Below, in pieces: positions 1 through 64,000 of a stretch of DNA of 64,000 bases. The stretch is from contig JAJKFJ010021473.1 in the NCBI GenBank assembly GCA_027382625.1, positions 186,001 to 250,000 on the forward strand, in the 5' to 3' direction. The DNA comes from Tetmemena sp. SeJ-2015 (Eukaryota; Ciliophora; Spirotrichea; Sporadotrichida; Oxytrichidae). The notes below the pieces were generated by a model. The model ran no database searches and was not told the origin of the DNA. It saw only the letters and a list, made by a program, of their open reading frames with translations. Every line of letters begins with the position of its first letter. The stretch's first letter is position 1. A program made the translations under genes and the position numbers.

Positions 1-833
1 TAACGTTTTATAACCATCTCGGCATTTAAAAGGCATCCTCTACTAGCTTATCTTAGAAACCAGCCACCCAGCATAACTAGCCTTTGCAGAATAGAATTGA
101 CTCTGCTTCATAATTACTCTAATTTTAAATCACTAACTTAGTTCGCTACCTTTAAAGAGCTGCTATTTGGGACCTTTATCTATTTTTAAGAAGTGAAATT
201 GGCATAAAGTTGCGATTATCCTGTTCTATATTTATCAAATTCTTTGAGCTGACTTTAGTTTCTAGAGTCCTGTTCGCAGAAATATTCCTCAGAGCACTCT
301 ATGGAATTTATCTTTCCACATTTTAAGCCCTTAACTTAAATGGGAGCTAGTTTTGAAGATAGCTATTTACTGGCTTTATTTCTAATATGAGCTATTTGCT
401 TGCAACTAGCGCTTCATACTCCAATTTTTCTCTGTAAGTAAATTCATTAAGCACAGAGATGGGAAGGTAAATCATGTCTGAAAACTCCTTTTTCGATAAC
501 TTAGCTTAAGAATCTAGGGCGTGGAAATTCTAAACATAGAGGAAAAGTCTTGAAAATGTGAATACTTAATCTGTAAAACGCTGCTATGTTTCTCTATTTA
601 AATCCCTCTCTCTAGCTTTAATCTCCAATTCTTACTCTATGCTTTACTATTTCGGCTTGTTAAGATTCTTAGCTGAGAGCAATGACCTATGATATCCTTG
701 GTTAGTAATCTGCTAGGCAAGTTCATATCTCTTGTCTATTTTGTTATCGAAGATGTGCTCTTCTTTAAGTTTCATTTTAATATATTTTCTTAAAAACTTA
801 AATCAGATGAATGTCATATTAAGAGACGATTAG
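1..833. other. gene-free stretch
   Basis: No reading frame stays open here even with TAA and TAG read as Gln; TGA and its complement are frequent in all frames. Composition is AT-rich without an obvious repeat. It is probably flanking germline DNA or the 3' side of the peptidyl-tRNA hydrolase locus. Confidence 0.5.
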
Positions 834-1739
834 TCAAGCTTTATCGGCTTCTAATTTATTTGAGATGATTCTTTGATATACTTTTGCGAAAACTTCTTTC
901 TCGAGCACCTCCATTTCCTCCCTGGAAAAACTTGATAGCACGTAACTTGCAACCACGCTCTCATCTCTTGAGTCAGGCCTTCCTATTCCAATTGGAAATC
1001 TGGCAAAGTCTTTAAATCCTCCTAGAGTCTAACTATTCTAAAATTATGAATAAGAATTATAGATTAATTTGTAAAATTTACAATTTAAAAGGATATAAAA
1101 CCTAGATGTTTGAATTAACTTTTTAAAGACATTAACAGTCTAAAATAAGCAAATTAAGAACTAACTAAGATTTAAAAGATTTTTATATAATGCTTTTAAG
1201 TCCATTATGCCCTCTACACAATTGTTTATAGCTATGAAAATATTTGGGCACTTACTTGAAACTTGTGCCTTTCACAACTCTAACATTTCCAAGTTTCTTC
1301 TCCAATTCATCATGCAAAACAATCATGTTTTCTTTAATTGTAAATATATCATAATTTTTATGTTTGACTTGTCGATTTTGAAACTCTTAAGCGCTAAGTT
1401 GACACTAGCACCACAAACATTCATATAAGACTAAGGCTTAATCAAGATTCCCTTCACCTATAAGTTGGGACTCGTTGCATTAAACTCAGCGTACTCACTG
1501 TTTGCAGACGCCTAAAAGTGTTTGAGAGATATAATAAGCCTTTCTTAAAGTCAAGTGATAATGCTTTACCTTAGGTTTGAAGCTGGTCTTTTATTATCGA
1601 GCGATGTAATCCAAGCAAAGCCATCCCACGTTATGTCTTGTTTTTGCAAACTCTGCACCAATGTTCCCTAATCCTACCAACTAAAGATCAACACGGTCTC
1701 TGTCTTACTAAGTATTGCTGAACTTTCATTTAAAGTCAA
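834..1739 (-). CDS. pth: peptidyl-tRNA hydrolase (bacterial/mitochondrial Pth type)
   Basis: Hydrolyses peptidyl-tRNA, probably in mitochondria. From the ATG at 1737-1739 the protein begins MKVQQYLLVGLGNIG and continues with the Pth hallmarks TRHNVGW, PQSYMN, LHDELE, GHNGLKSI and FPIGIGRP. It ends at TGA 834-836, about 185-190 residues, normal for Pth. The frame needs a 28-nt GT-AG intron (1681-1708), two further introns, one IES with a 6-bp pointer (1331-1365), and an insert of about 120 nt near 1042-1190 whose exact ends I could not fix. TAG and TAA occur as Gln inside conserved blocks. The gene is divergent from the small gene at 1830, sharing about 90 bp upstream. Identity is secure from the motifs; exact splicing is inferred. 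Confidence 0.85.
1331..1365. other. 35-nt IES in pth, pointer ATGTTT
   Basis: ATGTTT occurs at 1325-1330 and 1360-1365. On the coding strand, removing 35 nt with one copy joins ...DKSN to MIVLHDELE in frame; the insert has no GT-AG ends. Confidence 0.8.
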
Positions 1740-1829
1740 AAGGAAGGAATTAAAGTTTTATGTGATTGTAGTAGTTGTTCTTTCAAGATTTTAATTATAA
1801 TCGCAAGTTAAATTATAATCAATAACTTA

Positions 1830-2069
1830 ATGAACGACAGCTTCTGGGGATACGAAGAGATCAACAAGACTCTTGACTCGTTAATTGAGAAAGGCCAATC
1901 AGATAAAAGAAATGAGATCCTTAAAGTTATCAAGGATCAAGACAAAGAGGAGGCCTTTATGGAATTAACGATGATAAAGAATGGTCTACTCATCTTTGGA
2001 ATTGGACTTTAATTCTTAGTACGCTTAAAGGTCACTAAGATGCTCAATAACTACTACACAAAACAGTGA
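1830..2069 (+). CDS. small single-pass membrane protein, unknown
   Basis: Unrecognised 79-residue protein. It starts at ATG 1830 (MNDSFWGYEEIN) and ends at TGA 2067-2069, with one TAA read as Gln. The N-terminal two thirds is charged and probably helical; the segment around residues 51-67 (NGLLIFGIGLQFLVRL) is a plausible membrane anchor, followed by a basic tail. No intron or IES is needed. It converges on the CFAP43-like block that ends at 2083 and is divergent from pth. Confidence 0.55.
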
Positions 2070-2082
2070 AGTTAACCCTCAT

Positions 2083-5000
2083 TCATTTCTCAGCATGTAT
2101 TATATTAATTTCCATAACCAGACAAAAATTTAGCTTATCCTTCTGCGCGTTTCTCAACTCTTCATCTGGATCCTTCTTTTTAGTCTTTTGACCGAGCTTA
2201 CCCTTGGTGATTTTGATTGTGGGTACTCTCTTTCCAGTCTACTGTTATTGCTGGCCAGCCTGCTAAAGTTTCTTTTCTTCTTGCAGCTTCTTAGACTTCT
2301 TTTCAGCGTCTTAGCAGCAAATGTGCTGCTGCTTCTTGAATCGACTAATCATCTTCATAGACTGGTTTACCAGCTACTCTATTCATTATATATCCTTCTT
2401 TCAAGCGAGAAAATTCAGCCTCGTCCAGAACCTCTTGCAGCTTTGCTTCTATTCTTTGGAGCTTCTCTCTTAGCTCGTTTCTTCTGAAATTGATGATCTA
2501 GTTGAGTCTCCTGATTTCATCAGGGTTGCGCTTTCTAATTCCATAGTTAAACACCAACATTTCACCCTTGATACTCTTATAAGCAAAGATTCATATCAAA
2601 CTTCTATCAAGTGAAGTTATAATGGCTCTATTCTAGATCTCCATCTTGTCGTAAGTAGTGTTCTTGACTCTTTCCCTTAGGACTTCCAGTTCAAGGATTT
2701 TGCGCTCTGCTTCTTTTCTGATCTGCTCGCAAATTTTCTCTCCCTCATCATTCACTACGTCTCTCCTCTCAACATCGATAACGAATTCATCTCTTTCAAG
2801 TCTCTCTATCTCCGTTACTCTATCATTCTCGTCCAAAAGTTCCTTAAGCTTTTGCTTGATGATGTCTAACTCAGACATGATCTCTTCTCTAAAGCGTTCT
2901 TTCTTGGAGGCTTGCTGCTTGTGGAAGAGATCTTGCAAGATGTCTTTGTAAGGTCTGATATCAGGCTCAGGCATGTCGTCCATCTAGTCAATCTTATCAA
3001 TAGCTTCCAAGTCGTTCTTCACTACTTAGACAGGCTGAGAGGGATTAGGTTTGCCTCCCAAGGTCCAAGCGAAGAAAGCACCATCACCACCAGCTGTGTA
3101 GAGAGTTGATCTCACTCTTGAGAAAGTCATGGCAGTAATACCATGGCAAAAGACTGCATGTCCTTTGATTTCTGAGCCAGAGATTTCGTTGCTGTTTTGA
3201 GAAACGTGGTTCATGTTTCTTACTATAATATTTCCGTCTTTTCCTCCTGTCACCATAAACTTAACCTCGTTGGAGAAATCATAGCAAGTGGTAGCTATAT
3301 CATGGGACTTTAACTCGTCAAGAGGTGCATTAGGAGCTTTTTTGAAGTCAATCTTGTTGAAAGCCTCTGCTGGAAACTCGTACTTCTTTAGGAATTTATC
3401 ATCACCACTGACAAAGATGTCTCCGTTGAATTAATTGGCAAGAACAAGCTATGCTCCTCTATCTATTCTTCTGTAAGCCAATTTAGTGGTGCTCTCTGGA
3501 ATGGCTTCCATACGGTTATCAGGATTGCGTTCAGGCATTTCGAATCCTGCTAGCAAAGCATTTGTTAGAATGGCAAGTGCCTTAGATTTTCCATCGTGAA
3601 TAGTAAAGCATGTATTAGTGACATAGCCTTCTAAGATTACATGTCCGAGCACCTCATAGTCAAGTTCAGCCTCTTGAGAGATTATATAAACGCTTTCACT
3701 ATTCGAAATTGAAATAAAATCACTATCTGGACTGGAGACTATTACAAACTTTCCACAAGGAGAAGACTTGACTGAGTTGATTGGAATCTTTTTGTCGAAG
3801 AACTTGTAGATCTTAAGCAGCCTTGGCATGCCTCGGTTGCTAACGTCATAGACTCTAAAGATTCCCATATCGGAGCCCACGAAGATTGACTTGCCATCCT
3901 TTGAAGCGTCCAAGGCAGTTGGATTGCTGAAGCAGGGGATTCTAGCTATTTAGTTGAAGATTAAATAAATCATTGAACTGAGTGGCTTCCCATATTCCTA
4001 TGGTGTTGTCCTCACTAATGGTTGCAAGTTAGGTAAACTAAGACTCTAATTATATTCTCCTAGTTTTTTATTATATATATATATATGTTTAGTTTCACCT
4101 AGCTCCTTTATTCCATTGATCTTGGCAGTGTGGAATCTTCCCAACTCCACGAAAGGAGTCACAAGCACTTTAGTTTCTTTCTCATGCTGATTCTCCTCAT
4201 CTTCTTCATCCTCGTTAATAGCTTCAGCTTCTATAGCCAGCAGACCTATAAGTCCTTACTAAGTTCCGCAGATAAGCTTCTTAAAGCTTCTAGAATAGTG
4301 CATATAGGAAATAGGCTCTAGTGGAGCAGCACCTTAAGATCCAATCATGCCATCGAGTGCAGATTGAGAGGCCTAGTTTTGTGATGCTGCTGGGTTGGTC
4401 TCGAATTTATACTCCTAGTCAACTTCTTCAGTAAGTGTCAACTTAAGATCCGCGTTGGCATCGTTGCCTATCACTATCTCTGGAAGTTGAATTCTATACC
4501 AAGCCAGCATGCAATCATCAGTGGAGATGATCATGTGTCTTTGAGTGAGCAAGCAAGTGAGAGGTCTTGAGGTCAAGCTCAGAGAATTTTCCACGTTCAA
4601 AGTTTGAGAATCAATCTACAGTAGCATAGGCAAGTCGCAGCAGACATGAATTCGCTTATACTGATCCCAAATGAAGTGAGTGAACTAGAGCTCTGGGTTC
4701 TGATCCTTATAGACCGAGTAAGAGAGACGATCAGACTCTCCAAGATACTTCTGCTCATCTTGCTCTGTGATTTCATAGCCTTAGTGAACTTTGTAGAAGT
4801 AAATGGAGTTGCTAGCAAGGATGCAGAACTCACGAGAGTTTTGAGGGTTGAACTTGACTCTGCGGTAGTCAGCTGGCTTACAAGGAAGCTTGCACTCTTG
4901 CTGAGTGGTGCCAATAGATGCTCCACTGAGGTTGAGTTTCTTGTTGTTCTCAAGATCGAAGATTGAGATTCTGAAGTCAGGAATTCCACCGATCATAAGT

Positions 5001-5537
5001 AAGTAACGGCCGTCTCTGGAGAAGACCATGTCAATGAGGCGAATGGTGGAATCAGCCTTGAACTTGTGGATCATTTCTTTTCCAGGGTACTTGTAGATGT
5101 GGACTTCTGGGTTGAGGCCGTACTCTGCAGCAGCTATGAGGTTTTTGTGGTAATTAGAAGCTGATACGCAATAGCCTGAGCGTTTGGACCTGAAATAGAT
5201 ATAAGTTATATGAGTTGGAGAGAAGTCTCTTAATTTGAAACATGGAAGATTGATAATTTAAATATAAATGGAGCCAAGAAGAAGAAAGTGTATCTTCTTG
5301 GGAAAGCTTTTTAAGAAATCGAAATGTAACATACCAGATATAGTCTTTCTTTCCTGAAGCTGAGTTCCAAATGATAACTGCGTTACCAGCAACGAAGGTG
5401 ATGGACTCCTCTTGAATGATGGAGAAGTCGTGACCGCCATAAGCGAATGAAGAATGACTACAGTTACATCAAATTTAAAAGCGAAAAAGAGAATTCAATT
5501 ATGTAAATTGAAGGCGATATTACATAGGCTTGAGCAT
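2083..5537 (-). CDS. CFAP43: CFAP43-like ciliary WD40 protein, N-terminal MDS block
   Basis: N-terminal half of a cilia- and flagella-associated WD-repeat protein (CFAP43/CFAP44 family; CFAP43 fits best), a tether linked to axonemal inner dynein arms. From ATG 5535-5537 (MLKPI, then a GT-AG intron) it reads YGGHDFS, VAGNAVIIWN, then WD-repeat blocks ending FFAWTLGG, then a coiled coil (around 2980-2640). One frame holds from 5190 to 4110; it is completed with introns and with IESs at 3959-3977 and 2284-2338. The frame leads into a 12-bp pointer at 2134-2145. Downstream of it, to TGA 2083-2085, is probably not part of the gene. The C-terminal half is not downstream but lies upstream on the same strand (5770-8007). 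CFAP44 is the alternative identity. Confidence 0.75.
2134..2145. other. scrambled-gene pointer, copy 1 (CFAP43)
   Basis: CTTATCCTTCTG, identical to 7996-8007. On the coding strand it encodes QKDK in the same codon phase at both sites, so it joins the end of the N block to the start of the C block. Flanking bases differ on both sides, so the identity is exactly 12 bp. Confidence 0.85.
2284..2338. other. 55-nt IES in CFAP43 N block, pointer CTTCTTG
   Basis: CTTCTTG at 2277-2283 and 2332-2338. Excision corrects a +1 frame difference between the DDQSIQE reading and the following EEKKLQQ reading. The surrounding AAG/CTT-rich sequence offers alternative short repeats, so the limits are less certain than for other IESs. 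Confidence 0.55.
3959..3977. other. 19-nt IES in CFAP43 N block, pointer TTGAA
   Basis: TTGAA at 3954-3958 and 3973-3977. Removing 19 nt joins IWEATQF to NQIARIPCFSN and restores the WD-repeat frame. Confidence 0.7.
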
Positions 5538-5769
5538 TTGAATCAATCAATCGTCAAAATCAAACAATCTATTATTTAAATTATAAACCTACGCTCTCGC
5601 TCACTGAATGATACGTCCATAAATGCGTTTAATGATTTTAAATATAAAATAAACCTCTTTTAAGAGAGGGTGGCTTTATGATAAGGTAGCTCCAATGATA
5701 TAAAGGAGAGAAGTTTAGTCATCAATGAAATAAGGGGAAACCTATTCCATTTCATTGATATTTGGTAGC
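5538..5769. other. gap between the two CFAP43 blocks
   Basis: Short non-coding interval. It should hold both the 5' leader of the N block and the 3' trailer of the C block, because the two blocks are in swapped order. No reading frame is supported. Confidence 0.5.
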
Positions 5770-8007
5770 TCAAGCCTCGTCAGGGAACTCAGGCTTGTTG
5801 TGTAGATGAGCGAATGAAGGGAAGGTCCTTGCTCTGAGACTATCCAAGTTATCTCTCAAGAACTCTATCTCTTCGGTCTGTTGCTTAACTATATCCATAA
5901 GTTTTCTCTTGTGAGCAATCTCCTTAATCTTCTTGCTTGGATCCGCAACTCCATCATTGTTGGTCTTTGACTTGAGACCCATGATTTGCTTTCGCTAGTC
6001 CACATTCTGCTGCAGCTGACGCGCCTTCGTTTCAAGTTGCTCGTTCTCCTTCAGCTTGTCAGCGATCTCCTTTCTAAGCTTCTTCTTAGTCTCGTTGATG
6101 GTCTTAATTCTCTTCTGAGCATTCTCATCCAGTTAGCGGATTTGGTTGTCAAGTCTCTTCTTGTCTTCTTCATCCTTCTTCTGGTGCTTGCCTTGAATTA
6201 TCTCCTGTGTTTGCTTCGTAACTCTGTAGAGTTGGACGTCCTTAGCACGTTCTTCGAAGTCCAAAATCTCTAAGTCTAGCTTCTTCTTCTAGTAGCGGAC
6301 GCGCTTGAGACCAGTCTTAAACTCTGAGATCGCATTCATCATCTTAACCTTGGCGTCACCTCTCTTTCCGATTTCCTTGTTCTCGTCTTCAATTACATTT
6401 CGCTGGATGAGGATGGCGTCTTTGTAATCTGTAGCTACTGGGAGCTGTGGCACCTCCACCTGTCCCTGCTTCATGTAGATAACTATCTCGTAGTTGTACT
6501 TCAGTTTCTCAACTCTGTCTGAAGCCTTCTTGTGAGCAGCAAAAGAGTGCTGGAATTTGTCATTGTTGTCATTCCTTAAGTGCTCAAGGAACTGCACATG
6601 GTCTTTCAGCTATTGGATCTAGGTGGACAACTTAGTCCTGTCTTTCTCCATCTCGATTCTGTTGTAGCGCTCCTAGACTAGCTTATCGAAGTCTTCTTCG
6701 CCAAGACCAGCCACATTATCTTTCTCGAATACATAAGATTCCTTCTCATCTTCTTCCTTGAGCTGATGCTTGATACGCTCCTTGTCGATGTTAGAAAATG
6801 GATCCAAATCCACAACCTTGGCCATGAGCTCTTGTTCTCTGGAAGAGGGCTCTCCTTAGGGAAGTGTAGGCTTCTTTGAGCGACCTTGTCTGACGAAGTT
6901 GAGAATCTGCTTGATGTTCACATCTGGGAACATCCTCTTCAGCTCCTTTTCTTGCTCTTGGATTGAAGTGTTGTTACGCTGTTGTGTTTCAAGATCTTGC
7001 TGGAAGTTGTAGAAGTTGGAGATCATCTCCTCCTTCAACTTCAACTCGTTCTCTAACTTGTCTCTTTCTTCTAAGTAAACACAAACTCAAAGATCATAAT
7101 ATAGAGACTTTGAGGCTTAGATTACTTCTTCTGGTCGAAGGTGGTTTCTTTTGCGATCGTGTAGCATGATGGTGAGTCTGATGATGTACAGCTCTTGTTC
7201 CATAACTCTCACGTCCATGAATAGCTTCTTCTTGAACAGCATCAGGATTCGTTCTTCAAAGCGCAGCTGGATTTCTATGATTTCTCCCTTGATTTTCTTC
7301 AAATCCTGCTCCCATGCTTTCCTTTGCTTCTCTTTGAATTCCTTTTCCTTCAGCTCGAATTCCTTTAGCTTGAGCTTCTCTTCCTCATTCATATCATCAT
7401 AAGGTTTATTCATCCAGTCCTCTCGCACCAACTCATTCTGGATCTAGTTCTAATCCTTCTTTAGATTCAGTTCAGTACCTCCCATCATACTCTTTAGACC
7501 TCTCTGTCCTACGTTATCACCCTAGAGTAGCTTCTCTCTTTCAGCCTGCTTTCTCTACTCCTCTTCGAGTTTAGCCCTTTCTTCCTTGGTGAGGAACTTC
7601 TCCACTCCTACTTCTGTTTCTTTCACCTCAAGGATAAGCTCAGGGTCTTCTAAGTGATGCTTCTCTGGCTCAAAGATATCCTCCTCCTACTTCAAATTGA
7701 AGAGCAGCTCCTTGATCATCTCGTTCTTATCTTGGATGCTGAAGCAGGACTCGAATTTGAATTTCTCAAGTGCCTCAAATTCCTTATTGTAGTCTCTCTT
7801 GAGCTCAAATATTACTTCTCTGAGCAACTCGATTTGCATGCGCTTTCGAGAGTCAGTGTACAAGTCACAGGACTCGTAAATGATGTCCCAGATGTTAGGG
7901 TGATCCAACCTCTTCTTCAACTCATCTAGTGAGTGCAGGGCGAACTTCACAGACCAGTAGATTTCTTCCATGCCCTTAATTTCTCTCTGCTGCATCTTAT
8001 CCTTCTG
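5770..8007 (-). CDS. CFAP43: CFAP43-like protein, C-terminal coiled-coil MDS block
   Basis: One frame (codon ends at multiples of 3) runs from 8007 to TGA 5770-5772 and encodes about 725 residues of nearly continuous coiled coil. It includes the family block REDWMNKP and the C-terminal EIEFLRDNLDSLRARTFPSF, typical of the CFAP43/44 tail. There is no start codon at the 5' edge: an in-frame TGA lies just upstream of the 12-bp pointer at 7996-8007, so the block is not an independent gene with its own N terminus. A 60-nt IES containing an in-frame TGA sits at 7073-7132. Joining through the pointer gives ...NAQKDK-MQQREIKG... in frame. Confidence 0.75.
7073..7132. other. 60-nt IES in CFAP43 C block, pointer TTCTTCT
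   Basis: TTCTTCT at 7066-7072 and 7126-7132. The insert keeps the frame but contains a TGA on the coding strand; excision joins HLRPEE to RDKLENELK. Confidence 0.8.
7996..8007. other. scrambled-gene pointer, copy 2 (CFAP43)
   Basis: CTTATCCTTCTG, matching 2134-2145. It marks the 5' edge of the C-terminal block; upstream of it the reading frame is closed by TGA within 15 nt. Confidence 0.85.
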
Positions 8008-8075
8008 TGAATACACTCTTCAAGCAACAAATGCAACTACTTCATGAAATTAAGAGTTTCTAATTAGACTTTTGA

Positions 8076-8946
8076 TCATTTCATATTTAAGAGAGTGGGG
8101 TTATAAACTGCGTGCCAGCCAAGCATGAGTGGAAGGGAATACTCTGCCAAGTCTTATAAAGTCCTGACCTCATTAAAGGAGAGATCTGCATAGACAACAT
8201 TTTAGACTGCCGACTCATTGATGATTTCGCAGTAGCTGAATCTGTATTACTTCCCTGGCAGTTTGTTCATCCTCAGTACCTTTTCTATATTTTCCTCTGG
8301 GTCATCTAGGTTTGCAGTGGTTTGATGTACATAAGTCCCCTCCCCATCTATAGCCTCATCGAAGTAGTTGCTCGTGTCCAAATCCATCAGATCTCCAAAG
8401 TTCCTTGGATTCAAGACTATGGTGCGTCTCTTTTGGAGTTCTGCCTGAAACTTATCTCTCTCGTCCCTGTTGCCTGGAATGAAATCCAAGGTCATGAAAC
8501 CTATAAGAAGGAGTGATTACTCAAATTTGCATCAATAATCAGCTGCAGACAATTTTAAAGAAAAGTTCAGATTATGACCTACCTGGTTTGTTAACAGTAA
8601 CTGCATCTGCTCTGTCAATAAACTCTGCTGGCTTTATTCCAACCATGAACATGACTTTCTTGTTTAGAACTGTGAAGCTTTTGACTAGAACTCTCTTGTT
8701 ATTATAGATTAACCTGCCGCCAGCAACTATTTACCCAGACTTTTAGTCCCTATTCTACATATAGTTTTTCTTCTCAGTCTACACTGTTTCTGAGTAGTTT
8801 CTTTAAGATATGGTTCCTAGAACGCCTTCCTTAAAGTTATTGAGTTAATTTGCTATGATCTTAGTCTGTTTGAAAAAGTGTAGGGAGTTCTTGGATTTGA
8901 GTAGAGAAGTGGATAGAAGTGGAATTAAGTTAAATTTATGAGCCAT
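8076..8946 (-). CDS. Whirly-domain protein, probably mitochondrial
   Basis: About 260 residues from ATG 8944-8946 to TGA 8076-8078, with one 82-nt GT-AG intron (8501-8582). The N-terminal ~40 residues (MAHKFNLIPLL...) are basic, hydroxylated and lack acidic residues, like a mitochondrial presequence. The rest follows the Whirly fold order: GRLIYNNKRVLVKSFTV, then FMTLDFIPGNRDERDKF, then RRTIVLNPRNFGDLMDLD, and the C-terminal LPLMLGWHAVYNP, which matches the plant Whirly ending LPHLIGWHAF. Whirly proteins bind single-stranded nucleic acid in organelles, and the trypanosome MRP1/2 RNA-matchmaking proteins share the fold. A role in mitochondrial DNA or RNA binding is inferred. Several internal TAA and TAG codons are read as Gln. 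Confidence 0.65.
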
Positions 8947-9109
8947 TTCAGAGCAATTTCAAATCAATTTATTAACACCATCCAAGTATTTCGATAATTT
9001 ATCAAGTTTTAATATTTGAAGTTGATATTGAATTAAAACACCTCATCAAATAAGTTTGATCTGCTTTAAAAAAACAAGGTATTTTAAATAAGATTAGGTT
9101 GCAATCAAA

Positions 9110-10484
9110 ATGAACGAGGAGGAACCCAACTTTCAAGATAAGGCAAATTTTTCTCCAGAGAAAGAAGCTACCACTCAAGATAATTTCAACATAATGGGAG
9201 GCTTTGAAAATGACAATGAGCAAAATTAATATGAAGCCGAGGTAAAGTAATAACAATTGGGAGTCAATCAAAGCAAAGAAATTTAAAGAGAAGTCACAAC
9301 AAAAAGTAAATCTGTGCAAAAACCCATTGTAGGGTAGAGCTAGTTTTTCAAAGAATATCCACTTGAAAATTTGCCAGAGGCTAAACAATCTGTTACACCA
9401 GTGATTTAAAGGCCAGTAACTACTGTGCAATCTAGGCCAAGGAGGTTAGATAAGCAAGATGAGCTCATAATTCCTGAGTCTGTAGTTGCTAAATAAAATT
9501 AGGACATTTCAGCAGAAGAGGATAGGGCCCACCAATAAGAAAGAAGGCAGCAGAGGGAGGAAAGACGACACCAACATAATAGAAGAAGCGGGAAGAGGAC
9601 CATCATAGACACAGAGCAAGACATGATGCTAATTTAGATCTACTAGAAGATAAGAGAGAATACAGTCCGAGTGATTAGAATATGCTAAGGCCCTCTTAAG
9701 CTTAGATATAATAACTATCATTATCAGAACAGTTTGAATAATTTAGATTGACATGGATAGAGAGAAAGAAGGAAAGAGACATGCCAGAGTGATGGTGACT
9801 AAGCAAATGATAAAGGATGCAGAATCTTTGGGAATGCCTTTGAAAGATTATCTAAAGATGATGCATAGAGAGGCCAAAGAATTACGACAGCGAGAGTAAT
9901 TTAGCAACCAGTCTGCTAAATCCTCTCATTCTTCTTCAGATCATAAAAGTTAAAATGATCATCTCTCCAGTCTTAGGCATTTCATGAAAGCTTAGGAGAG
10001 GTATGTTGAAAAATAGCAGAAGGAAGCAAAGCGTAGATTGAAGAAAAAAAGTAGCTAGAGGCTCTCGTAAAATATTGAAGAAGAGGAAAGAGATGTTGAA
10101 ATGGAGAATTTAGCTAACGCAGGAAATGAAAACTACAAAGTTGGAAAAGGAGGTAATGGTGCGAAGTATGTGACTACTAAGAGAAGAAAGCAAGGAGCTA
10201 AGAATGGTCATCATCATAGGAGAAGGAAAGTAAGAGAGGGGGACTTAGTAGATCTAGACTAAATAAATATAGAGGATGTAGATGAACAAGAGCAAAAGGA
10301 AATTATGAAGTAAATTTCTTTAATGGGACATCATGATAAATCTAAAAAGCTTTCAGAGTTTGACAAAGATAAGAACTTTAAGGAAAAAGTAAAAATGTCA
10401 TTCAATCAGAGGTTCTTTTACTGGATAGTTTCGATTTTCCTAGTCCTAGATTTACTTTCGATCATCACAGAATTTGACAAATGA
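9110..10484 (+). CDS. unknown basic low-complexity protein with C-terminal membrane segment
   Basis: Starts ATG 9110 (MNEEEPNFQDK). The N-terminal part is Gln/Glu-rich; a 76-nt GT-AG intron joins RENTVR to IDMDREKEGKRH. A long Lys/Arg-rich region with poly-basic runs (GAKNGHHHRRRKV) follows, then a hydrophobic segment FFYWIVSIFLVLDLLSIITEF. The frame meets TGA at 10482-10484. A hydrophobic, protein-like reading (VAICLLNENLVVNFL) continues in the same frame from about 10519 to TGA 10656-10658, beyond two TGAs, so an in-frame IES and a longer product are possible. I do not recognise the family. Confidence 0.55.
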
Positions 10485-10658
10485 TAGAATATATCAGGCC
10501 TCTATTTTTTGCTGTGAGTGGCAATATGCCTTCTCAATGAGAATCTGGTGGTGAATTTCTTATCACAGTCAGAGAATGTGCATTCGTAGGGTCTCTTCAT
10601 TGTGTATTAGTTATTTTGGGTTGTGGGTTTTAATGGTTAGAAAGGTTTAGTGTTTTGA

Positions 10659-11535
10659 AGGTATTAAATTTCATTATAGGACAGTGTTTATATATAAGGA
10701 GAAGTAATTTTATCTGACTAGAGATCACAGAGATACCTTTTGACGCATGGGCAGATAAATTAATACCGAACTTATCTTTTTATTATTCTTGCTCTTTCCC
10801 CCCACCAATACGAACTATAAATTATATAAACAAGAGACGGAATATCACTTTCGTGAACCCTTCCCCACTCATTCACACATCAATTATTGTAAGAATAGGG
10901 AAATTGTTTAAATTTATTGTAAAAAAATCTTTGATTGCATTCATAGAAGTGAAAGTTTAGATAAATTCAGGATTTTAAGTTTCAATTTAAGCAAATATTT
11001 TTATCATTTGTCTAGGTTTAGCATAATTTTAAATTTAAATAATGACTATATTATTTTCATGAGATAACTTTGAATTTATATTTTCTCTTTTTGGCAAATA
11101 GGATATAGAGAGCAGCCCAGAGTGGGTGCTACTGTGAGTTTAAACCAAGTATGTAGAGACTCGACTAGGGAGAGTGTGTAATAAGAGTCAGATTTATAGA
11201 TGATCGATTTAAACGACTTGTAAGGATTTCTGTGAGCGCACTCTCTGGTCTCTCACTTGTCTCAAATTATCCGCAGCCCTTCTTTTTTTATCTTACCAGA
11301 GCAGCTCTCAGCCGTAAACGCATACTACTAACAAATCATTGATTAAATTATATCAAATCCTAAAACACACATCTCAGTCTACTTTCAACCACACAACCCT
11401 AAATTTAACCTCGCTTACATAAGACAATTCACAAAAATGTAAGTAAGGGCATGGCAATTCACAAAACCAAGAAGGAGAAAAAGGGCAAAGAGAAAAAGAA
11501 TGATCCTCGAAATTTTCCCTTTCAGTTTCTAGAGA
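10659..11535. other. gene-free stretch
   Basis: AT-rich DNA with a short C-run near 10799. A short frame at 11449-11532 (MAIHKTKKEKKGKEKK, Lys-rich) ends at a TGA overlapping the next gene's start. It could be a 5' exon of that gene or coincidence. Confidence 0.4.
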
Positions 11536-12729
11536 ATGATTGACGCACATATATCGCAAGATTTGATATTTCATCAACCTATTAATAGGCCAATTAAGTG
11601 TAAATTTTGCACAGAATTTGGGTACTTCATGGCAAGTGAATGCAATCTCTCAAAGCCAAAATATTTGCCCTTGAAATTCGAATATGCCGATCCCTTATTT
11701 ACTTCCTACCTTGTTGATAAAGGCTTTGCCTTTTTGGGATTAGTAGTTGCTTTAGTTATGATTGGCTGTGTGTTTTATCTTCTTAAAAGAGATTGCAGGG
11801 AAGCTTTTGAAAAGGAGAAACTTAGTCACAAGCCCTACATCCCTATCGGATTATTGCGAAGACCATTCATGTTGAGCATTATTTTGATCGGAGCTGTGCC
11901 AATATTTTAATTCCCTTTGTACACTTACGACTACCTGACTTGCGAGAGTAGGAATAGAGTTTACTCTAGCGCAAACGGATTCTCTGTGGTATTTGCTGAG
12001 ATATCAATTGTACTCACTATAGTAATTGTAGCCTCGATCTTTGTACTTAAAGGCATCCTTAAAAAGCAATACCTGAAAGGTTAGAAGGATAAGCGCAATT
12101 AGTATTTACTGAAAGAGGACAAGCCAAAGTCATCCACACTATCTGTTGATAAGCAACTCGGAGGAGAGACAGGAAGAGATCTACTCTAAAATGCCCAAGA
12201 CTCAGAGATGGCAAATGATTTCTCACCTGACAAGCTCCATAAGTAGAACGACTTGGGAGATTCGTAGAATCAGTATATGATGAGTGAGGGTACTAGCATG
12301 AAGAATACTACCAATCTGACTATGGCTACATTTCATCTCAATAAACTTAACGCAGACGACTCTAATAAGTTTAATGACCATTCAACTAATGAATATCAAA
12401 GCAGCGCTGGCTAAAATGGTAAAGCACCTTTGAATAATGGAGGAACGAGTTCAGAAATGGAAGGAGATATAGAGTCAAATAAAGTTTAAATCAAAACTGG
12501 ATTGATAGCTTAAGAAGCTAAGAAGACTCACCTCAATACATAATTACTAAGAGTGATAGTTTTGCTCTAGCAAATCCTGGTTGGATACTTTATGTTTTTG
12601 GGCTTTCTAAGTTTACTACTCTTATTCGGGAATAAGGCTGGTCGGGAGGCGCACACAGTCATCATATAGACTCTTATTTAGTTGATGCTGCTTGTCCATT
12701 CCATCATCCCTATCGATAAGTATTTTTGA
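11536..12729 (+). CDS. multi-pass membrane protein, unknown
   Basis: An uninterrupted frame of 397 codons from ATG 11536 to TGA 12727-12729 with TAA/TAG as Gln; no intron or IES is needed. There are about five hydrophobic segments: GFAFLGLVVALVMIGCVFYLL, a second around PFMLSIILIGAVPIF, a third around VVFAEISIVLTIVIVASIFVL, and two near the C terminus (LLRVIVLLQQILVGYFMFL; VIIQTLIQLMLLVHSIIP). A ~110-residue Ser/Asn/Gln-rich loop separates TM3 from TM4. A CKFC pair lies near the N terminus. The topology could suit a receptor or transporter-like protein; no family is recognised. Confidence 0.65.
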
Positions 12730-13069
12730 TATTCCTTATTTCTCTAACTAGCTCTACAAAAATAAAATATCATAACAAGAACTGCAAGAAAAGCTCATTG
12801 AACATGACAAATTAATTTCAAATTCAAATTTTCATTTAGTCAAAGCAAATCGCAAAGCAAAGACTCGAAACTGTTGGTGCATGCAGTTCCTGGGCCTTCT
12901 TTCATATGCGCAAATTTATTGCTAAAACAGTTTTAAAGCAGTTCAAATATATAACTGATTTTTTGACTGCTTGTTTTTTCAATAGTATGGAAAATATATA
13001 TTTATATCTCAAACTCAGGCACAGCACTCAAAGTCTTCAGAGAAGATCCAAGAGGAGCTAGAGTTGCAC
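12730..13069. other. gene-free interval
   Basis: AT-rich intergenic DNA between the convergent membrane-protein gene and histone H1; nothing recognisable. Confidence 0.5.
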
Positions 13070-14017
13070 TCAGTTCTTGCCGCCCTTCTTGGTGGTCTTC
13101 TGAGCGGGTGCGTTCTTCTTGATGTCCTTGGAAGCCTGGCTCTTTCTCATGCTCTTTCTACCTCCGGTCTTCTTGCCAGACTGGTTGTTCTTCTTGGAGG
13201 TAGACTGGTTGTGGCGGCCACTCACTGGGTTGGCGGACTGACGTCTCATGGATCTGTCATTCCTGGAGGGTGAGGCGCCATGGTGGACTGGCTCCTTGTG
13301 AGCCCAGTCGCAAGCAGTGCCCTTGTTCTACGCTGCGCACTCTTCCTCAGTCATAGGGCAGACGTTCTCCTCCTTGTGCTGCTTTCTCTTGCTGGCGGCA
13401 GATCCACCCTTCTTGCCTGCCTTGGAGGCAGCTGAGGACTTGCCTTGCTTCTTGGAAACGGAAGCTCTGGTGTTCTTGGCCTTGCCCTTCATGGCCTTCT
13501 TGTTGTTCATGGACTTCTTGCCCTGCTTCTGTTCCTGGACCTTCTTGGAGCCCTGAGTTTTCTTGCCAGCTGACTTCCTGGCTCCGTTCTTGGCCATGCC
13601 CTTCTTGGCGCCTGAGGACTTGACAGTGGAAGGCTTCTTGGCCTTTGAGGTGCGCTTGGTGGACTTGCCCTTGGCTCCCATCTTCTTGGCTTGAGGCTTT
13701 CTCTTGGAGGCACTCTTGCGCTTGGAGTTGGTCTTGATGGTGGCTGAGGACTTCTTGGGCTTGGATGCTTTCTCACCATTGGCGAGCTTCTTGAGGACTG
13801 CCTTGCGGAAGGCAGGAGTGAGCTTGAGGTGGTGCTTGTCGGGCTTGACAATGTTCATGTCGTCGCCGATTTTCTTGAAGCGGATGAGGAAATGCTTGTA
13901 GTCGGCGTTGGGGTACTGGGTGGAAATGTACTTCCAGATGCCCTGGCGGGTGGAACCCTTGCGATCCTGCAAAGCGAAAAGCGCGTTCTCAATCATCTCG
14001 TGGTAGGTGAGAGACAT
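13070..14017 (-). CDS. linker histone H1-like protein
   Basis: 315 codons from ATG 14015-14017 to TGA 13070-13072, no interruption. Residues 1-80 fit an H1/H5 winged helix (SLTYHEMIENALFALQDRKG...RQGIWKYISTQYP, then LKLTPAFRKAVLKKLANG). The remainder is an extremely Lys/Ser/Ala-rich tail that compacts linker DNA. The tail contains a Cys patch (CPMTEEECAAQ...TACDW) unusual for H1. G+C is much higher than in the neighbours, with a strong codon preference (AAG, ATC, GGC), as expected for a very highly expressed gene. An in-frame upstream ATG at 14095 would add 26 hydrophobic residues and is less likely. No IES is detected. Confidence 0.85.
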
Positions 14018-14116
14018 CTCTGAGTGTGTGTGTGGAAGGTGAGTGTAGAAAGTTAGTAGAGGTAAAACTCTGTTTTTAATTATAAGCCAATTCAAAATTC
14101 AAAATTTAATAGTTCA

Positions 14117-14377
14117 ATGTGCTCTTACCCGCCCGCACCCGATTTCAAGAAACTCACAAGCAGATTCTTAGACTATCTGAGAAATAGAAAATAAGTTGTT
14201 GTGTTCTTCTAGATCCTTGAGGAATTATTCTGCCTCGATTGCAAGTACGAAAGCTCTGTGCGCATTCTTAGGTAGTTTCTCTTTGAACTCCCTTCCAACT
14301 TTAGAATTAATACTGAAGAGAAGAACCTCAGCGGGAATATAGCCTCTCTGCATTTAAAGTGTGATATCTATCAGTGA
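14117..14377 (+). CDS. small cysteine-containing protein, unknown
   Basis: 86 residues from ATG 14117 (MCSYPPAPDFKKLTSRFLDYL) to TGA 14375-14377, with two TAG and one TAA as Gln. It is amphipathic, with LDCKYESSVRILRQFLFELP in the middle. It is divergent from histone H1 with about 100 bp between the starts, so the two may share an upstream region. No interruption is needed. The frame is convincingly protein-like but I do not recognise it. Confidence 0.5.
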
Positions 14378-14464
14378 GATAAGTGGAAATGATAAAGTTT
14401 ATTTCAACTCCAGAGTCACTTAAAATTTAATTGCGCCAGACCACCAACTCACCTAATTACAAAA

Positions 14465-16286
14465 ATGAACGACTAGTCGAACCAAAACAGACCGGATCCT
14501 ATATCCAGCTTCTCTGACGACGTGATAGAGCCAGAGGAAAACTTCTTGGAATAGGTTTCAGAGGCACACCACAATATCCATCTTCCCCCAATAGTGACTG
14601 CCACTTAGCTTCTCCAACAATAGCAGCAGCGAATTTAAGCACAGCTCAGAGGCTCTAATCTTAGATAGATTGAGCCTTTCAGAGCTACCATGCCTAGAAG
14701 ATTTGAAGAGTTAGAAACTCAACCATTGTTGGGCACAGGTTTTAATGACAGGATTGATGAGGAAGATGAATTTGCAATATATCAGCAGCGAAGAGGAGAG
14801 AACTCGCTTTTTGGAAGTTCAAGAGTTGAAAACCCAGAAGACTGGAAGGGAGTGATGGAGAAAACACAGTTGTCAATCAAGGCATCGGTGAAAGGCAAGA
14901 AGACATGGAAGAGGACGAGTTTGCTTAATACGATACTACATCAAGCAGGGCCGAAAGAGTTCTCGCCGCAACCGGCTAATCTAGGACGAGAGCTCTTGTT
15001 AGGATGCTAAGATCTTACTATCTGAGAATGCACAGAAGCAGATTTGATCAGTAAATTGCATTTGCATTTTAAGTTTGATATATCAGGGAGAGAATTCAGA
15101 AGATGACTCATCTTTACTTTTAGCCAGAGAGAGGGCAGAAGGTCTCACAAGGAGGCTTGAGCTCAGAGGTCTTATAGGATAGAGATTAAGCAGATGGAAC
15201 TCAGTCACTTCACTTGACAATAATCAAATTAGGCCTCAATCTAGAGGCTTAAGATCTGTTGTGGAAGAATTCCCCGAGGAGCAAAACCTGTCTGTACTTA
15301 CATTTTTAACTTACCTAGCAACAGTAGATCGAAAATTTCTTCCATCAAAGATCTTCAGGCCACCCTAGAAGAGAGAATAGTCTCAACTCACAAGAAGAAG
15401 AAACCAGATAATGCTCACAAAATTAAAATCACTCTTTCGATATAGAGAAACTCAGGCCCACCATCCCAAAAACTTGGTATTTGGAACTTTCTAATGAATC
15501 TAACAACCAGAAGTGTAAGTTTTCCCTCTTTAGATGATAATTTTCTCTTTGCTTATCTAATATTTTATAGTTGGGAAGCTATCTGAGTTTGGGCCTCTGG
15601 TGATATTGCTGCACTCAAGAATAGAGCGACTAACCAAGAGAAACAAAGATGTGCTTGAGTTGAGCTTGCTATGCCTGCAAACAGATGGATTGAAGTTCAC
15701 TCAGAAACTGATGAGCTTCTTCTTGAACAATATAAAGGAAGCTTAGACTAACAAGAGAAACAGAATGAGGCTAGATATGCTTATCAAAATCCTTCCCTCT
15801 TCTAAGCAACTCATCAAAGCTCTGCAACTTTCCTCTTACAACGAAAAGGATAAACAAACACATGAGATAATTATCATCATTATGTATGAATGAATGTAAA
15901 GGAAAAGTTGATGTTTAAGGTAGTTCTTGAAGTTATGGAGATATACTTCAGCATCTTTGATGGACCCTTATAAAAGAACTATAAGAAAAAAGTCATCCCC
16001 TTCGGCCTATAATTCTACTCTGTTCTAAGAGACGAACAGCTATATAAAATGAATAACTTCCTCAGAGCCTAAATCTCGTAAAGCAAATACTTTATGAAAA
16101 AGACAACTGTTCAACAGTAACTGAGTTACTATGAACTTTATATTACAATTAATTTGATTATGAAGATTAGCAGCTAAGATTATAAAATTTGGTAAATGGA
16201 AACTCTATAAGTGATTTCCAATTTCTTTGAAAATAAGCCTCCCCATATTGGTAATGGTAAAATGGTGTTCTTATATTCTTAGTAAG
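14465..16286 (+). CDS. unknown protein, interrupted
   Basis: Starts ATG 14465 (MNDQSNQNRPDPISSF). A 23-nt IES (14818-14840) shifts the reading from NSLFG to RLEGSDGEN. After RSRFDQ a short intron-like gap at about 15050-15075 leads to a Ser/Arg-rich region. A canonical intron (from 15514, GTAAGTTTTCC, to TTTTATAG) joins NNQK to LGKLSEFGPLVILLHSRIERL. A helical region KDVLELSLLCLQTDGLKFTQ follows, then another frame change near 15890 to MFKVVLEVMEIYFSIFDG. The motif EEDEFA occurs twice (near 14765 and 14910), suggesting a degenerate internal repeat. The true 3' end is uncertain: the last open frame runs to within a few nt of the 14-3-3 start. Confidence 0.5.
14818..14840. other. 23-nt IES, pointer GAAG
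   Basis: GAAG at 14814-14817 and 14837-14840. Removal changes frame to the acidic reading that continues for 60 codons. Confidence 0.6.
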
Positions 16287-16402
16287 GTAAGATATCAATT
16301 CGTCTTGTCACTTTTAATTTCGTTGATATAACTTTAATTTCACTCTTCTCTCTCTCTTAGAATAAGAATTTGAGACAGTTTAATCTGTTTTAAATTTGAA
16401 GA

Positions 16403-17200
16403 ATGGAAGCGTCTCTTTTCATGGCTAAGGTAGCGGAGCAAGGCGAGAGGTACGACGATATGTTTACCTTCTTGCATGCCTTTATGCAAACCAAGTCCCA
16501 CTTCACCCCAGACGAGCGAAGTATCCTCTCAGTTGCTTTCAAGAATCTAATCACTCCCAAGAGAAATACTTGGAGAACCATACTTGCAGTAGAGTAACAG
16601 TAGAAACTGCAGGGCTCCACACAGGGTGCTATCAATTCTTACAAGGCAGCAATAGAGGAGAGATTACACACAAACTGCTAAAATATTGTGGACTTAATCA
16701 GGACACATGTTATACCCAAGGTTGAGAAAAATCTAGAGGGATAGAAGACATCGGCTGCTCTTATCTTATAATCAAGAATGAGAATTTTAACTCTTGAGGA
16801 GAGGGCTTTCTTTTATAAAATGGTTGGTGATTACTTCAGATACGCGAGTGAAGCAATCAGCTCACAGGGTTCTATAGAGAGGCTGCCCAAATTCAAAAAA
16901 GGAGCCCTCGAAGCTTACGGCAAGGCTATGGAAGTTTGCAAGAGAGGCTTGAAGCCATTCAATACTGTGGTCCTTGGTTTGGCTCTTAACTTTTCAGTCT
17001 TTCACTATGAAGTCATGCAAGACCCAGCTTAGGCTTGTAGAATTGCTAAGGCTTAACTCGAAGAGGCATTGGAGTAGATAGATGAATGCAGTGAGGACAA
17101 TTTCTAAGAAGCTAGAGTATAATTGAACTTCTGAAGGATAATCTAAATATATGGGCTGAGGAAGTAGAATTCTAAGAGTGATTTTGAAGTATTAAGATGA
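16403..17200 (+). CDS. 14-3-3 family phosphopeptide-binding protein
   Basis: A continuous 265-codon frame from ATG 16403 to TGA 17198-17200. Family landmarks: MAKVAEQGERYDDM near the N terminus, LSVAFKNLI, RMRILTLEERAFFYKMVGDYFRY, and GLALNFSVFHYEVM followed by ACRIAKAQLEEALEQIDE. It is the usual length for 14-3-3 and folds as nine helices that dimerise and bind phosphoserine/threonine ligands. The region normally LSVAYKN(V)VG(A)RR-SWR reads LSVAFKNLITPKRNTWR, and the C-terminal helix is diverged (EARVQLNFQRIIQIYG), so this is an atypical member. It has neither introns nor IESs, in contrast to its neighbours. Confidence 0.85.
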
Positions 17201-17243
17201 CTATGTAGTGATTATTTAATTATAATTTCATTATATAAAATTA

Positions 17244-18413
17244 ATGTCAGCTGTCAATATTCTCAAGAAGGAACTCAAGTTGTGGAATAGATCCTAACTT
17301 ATAAATTCTGCTTCTCTGGTCTAGTTTAGAACATTCAGTAGCACGACTGAGACGAATAAACCTCCTTAATAAGATTAAAAAAGCGTAGAATAGGAGTCTG
17401 AATAAAAGCAAGATGAAAAGGCAAAGATGAAGGGGTCCATTTTAGATTTTGATAATGCCACTAAATATTGCACAGAACAAGTAAAGTACTGTAGCTTCTA
17501 TTTACTTATCCAAGCTAAATTTTAATGTATAGGAAGTTTGATTTTTACTCTTGGGCAGCAGGACAAACTTTTCCTACAAAGTTTTAGCCGTACTACTATG
17601 GAGTGAACGCCTTTTTCCTTGAATGCCTGAAATCAAGAGAAATCTCTAAGGAGATATCAATCTGCTAGACGAGACTTTACTGGTGGGAGCAGTCTTTGAA
17701 GGATATCACAAATGGTACCAAAGCCAGAGAACCAGTCACTGCAGTCCTTCAAAAGGCACTACAAGAAACTCCTTTAAATGCAAGTTTACTTAGCAGGATG
17801 GTTAACTACTAACTTTTTGACATCGAGAGAGGAGACATCCAAACAATGACAGGTTAGAGAACTTTTCTTGCACTTGATTTATCTTCTTCTTTAGAGCTTG
17901 AAATATATGCAGAAAACACTAGATCACTCCTACTGTACATGAATTTGCATTTACTGAGAATTGACGACAATGACGCGAACTTGGCAGCCTCTCATTTAGG
18001 AAGATGTATTGGAATTTGCGATGTAATAAAGAAGATTCCTTTTTACCTTGCCAAGCAGAGAGGATATTGAATTTTAATTCTTCTCAAGGTAAAGAAATAC
18101 TCATGCATTTCTAAACAAGGCTTTAGCATAACGTTATGTTCGACAAAATTTGGGATTAAAGAAGAGATGGCATCGTAGTCGAAGAATTCTTTGACGTTAT
18201 TTTAGAGTAAGATTAAAATTTTCCCCTTCTCTCTGACAAGTCTTTTTGTTAGATTAGCAGCATATGCAAAGAAGCATCTTGAAGTTGGAAGGGAATTATA
18301 TGGATGTAGAAGAAGAACACAACTTCAACATATTTGAGGAGCACTTCAGAAAGAAATACTATTTAAGGATCCCCTATCGCATGTATAGAGCCTCTAAAAA
18401 TGAGAACTATTGA
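17244..18413 (+). CDS. NDUFAF6: NDUFAF6-like mitochondrial complex I assembly factor (squalene/phytoene synthase fold)
   Basis: Starts ATG 17244 with a presequence-like N terminus (MSAVNILKKELKLWNRS) and ends TGA 18411-18413. After the intron at 17483-17533 the synthase-like core reads YYYGVNAFFLECLKSRE, TRLYWWEQSLKDI, EIYAENTRSLLLYMNLHLL and AASHLGRCIGICDVIKKIPF, the order seen in NDUFAF6. Introns follow (17851-17893, near 18080, and 18208-18252). The C-terminal block NFNIFEEHFRKKYYLRIPYRMYRA is present. Between KKHLEVGREL and that block about 20-25 residues expected for the family are missing and the frame changes, so an IES plus a short absent MDS is possible. Identity is by motif order; the gap is real in this sequence. 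Confidence 0.7.
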
Positions 18414-18417
18414 AGTT

Positions 18418-19423
18418 TATTGTTAATAAACATTAAGTAGTTTTCATTCAATTTAGACTTGGTATCACATGTTAATTTGTTGGCACTCACTAACCTGCAA
18501 AGCAATTTGTGTGCGTGATATGTTTTAAGAAGTTTGCCCTCGCTCAGTACCTCAAAGAGCACACGTACATACACACTGGTCAAAAGCCTTTCAGATGCCC
18601 ATACGAGGGATGCACTAAGGCTTTTAGACAAGCAGGTAAACTATCTATGCACAAGAAATTCCACTAGAACAAGATTTTTATCGTTCAAAAAATCAAGAAG
18701 AGACCTGTAGAGGCTTATTTCAATTCAATTAAACATTATCTTTTGTGGCTAAGTTATCGAGCAACAGCCTCAGATGCGAGTAGAGCACTTGCAGTAATGA
18801 GCACTCCAGAGAGTTGAAATTTGAGATCCCAAGGGCAAAGCTTTTCACAAACCTCTGTAACGATGCTTCCTATTCTACTCACGATGATATCATTAATAAA
18901 TGAGATCTCATTGTCTCTCTTTCGTACTTATTGTTGTCTAGTTTAACTCAGGTAGTGAATCACCACTACGCTACTCAAGCCAGTCTTCCCAAGACTTTAA
19001 ATTCGCTTTCCCTAGCCCTCTGTAGCTTCCACAGCTTTCTTTATTTAAGTTCTTATAATGCTTTTGTTTGTTTAAATTTCTGTTAACTTGCATTCAGAGG
19101 AAAAACAGGTTCAGCAATTCATTGAAAATCTTCAGTACCCTCAGATGGTCATGACTAGGTAGATGCCATTGCCCTTATTCACCAGAATGCCCTAGATCTC
19201 CAACTCTTCACTTACTTAGCAAAACTAAAGGCATGAGGTTGCAACTTCAAAAACTTTAATGCTCATAAGTTTTAAATGTATAAGGTTGAACAAGACTTCA
19301 GGCCCTTCGCCAAGCAACAGCTTGTTAGAGTATGCCCTATTCAATTCTGAAAACCTTGTACAATATTCAATTGACTCTTGGTCCTTCATAACCGAATTCT
19401 CTAATTATTTATCTTTTATTTGA
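18418..19423 (+). CDS. C2H2 zinc-finger protein, 5' end unresolved
   Basis: Two C2H2 fingers are clear: CVICFKKFALAQYLKEHTYIH, the TFIIIA-style linker TGQKPF, then CPYEGCTKAFRQAGKLSMHKKFH. A basic spacer follows, then a Ser-rich region with at least two frame changes (near 18790 and 18900-19080) that behave as introns or IESs, then a Gln/Ser-rich C terminus (EEKQVQQFIENLQYPQMV...) ending TGA 19421-19423. No ATG lies in frame upstream of the first finger before a TGA around 18402, so the first exon or MDS is elsewhere or hidden by an interruption. Likely a nuclear DNA- or RNA-binding protein; target unknown. Confidence 0.6.
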
Positions 19424-20255
19424 AAGTCAACTGTAAATCTACCTTGTAATAGCAATAAATCCAATATATGAAAAGCAATAATAAATATGCTGCACTGCAT
19501 TATAAAAATGGAAAGGTCGGAGACTAGCTTCAGCAAAACCTTACACACTTTAAACACACCCAAATCCTTATCCCTAAGTGTAAATAAGCAGTTAAGCATT
19601 TAAATTAAGTTATCAGCATAACACATTTCATGCAGAAAAATGCGATTTTTCAACCTGCGGTTTAAATTTTCTCTGAAAATCTAATTTTTGTATTTTAAAA
19701 GTATATAAAAGTCTGAAAATAGGAAATAAATTATCATTAAATGAAGGTAAAAATTGTATTATAGCTATATTTTAATTATTTATCCTAAATTACCAAAGAG
19801 CAATATTAATTTATCAAATTTTCACTTCAAGCCATTGTCTCTCTCACTACCACTTTATAGAATCAAATATATAAAGTGCTCTTTGCTCGCCCAATAAGAT
19901 AGCTAAATTATTATAATTTTAATGTGAAAGCAGAGTTAAATTATAATCAATAGCCATATTATTTATCAGCAGTAATAATTTGAGAGTTGAAGATAATTGC
20001 TCCGGTTAAAACTTTAATTTATAATAGGGAGCGGCGAATTGAAAGGGGGACGCAAGTTTGATTCTTAATATCCCTGCTTCGATTATTATAGCTCACTAAG
20101 TATTGCTCTGACTCTCTTTCTCTCTCTTATCATCTCTCTCTGCTTCTACTTAATACTAACTCCCTTATCCTCTCTCTATTTACTATCCACTAACACCTGA
20201 TATAGACACTACATTCAACATTCCAAAGAAATAAGTAAAAATAAATAAAGATTAA
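19424..20255. other. gene-free stretch
   Basis: Strongly AT-rich, with pyrimidine tracts (CTCTCT-type) around 20110-20180 just upstream of the next gene. No supported reading frame. Confidence 0.5.
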
Positions 20256-23200
20256 ATGGAAGCAGACCCAAAAATTACAGATAGCCTAGAGGAGAGAAAG
20301 CAAGAATAAAATCCTAGTGATAATGAGGAGGCGTTAAGAAACTAAAGGGAGAACCAAACTTAAGCCATCAAGCAAACTAATCTCTCAATCATCCAGGAGG
20401 TTTAGGAAGACACCAAGCCTCTTTAGAGTGCCTAGAAAGATGAAAATATCTCAAATATGGAAAATCTAAAGTTTGAAGATGAAACTGGCACTCCATTAGC
20501 TGCTAATGCTGATAGATTTAAGTCAAGCACTACGAAGGCAGAAATTTAGAAAACATCTTCTTTCAGGATTGATAAAGGAGACCAAACAAGAAAATCCTCA
20601 TCCACTTAGGGTGTTTAACAGATTGCAGCTCAAAGCAAGTAGAACAAGAACGAGAAATCTCTTTTTAATGTTGCTAACGGTCTCTAATCGTTTGACATAA
20701 TCTGGTTCGATTTGGTTACCAAAACCAGGCAACTTCTATAAGAAATTTGTTTCTTTAAACTAGTTCAAGAACTATGTGAGCCTTTACTTGATAAACTTCA
20801 TCAGTAGCGAGATATGATTCGCCAGTCAAATAAGACCATAGACTCACAGGATAAAAGATTATCTGAAATGGAATACGTAGTTCTCAACAAAGGACAAAAG
20901 CTTGAGGTCTTCGATAAGATCTAACTTTAAGTTTGAACACATGTGTATTTATATATGATCTACTAGAAGATAACTGAAGTGGTAAGTTTATATTTTATAG
21001 AGCTGATTTAGGAAAAAGACAGAAGAGATCAAGAGTTGCTTATTCACCAAAGCATAATGAAGCACTCCTAGAGGATGGATGAAATACATTTCTCCTTTAA
21101 AGGATTGGAAAAATAGCATGGGAACCTTGTAAGTATAGATTAAGATTATCAACTTATATTAGGAGCAACATACAAATAAGGCTCTAGATGAGTTAGTTTA
21201 GATAAAAGCAACTATCGCTGCTTAACAAAAAGAATTCATAACCAATTTGAGCGCAAACCATGAAGACTCAATCAAGCAGATAGATTCTCTGAGATCAAAG
21301 GTCTCTGAGTTAGATTATCTAGTCAATATCAAAACACAAAAGTTAGAGAATCACGAGAGTGACTTGATAGAGATAAAAGAAAGACTCCTTAACGCCGAGT
21401 CATACATATCTACACTTTAAACAGATCAATTTTACTATGAGATTATTTATTGAACAGATACCTTGAAGCTTTTATTTTTGTTTGATGAATTAAGTAAGCT
21501 AAGCTCAGAGAAACTGAATAAGTCTATCTTTGATACAGAAGTTCTAAGTTTGCACGATTCAAGAGATCTGCACTCTAACTAGATTTTGCAGATAGTCAAT
21601 AACGCTCAAACAGTTGACAACTACATCGAAAAATACCAGTAGATTAGATTTCAGCATCAGCTTTAAGAGACTCTGTTAGCTGTGCTTTCTCAGAAAGAGA
21701 GGAGAAGGTTAGAGCACTATGATCAGACTAAAATGGCCCTGATGTACTAATTAGTGCTTGATGATAAAGGATCAATTGCTGATGTGAATCGTCTCATAAT
21801 TTAACTGAACGAAAATGCTAGAAAAGCAGTGGAAGAGGAGGAGAAGCGAAAGAAGAGGCGAATAATGACAAGTGATCAGGGAAGTAATTAAATGGAACCT
21901 TCAAGTGCCCTTGGCATGATAAGAGATGGAAGAGAAGCAAATACTGTAAGTGGTATGAGATAGACCAGAGTCTATCTGTCTAAGGAAGGAGAAGTCTTAA
22001 AAGGGCATATGACCGAGAATTAAGGACATTTTGAATTAGGAAAATATGTCGGACGATAGTGAAGAAGATGACAAGCAAGTGAAGATGAAAAGCCATTTTC
22101 AGACTGGGAAAACTTCGATGAATATGACGCATAAGAGCAAATGGACGAATCAATCTAAAGCCTATAACGATGGGTTTGATTATGGATTGAGAGACCTAAT
22201 TACCTCTGACTTTTAAATTTCTGAAGACGATGATGACTTTGATTTATCTCATGAGTAGCTCATTAAAGTTATGAAAGTGTAAGTATTTAGAGCATTTGAC
22301 TTTTGAATAGGTTTTTGCACAAGATGAATATGACTAGCAAAAAGATAGAAGAAGCCAAAGAAGATTTCAAAAAGAAGGTTGATGAAAATGAATAAGCGAA
22401 CTAGTAATACACGAAGTCAATATTCCTTGAAGTATCTCAATTCATTCATACTCTGCATGCTGATTTTGAGAGTTTCCTGAAAAAGCATAAGAAAGAGCAC
22501 TCAGATCTCAGCTTTAGAATTAGAGAAATAGAGGAGAAGCTAACTCAAAGCATAGATTAAAAGGGAGAAATTAAAAATGCTATAGAAAACTATGCCACAA
22601 TTATCATTTATGTGCATTTTTTATCGTAATTAAATTTTCTCTTGCTTGCTAGAGTTCATAAGCCTCGACCAGGCTCTGTCATTATAAGATGAAATAGATA
22701 AGTAGAAAATTTAGCTTATGGGTTCAAAATCTTATATAAAGGGAGAATTAAAAGGAGTTGGTAAAAAATGTTGATAATCTGATTCAAAAGCTAAATGAAT
22801 TAATTTTTGGAGGAGGCTTTGGTAAGTTGACTACAAGATCTAAGGGAATGAGTATGAGGCAGAGGAACACTTCTGTAGGTGGTAAACCTGATGACGAGCA
22901 AAGTGTGATTGGAATCTCTCACAGAGAGCACTCACTTTTAGCAGGAGAGACGGGAGGTTTCTAAGATTCAACAATGCAGCAAGACTCGGTATTAGGCACC
23001 AATAGAAACCTTATTTATAGATGAAGGTTTACTTGCTTTTTCTTTTAAAACATATTGGACTTAGATTAAAACTGCCTTGTTTGTTCTGGGCATTCAAACC
23101 ACATTATACAATAGTTCAAAATGGCTTGCCTGAGCTATGCTCCATCTCTGGTAGATTATAGAAATGATAGGTTTTCAAGACACAGTCTCATCTAAATGCA

Positions 23201-23716
23201 CCTCTATTTTATTATATTGTTAATGCGCCAAACCTTAATCAGAAAATGTGAAGAGATCATAATAAGGAAGATATTTAATTTATTAAATAGTTAGAGATAG
23301 TGGAGGAACTAGTGTGGCCATTCTCTGCTAAGAATCTAAGTGGCAAAAAGGTTTTCAAAGACCTCGTGTAATTCTTCAACGAAAAAGAAAAGAACAAAGC
23401 ATTCCTAGCTAGTGTAGGTGAAGGAGGAGGAGTACCAACAAATCTTACCTAGTAAAGTATAATTGACAGTGGAAGTCCGAATAAGAATCAACACAGAGAT
23501 AGAATGAACAAGAGCGTAGTTATCAACTTAAATTATATCTAAATAGCTTTTCATAGTAGAATAATAAATTAGACAATGGGAAGTACTTAAATTGGAGGTG
23601 GCTTAGAAAACAATAAGAACTTTTCACATACTAGGAATCAAACGTTTTCAAACAACATAAGTAATCTCAACTCTAATTTCTAAAATAGCAGTACAAATCT
23701 ATTAAAGAGTGATTGA
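20256..23716 (+). CDS. long coiled-coil protein with C-terminal cysteine motif
   Basis: Starts ATG 20256 (MEADPKITDSLEERKQ) and has coding character to TGA 23714-23716, with introns and inserts near 20935-21010, 21132-21165 (GTAAGTATAG...TTAG), 21440, 22020, 22280-22320, 22610-22650 and 22990-23060. The N terminus is Gln-rich and low complexity; the middle is a long heptad-rich coil (ELVQIKATIAAQQKEFI; DDKGSIADVNRLIIQLNENARK). Near the C terminus is DQNCLVCSGH followed by FKMACLSYAPSLVDYRN, a Cys-X2-Cys segment that looks family-defining but that I cannot name. Ends in a Gly/Asn/Ser-rich tail. A structural, possibly ciliary or cortical protein is inferred only from the coiled coil. Confidence 0.55.
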
Positions 23717-24043
23717 CTTATTTTTATTGAATCATGCTACTCTATTGCAAAAGGTGAAGTTACAGTAGCAACATCACATCCATCAGCACAATTTGACGAA
23801 CTAGTTTTCAAACATCAATCAGGTCCTCAATTTAACTTCCTTTAGCAAGTCTAATGCAAAAGAGAAGAACCTCACATTCAAATAATTTTGATAAATAAGA
23901 TTCATCATTTTTATTTAGGTAAGAATTGCTCCAAAATCTCAACAATAAAACATCCTCTCAAATATTAATGGAGGAATTAGATAGAATCCAAGAATCTCAT
24001 TTAATTCTGGTTAAATATTTTAGATTTATCTCGTAATAGCTCA
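23717..24043. other. unassigned interval with partial plus-strand reading
   Basis: Protein-like plus-strand stretches (LLQKVKLQQQHHIHQHNL; QELLQNLNNKTSSQILMEEL) are broken by TGA and frame changes. They could be more of the coiled-coil gene or an unlinked fragment. I cannot place them. Confidence 0.3.
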
Positions 24044-27032
24044 TCATAGCAAAAAAGGTATGCCACTCTTTAAATCAATAACTAAGCGCTTAATCTGCCA
24101 AAGATCAATCTTCTTTAACAATGAATAGATAATTATTTATTTCCTTAAGATTAGAAAAATCTTTAATATTAAGATTAGATATTTATTTGCTTCTACCTCA
24201 CAGAAAAGAATGATTTGCTTTTAAAATAACTTAACACTATTTTCCTGTTGATAGAATTTCATTTACTTTTTTAGGTGTTAGAGAATTAGGATCTCCTTTG
24301 CATTGTATTTCTGCCTTGTGATCTTACAGATCTAAGGAGCTTTAACAATATATTTTTCAAAAAGCTCAGACTAATCTTGTGCATGCAACTAATGTTTTGA
24401 ACCGAAAGTTTCAAATTCTGTAATATGCATGAAATTTTTTATGCATATAGGTTTCTTGATATCATAGTCCTATTGGTGAACTAGTTGCCCATCTTACAAT
24501 ACTAACTTCCTCTCCTGCGAGCTAGGAAGCATTTATCTATCTAACTTCTATCTATTGGTAGAGTTATAACCAGTGGTAGAAGGCCTACCTACTATGAATT
24601 ACTAGCTCATTATAAGATCAGGATTTTAAGTTTTCTTATTCAAAAGCTGGCCAGAGCTGCTGAAACTATCTTCCTAAAATATTTACCCAGTATTTCTAAA
24701 TCTCATTTAACTAGAATGATGGATCCTAGTTGTCATCAGGCTTCTTTTGAGATTAGCTTTTGCATTGCTTACTACACTTGAATTTAAGCTGAACTGTCTG
24801 CTTTAAAGATGCTCCTACTTCATTTAATTATCTCTCTTATTGCCAGAGAAGATTCTTCTTGCATTGGAAAACTTCTTTCTTTCTTATTTGGGGATCGACT
24901 AATTAGCAAAGTTCTCTATAGAGCTTTGGTGCTAAGTTGTAAGATTTAAATTTGAATGAGTGAAAAAAGCTGTGCTTTAGTTGGTACTGTAATCTTGTTT
25001 TAGCATTTGAGAGGACCTTAAACTATTTATCTTATTGCCTGAATCAAACGACTTCAATTCACTTCCTCTAGTCTAACTCAGAAGTAAGGTATTCTTTTAT
25101 GCATGCAAGTTCAAGTTAGAGAATTAGATTCTTTCTTATTTTTAGGAGGTAGATCCAATATCTATTTCTTTAGCATAAAGGTTTGGATGTTGAGCTTGTA
25201 GTTAACTTTACAGATCTTTCTTAAGAATCTTTGACATTATATTAGAATGAGGTTATGAGGTATTCTATGTTTACTTTTATTCCGATACTTATAATAGCTT
25301 GGAAATCCTAACTAAAGAAGTTGGATTGCTATTGGTTAGATAGATAAGAGAACTAGTGGGTACTATCTTTTATTCAGAGCTAGGCACTCTCTATTCAATC
25401 AATACTGATGTTGGGACTTCCTAATTTTGGTGAGCATTTTCTTTGAAGAAGGCATATTTAGCTTGCTTTTATTTAACATCATTTGCATCCTAGCTATATA
25501 TTGAGTGACTGTTTTACTTTTTATGAAACAATCTTGCATTCTTATCATCAAGAAACTCTCCTCTCCTCCTCTTTTCCTTTTGTATTATCTTCTCAATTAT
25601 TGTGAGCCAGGACTCATCTTGATTCCTCAAGAGAAGGAACTCCTCTCTTTTCAAGATATACAAAGAACCCTAAGATGAGCTGCATTTTAGTGTGCATGAG
25701 TAGTGAATTCTATTAAGCACGTCTTCCTCTCCAAGCATAGTGCCTTTCCCAAAAAGAGTGAGGCGTAAATTTTAAGGTAGATCCTTTATCTCAGGCAGCT
25801 TTTTTGCCAATATGTTATGCTTTTAAATCTTCTTACCCATTAATTCAACAACTTCGGAAGCTGCATCTGTCAAGCTACGACCAAGCTTTCTTTCTAACTC
25901 AAACTCACCTTTTTTTACTATGAAGAACTTTGTCAGCTAATTCCCCTTCTCTATAGACTGCAGAACCCCTTTTGTATTTTTGCTTAGTGAGGAAGTAGGA
26001 AAATTTTCCCACAGAGTTTCTTGTCCAAGCTTTGAAGCACTGCAACTACTTTAGAAAGTCTATAATTTTGTTCATTTACTTTTTCTCCAACTTCCCCAGG
26101 CATCTTTAAAAATCATACTTGTCCAAAACAGCGAAATGAGTTCCTTTTTCACATCTTACAGTCGCCATTCTTGGCTTTAGTACAATCAGGGCCAATTCTC
26201 CAAAAGTTTTCCCGTCTGAGAGTTTCGCAACTTCACGGAAATTTTAAAGAAATTTGGCCTGAGCTTGTCGGCTCGCTGAATCCATGCTAGGCGTCATAAG
26301 ATCTGTGTCATCAGGATTCTTTCGGCTCGATTTATCATCACTACCATTTTATGATAAATCTGAAGTCATAATTTAAAATTTCACTACCTATAGTGAGATG
26401 ATCTATCTTTAGCGTCTTTTGCTTCCCCTCGTTCTTTGAAACTTAAAATATAGAAGTGGGTCGAGATTCTTAATCCCCCTCGATCTATTTTTGGATTTAT
26501 AGATTCTTGAGGAGTAGTTTCCTGGCCTGTTATGCTTTCTCCTCTGAAATGTTACTGTTGATTATGTTCCTAAGATTTTAGTTGATGTTGCTAGTAACCG
26601 ATTGAAAGGTCTATGAGTTGGCAAGAGACTGCTTGCCTTTATCTTTATCAGGTATCCAAACGCTCACTTATCCCTCAAGAATAATGTAGAACTTATCCCC
26701 ATATTCACCATATTAAATTACGTTTTTTCCCTGTGGAAAATATTCGTATTTTAGTCTCTGACAGATGTCGGTCAAATCCTTCTACTTTATTTTCTTCTCT
26801 TTGAAGAAATTTATGTTGGAGACCAGAGGGATTAGGACTTGTAAATCTTGCTCATTCCTGAAATCAGGAGATTTCTTAAGGATAAGTTTATTATAAAAAA
26901 TGCAATAAGGATATTGACTATCCCTAGCATTTTTTGTGATGGTTAAAAATCTGGATCTATCTCAGCAAGCCTCGCGATCTCCTTCTTAATTTGAAAAGTA
27001 AAGAAATTCTTCCTCTTATCTGCCTAATCCAT
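24044..27032 (-). CDS. protein with two cyclic-nucleotide-binding (CNB) domains and a long Gln/Ser-rich tail
   Basis: Starts ATG 27030-27032 (MDQADKRKNFF). CNB1 is recognised by YFPQGKNVIQYGEYGDKFYIILEGQVSVWIP, a long low-complexity insertion, then GKTFGELALIVLKPRMATV and HFAVLDKYDF. The FGELAL/PRMATV phosphate-binding cassette is a good match, with Arg replaced by Lys-Pro-Arg spacing typical of protist CNBs. CNB2 is degenerate (LFGKGTMLGEEDVLNR...CTLKCSS). A ~550-residue Gln/Ser/Asn-rich tail follows, open for 1.7 kb with very many TAA/TAG Gln codons, ending TGA 24044-24046; the extreme 3' end may include non-coding DNA. One IES (26900-26949) and at least two further frame changes (26400-26500, 25970) are needed. 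Likely a cAMP/cGMP-responsive regulatory protein without a catalytic domain. Confidence 0.7.
26900..26949. other. 50-nt IES in CNB gene 1, pointer AAAAA
   Basis: A-tract pointers at 26895-26899 and 26945-26949. Removal joins IDPDF to YNKLILKKSPDF and opens the frame into CNB1. A homopolymer pointer makes the exact cut ambiguous by 1 nt. Confidence 0.6.
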
Positions 27033-27147
27033 GATCTAATTAATTAAAAATTAAATAAAGTCATCTATTTGGAGAGATAATGTGGATAATTCCTGTTCAT
27101 TTAATTAACATTTTGATAAAATTTAAGAGATAAATTTCTTATTAACC

Positions 27148-28907
27148 TCAAAATCTGAAGACTCCAGCTTGAGTGTCTTCAATCTTAGCATTAAGAGAGG
27201 CGATCAAACTCATTCCAAGTACTCTTCTTAAATCTGCTGCCTTGATGATTCCATCATCCCACATCTTACCTGTTGAATAATAAGCACTACCCTAATTATC
27301 ATATTAAGCTTGAATCTCTGCTTTGTAGGCATTTACTGCTGCTTCTTCGGCGTCTTTCTTAAACTTGACTAGACTCAAAACTTCACTTGCTTGCTGACCT
27401 CCCATCACAGAGATCTTAGCTGAGGGAAGCATGTACATGAATCTTGGAGAATAAGCTCTACCACACATTCCATAATTTCCAGCACCATAACTAGCCCCAA
27501 GCACTGCGGTTATTTTAGGAACATTGGCATTTGCAACTGCGGAAACCATCTTTGCTCCGTGCTTTGCGATTCCCTCGCTTTCAAATTTCTTTCCAACCAT
27601 GAAACCAGTAATGTTTTAAAGGAAGAGAAGAGGAATCTTCCTCTAAGAGCACATTTAAACGAAGTGAGCACCCTTTTGAGCACTCTCAGAGAATAGAACT
27701 CCCTGGTTAGCAACTATTCCAACTGGGTGGCCATAAAGGTGACCAAAGCCAGTCACTAAGGTTGAGCCATATCTCTCTTTGAATTCATGGAAACGAGAAC
27801 CATCTAGCACTCTTCCTAACACTCCCTTTACAGAGATATTTCTCTTATGATCGACAGCAATAATTCCATTCAATTCATCTGCATCATATAAGGGATCTTC
27901 GGGAGCGATTCTATTGTGGGAGTTCTCGGGATAGTAAGTCTTGGTGCTAATGTTAGATAGAATAGATCTTGCTAACTGGAAAGCGTGATTTTCATTATAA
28001 GCTAAATGATCGCTGACACCTGACTGCTCTGAGTGGAGAGTTGCACCTCCAAGGTCCTCATCAGTAACTATCTCACCAGTTGCGGCTTGCACAAGGGGAG
28101 GTCCTCCAAGGAAAACAGTACCCTTTTTGTGGACCATAATAACTTCGTCACTCATTGATGGAATGTAAGCTCCACCAGCGGTGCAGCTTCCCAAGACGAT
28201 AGCTAGTTGAGGAATACCCTTACTAGACATTCTTGCTTGGTTAAAAAAGATTCTTCCGAAATGGTTCTTATCGGGGAAGACATCATCTTGTTGGGGTAGA
28301 AAAGCACCACCTGAGTCAACTAGATAGACACAAGGGAGGTTGTTCTCTTCAGCTATTTCTTATGCTCTAACATGCTTCTTTACTGTCATGGGATAGTAAG
28401 TTCCGGCTCTGAATGAGTGGTTATTTGAAATGATCATGCATTGTCTTCCATTAACCATTCCAATACCTGTAATAATATTACCAGAAGGTATGGACTAAAG
28501 ATTATTAATATGCTTTAATACTCCTCTCCAGTGTTTGAGTAACCAGCAAGCTGTGATAGCTCGAGGAAAGGAGAGCCTTTGTCGATCAATGCATTGATTC
28601 TTTCTCTAGGCAGCTTCTTGTCTCTCTTCTTTGCTATTGCCTTGTACTTATCATCAATATGCATCGTATCAGTAGTGATCTTATCTAATTTCTCATTAGT
28701 TTTCATCATTTGCTCATAGTTAGACTTGTAGATCTCTGAACCCTTGTCGCAGTGAGGCTCTAATACTTTCATGAAAGATCTGTCCAACTCAGGGTAGTGA
28801 TGTAAGTCGGCATGATTGAATCCCAAAGCTGAGGCAGAAGCTGCTTTGGCTTTGCTGAAAGATGTAAATCCTCGAGTTTGAGTTCTAGTGAAAATTAAAA
28901 AAGACAT
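27148..28907 (-). CDS. MCCC2: methylcrotonoyl-CoA carboxylase beta subunit, mitochondrial
   Basis: Carboxyltransferase subunit of leucine catabolism. Starts ATG 28905-28907 with a mitochondrial presequence ([17 protein letters not shown]) and ends TGA 27148-27150, about 575 residues, full length. Diagnostic blocks: [26 protein letters not shown] region, [62 protein letters not shown], and [15 protein letters not shown] with the [16 protein letters not shown] oxyanion region. The order and the LPQQ/VFPD motif favour MCC beta over propionyl-CoA carboxylase. One 26-nt IES (28497-28522) is needed; no introns are obvious. It is followed upstream by the inverted CNB gene. Confidence 0.9.
28497..28522. 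other. 26-nt IES in MCCC2, pointer ACT
   Basis: ACT at 28494-28496 and 28520-28522. The coding strand joins SNTGEE to [17 protein letters not shown] reading of the same interval (27 nt) leaves the frame wrong, which is why an IES rather than an intron is called. Confidence 0.8.
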
Positions 28908-29031
28908 GAGCTAAAAGAGGTTTTTCTTTGCTGCCTGCATTTATATCTAAGGTAAATAAATCTTATTTATTATCTAGAATCCTCATATCCTTTACATATC
29001 TTAAATAGGATTTTATTGAAGTCTTTTATTA

Positions 29032-29041
29032 ATTCTCACAT
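29032..29041. other. scrambled-gene pointer, copy 1 (CNB gene 2)
   Basis: ATTCTCACAT on the plus strand, the reverse complement of 30809-30818. On the coding strand ATGTGAGAAT encodes part of NVRI in matching phase at both ends. Confidence 0.8.
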
Positions 29042-30246
29042 TAACAGCACCTTTGACTATGACATAAAATGTTTATCCTTTCTCTCCAAAATTGAAAAGA
29101 GTTTACTCTGCCTCTAAGAATTGATACTTAAAAGCCTTAATCATTTAAGTTATTGTGTCGTCTGAATACTGGAGTTAAGTGTCTTTTTTATTGAAAATTT
29201 GTAAATTCTTAGCAGTAAGTTACTGCTTGATGTTTACCAAGTCTTGTTAAGTTCTTTCTTTAGGATTTTTCATGAGAAGTTATATTAAAAGCTCAAATTA
29301 GTTGTCTGTATTTTCCTTACTGAGAATAGGGTTTATTTGTGAAATATCTTCTTCATTCAAAGGGTATATAGATTGATCTTGGTTAACTACTTTTATTGGT
29401 GATAGAGATTTTTCACGTCGAAAATTGTCATCTTGAGGACTTTCGTCTTCTTCCTTACAGCTATTTAATATAAAAAGTGTAAGTTATTAAGTTATAAGTG
29501 ACTACTATCTGCCATCGTAATTTACTTACTAGAGTTGGTCAGTATGATCTTTGAAAGACTCGCTGAAAGATTAAATGACATCCTAAATTTTAAAATTGAA
29601 TATAAATCCAAGCTACTTGCTTCTTGATTTTGAATGGTCTCCATTTTGATAGGTAGTATAAATTTGAAAGGAGAGACATGGCTTTCTGCCTTGATAGTGA
29701 TTTGATGATATTTTGAACTTTGCTTCCTTGAAGTATTGTAAGTCATGACTGAGTCCTTTCTTCTTACTATCTCGAGTAGGTTTATTGTATCTTGCTTCTT
29801 CTCTATAAGGTTAATTTAAATCAGATAGATTTTAACAAGGTTATTTTCTCAAGGCTTTAAACTTACTCATATCTTAAAAGTCAATGTCTAGGTTTTCGAA
29901 ATTGACTTGCTCTGCCTTCTTTTGATAAGGCTTTTTGAACATAGCAGACTTGGGTGAAGTAAGTTCCCCTATCTCTAAATGTGGAGGAGAGGACTGTAAA
30001 TGAGTTTTCCCCTGAGCCTCAAGATGTCCATAAAATTAAAATCATCTTTTTCGATTGCGCTAATTTCGCTTTAATTTATTTGATCTTGTGATTCTTATTG
30101 AGATTTTTCTAGTTCAATTGCCTGCTTATAGATTAGAATTGTCGTAGATTAGGTAGGTTGCAGAAAGTAGAATTGTAGTAAATCAAGGAGAGACAGGAAT
30201 TTAAAAACTATAGCAAAGTCAAGTTTGGAGTGAAAGTCAACTCCAT
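29032..30246 (-). CDS. CNB-domain protein gene 2, N-terminal MDS block (inverted relative to the rest)
   Basis: Starts about ATG 30244-30246 (MELTFTPNLTLL), with introns or inserts near 30100, 30020, 29870-29790 and 29530-29460. It then reads NEEDISQINPILSKEN, QQDLVNIKQQL and TLFNFGEKGQTFYVIVKGAVNVRI, which is exactly the first half of a CNB domain. The frame ends 15 codons later and the rest of the domain (the FGELAL side) is absent on this strand. The last codons overlap a 10-bp pointer (29032-29041) repeated in inverse orientation at 30809-30818, where the gene continues on the plus strand as PQDMTIEMPAAKYES. Confidence 0.7.
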
Positions 30247-30401
30247 GTTTGTTTTAAGAATGTTTTTTAGAATTAGAAATCTTAATTATTCTTAGTGGCG
30301 GTGACCGCCAAATTTAATTAAAAGGTGATCAATTATTATTTAAGACATTAAAGTGGCTGGCGATTAATTTCTGATTGATGTGGTGGCTCATGATTGATTT
30401 G

Positions 30402-30489
30402 ATTTTCGCTGACTCGTTATAGTACTGCTACTAGAACTACTACTACTACTTTCTCTCTCTCTCTCTCTCTACAACGAGTCAGCCAAAAT
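30402..30489. repeat. inverted repeat around CT/ACT microsatellite
   Basis: Arms 30402-30418 and 30473-30489 pair at 16 of 17 positions (core GCTGACTCGTT / AACGAGTCAGC). The 54-nt loop holds a run of ACT followed by about ten CT units. It lies between the two inverted halves of CNB gene 2. Confidence 0.8.
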
Positions 30490-30538
30490 ATTAAAGGTAA
30501 AGTCCAGTCGTTCATTTCGTTTATTCCATTTACGCAAT

Positions 30539-30781
30539 TCATTTCGATCCTAATCTATTAGAAGTCTCAATCCTGTCTCTAATTGTGGGATCTTTAGCAA
30601 GATTAAGATCTTCTTGCTTCATCTTTTTCGAGTTGAGCTTCTCTTTGAGATCTGGTGCTGCCTCTACAATAATAATCATGAATTGTTTGAAATCCAAACT
30701 AAGAATTGCTTACTTTTCATCTCCAATAAATAATGAGTAGATGTAATCTTTCTTATATCAATAATTAAATTTATTTCCCAT
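30539..30781 (-). CDS. small protein gene lying between the two CNB-gene-2 blocks
   Basis: From ATG 30779-30781 (MGNKFNY) the reading passes a TGA that is removed if a tiny TAT-flanked repeat is skipped. It continues YKKDYIYSLFIGDEK, then a GT-AG intron (start near 30714), then PDLKEKLNSKKMKQEDLNLA...RIETSNRLGSK and TGA 30539-30541, about 60-65 residues. It is basic and soluble; no family is recognised. Its position inside the inversion between 29032 and 30818 means the CNB gene must be assembled around it. Moderate confidence that it is a real gene. Confidence 0.45.
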
Positions 30782-30808
30782 CTACCACCAAATCTTTATT
30801 GCTAAATT

Positions 30809-30818
30809 ATGTGAGAAT
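30809..30818. other. scrambled-gene pointer, copy 2 (CNB gene 2)
   Basis: ATGTGAGAAT, the inverted match of 29032-29041. Bases on either side differ, giving exactly 10 bp of identity. Confidence 0.8.
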
Positions 30819-31980
30819 ACCTTAGGACATGACTATTGAAATGCCTGCAGCTAAATATGAGTCCTTTATAAGTTCTAATGAGAAGTATATTTTGGAGGAA
30901 TCCCACACTAATCAGGCAACCCTCAGCCATTATAAAAAAGACTTAGCCAGACTAAACTTAGAGATAGAGAACTTGACTCTAGCTCAAAACAAAAAGAAAA
31001 TTTCATTTGGTGGTGGCGGAGGATTTTCCCAACTTAAAAGAGTGGGTAGCAAAGAGGGAGAGGAAAATATAGATAAAACTATTGGGGAGTTAAGGAAACA
31101 GGTGGTTGAACTCATGAACACAAAGTAGACTTTCCAATTCAAGTTACTTCAATTGATTACAACACTTAGGCAAGGTGACTTAGTTTGGCGAAATGGCCTT
31201 ACTCTACAACAAGCCTAGATTGGCCACTAAAACTAAGATGTTATATTTGTTAATAAGATATATTTGTTGAAGTTTATTGAAACCGAGCAAGATACTCATT
31301 TACTGACACTAGACAAGGAAGATTTTGACAAGGTAATAAAAGAGGTGCAAGAAAAGTAAACCTATGAAGAACTCAAGAATGTCAAAAGATTCCCTATCCT
31401 CAGTCAACTCACAAGACTTACTCTTCACAAACTATCCAATTATAATTTGAATCCTTCTACATTAAACCCTTAAGGTTCAGAAGAGGCTAGATAGTATATA
31501 AAGAAGGGGAGTAAGTAGCAAATCTATATCTCATCAAGAGCGGTGAGTTTGAAATTAGAAGAAATCTAAAGTATGTAATTCACAAAGAATTAGGACTCAA
31601 GGTTTTGAACAAAGTCGCATCAGCTACTGAGTATTTGAATTATTTATTCAATTAAATTCACTTTTTTAATTAAAATAACAGAATAGAAACTGCCTCAATA
31701 GTTCGTAAATTTGCCAGTAAAATAGAAACCATATAAGATAGCACTACTTGGCGAGCTTGACATTTGCTGTCTTGAGGAGAATAATTTACAGTGTAAGAAT
31801 TACTTAACAAGCATGGAGTGCAAATCATTTGAAGGTTGGGTCTATCAAGTGAATAGGGAATTCTTCAAAAAGATAAAGAGTGATGAGGCAACTAAAATGA
31901 TTAAGCATATGTCGCAAGATAAAGTAAATTTGAAAACTCTATTAAAATTGGAAAATTTTAGTTGGTAAAATATAAAAAGT
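30809..31980 (+). CDS. CNB-domain protein gene 2, C-terminal MDS block
   Basis: Enters from the 10-bp pointer (30809-30818) as VRI-PQDMTIEMPAAKYESF and supplies the CNB1 insertion, then ...ETEQDTHLLTLDKEDFDKVIKE, the end of CNB1 in this protein type. An interdomain helix (TYEELKNVKRFPILSQLTRL) follows, then CNB2 (LLGELDICCLEENN...MECKSFEGWVYQVNREFFKKI). An intron or IES lies around 31600-31680. The canonical FGELAL cassette of CNB1 is not visible, so that site may be degenerate or on a further MDS. The reading runs into the next gene near 31980 without a stop, so the natural 3' end was not located and a third block may be missing from the window. Confidence 0.65.
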
Positions 31981-31989
31981 AACGGGAAA

Positions 31990-33090
31990 ATGTTGTCTGC
32001 GATTGTTTTATCTTTAATGGTATTTAAGATTTTCCTTTAATATTTCTTCTTAGTTTGTAAATGCCTAATCACAACCTTTGACACCTCCAGAATAATATAA
32101 GCGATGCTTATCTAATTTTCAAAAAATCACAAGTGTTGATGACTTAAGAGAAAATCCTGCATCTATTTATCAAAACTTTGTGACTGATGTGTGCCTGCCT
32201 CTCATTGATAATGCTTAAAGTAAGATAATTTAAAGAAATTTTCAACTGCTCTTAAAGATTCAGCTAAGCCTAGTTTATGCACGTTTATGGGACTTCAAGT
32301 AGTTAGAAACCTAAAGGATAAGATCTTAATTCAAAATATTGATAACGCAGTTGATACCCTATCCACTGATTTTTGTGGAAATGCGAAAGAAGCCATCAAA
32401 CAGAGAGTGATAACTCTTAACGACATCTTTGCTTTGGATCCAGAATCAGACACTTTTATCGACAACTGCAGATTAAAAATTACCGAAAATCAGAAAACTT
32501 TGAATTATTGGTTTCTCCCCATCATTCCTAATTAGTCTTAAACTATAATGGAGACCTGCAAATCATACTAAGATTTATTCACAGAGATGAAGAAGAAAGA
32601 GCAACTCAAATTTGACAAGGCAGTGCAGTTTAGTCTTTTGATGACACTAGAATTGGATTTCAACTCCAGAGAAGAGAAACTTTTCAATGAATGCACAGAC
32701 ACTATTGTGAGGTCAGACCCAAAAAGCTATTGCAAGAATTTCGTAGTAGCTGAAACTCCTTTTGAGCTTTGGAATTAATAGAGCGTAGATACTATGTGTG
32801 CTGGCGCTACTACTCACGTTGTTCTAGATTGCAGTGATGGGTCGTGCACTCCATGTGCTGACGTTATTTCCTATATGTACACAAGATACGGTAATTTGCT
32901 TGACTAGACGACTTCTCAAATTTACAAATTAATCGCAGCTACATAGGCAAACATTCTACAAGCGTACAACAATTTCAACACTATAAACTAGGATGTGAGG
33001 TACCTAAGCAATAATACAGCACCTATAGTTGACCCCACATAAGGATAAGCATTAAGCCAAACTAAAGAAAGAGAAAGCTTTTTAAAATGA
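31990..33090 (+). CDS. secreted cysteine-containing protein, unknown
   Basis: ATG 31990 begins a signal peptide (MLSAIVLSLM, 34-nt GT-AG intron, FVNAQSQ) with a likely cleavage after VNA. A second intron (38 nt, near 32221-32259) joins DNAQ to SAKPSLCTFMG. The mature protein of about 310 residues has about 12 scattered Cys (CRCLSNFQ-type, CLPLID, DFCGNAK, FIDNC, CADV) and a GSCTPC motif, and ends TGA 33088-33090. It looks like an extracellular or lumenal disulphide-bonded protein repeated in two similar halves; I do not recognise the family. Confidence 0.65.
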
Positions 33091-33241
33091 AGCATAGGTC
33101 TTGTGAAAGATATTTGACTTGTGAAGTATGATAGAATAGATTGTTTTTAATTTATTAAGTGCAAAACATAATTACATTATAAATCTAATCTGACTCAAAA
33201 CTACAAGCTACAGCTTGAATTCTTGCTTCTTTTTCAGTTTG

Positions 33242-35840
33242 TCATTTAGGTGCTCTCTTTATTGAGTAAAGACTCAGTCTCTTGAGAAGCATTTTATTAT
33301 CCTCCTGGAAATTTATTGGTGACACTTTAACCGCAGTGTATAATAAAATTAAGAAATTCTTTTATTATGCAAGATATTTATACTTGATTCTCTGATCTCC
33401 GTCCATAGAGTTCATACTTCTGTACTGATCATTCTAAGCCTTTATCAAAACCGAATGACTCTTATAATCAATAAATGTAGAGATATAGATGCAGTGCTCA
33501 GCAAGGAAGCTTTTCATTTCCTCGGGATTTTCTAGTTGATCCTTGATGTCTTTAAATTCCTCTGCTGTCATTCCCATGATTTGATCTCCGAGTTCTCTTG
33601 CGAACTGAACACTAAAATATATGGTTATAGAACATACATATCTCCTGCAGCGTCTTATAAACATTCTCTTCAAATATTTAAAAAAGTCAAAAATGGGTTT
33701 TCATATAGCTTGATGTTCATGATATAGGTTGGGAGGCATCTGCTATAAGTCTTGTTGCAGTTCTCGCATCTGAATCCATCAAAGCTATCAACCACTTTCT
33801 TTCTGCAATCTGGGCAGCTGAGATAGTAGAACTTTTCATCAGCCTTTGCGTGGCTAACGAAACCACTTATCTTGAAGAACTTAGCCTTTGGCTGTGAGTA
33901 CATGCTGTTACTGTAGGCAGATTGAACTGTGGCTCCCTCCTCGCTCACATTTTTAACAACTTCGGAAATCATTTTGTGGTTGTCAGGTCTCTCACTTTGC
34001 CCATCTTGGTTACCTTGGTTTCCAATCGTGCTGATGGAGTTAATGCCAGTAGAGGAATTTCTTGTTTTGTGCCATTGGAGCAGCTCTCTAGTTCTCTTGT
34101 CTTCCACATTTATGTAGACCTAACTGTGCTCATGCCCTGAGTTTAGAGTCTTTCCACCATAGTCAGAAACCTTGGCCCCTCTAATTGCTAAAACTTCACC
34201 CTCTCTGAATTCGCATTTAGTTGCATTAAATTAGAGAAAGGATAAAAAGAAATATTACTTCCCCAGAGAGTCACTTGAATAGCCAAACCACTGTCATCAG
34301 CGATGGAAATCTGTCTTCTATCCTTAGGAGGTCCACCAGCCTTAGGTTGGAAGGAGGAAATCTATCCTACTGTTTGGATTACACCGATTGCATCAACGAT
34401 TCTGTTTTGTTCAAAGTCATTAATCTCGTCAATTGTAACGAAGTTGAATCCCTAAAGAGAAATTTTGTTGTCATCCTCAACCTTAAAAATAGGATGATAA
34501 GGAAATTAACATAGAATAAACCTGTTGAATCTCAGAGTTTCTATCAAACACAATGCAATAGTCATTCTTGATGCTAGTGTATTTCTTGTTGGAGATTTTA
34601 ACTGAACCATTAGAGAAGAGGAATACTTTATTCTCTTGAAGGATTTCGTTGTTTCTAACTGCAGCATCGTTATAGAAAGTAGCTAAAATTTGAGTGCCAT
34701 GAGAGTCAATGAGCTCCACATTCATAACATGACCCTCAGACTTAGCATTCTTCCATCCCTTAAGCTCAAATTTCTTAGTCACTCTAGCCTTGATCTTCCA
34801 GTCAAACAAATTTACAACATATTCTGCTACTTAAAACATGAAAGCGTTCAATGACTTGATAGGTGTGTACTGGGTGTCTGAGATTTTGCCCAAGATCTCT
34901 GAAGCTCTCTGACGATACATCTCTTATTTGTCCTAAGCTTGAGTGGCCTAAGGTTGAGCCACTTGCTGTTGGACTGGCGATTGGTGGTCCTACTTCTGAG
35001 CAGAATTTTAATTACTGTTAGAGGGTAGAGTAGATGCACTCTAAGGAAAATTAAAAGTAAAAAGTCCTTACCTTGTCTACTTCTACGGATCTGATGTATT
35101 CAGCAGTTTCAGCAACTGGAATTTTCAAATCAACAACTGTATCGAAAAGAGCGGGATCAGCCAAATTCTTTTCGAGCTCTCTTGGTTATCCAATCTTCTT
35201 TGTTAAGCCTGTATAGATGATCTCTGGCACATCTTTGTAAACAAATACTCTAAAAAGCACATTGATATTGCCATAAAACCTTACTTTCTTTCGCTGACAA
35301 CTGTCTGGAGCATGTTACCTGTGATTCTGAGGATAGAATATTTTGGGAATGATTTTCCATTCTATAAACAAAGTTGAAAGAGGAAAGGTTTATCATTCAA
35401 GCATAGAATAGTTTGATTTCTTGAAGAAAATACTTACCAATAGATTATCCATCTTCTCAGTTATCATAGTGATAGCAATTGAAGTACCATCAGAGATTTG
35501 AATTCTAAACTTATCATGAGCACATAGTTCTTATTGTTAGTAGAGAAATCTTCATTAAGAAAAGCAGAAGACTGATCATATTTTTTTCTCCTTTTGTTTA
35601 AACTTACCTCTGCTTAACATTTTTCTTTTTGTCTTCTTCAGTGAAAACCTTGCAATCAGTGGCTTAAACGATGAAAGTCTTGTTCTTTAGCTCAGCAGCA
35701 AGTGCTTTATCACTGATGTCTCTGAGACAGTTATGGGAGAGGGTCTAAACCTCAAAGGCGTTCTTGATATTTTCCATGGCGTTTGATCTTGAAGTGGGAC
35801 TGTTTTAGAGGGAAGAATGAGTATTATTAGCGGCAAGCAT
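33242..35840 (-). CDS. RPA1: replication protein A large subunit (RPA70)
   Basis: Single-stranded DNA-binding protein for replication, repair and recombination. Reads from about ATG 35838-35840 (a second Met follows at MENIKNAF) to TGA 33242-33244. N-terminal OB fold, linker rich in Gln/Ser, then DBD-A (FDWKIKARVTKKFELKGWKN, GFNFVTIDEIND), DBD-B (QVTLWG...VLAIRGAKVSDYGGKTLN), and DBD-C with a C4 zinc ribbon (CPDCRKK...CENCNK). The C terminus is PINFQEDNKMLLKRL. It needs several GT-AG introns (for example 34482-34521, 40 nt) and four short IESs: 33336-33371, 33611-33633, 33660-33707, 34229-34257. MDS order is linear. Identity is secure. Confidence 0.9.
33336..33371. other. 36-nt IES in RPA1, pointer GCA
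   Basis: GCA at 33333-33335 and 33369-33371. Joins KYKYLA to VKVSPINFQEDN. Confidence 0.75.
33611..33633. other. 23-nt IES in RPA1, pointer GAAC
   Basis: GAAC at 33607-33610 and 33630-33633. Joins AAGDMYV to QFARELG; a GT-AG alternative exists but drops Tyr-Val of the OB strand. Confidence 0.75.
33660..33707. other. 48-nt IES in RPA1, pointer TATA
   Basis: TATA at 33656-33659 and 33704-33707. Contains an in-frame TGA on the coding strand; excision joins YIMNIKL to QDAAGD. Confidence 0.8.
34229..34257. other. 29-nt IES in RPA1, pointer ATTA
   Basis: ATTA at 34225-34228 and 34254-34257. Joins VTLWGS to NATKCEFREGEVLAI in DBD-B; no AG acceptor is available for an intron. Confidence 0.85.
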
Positions 35841-35969
35841 CTAATTAAGCAATAATTAAATATTATATTCACTCAATTGAAAAGTTCCGCCAATTGCAAC
35901 CCTTACACGCCTTCCTAACTAATGATCTTGATAATAAGGTAAGATAAAGTAGACTTTCTAAATAAGAGA

Positions 35970-37790
35970 ATGAATATGATAGCGAGGACATTTAAGCGCA
36001 GGTTTAAACTGGAAACTCAGGGATCACCCTCCGATGATTCAGAGGACGAAGAAAGAGAAGAGAGGAGGAGGAAACTAAATTGGAAACTCAAGCCATGAGG
36101 CACAAAATTAGCCCCTCTCAACAAAGTAAAAATACACTCTAGACGAAATAAGCAGACAAGAAATAGGAGAGCCCTGTCAAAAACTAGACTATTAATCTAG
36201 ATACAAAGGTTCTTCTTAGCAAAAATTAATCAAATGATGCAATATTGAAGCAAAGGAATAACTTAATTACTTCCCCTTCCTTGAATCTCATAGAGGAGAG
36301 CCCGGAGAGAAATAGATTCGACACTGATAAATCAAAAGAAGAGAAGATAAAGGATTCTGATTTTTTATTTTAATGACTTAGAAAAACTGGACAATGAAAT
36401 GATGTCAGAGGCAAAGAAAAAATGGGCTTTTGAAAATAGAATTAGCTTCTATAAGAACCTATTGGTCAAAACTAAAAAGCCTTTCTAATCATAATTATTC
36501 AAAGGCAATCTCAATCAACAAAGTAACTAACAGCAAGTGAATTTAATGAGAAAGAACATTTCAGAATCAAAATACTCTACTACTCCTAGAATTGAAGTTG
36601 AAAGACAAGAAATCATTTAGTATCCATTTAACTTTGAGCAAAATTTATTAACATCAAGATAGCCAGTTCATTTTATGTTAAATAACCACAACTTCCTTCT
36701 CTTGGAAAAGCAGGCATCCCAAAAACTCTCTCAACAGTCAGGTCAATCCCAGTCTTGAGATAAAAATAGAATCTGCCTTACAAGTAAAACCTATCTGCAT
36801 GGAAAGATACTAACCCTAAACGACATCTTCAAATAATGATAAACTCAACTACACCGCAAATACCTTTTGGCGATGGCTTGCCTGCCTTAGGATCTGAAAC
36901 TGATACCTTATCTCTACTTACTAAAAAGCCTGTTCACTCAAGAATGTTGCAAATGGTTTCTGCTCTTACTTAATAAAAAAGAAACAAAATTCAACTTGGC
37001 TAAGGTTTGAAAACTCAAAATAAATCCCAAGTGAGGAACTTACAAATGAGTAGCAATGAAATCTCCTAATTATCTCTTTCGAGAGTTTAAACTCCCAGCT
37101 CTTATCAAGGCTTACATTCGGCTCGGTTTCAAGAGGAGTACTTGCAAACATTATCCAATTATTAGCGCGTTTAATTTAGCAGAAGTTTGCCAAAATTTTA
37201 TATTTAACAAAACAAAAATTCAATTTACTTGTAATCTCATTAAAGAATTAGCATATTTATTTTGAGATTAGTAACTTATGGAAATCAATTAGGGATCTCA
37301 AACTTTAATTATGATTTATAATGTTTTCCAAAGATAATATTAGCAGAAAATCTAAATCTGTCATGGGTATGGACTAGATTTTAAATATTAATTAGAGACT
37401 GAGAAATCAATCTTCAAAATATATCCAACAATTCTATTCTTACTTTTACTAAAATGTTGTCATTCTCATCTTAAGTGTTCCCAAACTATTTTTATTTTTT
37501 TTTGAAGCAAACAATTAGGCTTCTTTACGATTGAATTAAATATTTCTCACTTCATATTTCAAATAGATCTTAGCAATAATTGGCAGCCCATAATTTAGTT
37601 TAGGGCATGAATTCTCCTATTAGCTCAAACATGTATAAGACTCAAAATTTCAATTTCAAGGGCAGGAAGTAAAGCTAAACAAATATCATAAAGCTGCAAG
37701 GAAACACCTCTGATTAGAATTTATTGAAGAGCTTAGAAATGAGAAGAACTGAGTTGAATAATATCAAAGTCCAAGAGGAAACTTCATGAA
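35970..37790 (+). CDS. unknown low-complexity protein, several interruptions
   Basis: Starts ATG 35970 (MNMIARTFKRRFKLETQG), then an acidic/basic stretch (SDDSEDEEREERRRKL). The coding reading then switches frame near 36100, 36370, 36760 and 37340, consistent with IESs or introns, and continues through DNEMMSEAKKKWAFENRISF, VERQEIIQYPFNFEQNLL, QIPFGDGLPALGSETDTLSLL and, near 37609, MNSPISSNMYKTQNFNFKGR. It ends around TGA 37789. Ser/Asn/Gln-rich throughout with no recognisable domain. The last part (37609 onward) could be a separate gene. Confidence 0.45.
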
Positions 37791-37902
37791 ATTCATTTTA
37801 GCCAGTCATTTAAAAATTAGTACTCTTTTAAATTTCCTTACTTAGTTATGCACATGCTTTGATTGGAAATTTTTACACAAACAAATCTAATAAATTCTTG
37901 AC

Positions 37903-38436
37903 TCATGTATACTTTACTCCACCCATAAATGTTCTAGGATCGGGAACCATTCCATTCATCTCTGCTCCTGAAAAGTCAAAGCCAGGATTCTCCTCTTAAA
38001 ATCTTTCAAGAAGCAAGTTCTTTTGAACTTCATTCTATGTAAGTGGGTCGAGCTAAGCATGGCCTTTGCAAGCGCAATTCCAAGTTTCTGCCTTTAGCAT
38101 TTTCTGAAGTTGTATGTGCAACTCATCATCCTCTATCATCCAGTAGGATTCTGAAGCCTTGACTGGCCCTCCTAGATCTTCATTCAAGAATGGAGGGTTG
38201 CCTTTTATTCCAACTGCTAAGTGTGAGCTTGTAATTTTTATATCTAATTCAGGTAGTTTCTCGCCGGGCTATAGCTGTTTTCTGTATTACTCTCTGTGCT
38301 TTGGTAGCAAGAATGGAGGTGGCTGGATATAAATATGCACTTCATCCAAAGTCTGCTCCCTAAAGAATAATTTGAATGCTTGCTCATTCTTACCACTCAT
38401 AGACAACTCTTTCTTGATACTTGTACTGTTAAACAT
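37903..38436 (-). CDS. NUDCD2: NudC domain-containing protein 2 (NUDCD2-like)
   Basis: 177 residues, continuous from ATG 38434-38436 to TGA 37903-37905. The central CS/p23-like domain (LDIKITSSHLAVGIKGNPPFL, then SYWMIEDDELHIQLQK) is followed by the signature RFQEENPGFDFSGAEMNG, nearly the same as the animal NUDCD2 tail. It acts as an Hsp90 co-chaperone in the LIS1/dynein pathway. Compared with animals it has a Cys-rich insertion WNCACKGH before the C-terminal helix. No intron or IES is needed. It is convergent with the unknown gene ending near 37790. Confidence 0.9.
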
Positions 38437-38629
38437 AAAATATATTTTAGTTATCTTCCCTTTGCTTTCTCTTTGAGTTCTCTGGGCAATTCCATTCTTT
38501 TAAATTCAAATTTATTATAAATTCTAGAAAGTAATGATCAATTAAAACTACAACACAAAGTATAATGATGATTTTCACTCTCCCTTACTCTAATTATAAT
38601 TTAACTTAGCAAGTTAGAATAATAACTCA

Positions 38630-39681
38630 ATGGCTGATAATTAACCTTAAAACCAAGAAAACTAGTAGAAAAGCTCAGAGACTCAAGAGCAATAAAAACC
38701 AAGCCCCTATTATAATCCTCTGAACGTGCCAGAGGAAATACTTAAAGGAGAGAATTGCTTCAAAGTATCGTATGATTTCTCAAGAACATACTCTCTTCCA
38801 AGGCTTGTGGGAGCTATTTTTAGGTCTAAGGCAGTAAACGATGCTGAAAACTTCAACTCACCACAATAACTTCATGACTATTTCCCAGTGATTACATCAG
38901 TCAAACATATTGACCCAGAGATAGTTGAAATTAGAAGGAGACTTATTTATAGGAGATTTCATAATACAGTTCCTTACCCTGAAGAGGTAATGAGAATAAA
39001 TAGAGCTCACATAAATAGAAGGCCTGAAGATGTTGTCATGGAATCTTACTTTGAACTTAAAATTAAATTATAGTAAAATAAAGTGGATAATTTCCAGCAA
39101 GAAATGTACCAAAGTAGGCCTAAATAGGTGGGATATCTGAAAGCAATTAATTAAAACCAACAGGAGAGGGTTCTTTATTTCAGTTTCCGTTGTTAATTAA
39201 TTAGTCGAGTTTATTGGAAATCTTAAGACGATCTGAGCCTTATTATGGTACATCTGCTTTTTAATTATTTATCAGAGAAGGTTCTCTGATCTACATAGAT
39301 GAGTACTTATGGTAAGAGATGCGGGATAATATTTAAGCAAAGCCCAAAGAAGTTGCAATTAGCTCTACTTAGATTAATTTATCATTTATATCTTTGTCTC
39401 TAAATTCTTCATTTTAATTTGAACTTCCTGGTGGTCTCAAAAGAGAATTTATGAGAGTTTATGGTGTTGGAGTAATGATTAAAATGATGAACATCAATTA
39501 AGAAGCTCATGGACTCTACAGCAGCGTCCCTGATCTAGCACTCATAAGTGGTATTTACAAGTACAAGTTCATCAAAGAGTGTCAGGGCATAATGAAACTA
39601 TTGGAACCTAAGAGTAAATCTAAAGTTAGCATAGAAAACACTAAGGAAATTAAAGTTTCAGATTTAGTAGATATAATTTGA
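38630..39681 (+). CDS. unknown conserved-looking soluble protein
   Basis: Starts ATG 38630 (MADNQPQNQENQQ), Gln-rich N terminus, then a folded-looking region (ENCFKVSYDFSRTYSLPRL; IVEIRRRLIYRRFHNTVPYPEEV; VPDLALISGIYKYKFIKECQG), ending TGA 39679-39681. A 50-nt IES with a 9-bp pointer (39154-39203) is required; with it the gene is about 333 codons. It has a mix of beta-strand and basic helical segments and no membrane segment. Not recognised. Confidence 0.55.
39154..39203. other. 50-nt IES, pointer AATTAATTA
   Basis: AATTAATTA at 39145-39153 and 39195-39203. Excision joins YLKAIN to QSSLLEILRRSEPYYG in frame. Confidence 0.8.
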
Positions 39682-39754
39682 TAATCAAATTTCTGAGCCC
39701 GCACTTCTTTCAAAATATGAATATATAAGAACATAAATAGAACTTAAATTCAAA

Positions 39755-40848
39755 ATGAACGAGGATTAGGATGTAAGCTAGGTAGCATATGTAACAATTT
39801 TAAATAGTTTTCCGCTGCAAATGATAGCCAAGAGAGAAGCCTTGATGACATATAGCTCGAACCTCAAGTTTTGGATGACACTGTAACTAGATAAAATGAA
39901 GATATCTTAAGTCGAGTTAGACAGCTCTTGAAAAATTCAAAAGGATCTCAGGGACTAGAAGATTAATAACTTGAGGAATAAAAGCTGATGTCATAAGATA
40001 ATCAGCCTAAGTAGATGTCTCTTGACAGTTTCCAACCTTCACCATAGGAATACTTCTCAATTCTCCAGCACTTTGATCTTGGAGTGAAGGCAGAAATATT
40101 TTTGGTTAGTCCTTGTTTAGTTTTAATTTTTGTAGTATAGCTTTTAGTCGGGCGTATTTTGGAGTTCAGCTTTTGAATTAGGAGTTTTCCTTCTTGGCTT
40201 TATACTATTTTGTTCTGTGCCAGAGCTTATGCCTTTCATTTGGCTTCATTTACCGCATGTTTTTAGGGCGATATTAGGATTTATACTTCTAAAGCATCTC
40301 CCAAGTTCCCATGATTTTGTGGACTAGCTCATAATAGGAGATTATTTCTAAGATTTTCTTTTAGAAATAAATTTTGAGACGAGCATTACAGCTTCGCGAA
40401 ATTGTTGAACCTTGTGAAGATGAGTATGATGGACATTTTCTCTCGCTATGTCTAGAGCTGCGAAACTAAACTGATGGTCTACTGCATCTTGACAGTGACC
40501 TGTGCCTTCCTTGATTTCATTCAGTTCTTGATTTAGTTCATTCGATTTGGACGATATGGCACAGAACATTCAACTCTCATGATGATGGCGATTACTCTTA
40601 TTTTCCTGGCAGTCGACTTCTACTATCTGCTCTGGGTCATACAAGCAAACATTAAGTTCCCTAAGAGTATATCAGAAAACCTGACAAGGGCTTTATTCGG
40701 ATTCGCATCTGATATGATGGATCAAATTAGACATAGAGCTCATATATTTGAAAGTGAAGTAAAAGAGCTCATTATATAAATCATTTTTAAAGAGAGAGTG
40801 TTGAGAAGACCCTCAACAAGGGCGCCAGCTTTACCGCAGTCACACTGA
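39755..40848 (+). CDS. multi-pass membrane protein with acidic N-terminal region, unknown
   Basis: ATG 39755 opens MNEDQD, then a 35-nt GT-AG intron. A Gln/Asp/Ser-rich cytosolic region follows (SQERSLDDIQLEPQVLDDTV), then at least four hydrophobic segments: ELGVFLLGFILFCSVPELMPF, HVFRAILGFILLKHLP, KLMVYCILTVTCAFLDFIQF and TLMMMAITLIFLAVDFYYLL. Frame changes around 40100-40150 and 40385-40415 imply further intron or IES. Ends TGA 40846-40848 after a basic tail. No family is recognised. Confidence 0.5.
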
Positions 40849-41148
40849 AGCAAATAAGTTGTTTAAATAGTTATGAAATAGAATGGGGATTATTAATTAT
40901 TCATAACTCAAACATTAATCAGTTTTCAGTATTGAGTCTTCTATCATTTTAGTTGCCCCCGTCTAAATTGTTGTTCTCATCTTCAATACAGCTAAAATTA
41001 TATATAATTTTGAGACATGAACTAAATCTGCAATATTTTTTGTTCATTTCTATCCTTAATGCAGCCGAAAAAGTTATATATTTGATAATTTTCTTCTTAC
41101 CTTGAATTAGGTTTTTAGATGCATTTTTGAATTATATATCTCGATTAA

Positions 41149-43816
41149 TCACGCTAATATTTTAACCTAGAACTTATTTTCAATAAACTTTTAAAGTATA
41201 TTATTGCCAATACCTTTGTCCCTCTTAATTTTCTTGAGTACCTTTTCAGGAAGCCAATCTATCATCCAGAAAAGATAATCCCTGTACTACCATCTCACCC
41301 TCTGATCAAAATCTGATGGGTATCCATGCTTCTTGATTGTGTTTTCATATGCCTCAATGAATATGGACATGAAGATGCTCAAGAAAACGAAAATTAGGAA
41401 GAAGTAGAGGATGTAAGACCAGGCCACTGATATCACTGCGTTTGAGCGAATCATGTCTTCAGTATCTAGCTGCCCAAGCACAAAGAAAAGCACTGACTTT
41501 AAAGCGAATGAAAAAGTGTGGTATGCCCAAGTATAAAACGTATTTCATTTGTTGCAATAAAAGTATAAGGTCCGAAAACTATGTACACTATGAAAGTGAA
41601 TCCTCCAAGGCAAGGCACAAGCACAATCAAGAAAGAGACGATTTAGGATATCGACTAGAGAAATATTAAAGGTAAAGGAAATGGTACCTTATCAGTGTAA
41701 GTAGAGCCCAGTGAATGTAGCGACTTATTCTGAACACCCAAATAATCTTCACAAATATAAATATCACACAAACTGAGTTCAGCACATAAGATTGCTCATA
41801 CCAATATGCCTTGGTGATATAATCCACATAGGAGGTAGAATGAATCAAGGATTCTGATTTAGAACTGGAAAAGTAATAACTCAAAACCCATGCGAAGAAG
41901 AAAAATAAGATGATTGCAAAGTCCATTATTGCAACATAGAATAAAAAAATTAAATAATTTCTTGTTCAGTTTTTATTAGCAATAAAATGCTAATGTACAG
42001 CTATCTTGAACCCTTTTATTGCTTTCTGAATTTCTAAAATGCTTATAAGAAAAGTATAAGTCTTACAATTTTGACAAAAATGATGTAGACTATATAGAAG
42101 CAGAGCAAAAGCCGAAAAATATCACATGCCTGAAGAGCTTTTTCTCCGCTTAGTTCGAAGATATTTGCTTTAAAAGCTATCACATTTACATAGGTAGGAT
42201 GAACGATTCCTGAAGCGAAAAACTCTACCATTATGTCTATTGCAACAAAATAGTCTAAATTTATTAAAGGATTGAAAGTGTACCTGTAGATGGATTATAA
42301 ATGGAAAGAGTGACGAAGTGCACTCTGGTTGAAATATCTATGTATTTGTTATCAGGGCTGAGAAGCTAATTCACAAAAGTTTGGTAAGAAGTCAATTTAA
42401 TTTTAAAATAAGAAGACCTAGAGAGGTTTAGAAGCACATCTTAGATATAGCCACTACCATCGTAAGTATCTATCTCTCCATAAAACTAAATTGAAATCAA
42501 AGGACTGTAAGTAGATATAATATTACTTACATATCCTTTTACTCCTGCATCAGATGCTGTTCTGAATTTTTACCAACTTGAACTATGTGAAGGTTTAATC
42601 AAAGGCTGAAATGCTAGAACTTACCTGCCGAAGTCAGAAGTTTCTTGGCCATTTGAAATCAGATTATTGTAGCAAGCGACAGGAGTTTAAGAAAAGTAAC
42701 AATCTTTTTTCGATGCTCTAAAATAATTATATAGATTTTGGCATACCTTTACTGTCTAAATCTCATCTATCCAATAAAGAGGTTTTGATTTGATACTGAT
42801 GCTATTGAATTTCCTTGATTAAATAGAGCAACAGCAATAGTTTAATTCATGAAAACCTTGAAGTCATTGACATTTTAGATTTCACTAAATTTAAGAACAT
42901 CACTCTTTGAATATAGCTAATCCCCATCAAATTCTTAAAGTATACTCTTGCTAAGCCAGTACTGCAAATTTACATCTCTTTAGAGATATATAGAAAACAG
43001 AGTAAACATCAGGAAAAAAAGCATGACAACAAGCGTGCAAAATTTTGAATCAGGAGAGGATAAATGGCCTTTATAAACTCTTCTAGCCTTTTTTTCACCG
43101 ATATAGTAAGGTTTCAAGCCAGGAAATATTCCTATAAATTTCCTAATATTTTCCTTATCATTCACCTTAATAGTTGAGAACGAGTCTTTCTATTGAACTT
43201 CAACCTTCTGCTAGTTTGACCTTCCATAGTATTCGTACCTTATTCTAATCGCCTCTCTTTAATTATTCTGAATTACAGTATTCTCAAGGTCAGGTTTTTA
43301 GAGATAAAGCGTTGCTAGAGATTTGAGTCTAGTTGCCTCGAAATACTTCTCAACAAAATGAGCAATATGAGAAGGGTCTTGGTTTAGTGACATTAAGTCG
43401 TGCAAGTTATCATCATAGAGGGAGTACCTTCTATAATCCAAACCCCAAAAATCGCAAGCCTCCTCTTTCAAATCGATGAAAGTGGTTGACTTTGTTATTC
43501 TAAACTTCTGTTCAAGATACTCATCCTTCTTCTTTCTTTTGCCTATCAAGACTTCTTTTGCTTTTAGCTTTATGTTGATAGAATTCACAAAAGGTCTATA
43601 GCTCTCATTAGTGTCATACTTTATGTCCTTTCTGAATATCTGTATTTTATCCTCTAATAGATCCTCTATCTTTGAAGTTATTCTCTTATCCCACATTAAC
43701 TCTTCTCCCTTGGAGTATTTGCTTTACTTTTAGTTATCTCCCATTCCTCCATGCTCTAATTCGTGCTCTTTCGCTTATTGACCCTTCGATCCCTTGGAGC
43801 CGTCAGTCTTGAGCAT
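41149..43816 (-). CDS. polycystin/mucolipin-like (TRP superfamily) cation channel
   Basis: Starts about ATG 43814-43816 (MLKTDGSKG). The N-terminal cytosolic region is followed by TM1 (CTLVVMLFFLMFTLFSIYL, about 43000), a ~250-residue lumenal loop, then five more membrane segments (FRLLLCFYIVYIIFVKIVRL; FAIILFFFFAWVLSYYF; LNSVCVIFIFVKIIWVF; FLIVLVPCLGGFTFIVYIVFG; ILYFFLIFVFLSIFMSIFIEAY). Between the last two is a pore-like SVLFFVLGQLDTEDM. The large loop between TM1 and TM2 and the TM6 pattern are those of PKD2/TRPML channels, which conduct Ca2+ and other cations in cilia or endolysosomes. Frames change near 42940, 42600-42240, 41950 and 41500, needing introns or IESs. The C terminus after LPEKVLKKIKRDKG is uncertain. 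Confidence 0.65.
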
Positions 43817-44213
43817 TTTATCTTTTTGCACCACTCTTCTGAGCTCTTAGTTTTTGGCCTATAATCGAATTCAGTAATCCTAAATGCTTACAATCATTCT
43901 TTGCAGTTCTTCTCCTTTCGCGGCATTTAATAACTTTACAATTATGAAAGAAATTTAAGCTTTATTAGTCTTGATTGTCATTAATAAGATGAGAAAGATC
44001 ATCTTTCTTAGTGGAGATATCCTCCATTAGCTTTTGAACCTACAAATTCAACTGATAGTCCTATAAATGGCAATTATACGTTTTTCCCTTCTTACATCAT
44101 CCATTTTGCTTTTGAATTTCAGTTAATCAAATTCCAATATTTTTTTTCATTCCTTAAACAATGAAGTTTTCAATGCTTTCCATGAGTATTTATTAGAAAA
44201 TATAATGATGTAG
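43817..44213. other. gene-free interval
   Basis: AT-rich. A minus-strand reading upstream of the channel start (ELRRVVQKDK) is open for about 20 codons and could be its 5' exon. Nothing else seen. Confidence 0.4.
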
Positions 44214-46562
44214 ATGATGCAAGACCTAGTAATTGAGGATTCCTCCTTGGATGACCCGTTTCTTTCCGCAGAAAATTCTTTTAAAGCTCTCACCCTAGAT
44301 TGGGTTCGTGATAGATTCGAAGACAACAAAAGCAGCAACTAAAATGAGTTACCTGAGGGGAAGTAGTAAAAATTAGATAGAGGCAACTACTACTTTCAAA
44401 AGTTTAGTGAACAAACTGAGTTCGGTAAGATCAAGGTCAAGCAAGGAATTATCAAAAACTTTCCTGCTTTAATCTAATTTCAGTACAACATTTTAACCCG
44501 ATATATTTAATTAAAGCTTACAACATGATAATTACGAATGACGATTACGGGCATTGTAACTTTATCTTAAAGAGAAATATGAAGCTGTATCGCTCCGTAA
44601 AGTCTTGCCACCACTAAGTACTTGCTTTTGACAAAGATTTTGTGCTAGCATAAAGTCAATTTATTGTAAAAACCAGTATAGAGAGAATAAGATAAATAAT
44701 CAAAGTTTATTAAGCAGCGTAATAATTAACTTATCATGTTGCCAAATCTCAAAATTTTAATGTATTAAATTTAATTATTTCTTCAATCATTAGATGAATT
44801 ACTTTATCAACAATTTTAACAACATCATTGAAAAGAAAAATTTATTTTACCATTTTTAGCAAACTTTATTTACAAAAGAATCTTAGCAGTTTAAAATCAT
44901 TAAAAAAAAACTACAAGCTTAAAACTATATTCAAGTTATATCTTATTTCTACAGCTCATAATATTCTCTATTTAATAGTTTTTATCTGCTTTTGTAAAAC
45001 AAGCTTAAAATCCACAATCGCAAAAAGATGGTATCCTACTATCGAAATCTGACTATATAAGCGAAGCCTCAAGTCTTCAGACTAAGCAAGATATTTTACC
45101 TGTTTTGGTTCAAGAGCGTGGCCTAGTTCAAGATCATGAAATTCTTGTCTCATATTTTTAATGAACATCAAAATCAAGGATTTTGAACACACAATTCTTC
45201 TAGACAGAAAACAAAACTGGCTTTAAGCGTAATTTACTGGAAAAACTGCTCCCTATAAATATGAGATCATGATCAGAAGCGTTAAAATGATTTTTTATAA
45301 TGACAAAAAATCTTATTGCAAGTAAATTTAATTTTTTTCCCAATTTTTCATTTTGATAATACTATGAACTTGACCTTACTTCGGAACCCTACTTTTATAA
45401 ATTTGATTTTATCAATTCATTTTGAAGTCTCAACTGGGATTGCAGGAAGATGGATCTCAACTCATTATAGTTAAGAATTAAATTAAAATCGTTGATTAGT
45501 TAACATAGTAAAAGAAGAGGTGCAACTTTATTGTTGTTGAAATAGTACTAAAAACTCTGATATAAAGTTTTTTTTGAAAGTTTTTTAATAAAATATATAA
45601 GATTCTTCTTATCTATCTTTTTAGCACCTCTCTGAAGCGAGATATTAATTTCGCGCTAATTTACAAACTTCAAATGTATACCTCTGTGATTTTGTGTGGC
45701 CTTTAACTCTTGACTGAGCACTCCAAAACAAAAGTTTCAGGATATAAACTCTTACAATTTAATGGTTTATCCAATGAACTAATAAGTATTCAATTTGGAG
45801 TTACCTAAAGAGCCTTTGATTTGAATTAGTAATTTAATATTGCATAAGAATTAATTCTCAGCTATAACTAGTCTCTTTGCTAACAGAGATTATCAGATAA
45901 ATATTCAGAATGCTGCAATCTCGAGCAAATCCTTAGATATATATTTTAAGAAGTTGTCATCACTAATAGAGATTAGAATTAATAAAGAGAGCGAAGCATA
46001 GAAATAGGTTGCTTTGATCAAATTGCTTTACTCAATTAGTGCTTCTCTTACAATAGAATTTGGCACTCCTCTACAAATAATTTTTAAATGAGCTTTCTCC
46101 AAAGGAGAAGATGAGAAATTAACTAAAGGGAATACCTATTCTTATCAAGCTTTCTTCTAAATTAATAATAAAGTAACTTTATTTATTTCTTAAGATGAGA
46201 TCGGAATAAATAGTGACATGGAAACCCTAAATTTCGACTTTCAAATATTTAAGACCCTTAATAAAATTAACAAAATTTTGAGTTAAAACAAAGCATCGCA
46301 TCTTCTCATCCTGAAGAGCTGCATGGGATACGATCTTTTGCTAATTAGAAAACTTGATGATGGCAGGGGCAACATTTATTTTATTTGGATTGCTAAGATA
46401 TCTACCAAAGTAGTTATAAAAAAATAATTGCGTAATTTTAGTTTAAGCGATGCAAGCCAAGCTCCTCAAATTAATTAAATATAAATCTATCAGAAGCGAT
46501 TGAAGTAATATAACTTTGATTCTCTTTATAATAAATATCCCTTCGCCATTAATAATATCTGA
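44214..46562 (+). CDS. tandem paralogue A of an unrecognised protein family
   Basis: ATG ATG at 44214 opens MMQDLVIEDSSLDDPFLSA. Blocks shared with paralogue B: FQKFSEQTEFGKIKVKQGI, NKLKIHNRKKMVSYYRNLT followed by IQAKPQVF...FYLFWFKSVAQFK, GKTAPYKYEIMIRSV, and near the C terminus LSQNKASHLLIL...IRKLDDGRGNIY. Ends TGA 46560-46562. The intervening sequence needs several frame changes, more than elsewhere, and a ~300-bp dispersed repeat lies inside it (45478-45790). So this copy may be decayed or carry more IES. Function unknown; no catalytic motif or membrane segment is convincing. Confidence 0.45.
45478..45790. repeat. dispersed ~300-bp repeat, copy 1
   Basis: Shares with 58683-58990, in the same orientation, the blocks AATTAAATTAAAATCG.TGATT, GAG.TGCAACTT and GTTGAAAT at one end and AACTCTTGACTGAGC.CTCC plus ACAAAAGTTTCA.GATA at the other, about 280-310 bp apart in total. 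The centre is diverged. No terminal inverted repeat or coding frame was recognised. Confidence 0.7.
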
Positions 46563-46658
46563 TTAAATTTTGCCCTTTTTGTTTTTTTAAAAATAATTTT
46601 ATTTGTTTTTAGTCATTAGTTAAAGATGAAGAAGATATTTGCGTAAATATAAAAATTA

Positions 46659-48417
46659 ATGGATCCCTAATAGCAAGAATATTTATCTAATCAAGGACTA
46701 GAAGTAGAAATTGCTTAGGCAGCCTTGCAGCTTAAAAATATAAATTTCCAAGAGTAGCAAAATAACTTAGAAGAAGAGGAAGAAAAGAAAAATAAGGAGA
46801 CAGGCAGCTCTAAAGAACATCGTTTGTAGCATGAGAATTACATCTTCTAGAAGTTCTACGAGCAGACAGAATTTGGAAAAATACAAATCAAGCAGGGAAT
46901 CCTCAAGTATTTCCCATACATGATACAAATCAAACCCTGCTCAATACTTGCTAACTATTTTTAACGATCAAACCCCTGTAAATTATTAGCGAAATTTTAA
47001 ATAGGAGAGAAAGATTAATAATCTTGATACAATTTTATCTTATGTTTTTGTGAAGTGGAGACTAACAAATTCTCTTGGATAAACAAAAAGAATATGAAAA
47101 TCATTATCTAAAAGACAAATGTAAATCATCTTCACTCTTAAATCTTAGCCCACTGCAGGCACAATATCCTCTCATATATTCTACTCTGTAACAAACTTAA
47201 AGTCTACCAAAAGAAAAAGCGAGTATGCTACTACATAAATATAGATATCCAAGCAAAGCCGTAAGTCTTCACTATTAATCGCTCATTCTACCTCTTCTGG
47301 TTCAAAAATGTGGCAAGATTTAAATTTCTACATATGCCTTTATAATTCTAGTTACTCAATACGCATTAGAAACAGATTGTACAAACATTTTTAATGCCAA
47401 GAAACGAGCAATATCTACAAGTCTAGCGGCTTGGAAAAACTGCTTCATTTACCTACGAAATTCAAATAAGAACTGCAACTTCAATGCTAATTTATGAACT
47501 TTACTTGATCTTCAACTCTTTTAAAGTTAATTTTATCGACGAGCCTTATACTTTCAAGCTTTAATTCATTTTTAATTTTAGCTTAAAGAGAAGATAAGTC
47601 TAAGTTCAGAGACTCCACTTGTAAATCACTAGATGTCGAACATGAGATACTCTTTCAACATCATGAATAACTTTTTTGTTTGCTCTATTTTGGAAGTGCA
47701 AGCACTAAACAGGCAAGATTAGGCCTTTCTCAAAAAATTGTTCTTCATAACTACTTCTTTATTTTGTATAATAAATTTAAGATCCTGAAAGATGATCAAC
47801 TCCTTCTTGCTAATTACTTACTTATTTTTAACCAAAGATAGAGGTTTAAAAGACCTTGGAATTTTCATAAGGAACATGACTTTCTAATTGAACACAAAAG
47901 AATTCGAAACTAAGAACCAGCAGCAGCTCTTGAATAATAAGCTTAGACCACAGTTTAAGAAGAAGAATAAAAGGTAGATTTAAAGGAGACTGTTTTGAAA
48001 TACCTGCCTATCTTAGTTAAGCTTTCAGGTTAGGAATTGAGTCTCATGAGTAACTTCGGGGATATCTCTTTCGATACCAATGTCTTCAAAAAGTTTTCTA
48101 TAAATGAAATTAAGATTAAAAGGATGGTATTTTTTTTAAAGTTGAATCAGATTAACTCAGTGCTTTCGCAAAACAAGATAACTCATTTGATGCATCTTGA
48201 GTACATAAATTGCATCGAAATTTTCATGATCAGGAAACTCAATGATGGCAGAGGCAACATTAAATAAATTTATCTACTTCTTACATTTGGATTATTAAAA
48301 TACCTAAGAAAGTAATACAGAAGTTATAGTTCAAGTTGCATGAATCATTATAATGAGTTGCAAAGGAATAAAATAAGTTCCTTTATTTTTCTCATTAAAC
48401 ATCAAAACTTACCATGA
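46659..48417 (+). CDS. tandem paralogue B of the same unrecognised family
   Basis: ATG 46659 opens MDPQQQEYLSNQGLEVEIAQ, a Gln/Glu-rich N terminus. The family blocks follow: FQKFYEQTEFGKIQIKQGI, RHNILS...NKLKVYQKKKRVCYYIN then IQAKPQVF...FYLFWFKNVARFK, GKTASFTYEIQIRTA. A long open C-terminal frame from about 47760 runs (NYLLIFNQRQRF; KYLPILVKLSGQELSLM; LSQNKITHLMHL...IRKLNDGRGNI) to TGA 48415-48417. It is better preserved than A. A GT-AG intron probably starts at 47259 (GTAAGTC). About half of the residues in the shared blocks are identical. Unknown function. Confidence 0.5.
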
Positions 48418-48731
48418 TTTCTTCAAAATAGTAGTTTAAGAATAAGTATTGATTATAAATATTGAAGAGTACAGAATCTAATGAGTCTATTACTAAATGA
48501 GGCAGCTATAAGAAGGTATTATTTAATAAATACTTTCTTTAAAAGCTAGAAAGTTTAATCAATTAAACTAGCGTAAACAGGTTTCAGAGTCATATAAAAA
48601 GATTTAAAATTAACAATATCAAAGTTAAATTACTGTATCCATTTGTGCTCACCCACAACAAACTATAATTAAGACCACCAAACCTATTCCAATTCTACTT
48701 ATCAAAGACACCTAATATACAACATGAGTGA

Positions 48732-49120
48732 ATAAAATAACCTCAGCTAATCACAGAGACCCACAAATCGTTTATCATACATTAGTGTTATGAAAGTGAA
48801 GTTTAGATTATTTCTCATCTTAAATTGAATATAATTGTTGTATTGAATGAGACAAAAGCTTTCAGTGGGCATGACGTCACTTCGCCGTCAGGAGCCTCGA
48901 AAGGCTTTAAAATGCTGTTATGGATCAATAAGATATTGAAGTACCCCTACCGTGGAGAGTAGGAAATGAAGGAGGACTTACCCCTTCTCATCTCTCAAAT
49001 TAGCAACGAGTTTACTAACCACTAAAAGCAGCTTGTTACATTTTTTACTCATTTCTATTCTCCAATATTTTTATTGAGATCAGTCTTGCAGCGTGCAACT
49101 AAGGCTCACAGCACAAAAAG
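48732..49120 (+). CDS. unknown exon-like reading, possible ANTH/ENTH-type fragment
   Basis: An open stretch follows a TGA at 48729-48731 and ends at an apparent 5' splice site (AAAAG/GTAAG at 49120). It reads SHLKLNIIVVLNETKAFSGHDV then GFKMLLWINKILKYPYRG, a helix-rich pattern reminiscent of ANTH/ENTH helices that bind phosphoinositides. No start codon and no downstream continuation were found in this window, so it is a fragment or one MDS of a scrambled gene. The domain suggestion is weak. Confidence 0.3.
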
Positions 49121-49918
49121 GTAAGCTACTCCAAAGATATGGTTTACTTGAGTAATGTGATCATATAGTGCAGAAATTTATTTCTCGTCAAAGTATAATT
49201 ATTTGCATAAAATTTTGCAAAGTGAAACTCAGACAATTAGCAGAAGTCAATGATCAAAGCCAAAATTAAAAATAGACAGAGGTAAGACAGAAAATCCAAA
49301 TTATCTCATCAAAATATAGGATGATGATTATTTCGCAAAAGAAATCAATGAAGACAGTTTTCGCCATTTCTAAAGTATTTCTAAAAAAACTTGTTCGTTA
49401 TAATTTTAAAAAATTAAGATTAGAAAATAGTTTTTAAGAATCTCAAATCTCACTAAACAATTAAAGCTTTGTTCGTTTTAATTTTAAGAGAAAAATTTTC
49501 CTTTAATATAATATCAAAATTGGTAAGAAATCAATTCAAAAAATGATCCTTAAATGGTAAAGTCAATATTTATTAAATTGTTTTTTCCTCAATTAAAGCT
49601 TAAATATTGCTTTTAATAAGTTAATTATATTTTCAAAGCGCGAAATTAATTATCAAGAGAAAAATTTATTGAATAAAAAAATTTAATTTCAAATATTTTA
49701 GTTCTGATTTAAAATTTCTATTCTTTAATAAAGCTCAATTGAAATCCATATCCCATAAATCCTAAGGATATGGTATTTGAAATATATGCCTCAGTAAAGG
49801 TAAAAAATCTATATAGATAAACTGTGATGAGGCACCAAGTTTAAGGATAAAATTTAAGTAAAAAAAAATTTTTATTTAAAAAAAATAGAATAAAGAAATT
49901 CATTACAAATTCTTCTCT
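49121..49918. other. gene-free stretch
   Basis: Very AT-rich with poly-A and poly-T runs, notably 49860-49890. No supported reading frame. Confidence 0.5.
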
Positions 49919-50427
49919 ATGAGCAATACTATAATAGAGAAACCACAAGGGCCAACTTCACTGTCCATTCTTAGACTGTAACAGAAACTTCACTGAGGCA
50001 GGAAACTTGAAGACTCACATTAGAACTCATGTAAAGGTTAAAATGTTAGATATGACCAGTTTTCAAGTGCTTGTATCAAGATTGTGGCAAGACGTTTAAA
50101 TTGAAGCAGCATCTGAAGCACCACCTTGATAGTCACTAAAATGTGAACAGATATGTCTGCGACGTCACAAATTGCCAGAAGTCGTTTTCTAGAGCATCTA
50201 GACTCGAACTTCACATTAAGTCCGCTCACTCATCCACAAAATACTGTATTTTTTTCGAGTGTGAGATAGAAAATTGCGGCAAGATTTTTGCTGAGAAGGG
50301 AAATCTTCTAGTGCATATGAGAACTCACACTGGTGAGAAGCCTTACAATTGTAAGCACTGCTATAAAAGATTCACAACCATCGGAAACTGCAGAGACCAC
50401 GAGCGCCGACATGTGAAGGACAAGTAA
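49919..50427 (+). CDS. C2H2 zinc-finger protein (TFIIIA-like array)
   Basis: ATG 49919 (MSNTIIEKP). After a short frame correction near 49945 come fingers CPFLDCNRNFTEAGNLKTHIRTH, CLYQDCGKTFKLKQHLKHHL, CDVTNCQKSFSRASRLELHIKSAH, CEIENCGKIFAEKGNLLVHMRTH and CKHCYKRFTTIGNCRDHERRH, with the linker TGEKPY before the last. A 23-nt GT-AG intron (50036-50058) sits after the first finger. Ends at the stop following HVKDK (TAA read as Gln may extend a few codons to TGA). The CxxxxC spacing in the first four fingers resembles TFIIIA. Nucleic-acid binding is likely; the target is unknown. Confidence 0.75.
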
Positions 50428-50549
50428 GATTATTCAAGCTAATGATCATGATTATAATAAAATGAATGATAGATGAGCAAATTAATCCAAAATAAATAAG
50501 AAACTATTTTTATACCTTGATAGAGAAATATTTCTATAAGTTAGAATGT

Positions 50550-50905
50550 TCATATAAATCTTAATGTCTTTGGGAAGAAGTCTGAAGACTCCATCTGTAT
50601 GGATTCAAAGTCGCTAAGATTCGACTCAAACTAAAACTGCTTAAAAATTATATTACAAATGGTTGAAGCTTCACAGAAGCTTCTATGTCGTCTTCAAGTT
50701 GAGAGGAATTTAAAACTTTATCTTCAGGGCTCAATTTAAGAGTACTCTGTATAGAGTTATAGTAGCTGTCTGAGGCAGTAGGCTTGCGACTCTCGAAGTT
50801 TGAGTAACCCGATTTTATAATAGCAAAATTTAAGGATAAAATATTACTGTGTCTGAGGGATGGAATTAAAATAGGTGCAGTAGGAGTCATCATTGTCAAA
50901 GACAT
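50550..50905 (-). CDS. small Ser-rich protein, unknown
   Basis: ATG 50903-50905 (MSLTMMTPTAPILIPSLRHS) to TGA 50550-50552, about 110 residues. A 20-nt GT-AG-like insert (GTAATATAAT...GCAG, near 50650) joins KLQPF to FQFESNLSDFESIQMESS. It is convergent with the zinc-finger gene. Acidic/Ser-rich C terminus, no domain. Confidence 0.45.
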
Positions 50906-51446
50906 TCTGTTCCCCTTTTTTAAGATAGTATTATTGGTTAGATATACATTAACTATTGATTTTATTAATTTATTTATATTATAATTAAAATCAATTAAAA
51001 AGGGAAAAAGGGAGAAATCATTTTAAAAATTCTTGATTGAATTCTTTTTAAATCCAAGAGAGCAAAATTTAATCCTTTATAAACTTTGACCTCAATAATT
51101 CAAACTTTTATATTTTAATCATTAAAATAAATTTGAAGGAAAATTAAAATGCTAATTATTTTTATTGAGCTCCCTCTTTTCTGAGGATTTAAAATCGGTT
51201 TTATTATTTGCAGCTGATATTATTAAATTTTAATACTTTGTACTGAAATTATTATTGCATTCTTTAGCTAACTCCTTTTGCATTAACATCTCTGAGGCAT
51301 ATACTTTAAAATAGTACTTTTAAATGTTTTTTATTGATGCATCCGGTCCCATCTTGGGAGTGGTTTCAAACTTACTCAGAGTCATGTATGAACGGTGCTT
51401 AAAAATAAATATAGAGAGAGAGTATTGAAAGATCCTTATCCTCCTC
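50906..51446. other. gene-free stretch
   Basis: AT-rich intergenic DNA; nothing recognised. Confidence 0.5.
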
Positions 51447-51683
51447 TTGGAGATTAGTCACTCTTATCTAATCGTTGTTAATGTCCGCAGGATTAAGAAG
51501 AAAGATTCCTTCATCCTCTTTAAGCAAGCTTTTTCCAGCATTTTCGTGTCTTTTTATAAGGTCGGGAGGATTATAGACAAGGAAGTTTTGGTGGTGAACT
51601 TAAGAACTCAAATAGTTGAAGTCCATATTTTGGTTAGCTTACCTTCCGCTCCCACCTTTTATGCTACTATCCGCTACTAGTGA
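51447..51683 (+). CDS. hypothetical short frame
   Basis: A clean 79-codon frame (MEISHSYLIVVNVRRIKKK... to TGA 51681-51683) of fairly protein-like composition, open upstream of the Met for a further 10 codons. It has no homology I can name and no supporting context, so it may be chance. Confidence 0.25.
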
Positions 51684-51980
51684 ACAGTAATGAGGTATAG
51701 CAGGCTATAAAAACACTCAAAAATAATTTTAATCATTAAATTGTACTGATAAGATTTCTGGTGCTTGTCAATAGGATTCGGGGCTAATAAACTATCCTCG
51801 TTCGATATTATTCTAAAATGGTGAAACATTCCAGAGAGAAAATTAAAATTTAAATGATCTAAAACATTTGTGATTGATTGCATTGTTTTCATCAATTCAT
51901 CAATAAAGTGATAATGATTTCACTTATAATGAGATTGATTTGCCGAATACTTTTCAAATGAGCATATGAGTTTCATAATC

Positions 51981-52656
51981 TCAGAAGTTAAAGACACATC
52001 GCAATATTATATTCTCGCTATTGACGCTTTGGTCTCTTTTGGAAATCGCAGGATTCATCATGACATACCTTAGCCTCTGTGCAAGGTATTCCTTGTCCAT
52101 TTATTTTTCTCTAAATTTCTCATCCCTTCTATTGAAGGATAACCCATGGGGCATGTCAAAGTTCTTATCTTGGTGAATTTACAAGCTATCACCCGCGCAA
52201 TCAGCCTTGGAATAAATTCTGTTATAGCCATTAAGGGAGCGGTGCGAAAAATTTCCATCTAGATTTTTCATATCCTCTTCAAAGAGCAGAGGGCGAATTT
52301 GCCACTGTTCGTCATGCTGCATATCGAAATCATTCTCATAATCCATCTCTTCGTAATCGAGCTAAAATTAAAGGTTAGTAAAGAAGAAGTAAAAAACTGG
52401 AGTAATTTGGCCACGAAGATTTCGAATATCTTTCACGAATCTATTTAGAAGACAAGAGTGCGGATTCTTACCTTATTGAGCTTGTTAAAAGGATGCTTAG
52501 ATTCCAAATGTCTAAACAGTTGGTATCTGCGATACATATTTTTATATTATTTTGATAGTACTTGATTGTGCAGAATCTGCATTTATAGGGTCTATGAATA
52601 GGAATGAATGCTTGAATAATAATCATCCAAAGGATGGAGATTATTTGCTTACTCAA
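51981..52656 (-). CDS. single C2H2-like zinc-finger protein, 5' end unresolved
   Basis: Reads HRPYKCRFCT near 52585, then after an 11-nt AAAATA-flanked frame correction MYRRYQLFRHLESKHPFNK, giving a C-X2-C...H-X4-H unit. A GT-AG intron (about 52364-52471) leads to an acidic region (DYEEMDYENDFDMQHDE), a Ser/Asn-rich stretch and a helical end (DKEYLAQRLRYVMMNP), with TGA 51981-51983. No in-frame ATG before the finger. Probably nuclear. Confidence 0.45.
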
Positions 52657-52836
52657 ACTCGAAAAGATTCTAGCCTGAGTGATTCTCGATTATGCAAAAC
52701 ACTGAATGAATTTGAAAACCCTGTCAGGTAGCTAAATTGAGCTTAGAATAATCCTAATTTACATGAGTTCTAAAATATAGAAGAATATGAGAAGTTAATA
52801 CTACTTGAGGCAGTTGATTTAATTAAATTAATAGCA

Positions 52837-54315
52837 TCATTTAGAGAACTTCCCTGTCGATCTCAGATAAACTAAAAACACGAGGAATAAAGAATCTAAG
52901 ATTCCAAGGAAGTAGAACGGAGCCTGAATGCTTATGTTTTCAAAAAGATATGAGCCAAACTTTGTGATGAGTAGGATTCCAATAGCGCTAACTGAGTTAT
53001 TTAATCCTAAAATTGTCCCTCTCGTACCTTTCTCGATAATTTTATAGAGTAGTGATATAATTGCAATGTTTTAAGTCTGATTACCGACATTTAAGCATAT
53101 GACCACAATATATGTTAGCGAGCTTCTCGGGTCGTCAATCAATGAGAATAAAGCGATTCCGAAAGTTGAAATGCCGAAGACAAAGAGAAAGATTGAGCTA
53201 GATTTTACCTTGTCAGACACTATTCCTACAATGCAGGTACAAATCAGAGCAAGAAGCATGCTCATACCATTAAGTCTAGTGCTCAAAGATTTGGCCTGCT
53301 GTTATCCTATTTCATCTCTTGTGTAAAAGGAACTTATCCAAAGATTCAAATAGATGGTGGAAATAACATTTAGCATTCTGCAAAGAACTGAGCCTACTAG
53401 ACAGACGTTTAGTTCAACCTTAGATTGAATTTCTCCCTTTAGTTACCTTAGCATGATCTTAAACTTTTCTCTTTTACTTTCTTACTGAAAACTCTTCTTT
53501 TAGATCCTTGCGTCTTTTACAGCAAATAGGAGAAATAATGCTATTCCAAAAGTGAATGCTGTCTCAATAGCATAACTATGCTTATAAGTCATTTCTCTAG
53601 TAGCCCCAAACATTATGAACATCCCAAAAAGGACTCCAAGCCCGGCGAATAGTCCCACATAGGCACTAGCTCTTCCTCTTGTAGAGCTCTTGACATAATC
53701 CGCTACTAGGGGAGTTGAGGCGGGACCACTTAATCCGATCTAAAACATGCATCTACAAATTAGAAGGCCTGGGTAAACAGAAGAAAGCCAGGGCTGTATC
53801 ACAAATGCTAAGCAAGCTATAGAGAAGCCTACAAATATCGTAAGCCTTCTTCCTAGTAGATCATGCGATGAGCCTGATAGTAAATCGAAGAAAAGAGTAA
53901 TGAGTTAAGACCAGAAGATCAAGTCATTTACTATCACGGAGGATTATGATGTCGTAAGATTAAAGTAGTCTTCAGCTTGCAAAAGATAGACAAAAGACAC
54001 TTCGTAAAAAAGAAGGAACTAGAGCATAGTGAAGAGGATCAAAACCATTCCTATTATGTTCACAAGTTCCACGCCTTGCTTTACTTTGAGCTTGAGTATC
54101 TCTTTCGGCGCCTAATCAGATCTAGGGATTAATCTCTCGCTATAATCATACTTTTGACCAAGTTCATTAGGAGAAGGATCGTCTATTATAATAAAAGTAA
54201 GAATAATGGGAATCAAAGTTCTTATTAAAAAAGTTAAATTCCAGCCTAATTTTAGTAATTCAGAAACAGATCTGATTAGATAGTTCTGAATCGCTATAAT
54301 TTTTAGCTTATTTAC
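52837..54315 (-). CDS. major facilitator superfamily transporter
   Basis: One frame from about 54315 to TGA 52837-52839, about 490 codons, with TAA/TAG as Gln. It has ten or more hydrophobic segments, and the loop 2-3 signature reads FDLLSGSSHDLLGRR, matching the MFS G-X3-D-R/K-X-GRR pattern. Other segments include LLICRCMFQIGLSGPASTPLV and YAIETAFTFGIALFLLFAV. The charged central loop (DARIQKKSFQQESKREKFK) separates the two six-helix halves. No ATG occurs in the open frame before the first membrane segment (WNLTFLIRTLIPIILTF), so the first codons are on another exon or MDS. Substrate unknown. Confidence 0.7.
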
Positions 54316-54485
54316 TCAGGAAATTTTTTATCATATGACAGAGTTATTAGGGTGAATTATATAATTTATTTCTGTCTATTTAAAAGTGATATTTCGTGGT
54401 CATTTTATTTCGTGCTAAGGTTTGATTTGATTAAAAATTGTCTTGAAATACTAGCCTAGCATTTACCTATCTTAATTAACTATTT

Positions 54486-54524
54486 TTAGATAATTTTGAT
54501 GTTGCCAGAGAATCATGCTTGCAA
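54486..54524 (+). other. GPI8 MDS2
   Basis: Bounded by TTAG (54486-54489, shared with the end of MDS1 at 55381-55384) and TCATGCTTGCAA (54513-54524, shared with the start of MDS3 at 55431-55442). Encodes IILMLPENHAC. Confidence 0.75.
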
Positions 54525-55609
54525 GCTTATTATCCGTTGAATGAATCTACTTTGATCCTGACCACAAAGAAAACTTTTACTGCGAAGATATTGAGGTAGA
54601 CTATAAAGGAGATGACTTATTTTCCACTACATTTGCAAAAAAGATTGAACTCAAATGAGAAGTCTAAAGTGTTTATCTACATGAATGGACATGGAGGAGA
54701 GAATTTCTTCAAAATCTAAGACACGGAAGTGGTACACAGTGAAGATTTTGCAAAGGTTTTCAATGAAATGCACATAAAGAATCTTTACAGTGATATCCTT
54801 ATCATCTTAGACACATGTGAGGGTATGACCTTATTTGACTAAGTGGATGCCCCAAACATTTTAATGGTGGGTTCTTCAATTCTTGGGAGAGCATGCCTTC
54901 TCCCACGAAGTAGATTAAAAGCTGAACACTTATGTGAATGATAAATTCACGCATCATCTCTTCGATTTTCTTAAGTCCAAATCTCCATAATATAAAGTAA
55001 AGATTTCTGAGTTCCCTTAGCTTTTCCCTTATAACAAGCTTGATTCAACTCTCCAGATCAAAAGCACATACAAAAATAAGACTCCAGACTAGATTTTCTT
55101 ACACGAATTTCTTCCTATTGATAGAGAAGATGATTAAATCTACTATTTTAAGATCTCATAAAAGTGAAAGTAGGCAAATTTAAATTATAAATCAAAATGA
55201 TATTTTAAACATGCTTGCTTTTGGTCTCAATATGTATGATGAAGTTTGAATAATTATGAAAACAACTTATACTTCATTCTTTCAAGTCATTTAAAATATG
55301 ACTATCTATTTCAACTATAGACACACTGGAAATGCTATTGTATTATACAAGTACCTTAAAGAGAAAGGTATCACTGATGATTAGGTAAGTCCTAAATAGT
55401 GGCTAACAAACTTAGATCATATTTATATTCTCATGCTTGCAATCAAAATCTAATTCAAAGCTTTCAAAAAATAAACTTAATTTGTATAAATGCTCGTAAT
55501 CCCTATCCAGGAACAATCTACTTTATTTTTTAATTAGAGATGACTTGACTTACGAAACTATTCTCAATTTGATCAGAGGCAGATATGCTAACTACGTAAG
55601 GAACCATTT
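54486..55609 (+). CDS. PIGK: GPI transamidase catalytic subunit (GPI8/PIG-K), scrambled six-MDS gene
   Basis: C13-family Cys protease that cleaves the GPI-anchor signal in the ER lumen. In germline order the pieces are MDS2 (54486-54524), MDS4 (54544-54618), MDS6 (54630-55167), MDS1 (about 55257-55384), MDS3 (55431-55524), MDS5 (55537-55609). Reordered 1-6 they read NYRHTGNAIVLYKYLKEKG, ILMLPENHACN, ARNPYPGTIYF, DPDHKENFYCEDIEVDYKGD, LTYETILNLIRGRYANYV, then the catalytic YMNGHGGENFF (His) and ILDTCEGMTLFD (Cys). All five joins use shared pointers and keep frame. One extra G near 54882 (CTTGGGAG) breaks the frame before SHEVDQKLN and may be a sequencing indel. The stop is TGA 55165-55167; the 5' start upstream of MDS1 was not located. 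Confidence 0.85.
54544..54618 (+). other. GPI8 MDS4
   Basis: Bounded by AATCTACTTT (54544-54553, shared with 55515-55524) and GAGATGACTT (54609-54618, shared with 55537-55546). An 18-19 nt spacer separates it from MDS2 and 11 nt from MDS6. Confidence 0.85.
54630..55167 (+). other. GPI8 MDS6 (catalytic part and C terminus)
   Basis: Begins with CATTT (54630-54634, shared with 55605-55609) and runs to TGA 55165-55167. Contains the His and Cys active-site blocks. Confidence 0.85.
55257..55384 (+). other. GPI8 MDS1 (5' limit uncertain)
   Basis: Encodes ENNLYFILSSHLKY...FNYRHTGNAIVLYKYLKEKG and ends in TTAG (55381-55384). A 10-nt TAT-flanked insert near 55305-55315 seems to need removal. Confidence 0.7.
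55431..55524 (+). other. GPI8 MDS3 with internal IES
   Basis: Starts with TCATGCTTGCAA and ends with AATCTACTTT. A 48-nt IES with pointer AAT (55441-55443 / 55489-55491) must be removed to join HACN to ARNPYPGTIYF, leaving only 13 nt of MDS on its left side. Confidence 0.7.
55537..55609 (+). other. GPI8 MDS5
   Basis: 73 nt from GAGATGACTT to CATTT, encoding DDLTYETILNLIRGRYANYV plus RNHL. This is exactly the segment missing between MDS4 and MDS6. Confidence 0.85.
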
Positions 55610-55996
55610 AATTTTATTGCTTATAGTTCCCACATTCTAAAAGATTAATCTTTAAAAATTATGTATAATCTAAGTCCAAGAGCTTCACCCGCAAAGTAAA
55701 CCATTATAATTATAATTAAAGAGAAGATGTGTTAGGAGGGAAAGGATAAAACTCAAACTTAAAGCTCTATAATTACTCTGATTTAGAAAATGACTAATTT
55801 ATTTTCTGACCATTTTTCGAGAAAAAAAAAATTTTCATTTGTTGAAATAGAACTTTGAACTTGAAAATGAAAAATGTTTTAATAAGATGCTTCTACAACC
55901 TTCATCATCAAATATATACGACTGAGTATTTATTATAAATATTAAAGAAGTTTAAATAACAGTTTTTGCGATAATTATCTGCAAATAAATTAATAA
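55610..55996. other. gene-free interval
   Basis: AT-rich DNA between the scrambled GPI8 locus and the next gene; nothing recognised. Confidence 0.5.
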
Positions 55997-57292
55997 ATGT
56001 CTGCTTCATATACCATAAGCCCTCAAATTGCAAAATATAACTCCCCCTCTTTTATTTAGCAGCTGAGGGCAAAGTAGAACTAAGATCAGAGAACTCAAAA
56101 TAACCCAGTGTTTACTAAACACTCTCGAGGCGCTAACTCTGTTATTTACATTAAAAAATGTATTCACAATTTATATTTTGAGCTAGAATGATTCTGAATC
56201 TTTAAAGGCTCCATCGCAAAGAGTCTTAACTAAGGCAGAGCAAATTATTCAGCTACTTAGCACTTCTAAAAATGCAGCTTAGTCAATTAGTCGTAAAGAT
56301 GTAATAATTGAGAACGTCATTCATAAAATCTGCTCGACTCTGCTCGAAAAGGATCCAAGAATCAACCCTGAATTCCTAATGAAGGTTGCAACTGATGAAG
56401 TTCAAACAGCTTTAAGAAATCAGAAACTCACAGATGGAAGATAAATCACTGAGTTATAAGATAGAGTGCTAAGGATCATATCTCAAGAAGAAAATATTCT
56501 CTATAATAAAAGCAAGCTAGTCACATAACCGCGACACTACCTCAATAACACAGGTGGTATGCCTCTTTAAAATGCTGGAATAATGACCTCTAAAAATTTG
56601 TTTAATTTTGGTTAGAGTTCTGACTTGCTCTCCCATTTTAAGAGCTCTTCTCTTTTGCTGAACTCGCTTTAAAGCCAGGTCAAAATAGTCATCATTCCTA
56701 GTAAAACTCAACAACCTATAAAAACACTTTCAAAACTGCAAAAGCCTCTATCATAGATTTAGAAAACTAACCTCGGGCCTAACCTACTCAAACAAGCTTG
56801 CGATTTAACGATTTTGGGATTCATGAAGGTCTAAAAGGCGTGATAAAGGATTAGCATAAGGCTGAGATAGGGTAATTTCTTAAATACCAAATAAGAGGGC
56901 AAGAGTTTAAGAAAAGTATCGAGCTTTAAAATGATAAGCACTACATGAGTTAGATTGCTATTGGAAATAGAGAGTAAAGGAATAAGGAAAAGCTAGATTT
57001 AGAGTAGCGGAAAGCCTTTTTGAGTCAAGAAGCTTAGAAATTGTAAGCACAGTAAGGAGAAGACCTAAAAAGGATGAAGTCTGAGAAAGAGAAGGAGCTC
57101 ATATCTGAATGGAAACTGCTTAATCAAAATCAAAAAGAGATTCATAAGAATAGAATGGATCTAATCAAGCATAGGGTTGAAAATATGAAGGTTCAAGAAT
57201 TTCTTAAGCATTAAGATTAACTAATATAAAGAGTTAATTTGAATTTCAGTTAATATAAAATACTCGAGAATATTTATTTCTCATTCTAATGA
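55997..57292 (+). CDS. coiled-coil protein, unknown
   Basis: ATG 55997 (MSASYTISPQIAKYN), Gln/Asn-rich start. After an interruption near 56150-56185 the frame DSESLKAPSQRVLTKAEQII runs for about 200 codons. A frame change near 56815 leads to a Lys/Glu/Gln-rich coiled coil (KDQHKAEIGQFLKYQIRGQ; EKEKELISEWKLLNQNQKEI) ending near TGA 57290-57292. No motif identifies the family; a cytoskeletal or ciliary role is only a guess from composition. Confidence 0.5.
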
Positions 57293-57606
57293 AATACCTC
57301 TGCATTTCCTTTAATTTTTTAAATAAATTTTTAGATTTAGCTTCTGTAATTTTATTCATTGTTTATTGACGATATCTTATTAAAATTTATGTAGAGAATT
57401 CACAAGAAATTATCTGATTTTATTAAGCCACAATTTTTAGATTGAATTATTTTTATTAAAGTTCTTCTTCCGATAAAATTTTTCCCAACCTAAATATATA
57501 AGATTATTTTATTGGTTGAGTATTTGAATTTATATAATTGAACAACTCTAATGATAATTTTATTAAAACTTACTCTTAACTTGATTAGAATTGAGGAATA
57601 AAAAAT

Positions 57607-58286
57607 ATGAAAATAAGAACAGAAAGGGAATTGGATATCTAGGCAGATGAGTAATTAATCAGCAATACCTCAGGCAAGAAGATTTTGAGTTCAACATCTC
57701 TGCTAGGTTAATCGAAACAGTCTGGTGTGAAGATCGATTTCAATAAAACCACTACTGTCCTGGATTAATTTTTCTAAAACCGTAACTAGCCTCATCAAGC
57801 CTATTCTCTTGCCAAAAAGAAAGAGGCAATTTAATAGCAGTAAACCCTATAACCCTTTTTTAATTTATCTCAGTATAAAAATCTAAGTTAAAAATATATC
57901 TCAATGAAGTTTAAGTGAAGCAACTTGAGTTTTTGGAGTAGTAGAAACTTTAAAATGATTAGAGGTTGCTAAGCAAGTATCAATCCTTGAACGAGCTAAA
58001 TGAACTGCAAAAAATGGCTAGAAGAAATCAGCTCAAGCAAGAAATCCTCAAATAAATACAGGAGTCTCACTCCAATCAACTCGAAGAAAGAAAGAGAAGC
58101 ATAGAGAAGGTCAAAGTAATTGAGAGCGATTTGAAAAAGAAGCTTGATTTAGACACATCGTCAAATGAGATAGAGAAATACCAGTTGAGTGATGTCAAAA
58201 GAAGAAGAGAAGTAGAAAACAGGAAATTGGTGTAGAGACAGATTGAAGAGCAGAGAATAATAAGGCTAAGTGAGGCAATCATGTGA
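57607..58286 (+). CDS. coiled-coil protein, unknown
   Basis: ATG 57607 (MKIRTERELDIQADEQLISN). An intron begins after KKKEAIQQQ near 57842 and ends near 57905. Then a continuous helix QLEFLEQQKLQNDQRLLSKY...SIEKVKVIESDLKKKLDLD...RRREVENRKLVQRQIEEQR runs to TGA 58284-58286, about 205 residues. A GTGATTTG at the stop could be a splice donor, and protein-like sequence (LDIQLGIRASQPSIDSAS) follows at 58455-58530, so the gene may be longer. Confidence 0.5.
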
Positions 58287-59540
58287 TTTGAATAAATATT
58301 TTTACAATTTCGTTCCTTCTTCATGAATAATGATTTAGAACCATAAAGTAGTGATTTAAAATTAAGGAAACACGATAAACTCTTGAGCAAGTTGTTTTAG
58401 CTTTAAAGTCATTTGTTACTTTGTTGTAGTTGTTAGTTAGTCTAACTTGTCTAGTCCCCTGGATATTCAGCTAGGTATAAGGGCTAGTCAGCCATCCATA
58501 GACTCTGCAAGTGATAAAATTGATATGCCATCCTGTTAAAATTCTCCTATGGAATGAAGAAGGCTGTGGTTGAAAAACCTATAATGTAGGGAGCGATTAT
58601 TCTCACGAAAGTCATTAGAAAGAGCAAGAGTTATTTATAATCTAAAATTCTTAATAAACTATACTATAATTACTATTATAGTGGAAATTAAATTAAAATC
58701 GGTGATTGATTAAAATAATAAATGGAGAGTTGCAACTTCGTGTCAGTTGAAATCACTCAAACACCCCCTGATCTGCAGCTTGTTCGATAGCTCATCCAAA
58801 AATAATATGAGTTTCTTCTTTAATCATCTCCACAGCCCCTCACAGTAGCAAGATATGATGTGTGCACTCTTCTCATCTTGAATATCAATTTCTACTAAAC
58901 TTGTGTCGCTTATAACTCTTGACTGAGCGCTCCCACACAAAAGTTTCAAGGATAAAAAGTTTTTTAGAATTTCATGCTGAATCGAATGGTGTAATTATTA
59001 ATGAAATTGAAAATGCATAGATTTATCCCATTTTATTTAATTCAATAAATTAATTTGATTTTCCATTAAATTCTCAGCTATATCAATTAATAAGCTCCCA
59101 TATTAAATTGATAATAAACTCAAAGAGGAGTTAATAGTCAACTTAAAAATGCGCTGATTGCATTTAAAGTTTATCAAACCTCTAAAATGGCAGATCTATA
59201 TACATTCTTTATTTGTATTCTAATATTTAAGTTAACAACGTGAGCTTAGGAGAGAAAGTTATTATCTCACTGCTCACTGGCTGCCCTCCTATGCTTCGAA
59301 ATGTTGCATGTTGTTATATACTTAAGATTAAAAATAATTGAGAGATTGTTATTGCAAAGATATTTTAGTTTTAAGAAACGTTTTTAGATAAATTAAACCT
59401 TAAAATTTACAAATTATAATTCATAAATTTAATTAAATTGAGAAATATACTCTTGACTAAATAAACATTTTCAGTAATAATTTTGTAGTTACTACTAAGC
59501 TTTTAAGTATTTAAGTTATTAAGGAGCACTTAAAATAATA
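58287..59540. other. gene-poor interval holding dispersed repeat copy 2
   Basis: Contains an ambiguous short reading at 58455-58550 and the repeat at 58683-58990. The rest (59000-59540) is very AT-rich and without coding character. Confidence 0.45.
58683..58990. repeat. dispersed ~300-bp repeat, copy 2
   Basis: Same-orientation relative of 45478-45790. Both ends are conserved (AATTAAATTAAAATCGGTGATT at the left with one substitution; AACTCTTGACTGAGCGCTCC at the right) and the middle is diverged. It stands outside any recognised gene. Confidence 0.7.
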
Positions 59541-61953
59541 TCATATTTGATTTTATATGCCAATTTTGACACACAAAAAAAATACTAATTGCAACGAGAA
59601 AAAAGAGCAGTAGTTTTAGCAAAGCTTCACCATTTTGTCTGGCTCAACCTCTTCAATTAATGCATTTTGACCATTCACAGAAAGATTACTAAATTAAAAA
59701 AATTTATCATTGACTTAGACCCTCTCATCTAGTTGGCTTAATATAGTTGAGAATCACTAGTAGCCAATTTAGTATTTTTTTAATTGAATTAGTTACTACT
59801 AAATAGTTCCATAAATAGTTTGCTGTTCTCCTCAGTCTCTTAGTCTATAAAATCTCCAGACCGCGAGTCATCAGTCTTTAATCTTACTTTAGAATCTATG
59901 CCTAGGCTTTTCCTCGCATCTGGAGACTGCTCGGGAAGTGGCTCGGAGTGCTGCGCCAAAATATGAGTTTTATTAACTTCAAACTCGTTTTAGTTTGCGT
60001 TAATTTTTATATCACTTTAATAATTACCATTTGGATTCTCTTCGTACTTTTATTCCTCATAAAAATCAAATTTTATTCCTCAGAGACCAACTCCTCTTAA
60101 TTTGGAATGATACTGTTTAAGATTGGATCTTGCATACTATCTTGAGCTTAGTAAGGTACATCTGGAGGGGCCAAAACCGAAATATCCGATTGCTACTAAC
60201 CCTCATTCATGTGCTTTAAATTAGTAAATATTTCACTATTTTGAGCTTTGTGTCTGCCTTTTGAGAATCTTGCCTGGTTGTTACCTTGGTCTGAATAGTC
60301 TGCCTGTTGGGACTAATTAATTGCTTCTTCTTATGAGGCTTTTTCTTCTTAACTATCCCTCCGGTGGGAGGGTTCTCACTTTAATAGTTGACTAGCTTGA
60401 GAAGGCTGAAGACCAGAGGCCTACCTCTTACTAACTCGTCGTAGTGACTTCTTCTCATTTTGCACGCTATCAGATCTCTTTGCCATTTTGGTTTTTATTG
60501 GATTGGTGGTTTGAATGCTGAGTTACTGCATTTAAGGTTGTTGTTAGATTTATAGCAAGTCAGAATACACCTTGTCTGAAGATTCTAACTTTATATTGCT
60601 CAATATTAAGTAAAGCATCACATTTTAAGGCTAAATTGAATCCTGAGAATAGTATTCGTTATTTGAGTGCTTGGGTTTTAAGAGCTTGGCAATGAATTAA
60701 CTTCTTGTTTCACCCATTCAAGTCTGCCTTGGAAATTGTTTCTTTCCTTTATAGCTGAGAGCTGTCTTTTGAAATATCGGTAGTCAGGCTTGGCCTTCCC
60801 AGTTTGGTTTTAAATGAGGTGGAGCATTTCTTTGAACTCAGGCTCTAGATCTGTACAAAGTTCGTCAGGGTCCCTTTAAGAAATAACGTGCTAAACTTCC
60901 AATTGAGCTTGCAGTTCCTCACCCAATATTGGCACGTTCCTTGCCCACGGAAGGAAACCATTGCAGAAGTAGATCAAGATGTAGATAAGAGATTCTATAT
61001 CGTCACGTGGACCTAGCTTTCCACGCACCAACTAATTGTTCGAAGCGAAAAATGGAGTTCCCTTGAATCCGTAATTAATTTTTGGAGGGGTGTTGAGATT
61101 CATGGTCAGCCCAAAGTCAATGAGAATAAACCCTTTAATCTTAGGTTTAGTCTATAAATTGAGAAAAATTTGAGTTAACTTGATTAGATTTGTAAATAGC
61201 CATCATATTTTATGGTTTGAGGTCGTTATGAACTAAACCACAGTTATGCATGATTTCCAAACGCTCCAGCACCTGCAGGCCTATTGTGACAATTGTTTCT
61301 AGCTTAAATTTGCGCTTGTAGTTCACGAACAGCCTCTCCAGATCTATGTCATACTTTGGCATAACAATAAAGTTGAGCTTCTTATCATCGAGATAGCCAT
61401 TCACCAAAAGTTTTGGGAAGAGAGCAGCTATTAATTTAATTAAGCCAAATTAAAGATGATAATGATCAAGTCGCTGTTTTAATGCGTAAAAGTTTACTTA
61501 CCTCGAACGCCACCCAGCTTCTTTATGACTTTCATAACCTCAACCTCGTTCTCGTACTACCTTTTTGTCTCCTCATTTCTATCATCACTCTATTGATAGT
61601 TAGAGTTAAAATTGAGTATAAGCCTTTTCAGGAGCAAGGGGATAAGTACTTACAAATTTGATAGCGACTTCGTAATTTTTTTCAGCATGTCTGGCATAGA
61701 ATACCTCCCCGAAAGCACCACCTTTACAGAAATTCACGAGCACGTACTTTCCTTTGATGAGATACTCTTTTTCGTTCATGAATTTTCCCGCGGACATGGT
61801 GTTCTACAATTTCTGGTTAGAAGTGTCTCACTAATTTTTGGAGGAAGCTTAGTCTCTAATCGATGAAGAGCGTGTCTTGCCTTTACTCTCTTCAAGCTAG
61901 TTAAAAGACTCTTTGACAACTTTTAGCTGATTATCCTTGTTCTTTGAAGTCAT
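59541..61953 (-). CDS. casein kinase 1-like protein kinase with long C-terminal tail
   Basis: Starts about ATG 61951-61953 (MTSKNKDNQLKVVKESF); an alternative start is MSAGKFMNEKEYL at 61797. Kinase motifs: glycine loop GGAFGEVFYARHAE, VAIKF (VAIK Lys), catalytic loop LVHNDLKPQN (HRDLKPQN with Asn for Arg), activation segment FILIDFGLTMNL with DFG, and GTPFFASNNQLVRGKLGPRDDIESLIYIL, the CK1-type replacement of APE. GT-AG introns sit at about 61598-61660, 61430-61500 and 61154-61216. The tail of about 400 residues is Lys/Ser/Gln-rich (KKKKPHKKKQL) and its 3' end near TGA 59541-59543 is uncertain. An in-frame TGA near 61829 needs an IES if the upstream start is used. Confidence 0.75.
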
Positions 61954-62285
61954 TATCCATATAGTAAAATAACCAAACTGTTTTTAACTTTCAACAATTT
62001 CTGTGATATTGTTTAAATCTTAGTATTTAATTTTTTTATTCTAATATAGAATGTGCTCACTTGTAATTCTTGCTCTCTTTGAAATTCACCCTTAATCTGA
62101 GATATAGTTTTCTCTCACACCCTCTAATTTTAATTCTCCCGTTCCCTCACCTTTTCTCTTATTTTTATATTATCTCATTTTCTCGTTCTAATTTTAGTTT
62201 GAGAGATAATGAAAAAATTAGTGTTGGAGATATTATTGGGAGGATAAATTCTACTGTTTTTAAATTTTAATTTTTTAGCTTTAAA
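61954..62285. other. divergent intergenic region
   Basis: AT- and pyrimidine-rich DNA between the divergent CK1-like and START-domain genes; probably carries both promoters. No specific element recognised. Confidence 0.45.
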
Positions 62286-63587
62286 ATGGGTGCGATATGC
62301 TGCTCCAATTCTCTGGACAGAAAGGATGACTCACTCAATGCCAGTCTTTCATAATACAGACATTGTAATAGCAACTCTTACTAAAGTAGTACTATTGTCT
62401 TTATTTTTTTAATTAAAAGGAAGCATAAGAACGTAAGCCCAGGGAAACCAGGGCAGGAGTCAGACTCGTTTTGGGAAATAAGTGACGATCTCATTTCTTA
62501 ATATGAAACAGAAATACTGTTTGTAAGCATTTTTAAAATTGTATTAGACAATGTTTTGAATCGCTATTCCTTTCCTTATTAGGAAATTAAGAATTAATCT
62601 TTGGTTATAGACAAAAGTAGGGCTATCAAATTTTTTTGAAACTTTAATATCCTAAAGTGGATACAAATCTGTTCTCAAAAGTCCTGATATCAGAGTCTAA
62701 ATACAAGAAGTAAGTTTTGGTATTTCACTTTTTAAATTTGCAAATATTGTATATACACCTTGAAGTCTAACTTTGGATTTTAGGAAGGCACACCCTTTTG
62801 TAGAACTCTGCCTCTTTTTAAGACCGAGTATTTCTTTGATGAAAAGTTCAACATTTAGCAAGTTATCAAATGTGTAAGTAGTCTATTTTTCTAACTACAT
62901 TTTTTGGAGCGTTTATTTTTCAAATGACTACTGGATAGTTACACTATTTACCTTTTGTAGATGCATAACTTGGAGACAAGAGAGAGGTGGGACCAGAATA
63001 TAAAGAGGAGTTTCTGCTTGAAGAAAATAAACAGATTGCAGATAATCTACATAGAGAATAAATCAGCAGGCATTGGAGTGCAGAAAAGAGATTTCTATGA
63101 GAAGAAGCTAAGTTTTAAGACATAAGGAGCAGAGGAAAACGATCATAAATACTACTTTTACTTCAGTTCAATTGAATCTGATGTAAATCAAATGGCGCAT
63201 TAATTAAGCATTATAGTTATACCCTCCCTTGAATGACATAATAAGATCGAATATTGTTCTCGGATTTCACAGATTTGAAGTTATACCAGAGACTTCTCAA
63301 GTAAAAGCTACTTTACTTATGTAATGCGATTTAAAGGTAAGGAATAGTTGCAAGTTTCATATTTTTAGCTGAATAAAGTGAGCTAAGCACTCTATAAAGG
63401 AGCTATTGCTTCATCATCTCGAAAATTCTACAACGATTTGCAGAAGTTTATATCCTCTAATCCCGACTTAGATTTGAGTTTAGCAAGCTACTTTTCTCAT
63501 TAACAATAAGAAGAGGTTGGTTATAATTCAGAGGAAGAGTAAGAAGACTAATCAACTCAAGCTCAGAGCTAGGCTCAAATGATTTGA
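62286..63587 (+). CDS. START-domain lipid-binding protein, probably N-myristoylated
   Basis: ATG 62286 opens MGAICCSNSLDRK: Gly2 plus adjacent Cys fit myristoylation and palmitoylation. Introns: 62398-62420, one after EILF (62521-62580), one at about 62710-62783, one at about 62875-62960 and one at 63337-63369. The START region reads FNIQQVIKCMHNLETRERWDQNIK, IGVQKRDFYEKKLSF, YYFYFSSIESD, and the long C-terminal helix ALYKGAIASSSRKFYNDLQKF that caps the lipid pocket. The C-terminal tail is acidic and Gln-rich, ending TGA 63585-63587. A frame change near 63190-63230 needs one more intron or IES. It probably transfers or senses lipid at membranes. Confidence 0.65.
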
Positions 63588-63694
63588 AGAGGAGAGTTTT
63601 GAAAATCATAACTATAGCTTTAATTAATCTCAGTCAAATAAATATTGAAACCACGAAGCCTCGTCATGTGATGCTGCTTTCTTCTTTTAGACTT

Positions 63695-64000
63695 TCATAA
63701 ATCTCTGCTCTTTGCAATGATTATTATGGGAAAAATTTAATTGCGCTAAAATTTTATAATTGGATTTAATTAGAATAGAATTCCCCACCAGATTGACCAG
63801 ATCCACCCAATAAATATATATGCCAGAAGATCAAAGTATAATTTTTATTTAAGAAACTGAAGTATTCCTATTAGAAGTTGAGTCACGTTGCACTTAGGAG
63901 CCATACAGGAATTCAAAACAGTGCCTGTACCTGGGAATACTACGTTGAGCACCAATTGAATGAGAGACCATGGCGATTTTACTGGTGTTATCTGCTCAAT
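63695..64000 (-). CDS. Stum/SPEC3-like membrane protein, partial
   Basis: Runs off the right edge. Reads ITPVKSPWSLIQLVLNVVFPGTGTVL, NSCMAPKCNVTQLLIGILQFL and LLAYIFIGWIWSIWWGILF: two hydrophobic hairpins with the FPGTGT turn seen in the Stum/SPEC3 family. Ends TGA 63695-63697. The N-terminal part is outside the window. Confidence 0.5.

Follow-up and report, generated by a model that had tools for sequence, protein, structure and literature searches.

The DNA between positions 54486 and 55609 of the window, the whole stretch of 64,000 nucleotides that was analysed, carries six plus-strand pieces of one GPI8/PIG-K gene in the germline order 2-4-6-1-3-5, and this locus is very likely the germline (micronuclear) precursor of a scrambled gene of a spirotrich ciliate in whose code TAA and TAG stand for glutamine. 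The even-numbered pieces form one cluster (54486-55167) and the odd-numbered pieces another (about 55197-55609); the pieces are complementary, overlap each other at the junction repeats only, and require five switches from cluster to cluster within 1.1 kb. When a new macronucleus forms, they would be joined in the order 1-2-3-4-5-6 at short direct repeats, each repeat surviving once and the short sequences between the pieces being lost, and template RNA may guide this joining, as it does in other species according to studies cited in PMC9797194.

An earlier note on this DNA had proposed the six segments and their odd-even order. All six are present where it placed them, and the order is borne out by the homology of the pieces in the tiling. 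The pieces and the IESs between them are given below, with scores against the solved GPI transamidase chains 9ub7 and 7w72, which we take to be the yeast and human proteins respectively, since the structure records name the molecule only.

54486..54524, plus strand: segment (MDS) 2, IILMLPENHAC(N), with exon 2 running from 54490, after TTAG; yeast score 38
54525..54543, plus strand: IES between segments 2 and 4, 19 bp; similarity to segment 3 not significant
54544..54618, plus strand: segment (MDS) 4, IYFDPDHKENFYCEDIEVDYKGDDL; yeast score 55
54619..54629, plus strand: IES between segments 4 and 6, 11 bp; similarity to segment 5 not significant
54630..55167, plus strand: segment (MDS) 6, with the GHGG and DTC motifs, through the TGA stop; yeast scores 218 and 94, in two frames
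55257..55384, plus strand: segment (MDS) 1, with clear homology from YFNYRH (55307); yeast score 75, human score 70
55431..55524, plus strand: segment (MDS) 3, with homology (NARNPYPGTIYF) from 55489; yeast score 40, human score 40
55525..55536, plus strand: IES between segments 3 and 5, 12 bp, containing neither G nor C; similarity to segment 4 not significant
55537..55609, plus strand: segment (MDS) 5, DDLTYETILNLIRGRYANYVRNH; human score 29, weak when taken alone

With 100 shuffled versions of the 9ub7 chain, the best score in the region had a median of 43, a 95% point of 57 and a maximum of 61. Segments 1 and 6 therefore stand on their own, whereas segments 2 (whose yeast score falls below the shuffle median), 3, 4 and 5 are recognised by their position in the tiling. 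A search of the whole assembly with the joined protein returned segment 5 with E=2.6e-7 and segment 3 with E=2.6, values to be read with the knowledge that the query was built from these same pieces; segment 2 was not separately listed in that search.

GPI8 is the catalytic subunit of GPI transamidase, and the identity of the joined protein as GPI8/PIG-K, as the earlier note had it, is firm. Translated with TAA and TAG as glutamine, and made with 48 nucleotides omitted and the frame changed in segments 1 and 6, the protein matches the GPI transamidase chains at 2e-57 (9ub7) and 5e-52 (7w72); its best legumain match, at 5e-20, is far weaker, and the Pfam C13 family is matched at 2e-33. Identity over the aligned region is 37% to 9ub7 and 34% to 7w72. 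The GHGG and DTC motifs, presumably those of the catalytic histidine and cysteine, are invariant across the three aligned sequences, and the joins are gapless against both solved chains except for two extra residues at 5/6. The protein differs from both chains in these two residues, and segment 1 fails to supply a complete N-terminus: where the earlier note had offered end-to-end coverage of PIG-K as a check, the matches extend over residues 15-266 of 283. Part of segment 6, compared with NCBIfam, gave nothing relevant. TGA is absent inside the reading frames used for the joined gene, and TAA and TAG account as sense codons for 49 of the 2707 codons in five large ORF pieces, which lack TGA because they were chosen as open frames.

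Repeats shared between the two clusters mark the junctions as follows.

54513..54524 (even copy) and 55431..55442 (odd copy), plus strand: pointer 2/3, TCATGCTTGCAA, 12 bp; p=1e-4 in register
55515..55524 (odd copy) and 54544..54553 (even copy), plus strand: pointer 3/4, AATCTACTTT, 10 bp; p=2e-4 in register
54609..54618 (even copy) and 55537..55546 (odd copy), plus strand: pointer 4/5, GAGATGACTT, 10 bp; p=3e-4 in register
55605..55609 (other copy 54630-54634), plus strand: proposed pointer 5/6, CATTT, in phase; not beyond chance

The in-register test compares 75-nt windows in the same register with 20,000 shuffles of one copy; this register is given for 3/4 and 4/5 also by the gapless protein alignment, and for 2/3 is fixed by the repeat itself. 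With the register left free (1000 shuffles), the probabilities are 0.001 for 2/3, 0.005 for 3/4 and 0.013 for 4/5. By DNA alone, neither CATTT at 5/6 (0.088 in register, 0.96 free) nor TTAG at 1/2 (0.25 in register) is distinguishable from chance. Thus, although all of the words in the five in-phase pointers proposed earlier lie where they were described, three of the five exceed chance and CATTT and TTAG do not. Across the clusters as a whole there are four shared words of at least 10 bp, three of them at junctions 2/3, 3/4 and 4/5 and the fourth, of 11 bp (54709/55443), away from any junction. This is a modest excess over shuffled sequence, which has a mean of 1.12 such words and reaches four in 37 of 1000 cases; none of the 46 other adjacent pairs in the window reaches four.

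The junction between segments 1 and 2 appears to coincide with an intron. The splice donor GTAAGT, which the earlier note overlooked in proposing TTAG as the pointer, lies directly 3' of segment 1, exactly where the homology stops.

55385..55415, plus strand: probable 31-nt phase-0 intron, GTAAGT...CTTAG, starting exactly at the end of the segment 1 homology
55412..55417 (also 54486-54491), plus strand: TTAGAT, the preferred 1/2 pointer and the longest word common to 55385-55425 and 54420-54500

Codon usage over 55385-55415 is negative in the frame of the exon, with one other frame at +1.8. GTAAGT followed 15 to 40 nt on by TTAG occurs nine times in the window where 4.4 would be expected (nine is reached in 4 of 100 shuffles), a weak enrichment, and it is the exact position of the motif that is the stronger argument for a probable intron. 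In Strombidium cf. sulcatum introns are mainly 28-42 bp long and their positions 3 to 6 are biased towards AAGT (PMC10901763); introns near or at pointers have been reported (PMC9797194), as have direct repeats overlapping splice signals in spirotrichs (PMC1805493).

Given GTAAGT...CTTAG after segment 1, the 1/2 junction is probably better read as lying at or inside this intron. The word TTAG that the earlier note proposed does occur twice: it closes exon 1 (55381-55384), and in the even cluster it forms the end of the intron (54486-54489). Joining at TTAG or at TTAGAT gives an identical protein. From the sequence, a join at TTAG would delete the intron from the DNA, whereas a join at TTAGAT would keep it for splicing. 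The latter is what we favour, with splicing completing the exon junction. There is a small chance that the junction is a live switch between intron and IES, at which cells might use either join and so produce two macronuclear forms. Immediately after CTTAG, the sequence ATCATATTTATATT resembles the start of segment 2 (local p=0.005, uncorrected), and perhaps the odd cluster has kept the intron with a decayed segment 2 start behind it.

A further complication lies at the start of segment 3, where the 12-bp join at 2/3 keeps 48 extra nucleotides between HAC and NARNPYPG.

55444..55491, plus strand: 48-nt A+T-rich stretch between copies of AAT at 55441-55443 and 55489-55491; GC 0.17 for 55443-55490

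The solved GPI8 chains have no counterpart of this stretch, the alignment becomes gapless once it is omitted, and for the greater part of the stretch every frame has a poor codon profile. Its position between two copies of AAT makes it likely that it is a conventional IES, and judged from these features it is probably a further, unscrambled one to be removed. This reading is awkward in that it leaves a tiny first part of segment 3 that is almost wholly pointer. Alternatively, segments 2 and 3 are joined directly at AA and the 12-bp match is a leftover; the product would be the same.

Two regions of the gene do not read through in one frame.

54878..54892, plus strand: one surplus base, with a frame change in segment 6; placements tie at 54878-54888, and 54892 scores two points less
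55197..55256, plus strand: possible start and signal peptide, MIFQTCLLLVSICMMKFEQL, in a frame that differs from that of FNYRH

An IES of 4, 10 or 16 nt in place of the surplus base was rejected, each scoring clearly below a single surplus base. In the part upstream of FNYRH, a signal peptide and the conserved NN-hydrophobic-S strand never come together in one frame, and reaching the candidate start takes at least one more frame change. The best single deletions there score 102-108, compared with 81 without a deletion, and none is clearly right; the codon-usage profile is not decisive for the N-terminal frame. We also considered an additional piece 0 in the even cluster, with GTCATTT (54399/55286; p=0.008 in register) as its junction word, and rejected it on account of an in-frame TGA just upstream. 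Rejected likewise was a relic of segment 1 at 54403-54522, which scores 35 against the human chain, below the shuffle median, and gives DNA p-values of 0.52 and 0.56. The frame break and the N-terminal trouble may reflect errors of sequencing, additional IESs or genuine damage.

How probable is it, then, that the locus is dead? The surplus base in segment 6 leaves a recently dead locus possible. In its fuller form this explanation holds that we see two broken tandem copies of GPI8 that are never joined, the functional gene lying at another germline site which the assembly, possibly incomplete, does not include. The break in segment 6 and the further frame change upstream of FNYRH both speak for it and count against a live scrambled gene, the more so beside the large ORFs of the window (967, 500 and 492 aa), which have no frame breaks, though they were picked for their length. 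Also counting against the reading as a scrambled precursor are the 1/2 (TTAG) and 5/6 pointers, which are no better than chance, the scarcity of decay relics and the unscrambled state of the actin family. Random decay of two copies, however, would hardly leave each part of the gene once, in complementary pieces that overlap only at the junction repeats, with GHGG and DTC kept. Nor was another GPI8 found: the 146-Mb assembly was searched by family (6 matches) and by protein (11 matches), with the best candidates only being scored, and among the best candidates of both searches there is no second GPI8, either colinear or joined. An intact PIGK elsewhere, which the earlier note had named as a refuting case, is thus not seen in the assembly. 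The other C13 loci found, on the three contigs C1631, C2848 and C3094, are legumains and were rejected as intact GPI8 genes: these loci match legumains at 2e-76, 2e-55 and 7e-47 and GPI8 at 5e-22, 3e-16 and 5e-5. We therefore regard a dead locus as unlikely.

An assembly error, by which a colinear gene was wrongly ordered, is far less probable still. It would have to make five switches in 1.1 kb, three of them at repeats that exceed chance and are kept in both places. The one other family that was checked across the assembly, actin, gave 65 matches, of which 53 make up 20 multi-piece loci and 12 are single (several loci look like twins); scrambling was seen in none of the 20, all being colinear, so the scrambled order is not a general fault of the assembly. 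What lends an error some colour is a G4T4 tract inside a contig, a hint that there may be faulty joins. With up to 3 mismatches allowed, no joined 3/4 sequence was found in the assembly, and so no macronuclear contig of GPI8 was seen there. The preferred reading remains that of a germline precursor of a scrambled gene.

Several features of the assembly were observed alongside these searches. Repeats of GGGGTTTT, the spirotrich telomere unit (G4T4/C4A4), occur at 21 places on three contigs, 18 of these on one contig; the pattern read in reverse, with 28 matches, is no control, since it amounts to that repeat in a shifted register. About 360 bp of GGGGTTTT-type repeats lie inside contig C2828 (20,310 bases; locus L021, 1440-1805) with other sequence on both sides, and this internal tract is either a germline telomere or a wrong join. 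Two actin-family regions are doubled, on C2293/C3715 (L026/L027) and C3492/C1681 (L031/L032), with 100% and 99% identity over about 4.1 kb, and the legumain pair C1631/C3094 is 94.6% identical.

The origin of the odd-even layout is a separate question. The pattern has been tied to local duplication and decay (PMC9797194), and on the strength of that literature it is likely, and for this locus possible, that a local duplication was followed by alternate decay of the copies, as the earlier note had suggested. We compared each IES or flank with the segment that it would replace, in seven comparisons scored both globally and locally, which gave 14 p-values in all. A single one falls under 0.05, and correcting for 14 would remove its significance.

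55412..55429 (compared with 54486-54503), plus strand: possible segment 2 relic in the odd cluster, with TTAGATCATATTTATATT aligned to TTAGATAATTTTGATGTT; local p=0.005, global p=0.54

Against a longer segment 2 target, the same stretch of the odd cluster gives 0.20 (local) and 0.098 (global). The duplication model is thus left with one possible relic (uncorrected), the other 13 p-values exceeding 0.05. These 13, together with the mere 11-19 bp spanned by the IESs 2-4, 4-6 and 3-5, would suit a stepwise process in which coding segments recombine with IESs at short A+T-rich repeats and which needs no duplication (the model of Chang et al. 2005 as described in PMC9797194). The possible relic, on the other hand, lies in the odd cluster where duplication would place it. 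Similarity between IESs and segments is found mainly in recently scrambled loci and is weaker at older ones (PMC9797194, section 8), so absent relics count little against duplication. Stepwise recombination is a rival on the origin only, and there a substantial possibility that we nevertheless rank below an even chance.

Elsewhere in the window there is one other sign of scrambling. In a CFAP43 homologue (2591-8019, minus strand), the coiled-coil C-terminal part (8019 to 5770) is read first and the N-terminal WD40 part (5494 to 2591) second; this is possibly a second scrambled gene. No CFAP43 match was found in the ten flanking ORFs tested, and no in-phase repeat at the junction, where the shared words are of 8-9 bp only; AGAAGGATA was rejected as a junction repeat because it is out of phase. 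An MFS transporter occupies an unbroken 492-aa frame (52837-54315, minus strand) whose 5' end comes to within about 170 bp of segment 2, so that a GPI8 piece further upstream would have little space. A carboxyl transferase domain lies in an unbroken 500-aa frame (27148-28650, minus strand). Rfam (at gathering scores) and tRNA scans of the window gave no matches, and no relative was found among viral contigs.

The GPI8 locus is a new example of a kind of scrambled gene that is already known. Scrambled loci make up 13.6% in Tetmemena and 7.3% in E. woodruffi (PMC9797194), and 15.6% in O. trifallax, as cited in PMC10901763. Like the odd-even genes of Oxytricha trifallax, Tetmemena sp. and Euplotes woodruffi, it has two clusters and pointers within the typical 2-20 bp (PMC9797194); for those species, however, the order is known from macronuclear genomes, whereas here we infer it from protein homology and repeats. 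Spirotrich DNA polymerase alpha offers a parallel to the 1/2 junction, with direct repeats over splice signals, as where TAG precedes GT in the exon and recurs where the intron ends, and IESs and introns at shared places (PMC1805493). Its repeats flank ordinary introns, whereas the repeat in GPI8 would join scrambled pieces. The main text of PMC9797194, supplements aside, has no word starting with 'gpi', and 'gpi8' was not found among the best-matching open-access papers on scrambled ciliate genes. Odd-even scrambled genes have been described as abundant (PMC9797194, section 8), so it adds little that this one is GPI8, and apart from the probable intron at 1/2 the locus lengthens an already long list by one gene. 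With its two possible joins, that intron would offer a small case in which the exchange proposed between DNA deletion and RNA splicing could be tested (PMC1805493, PMC9797194). If the locus is live, the only copy of GPI8 that was found must be reassembled before it can be read.
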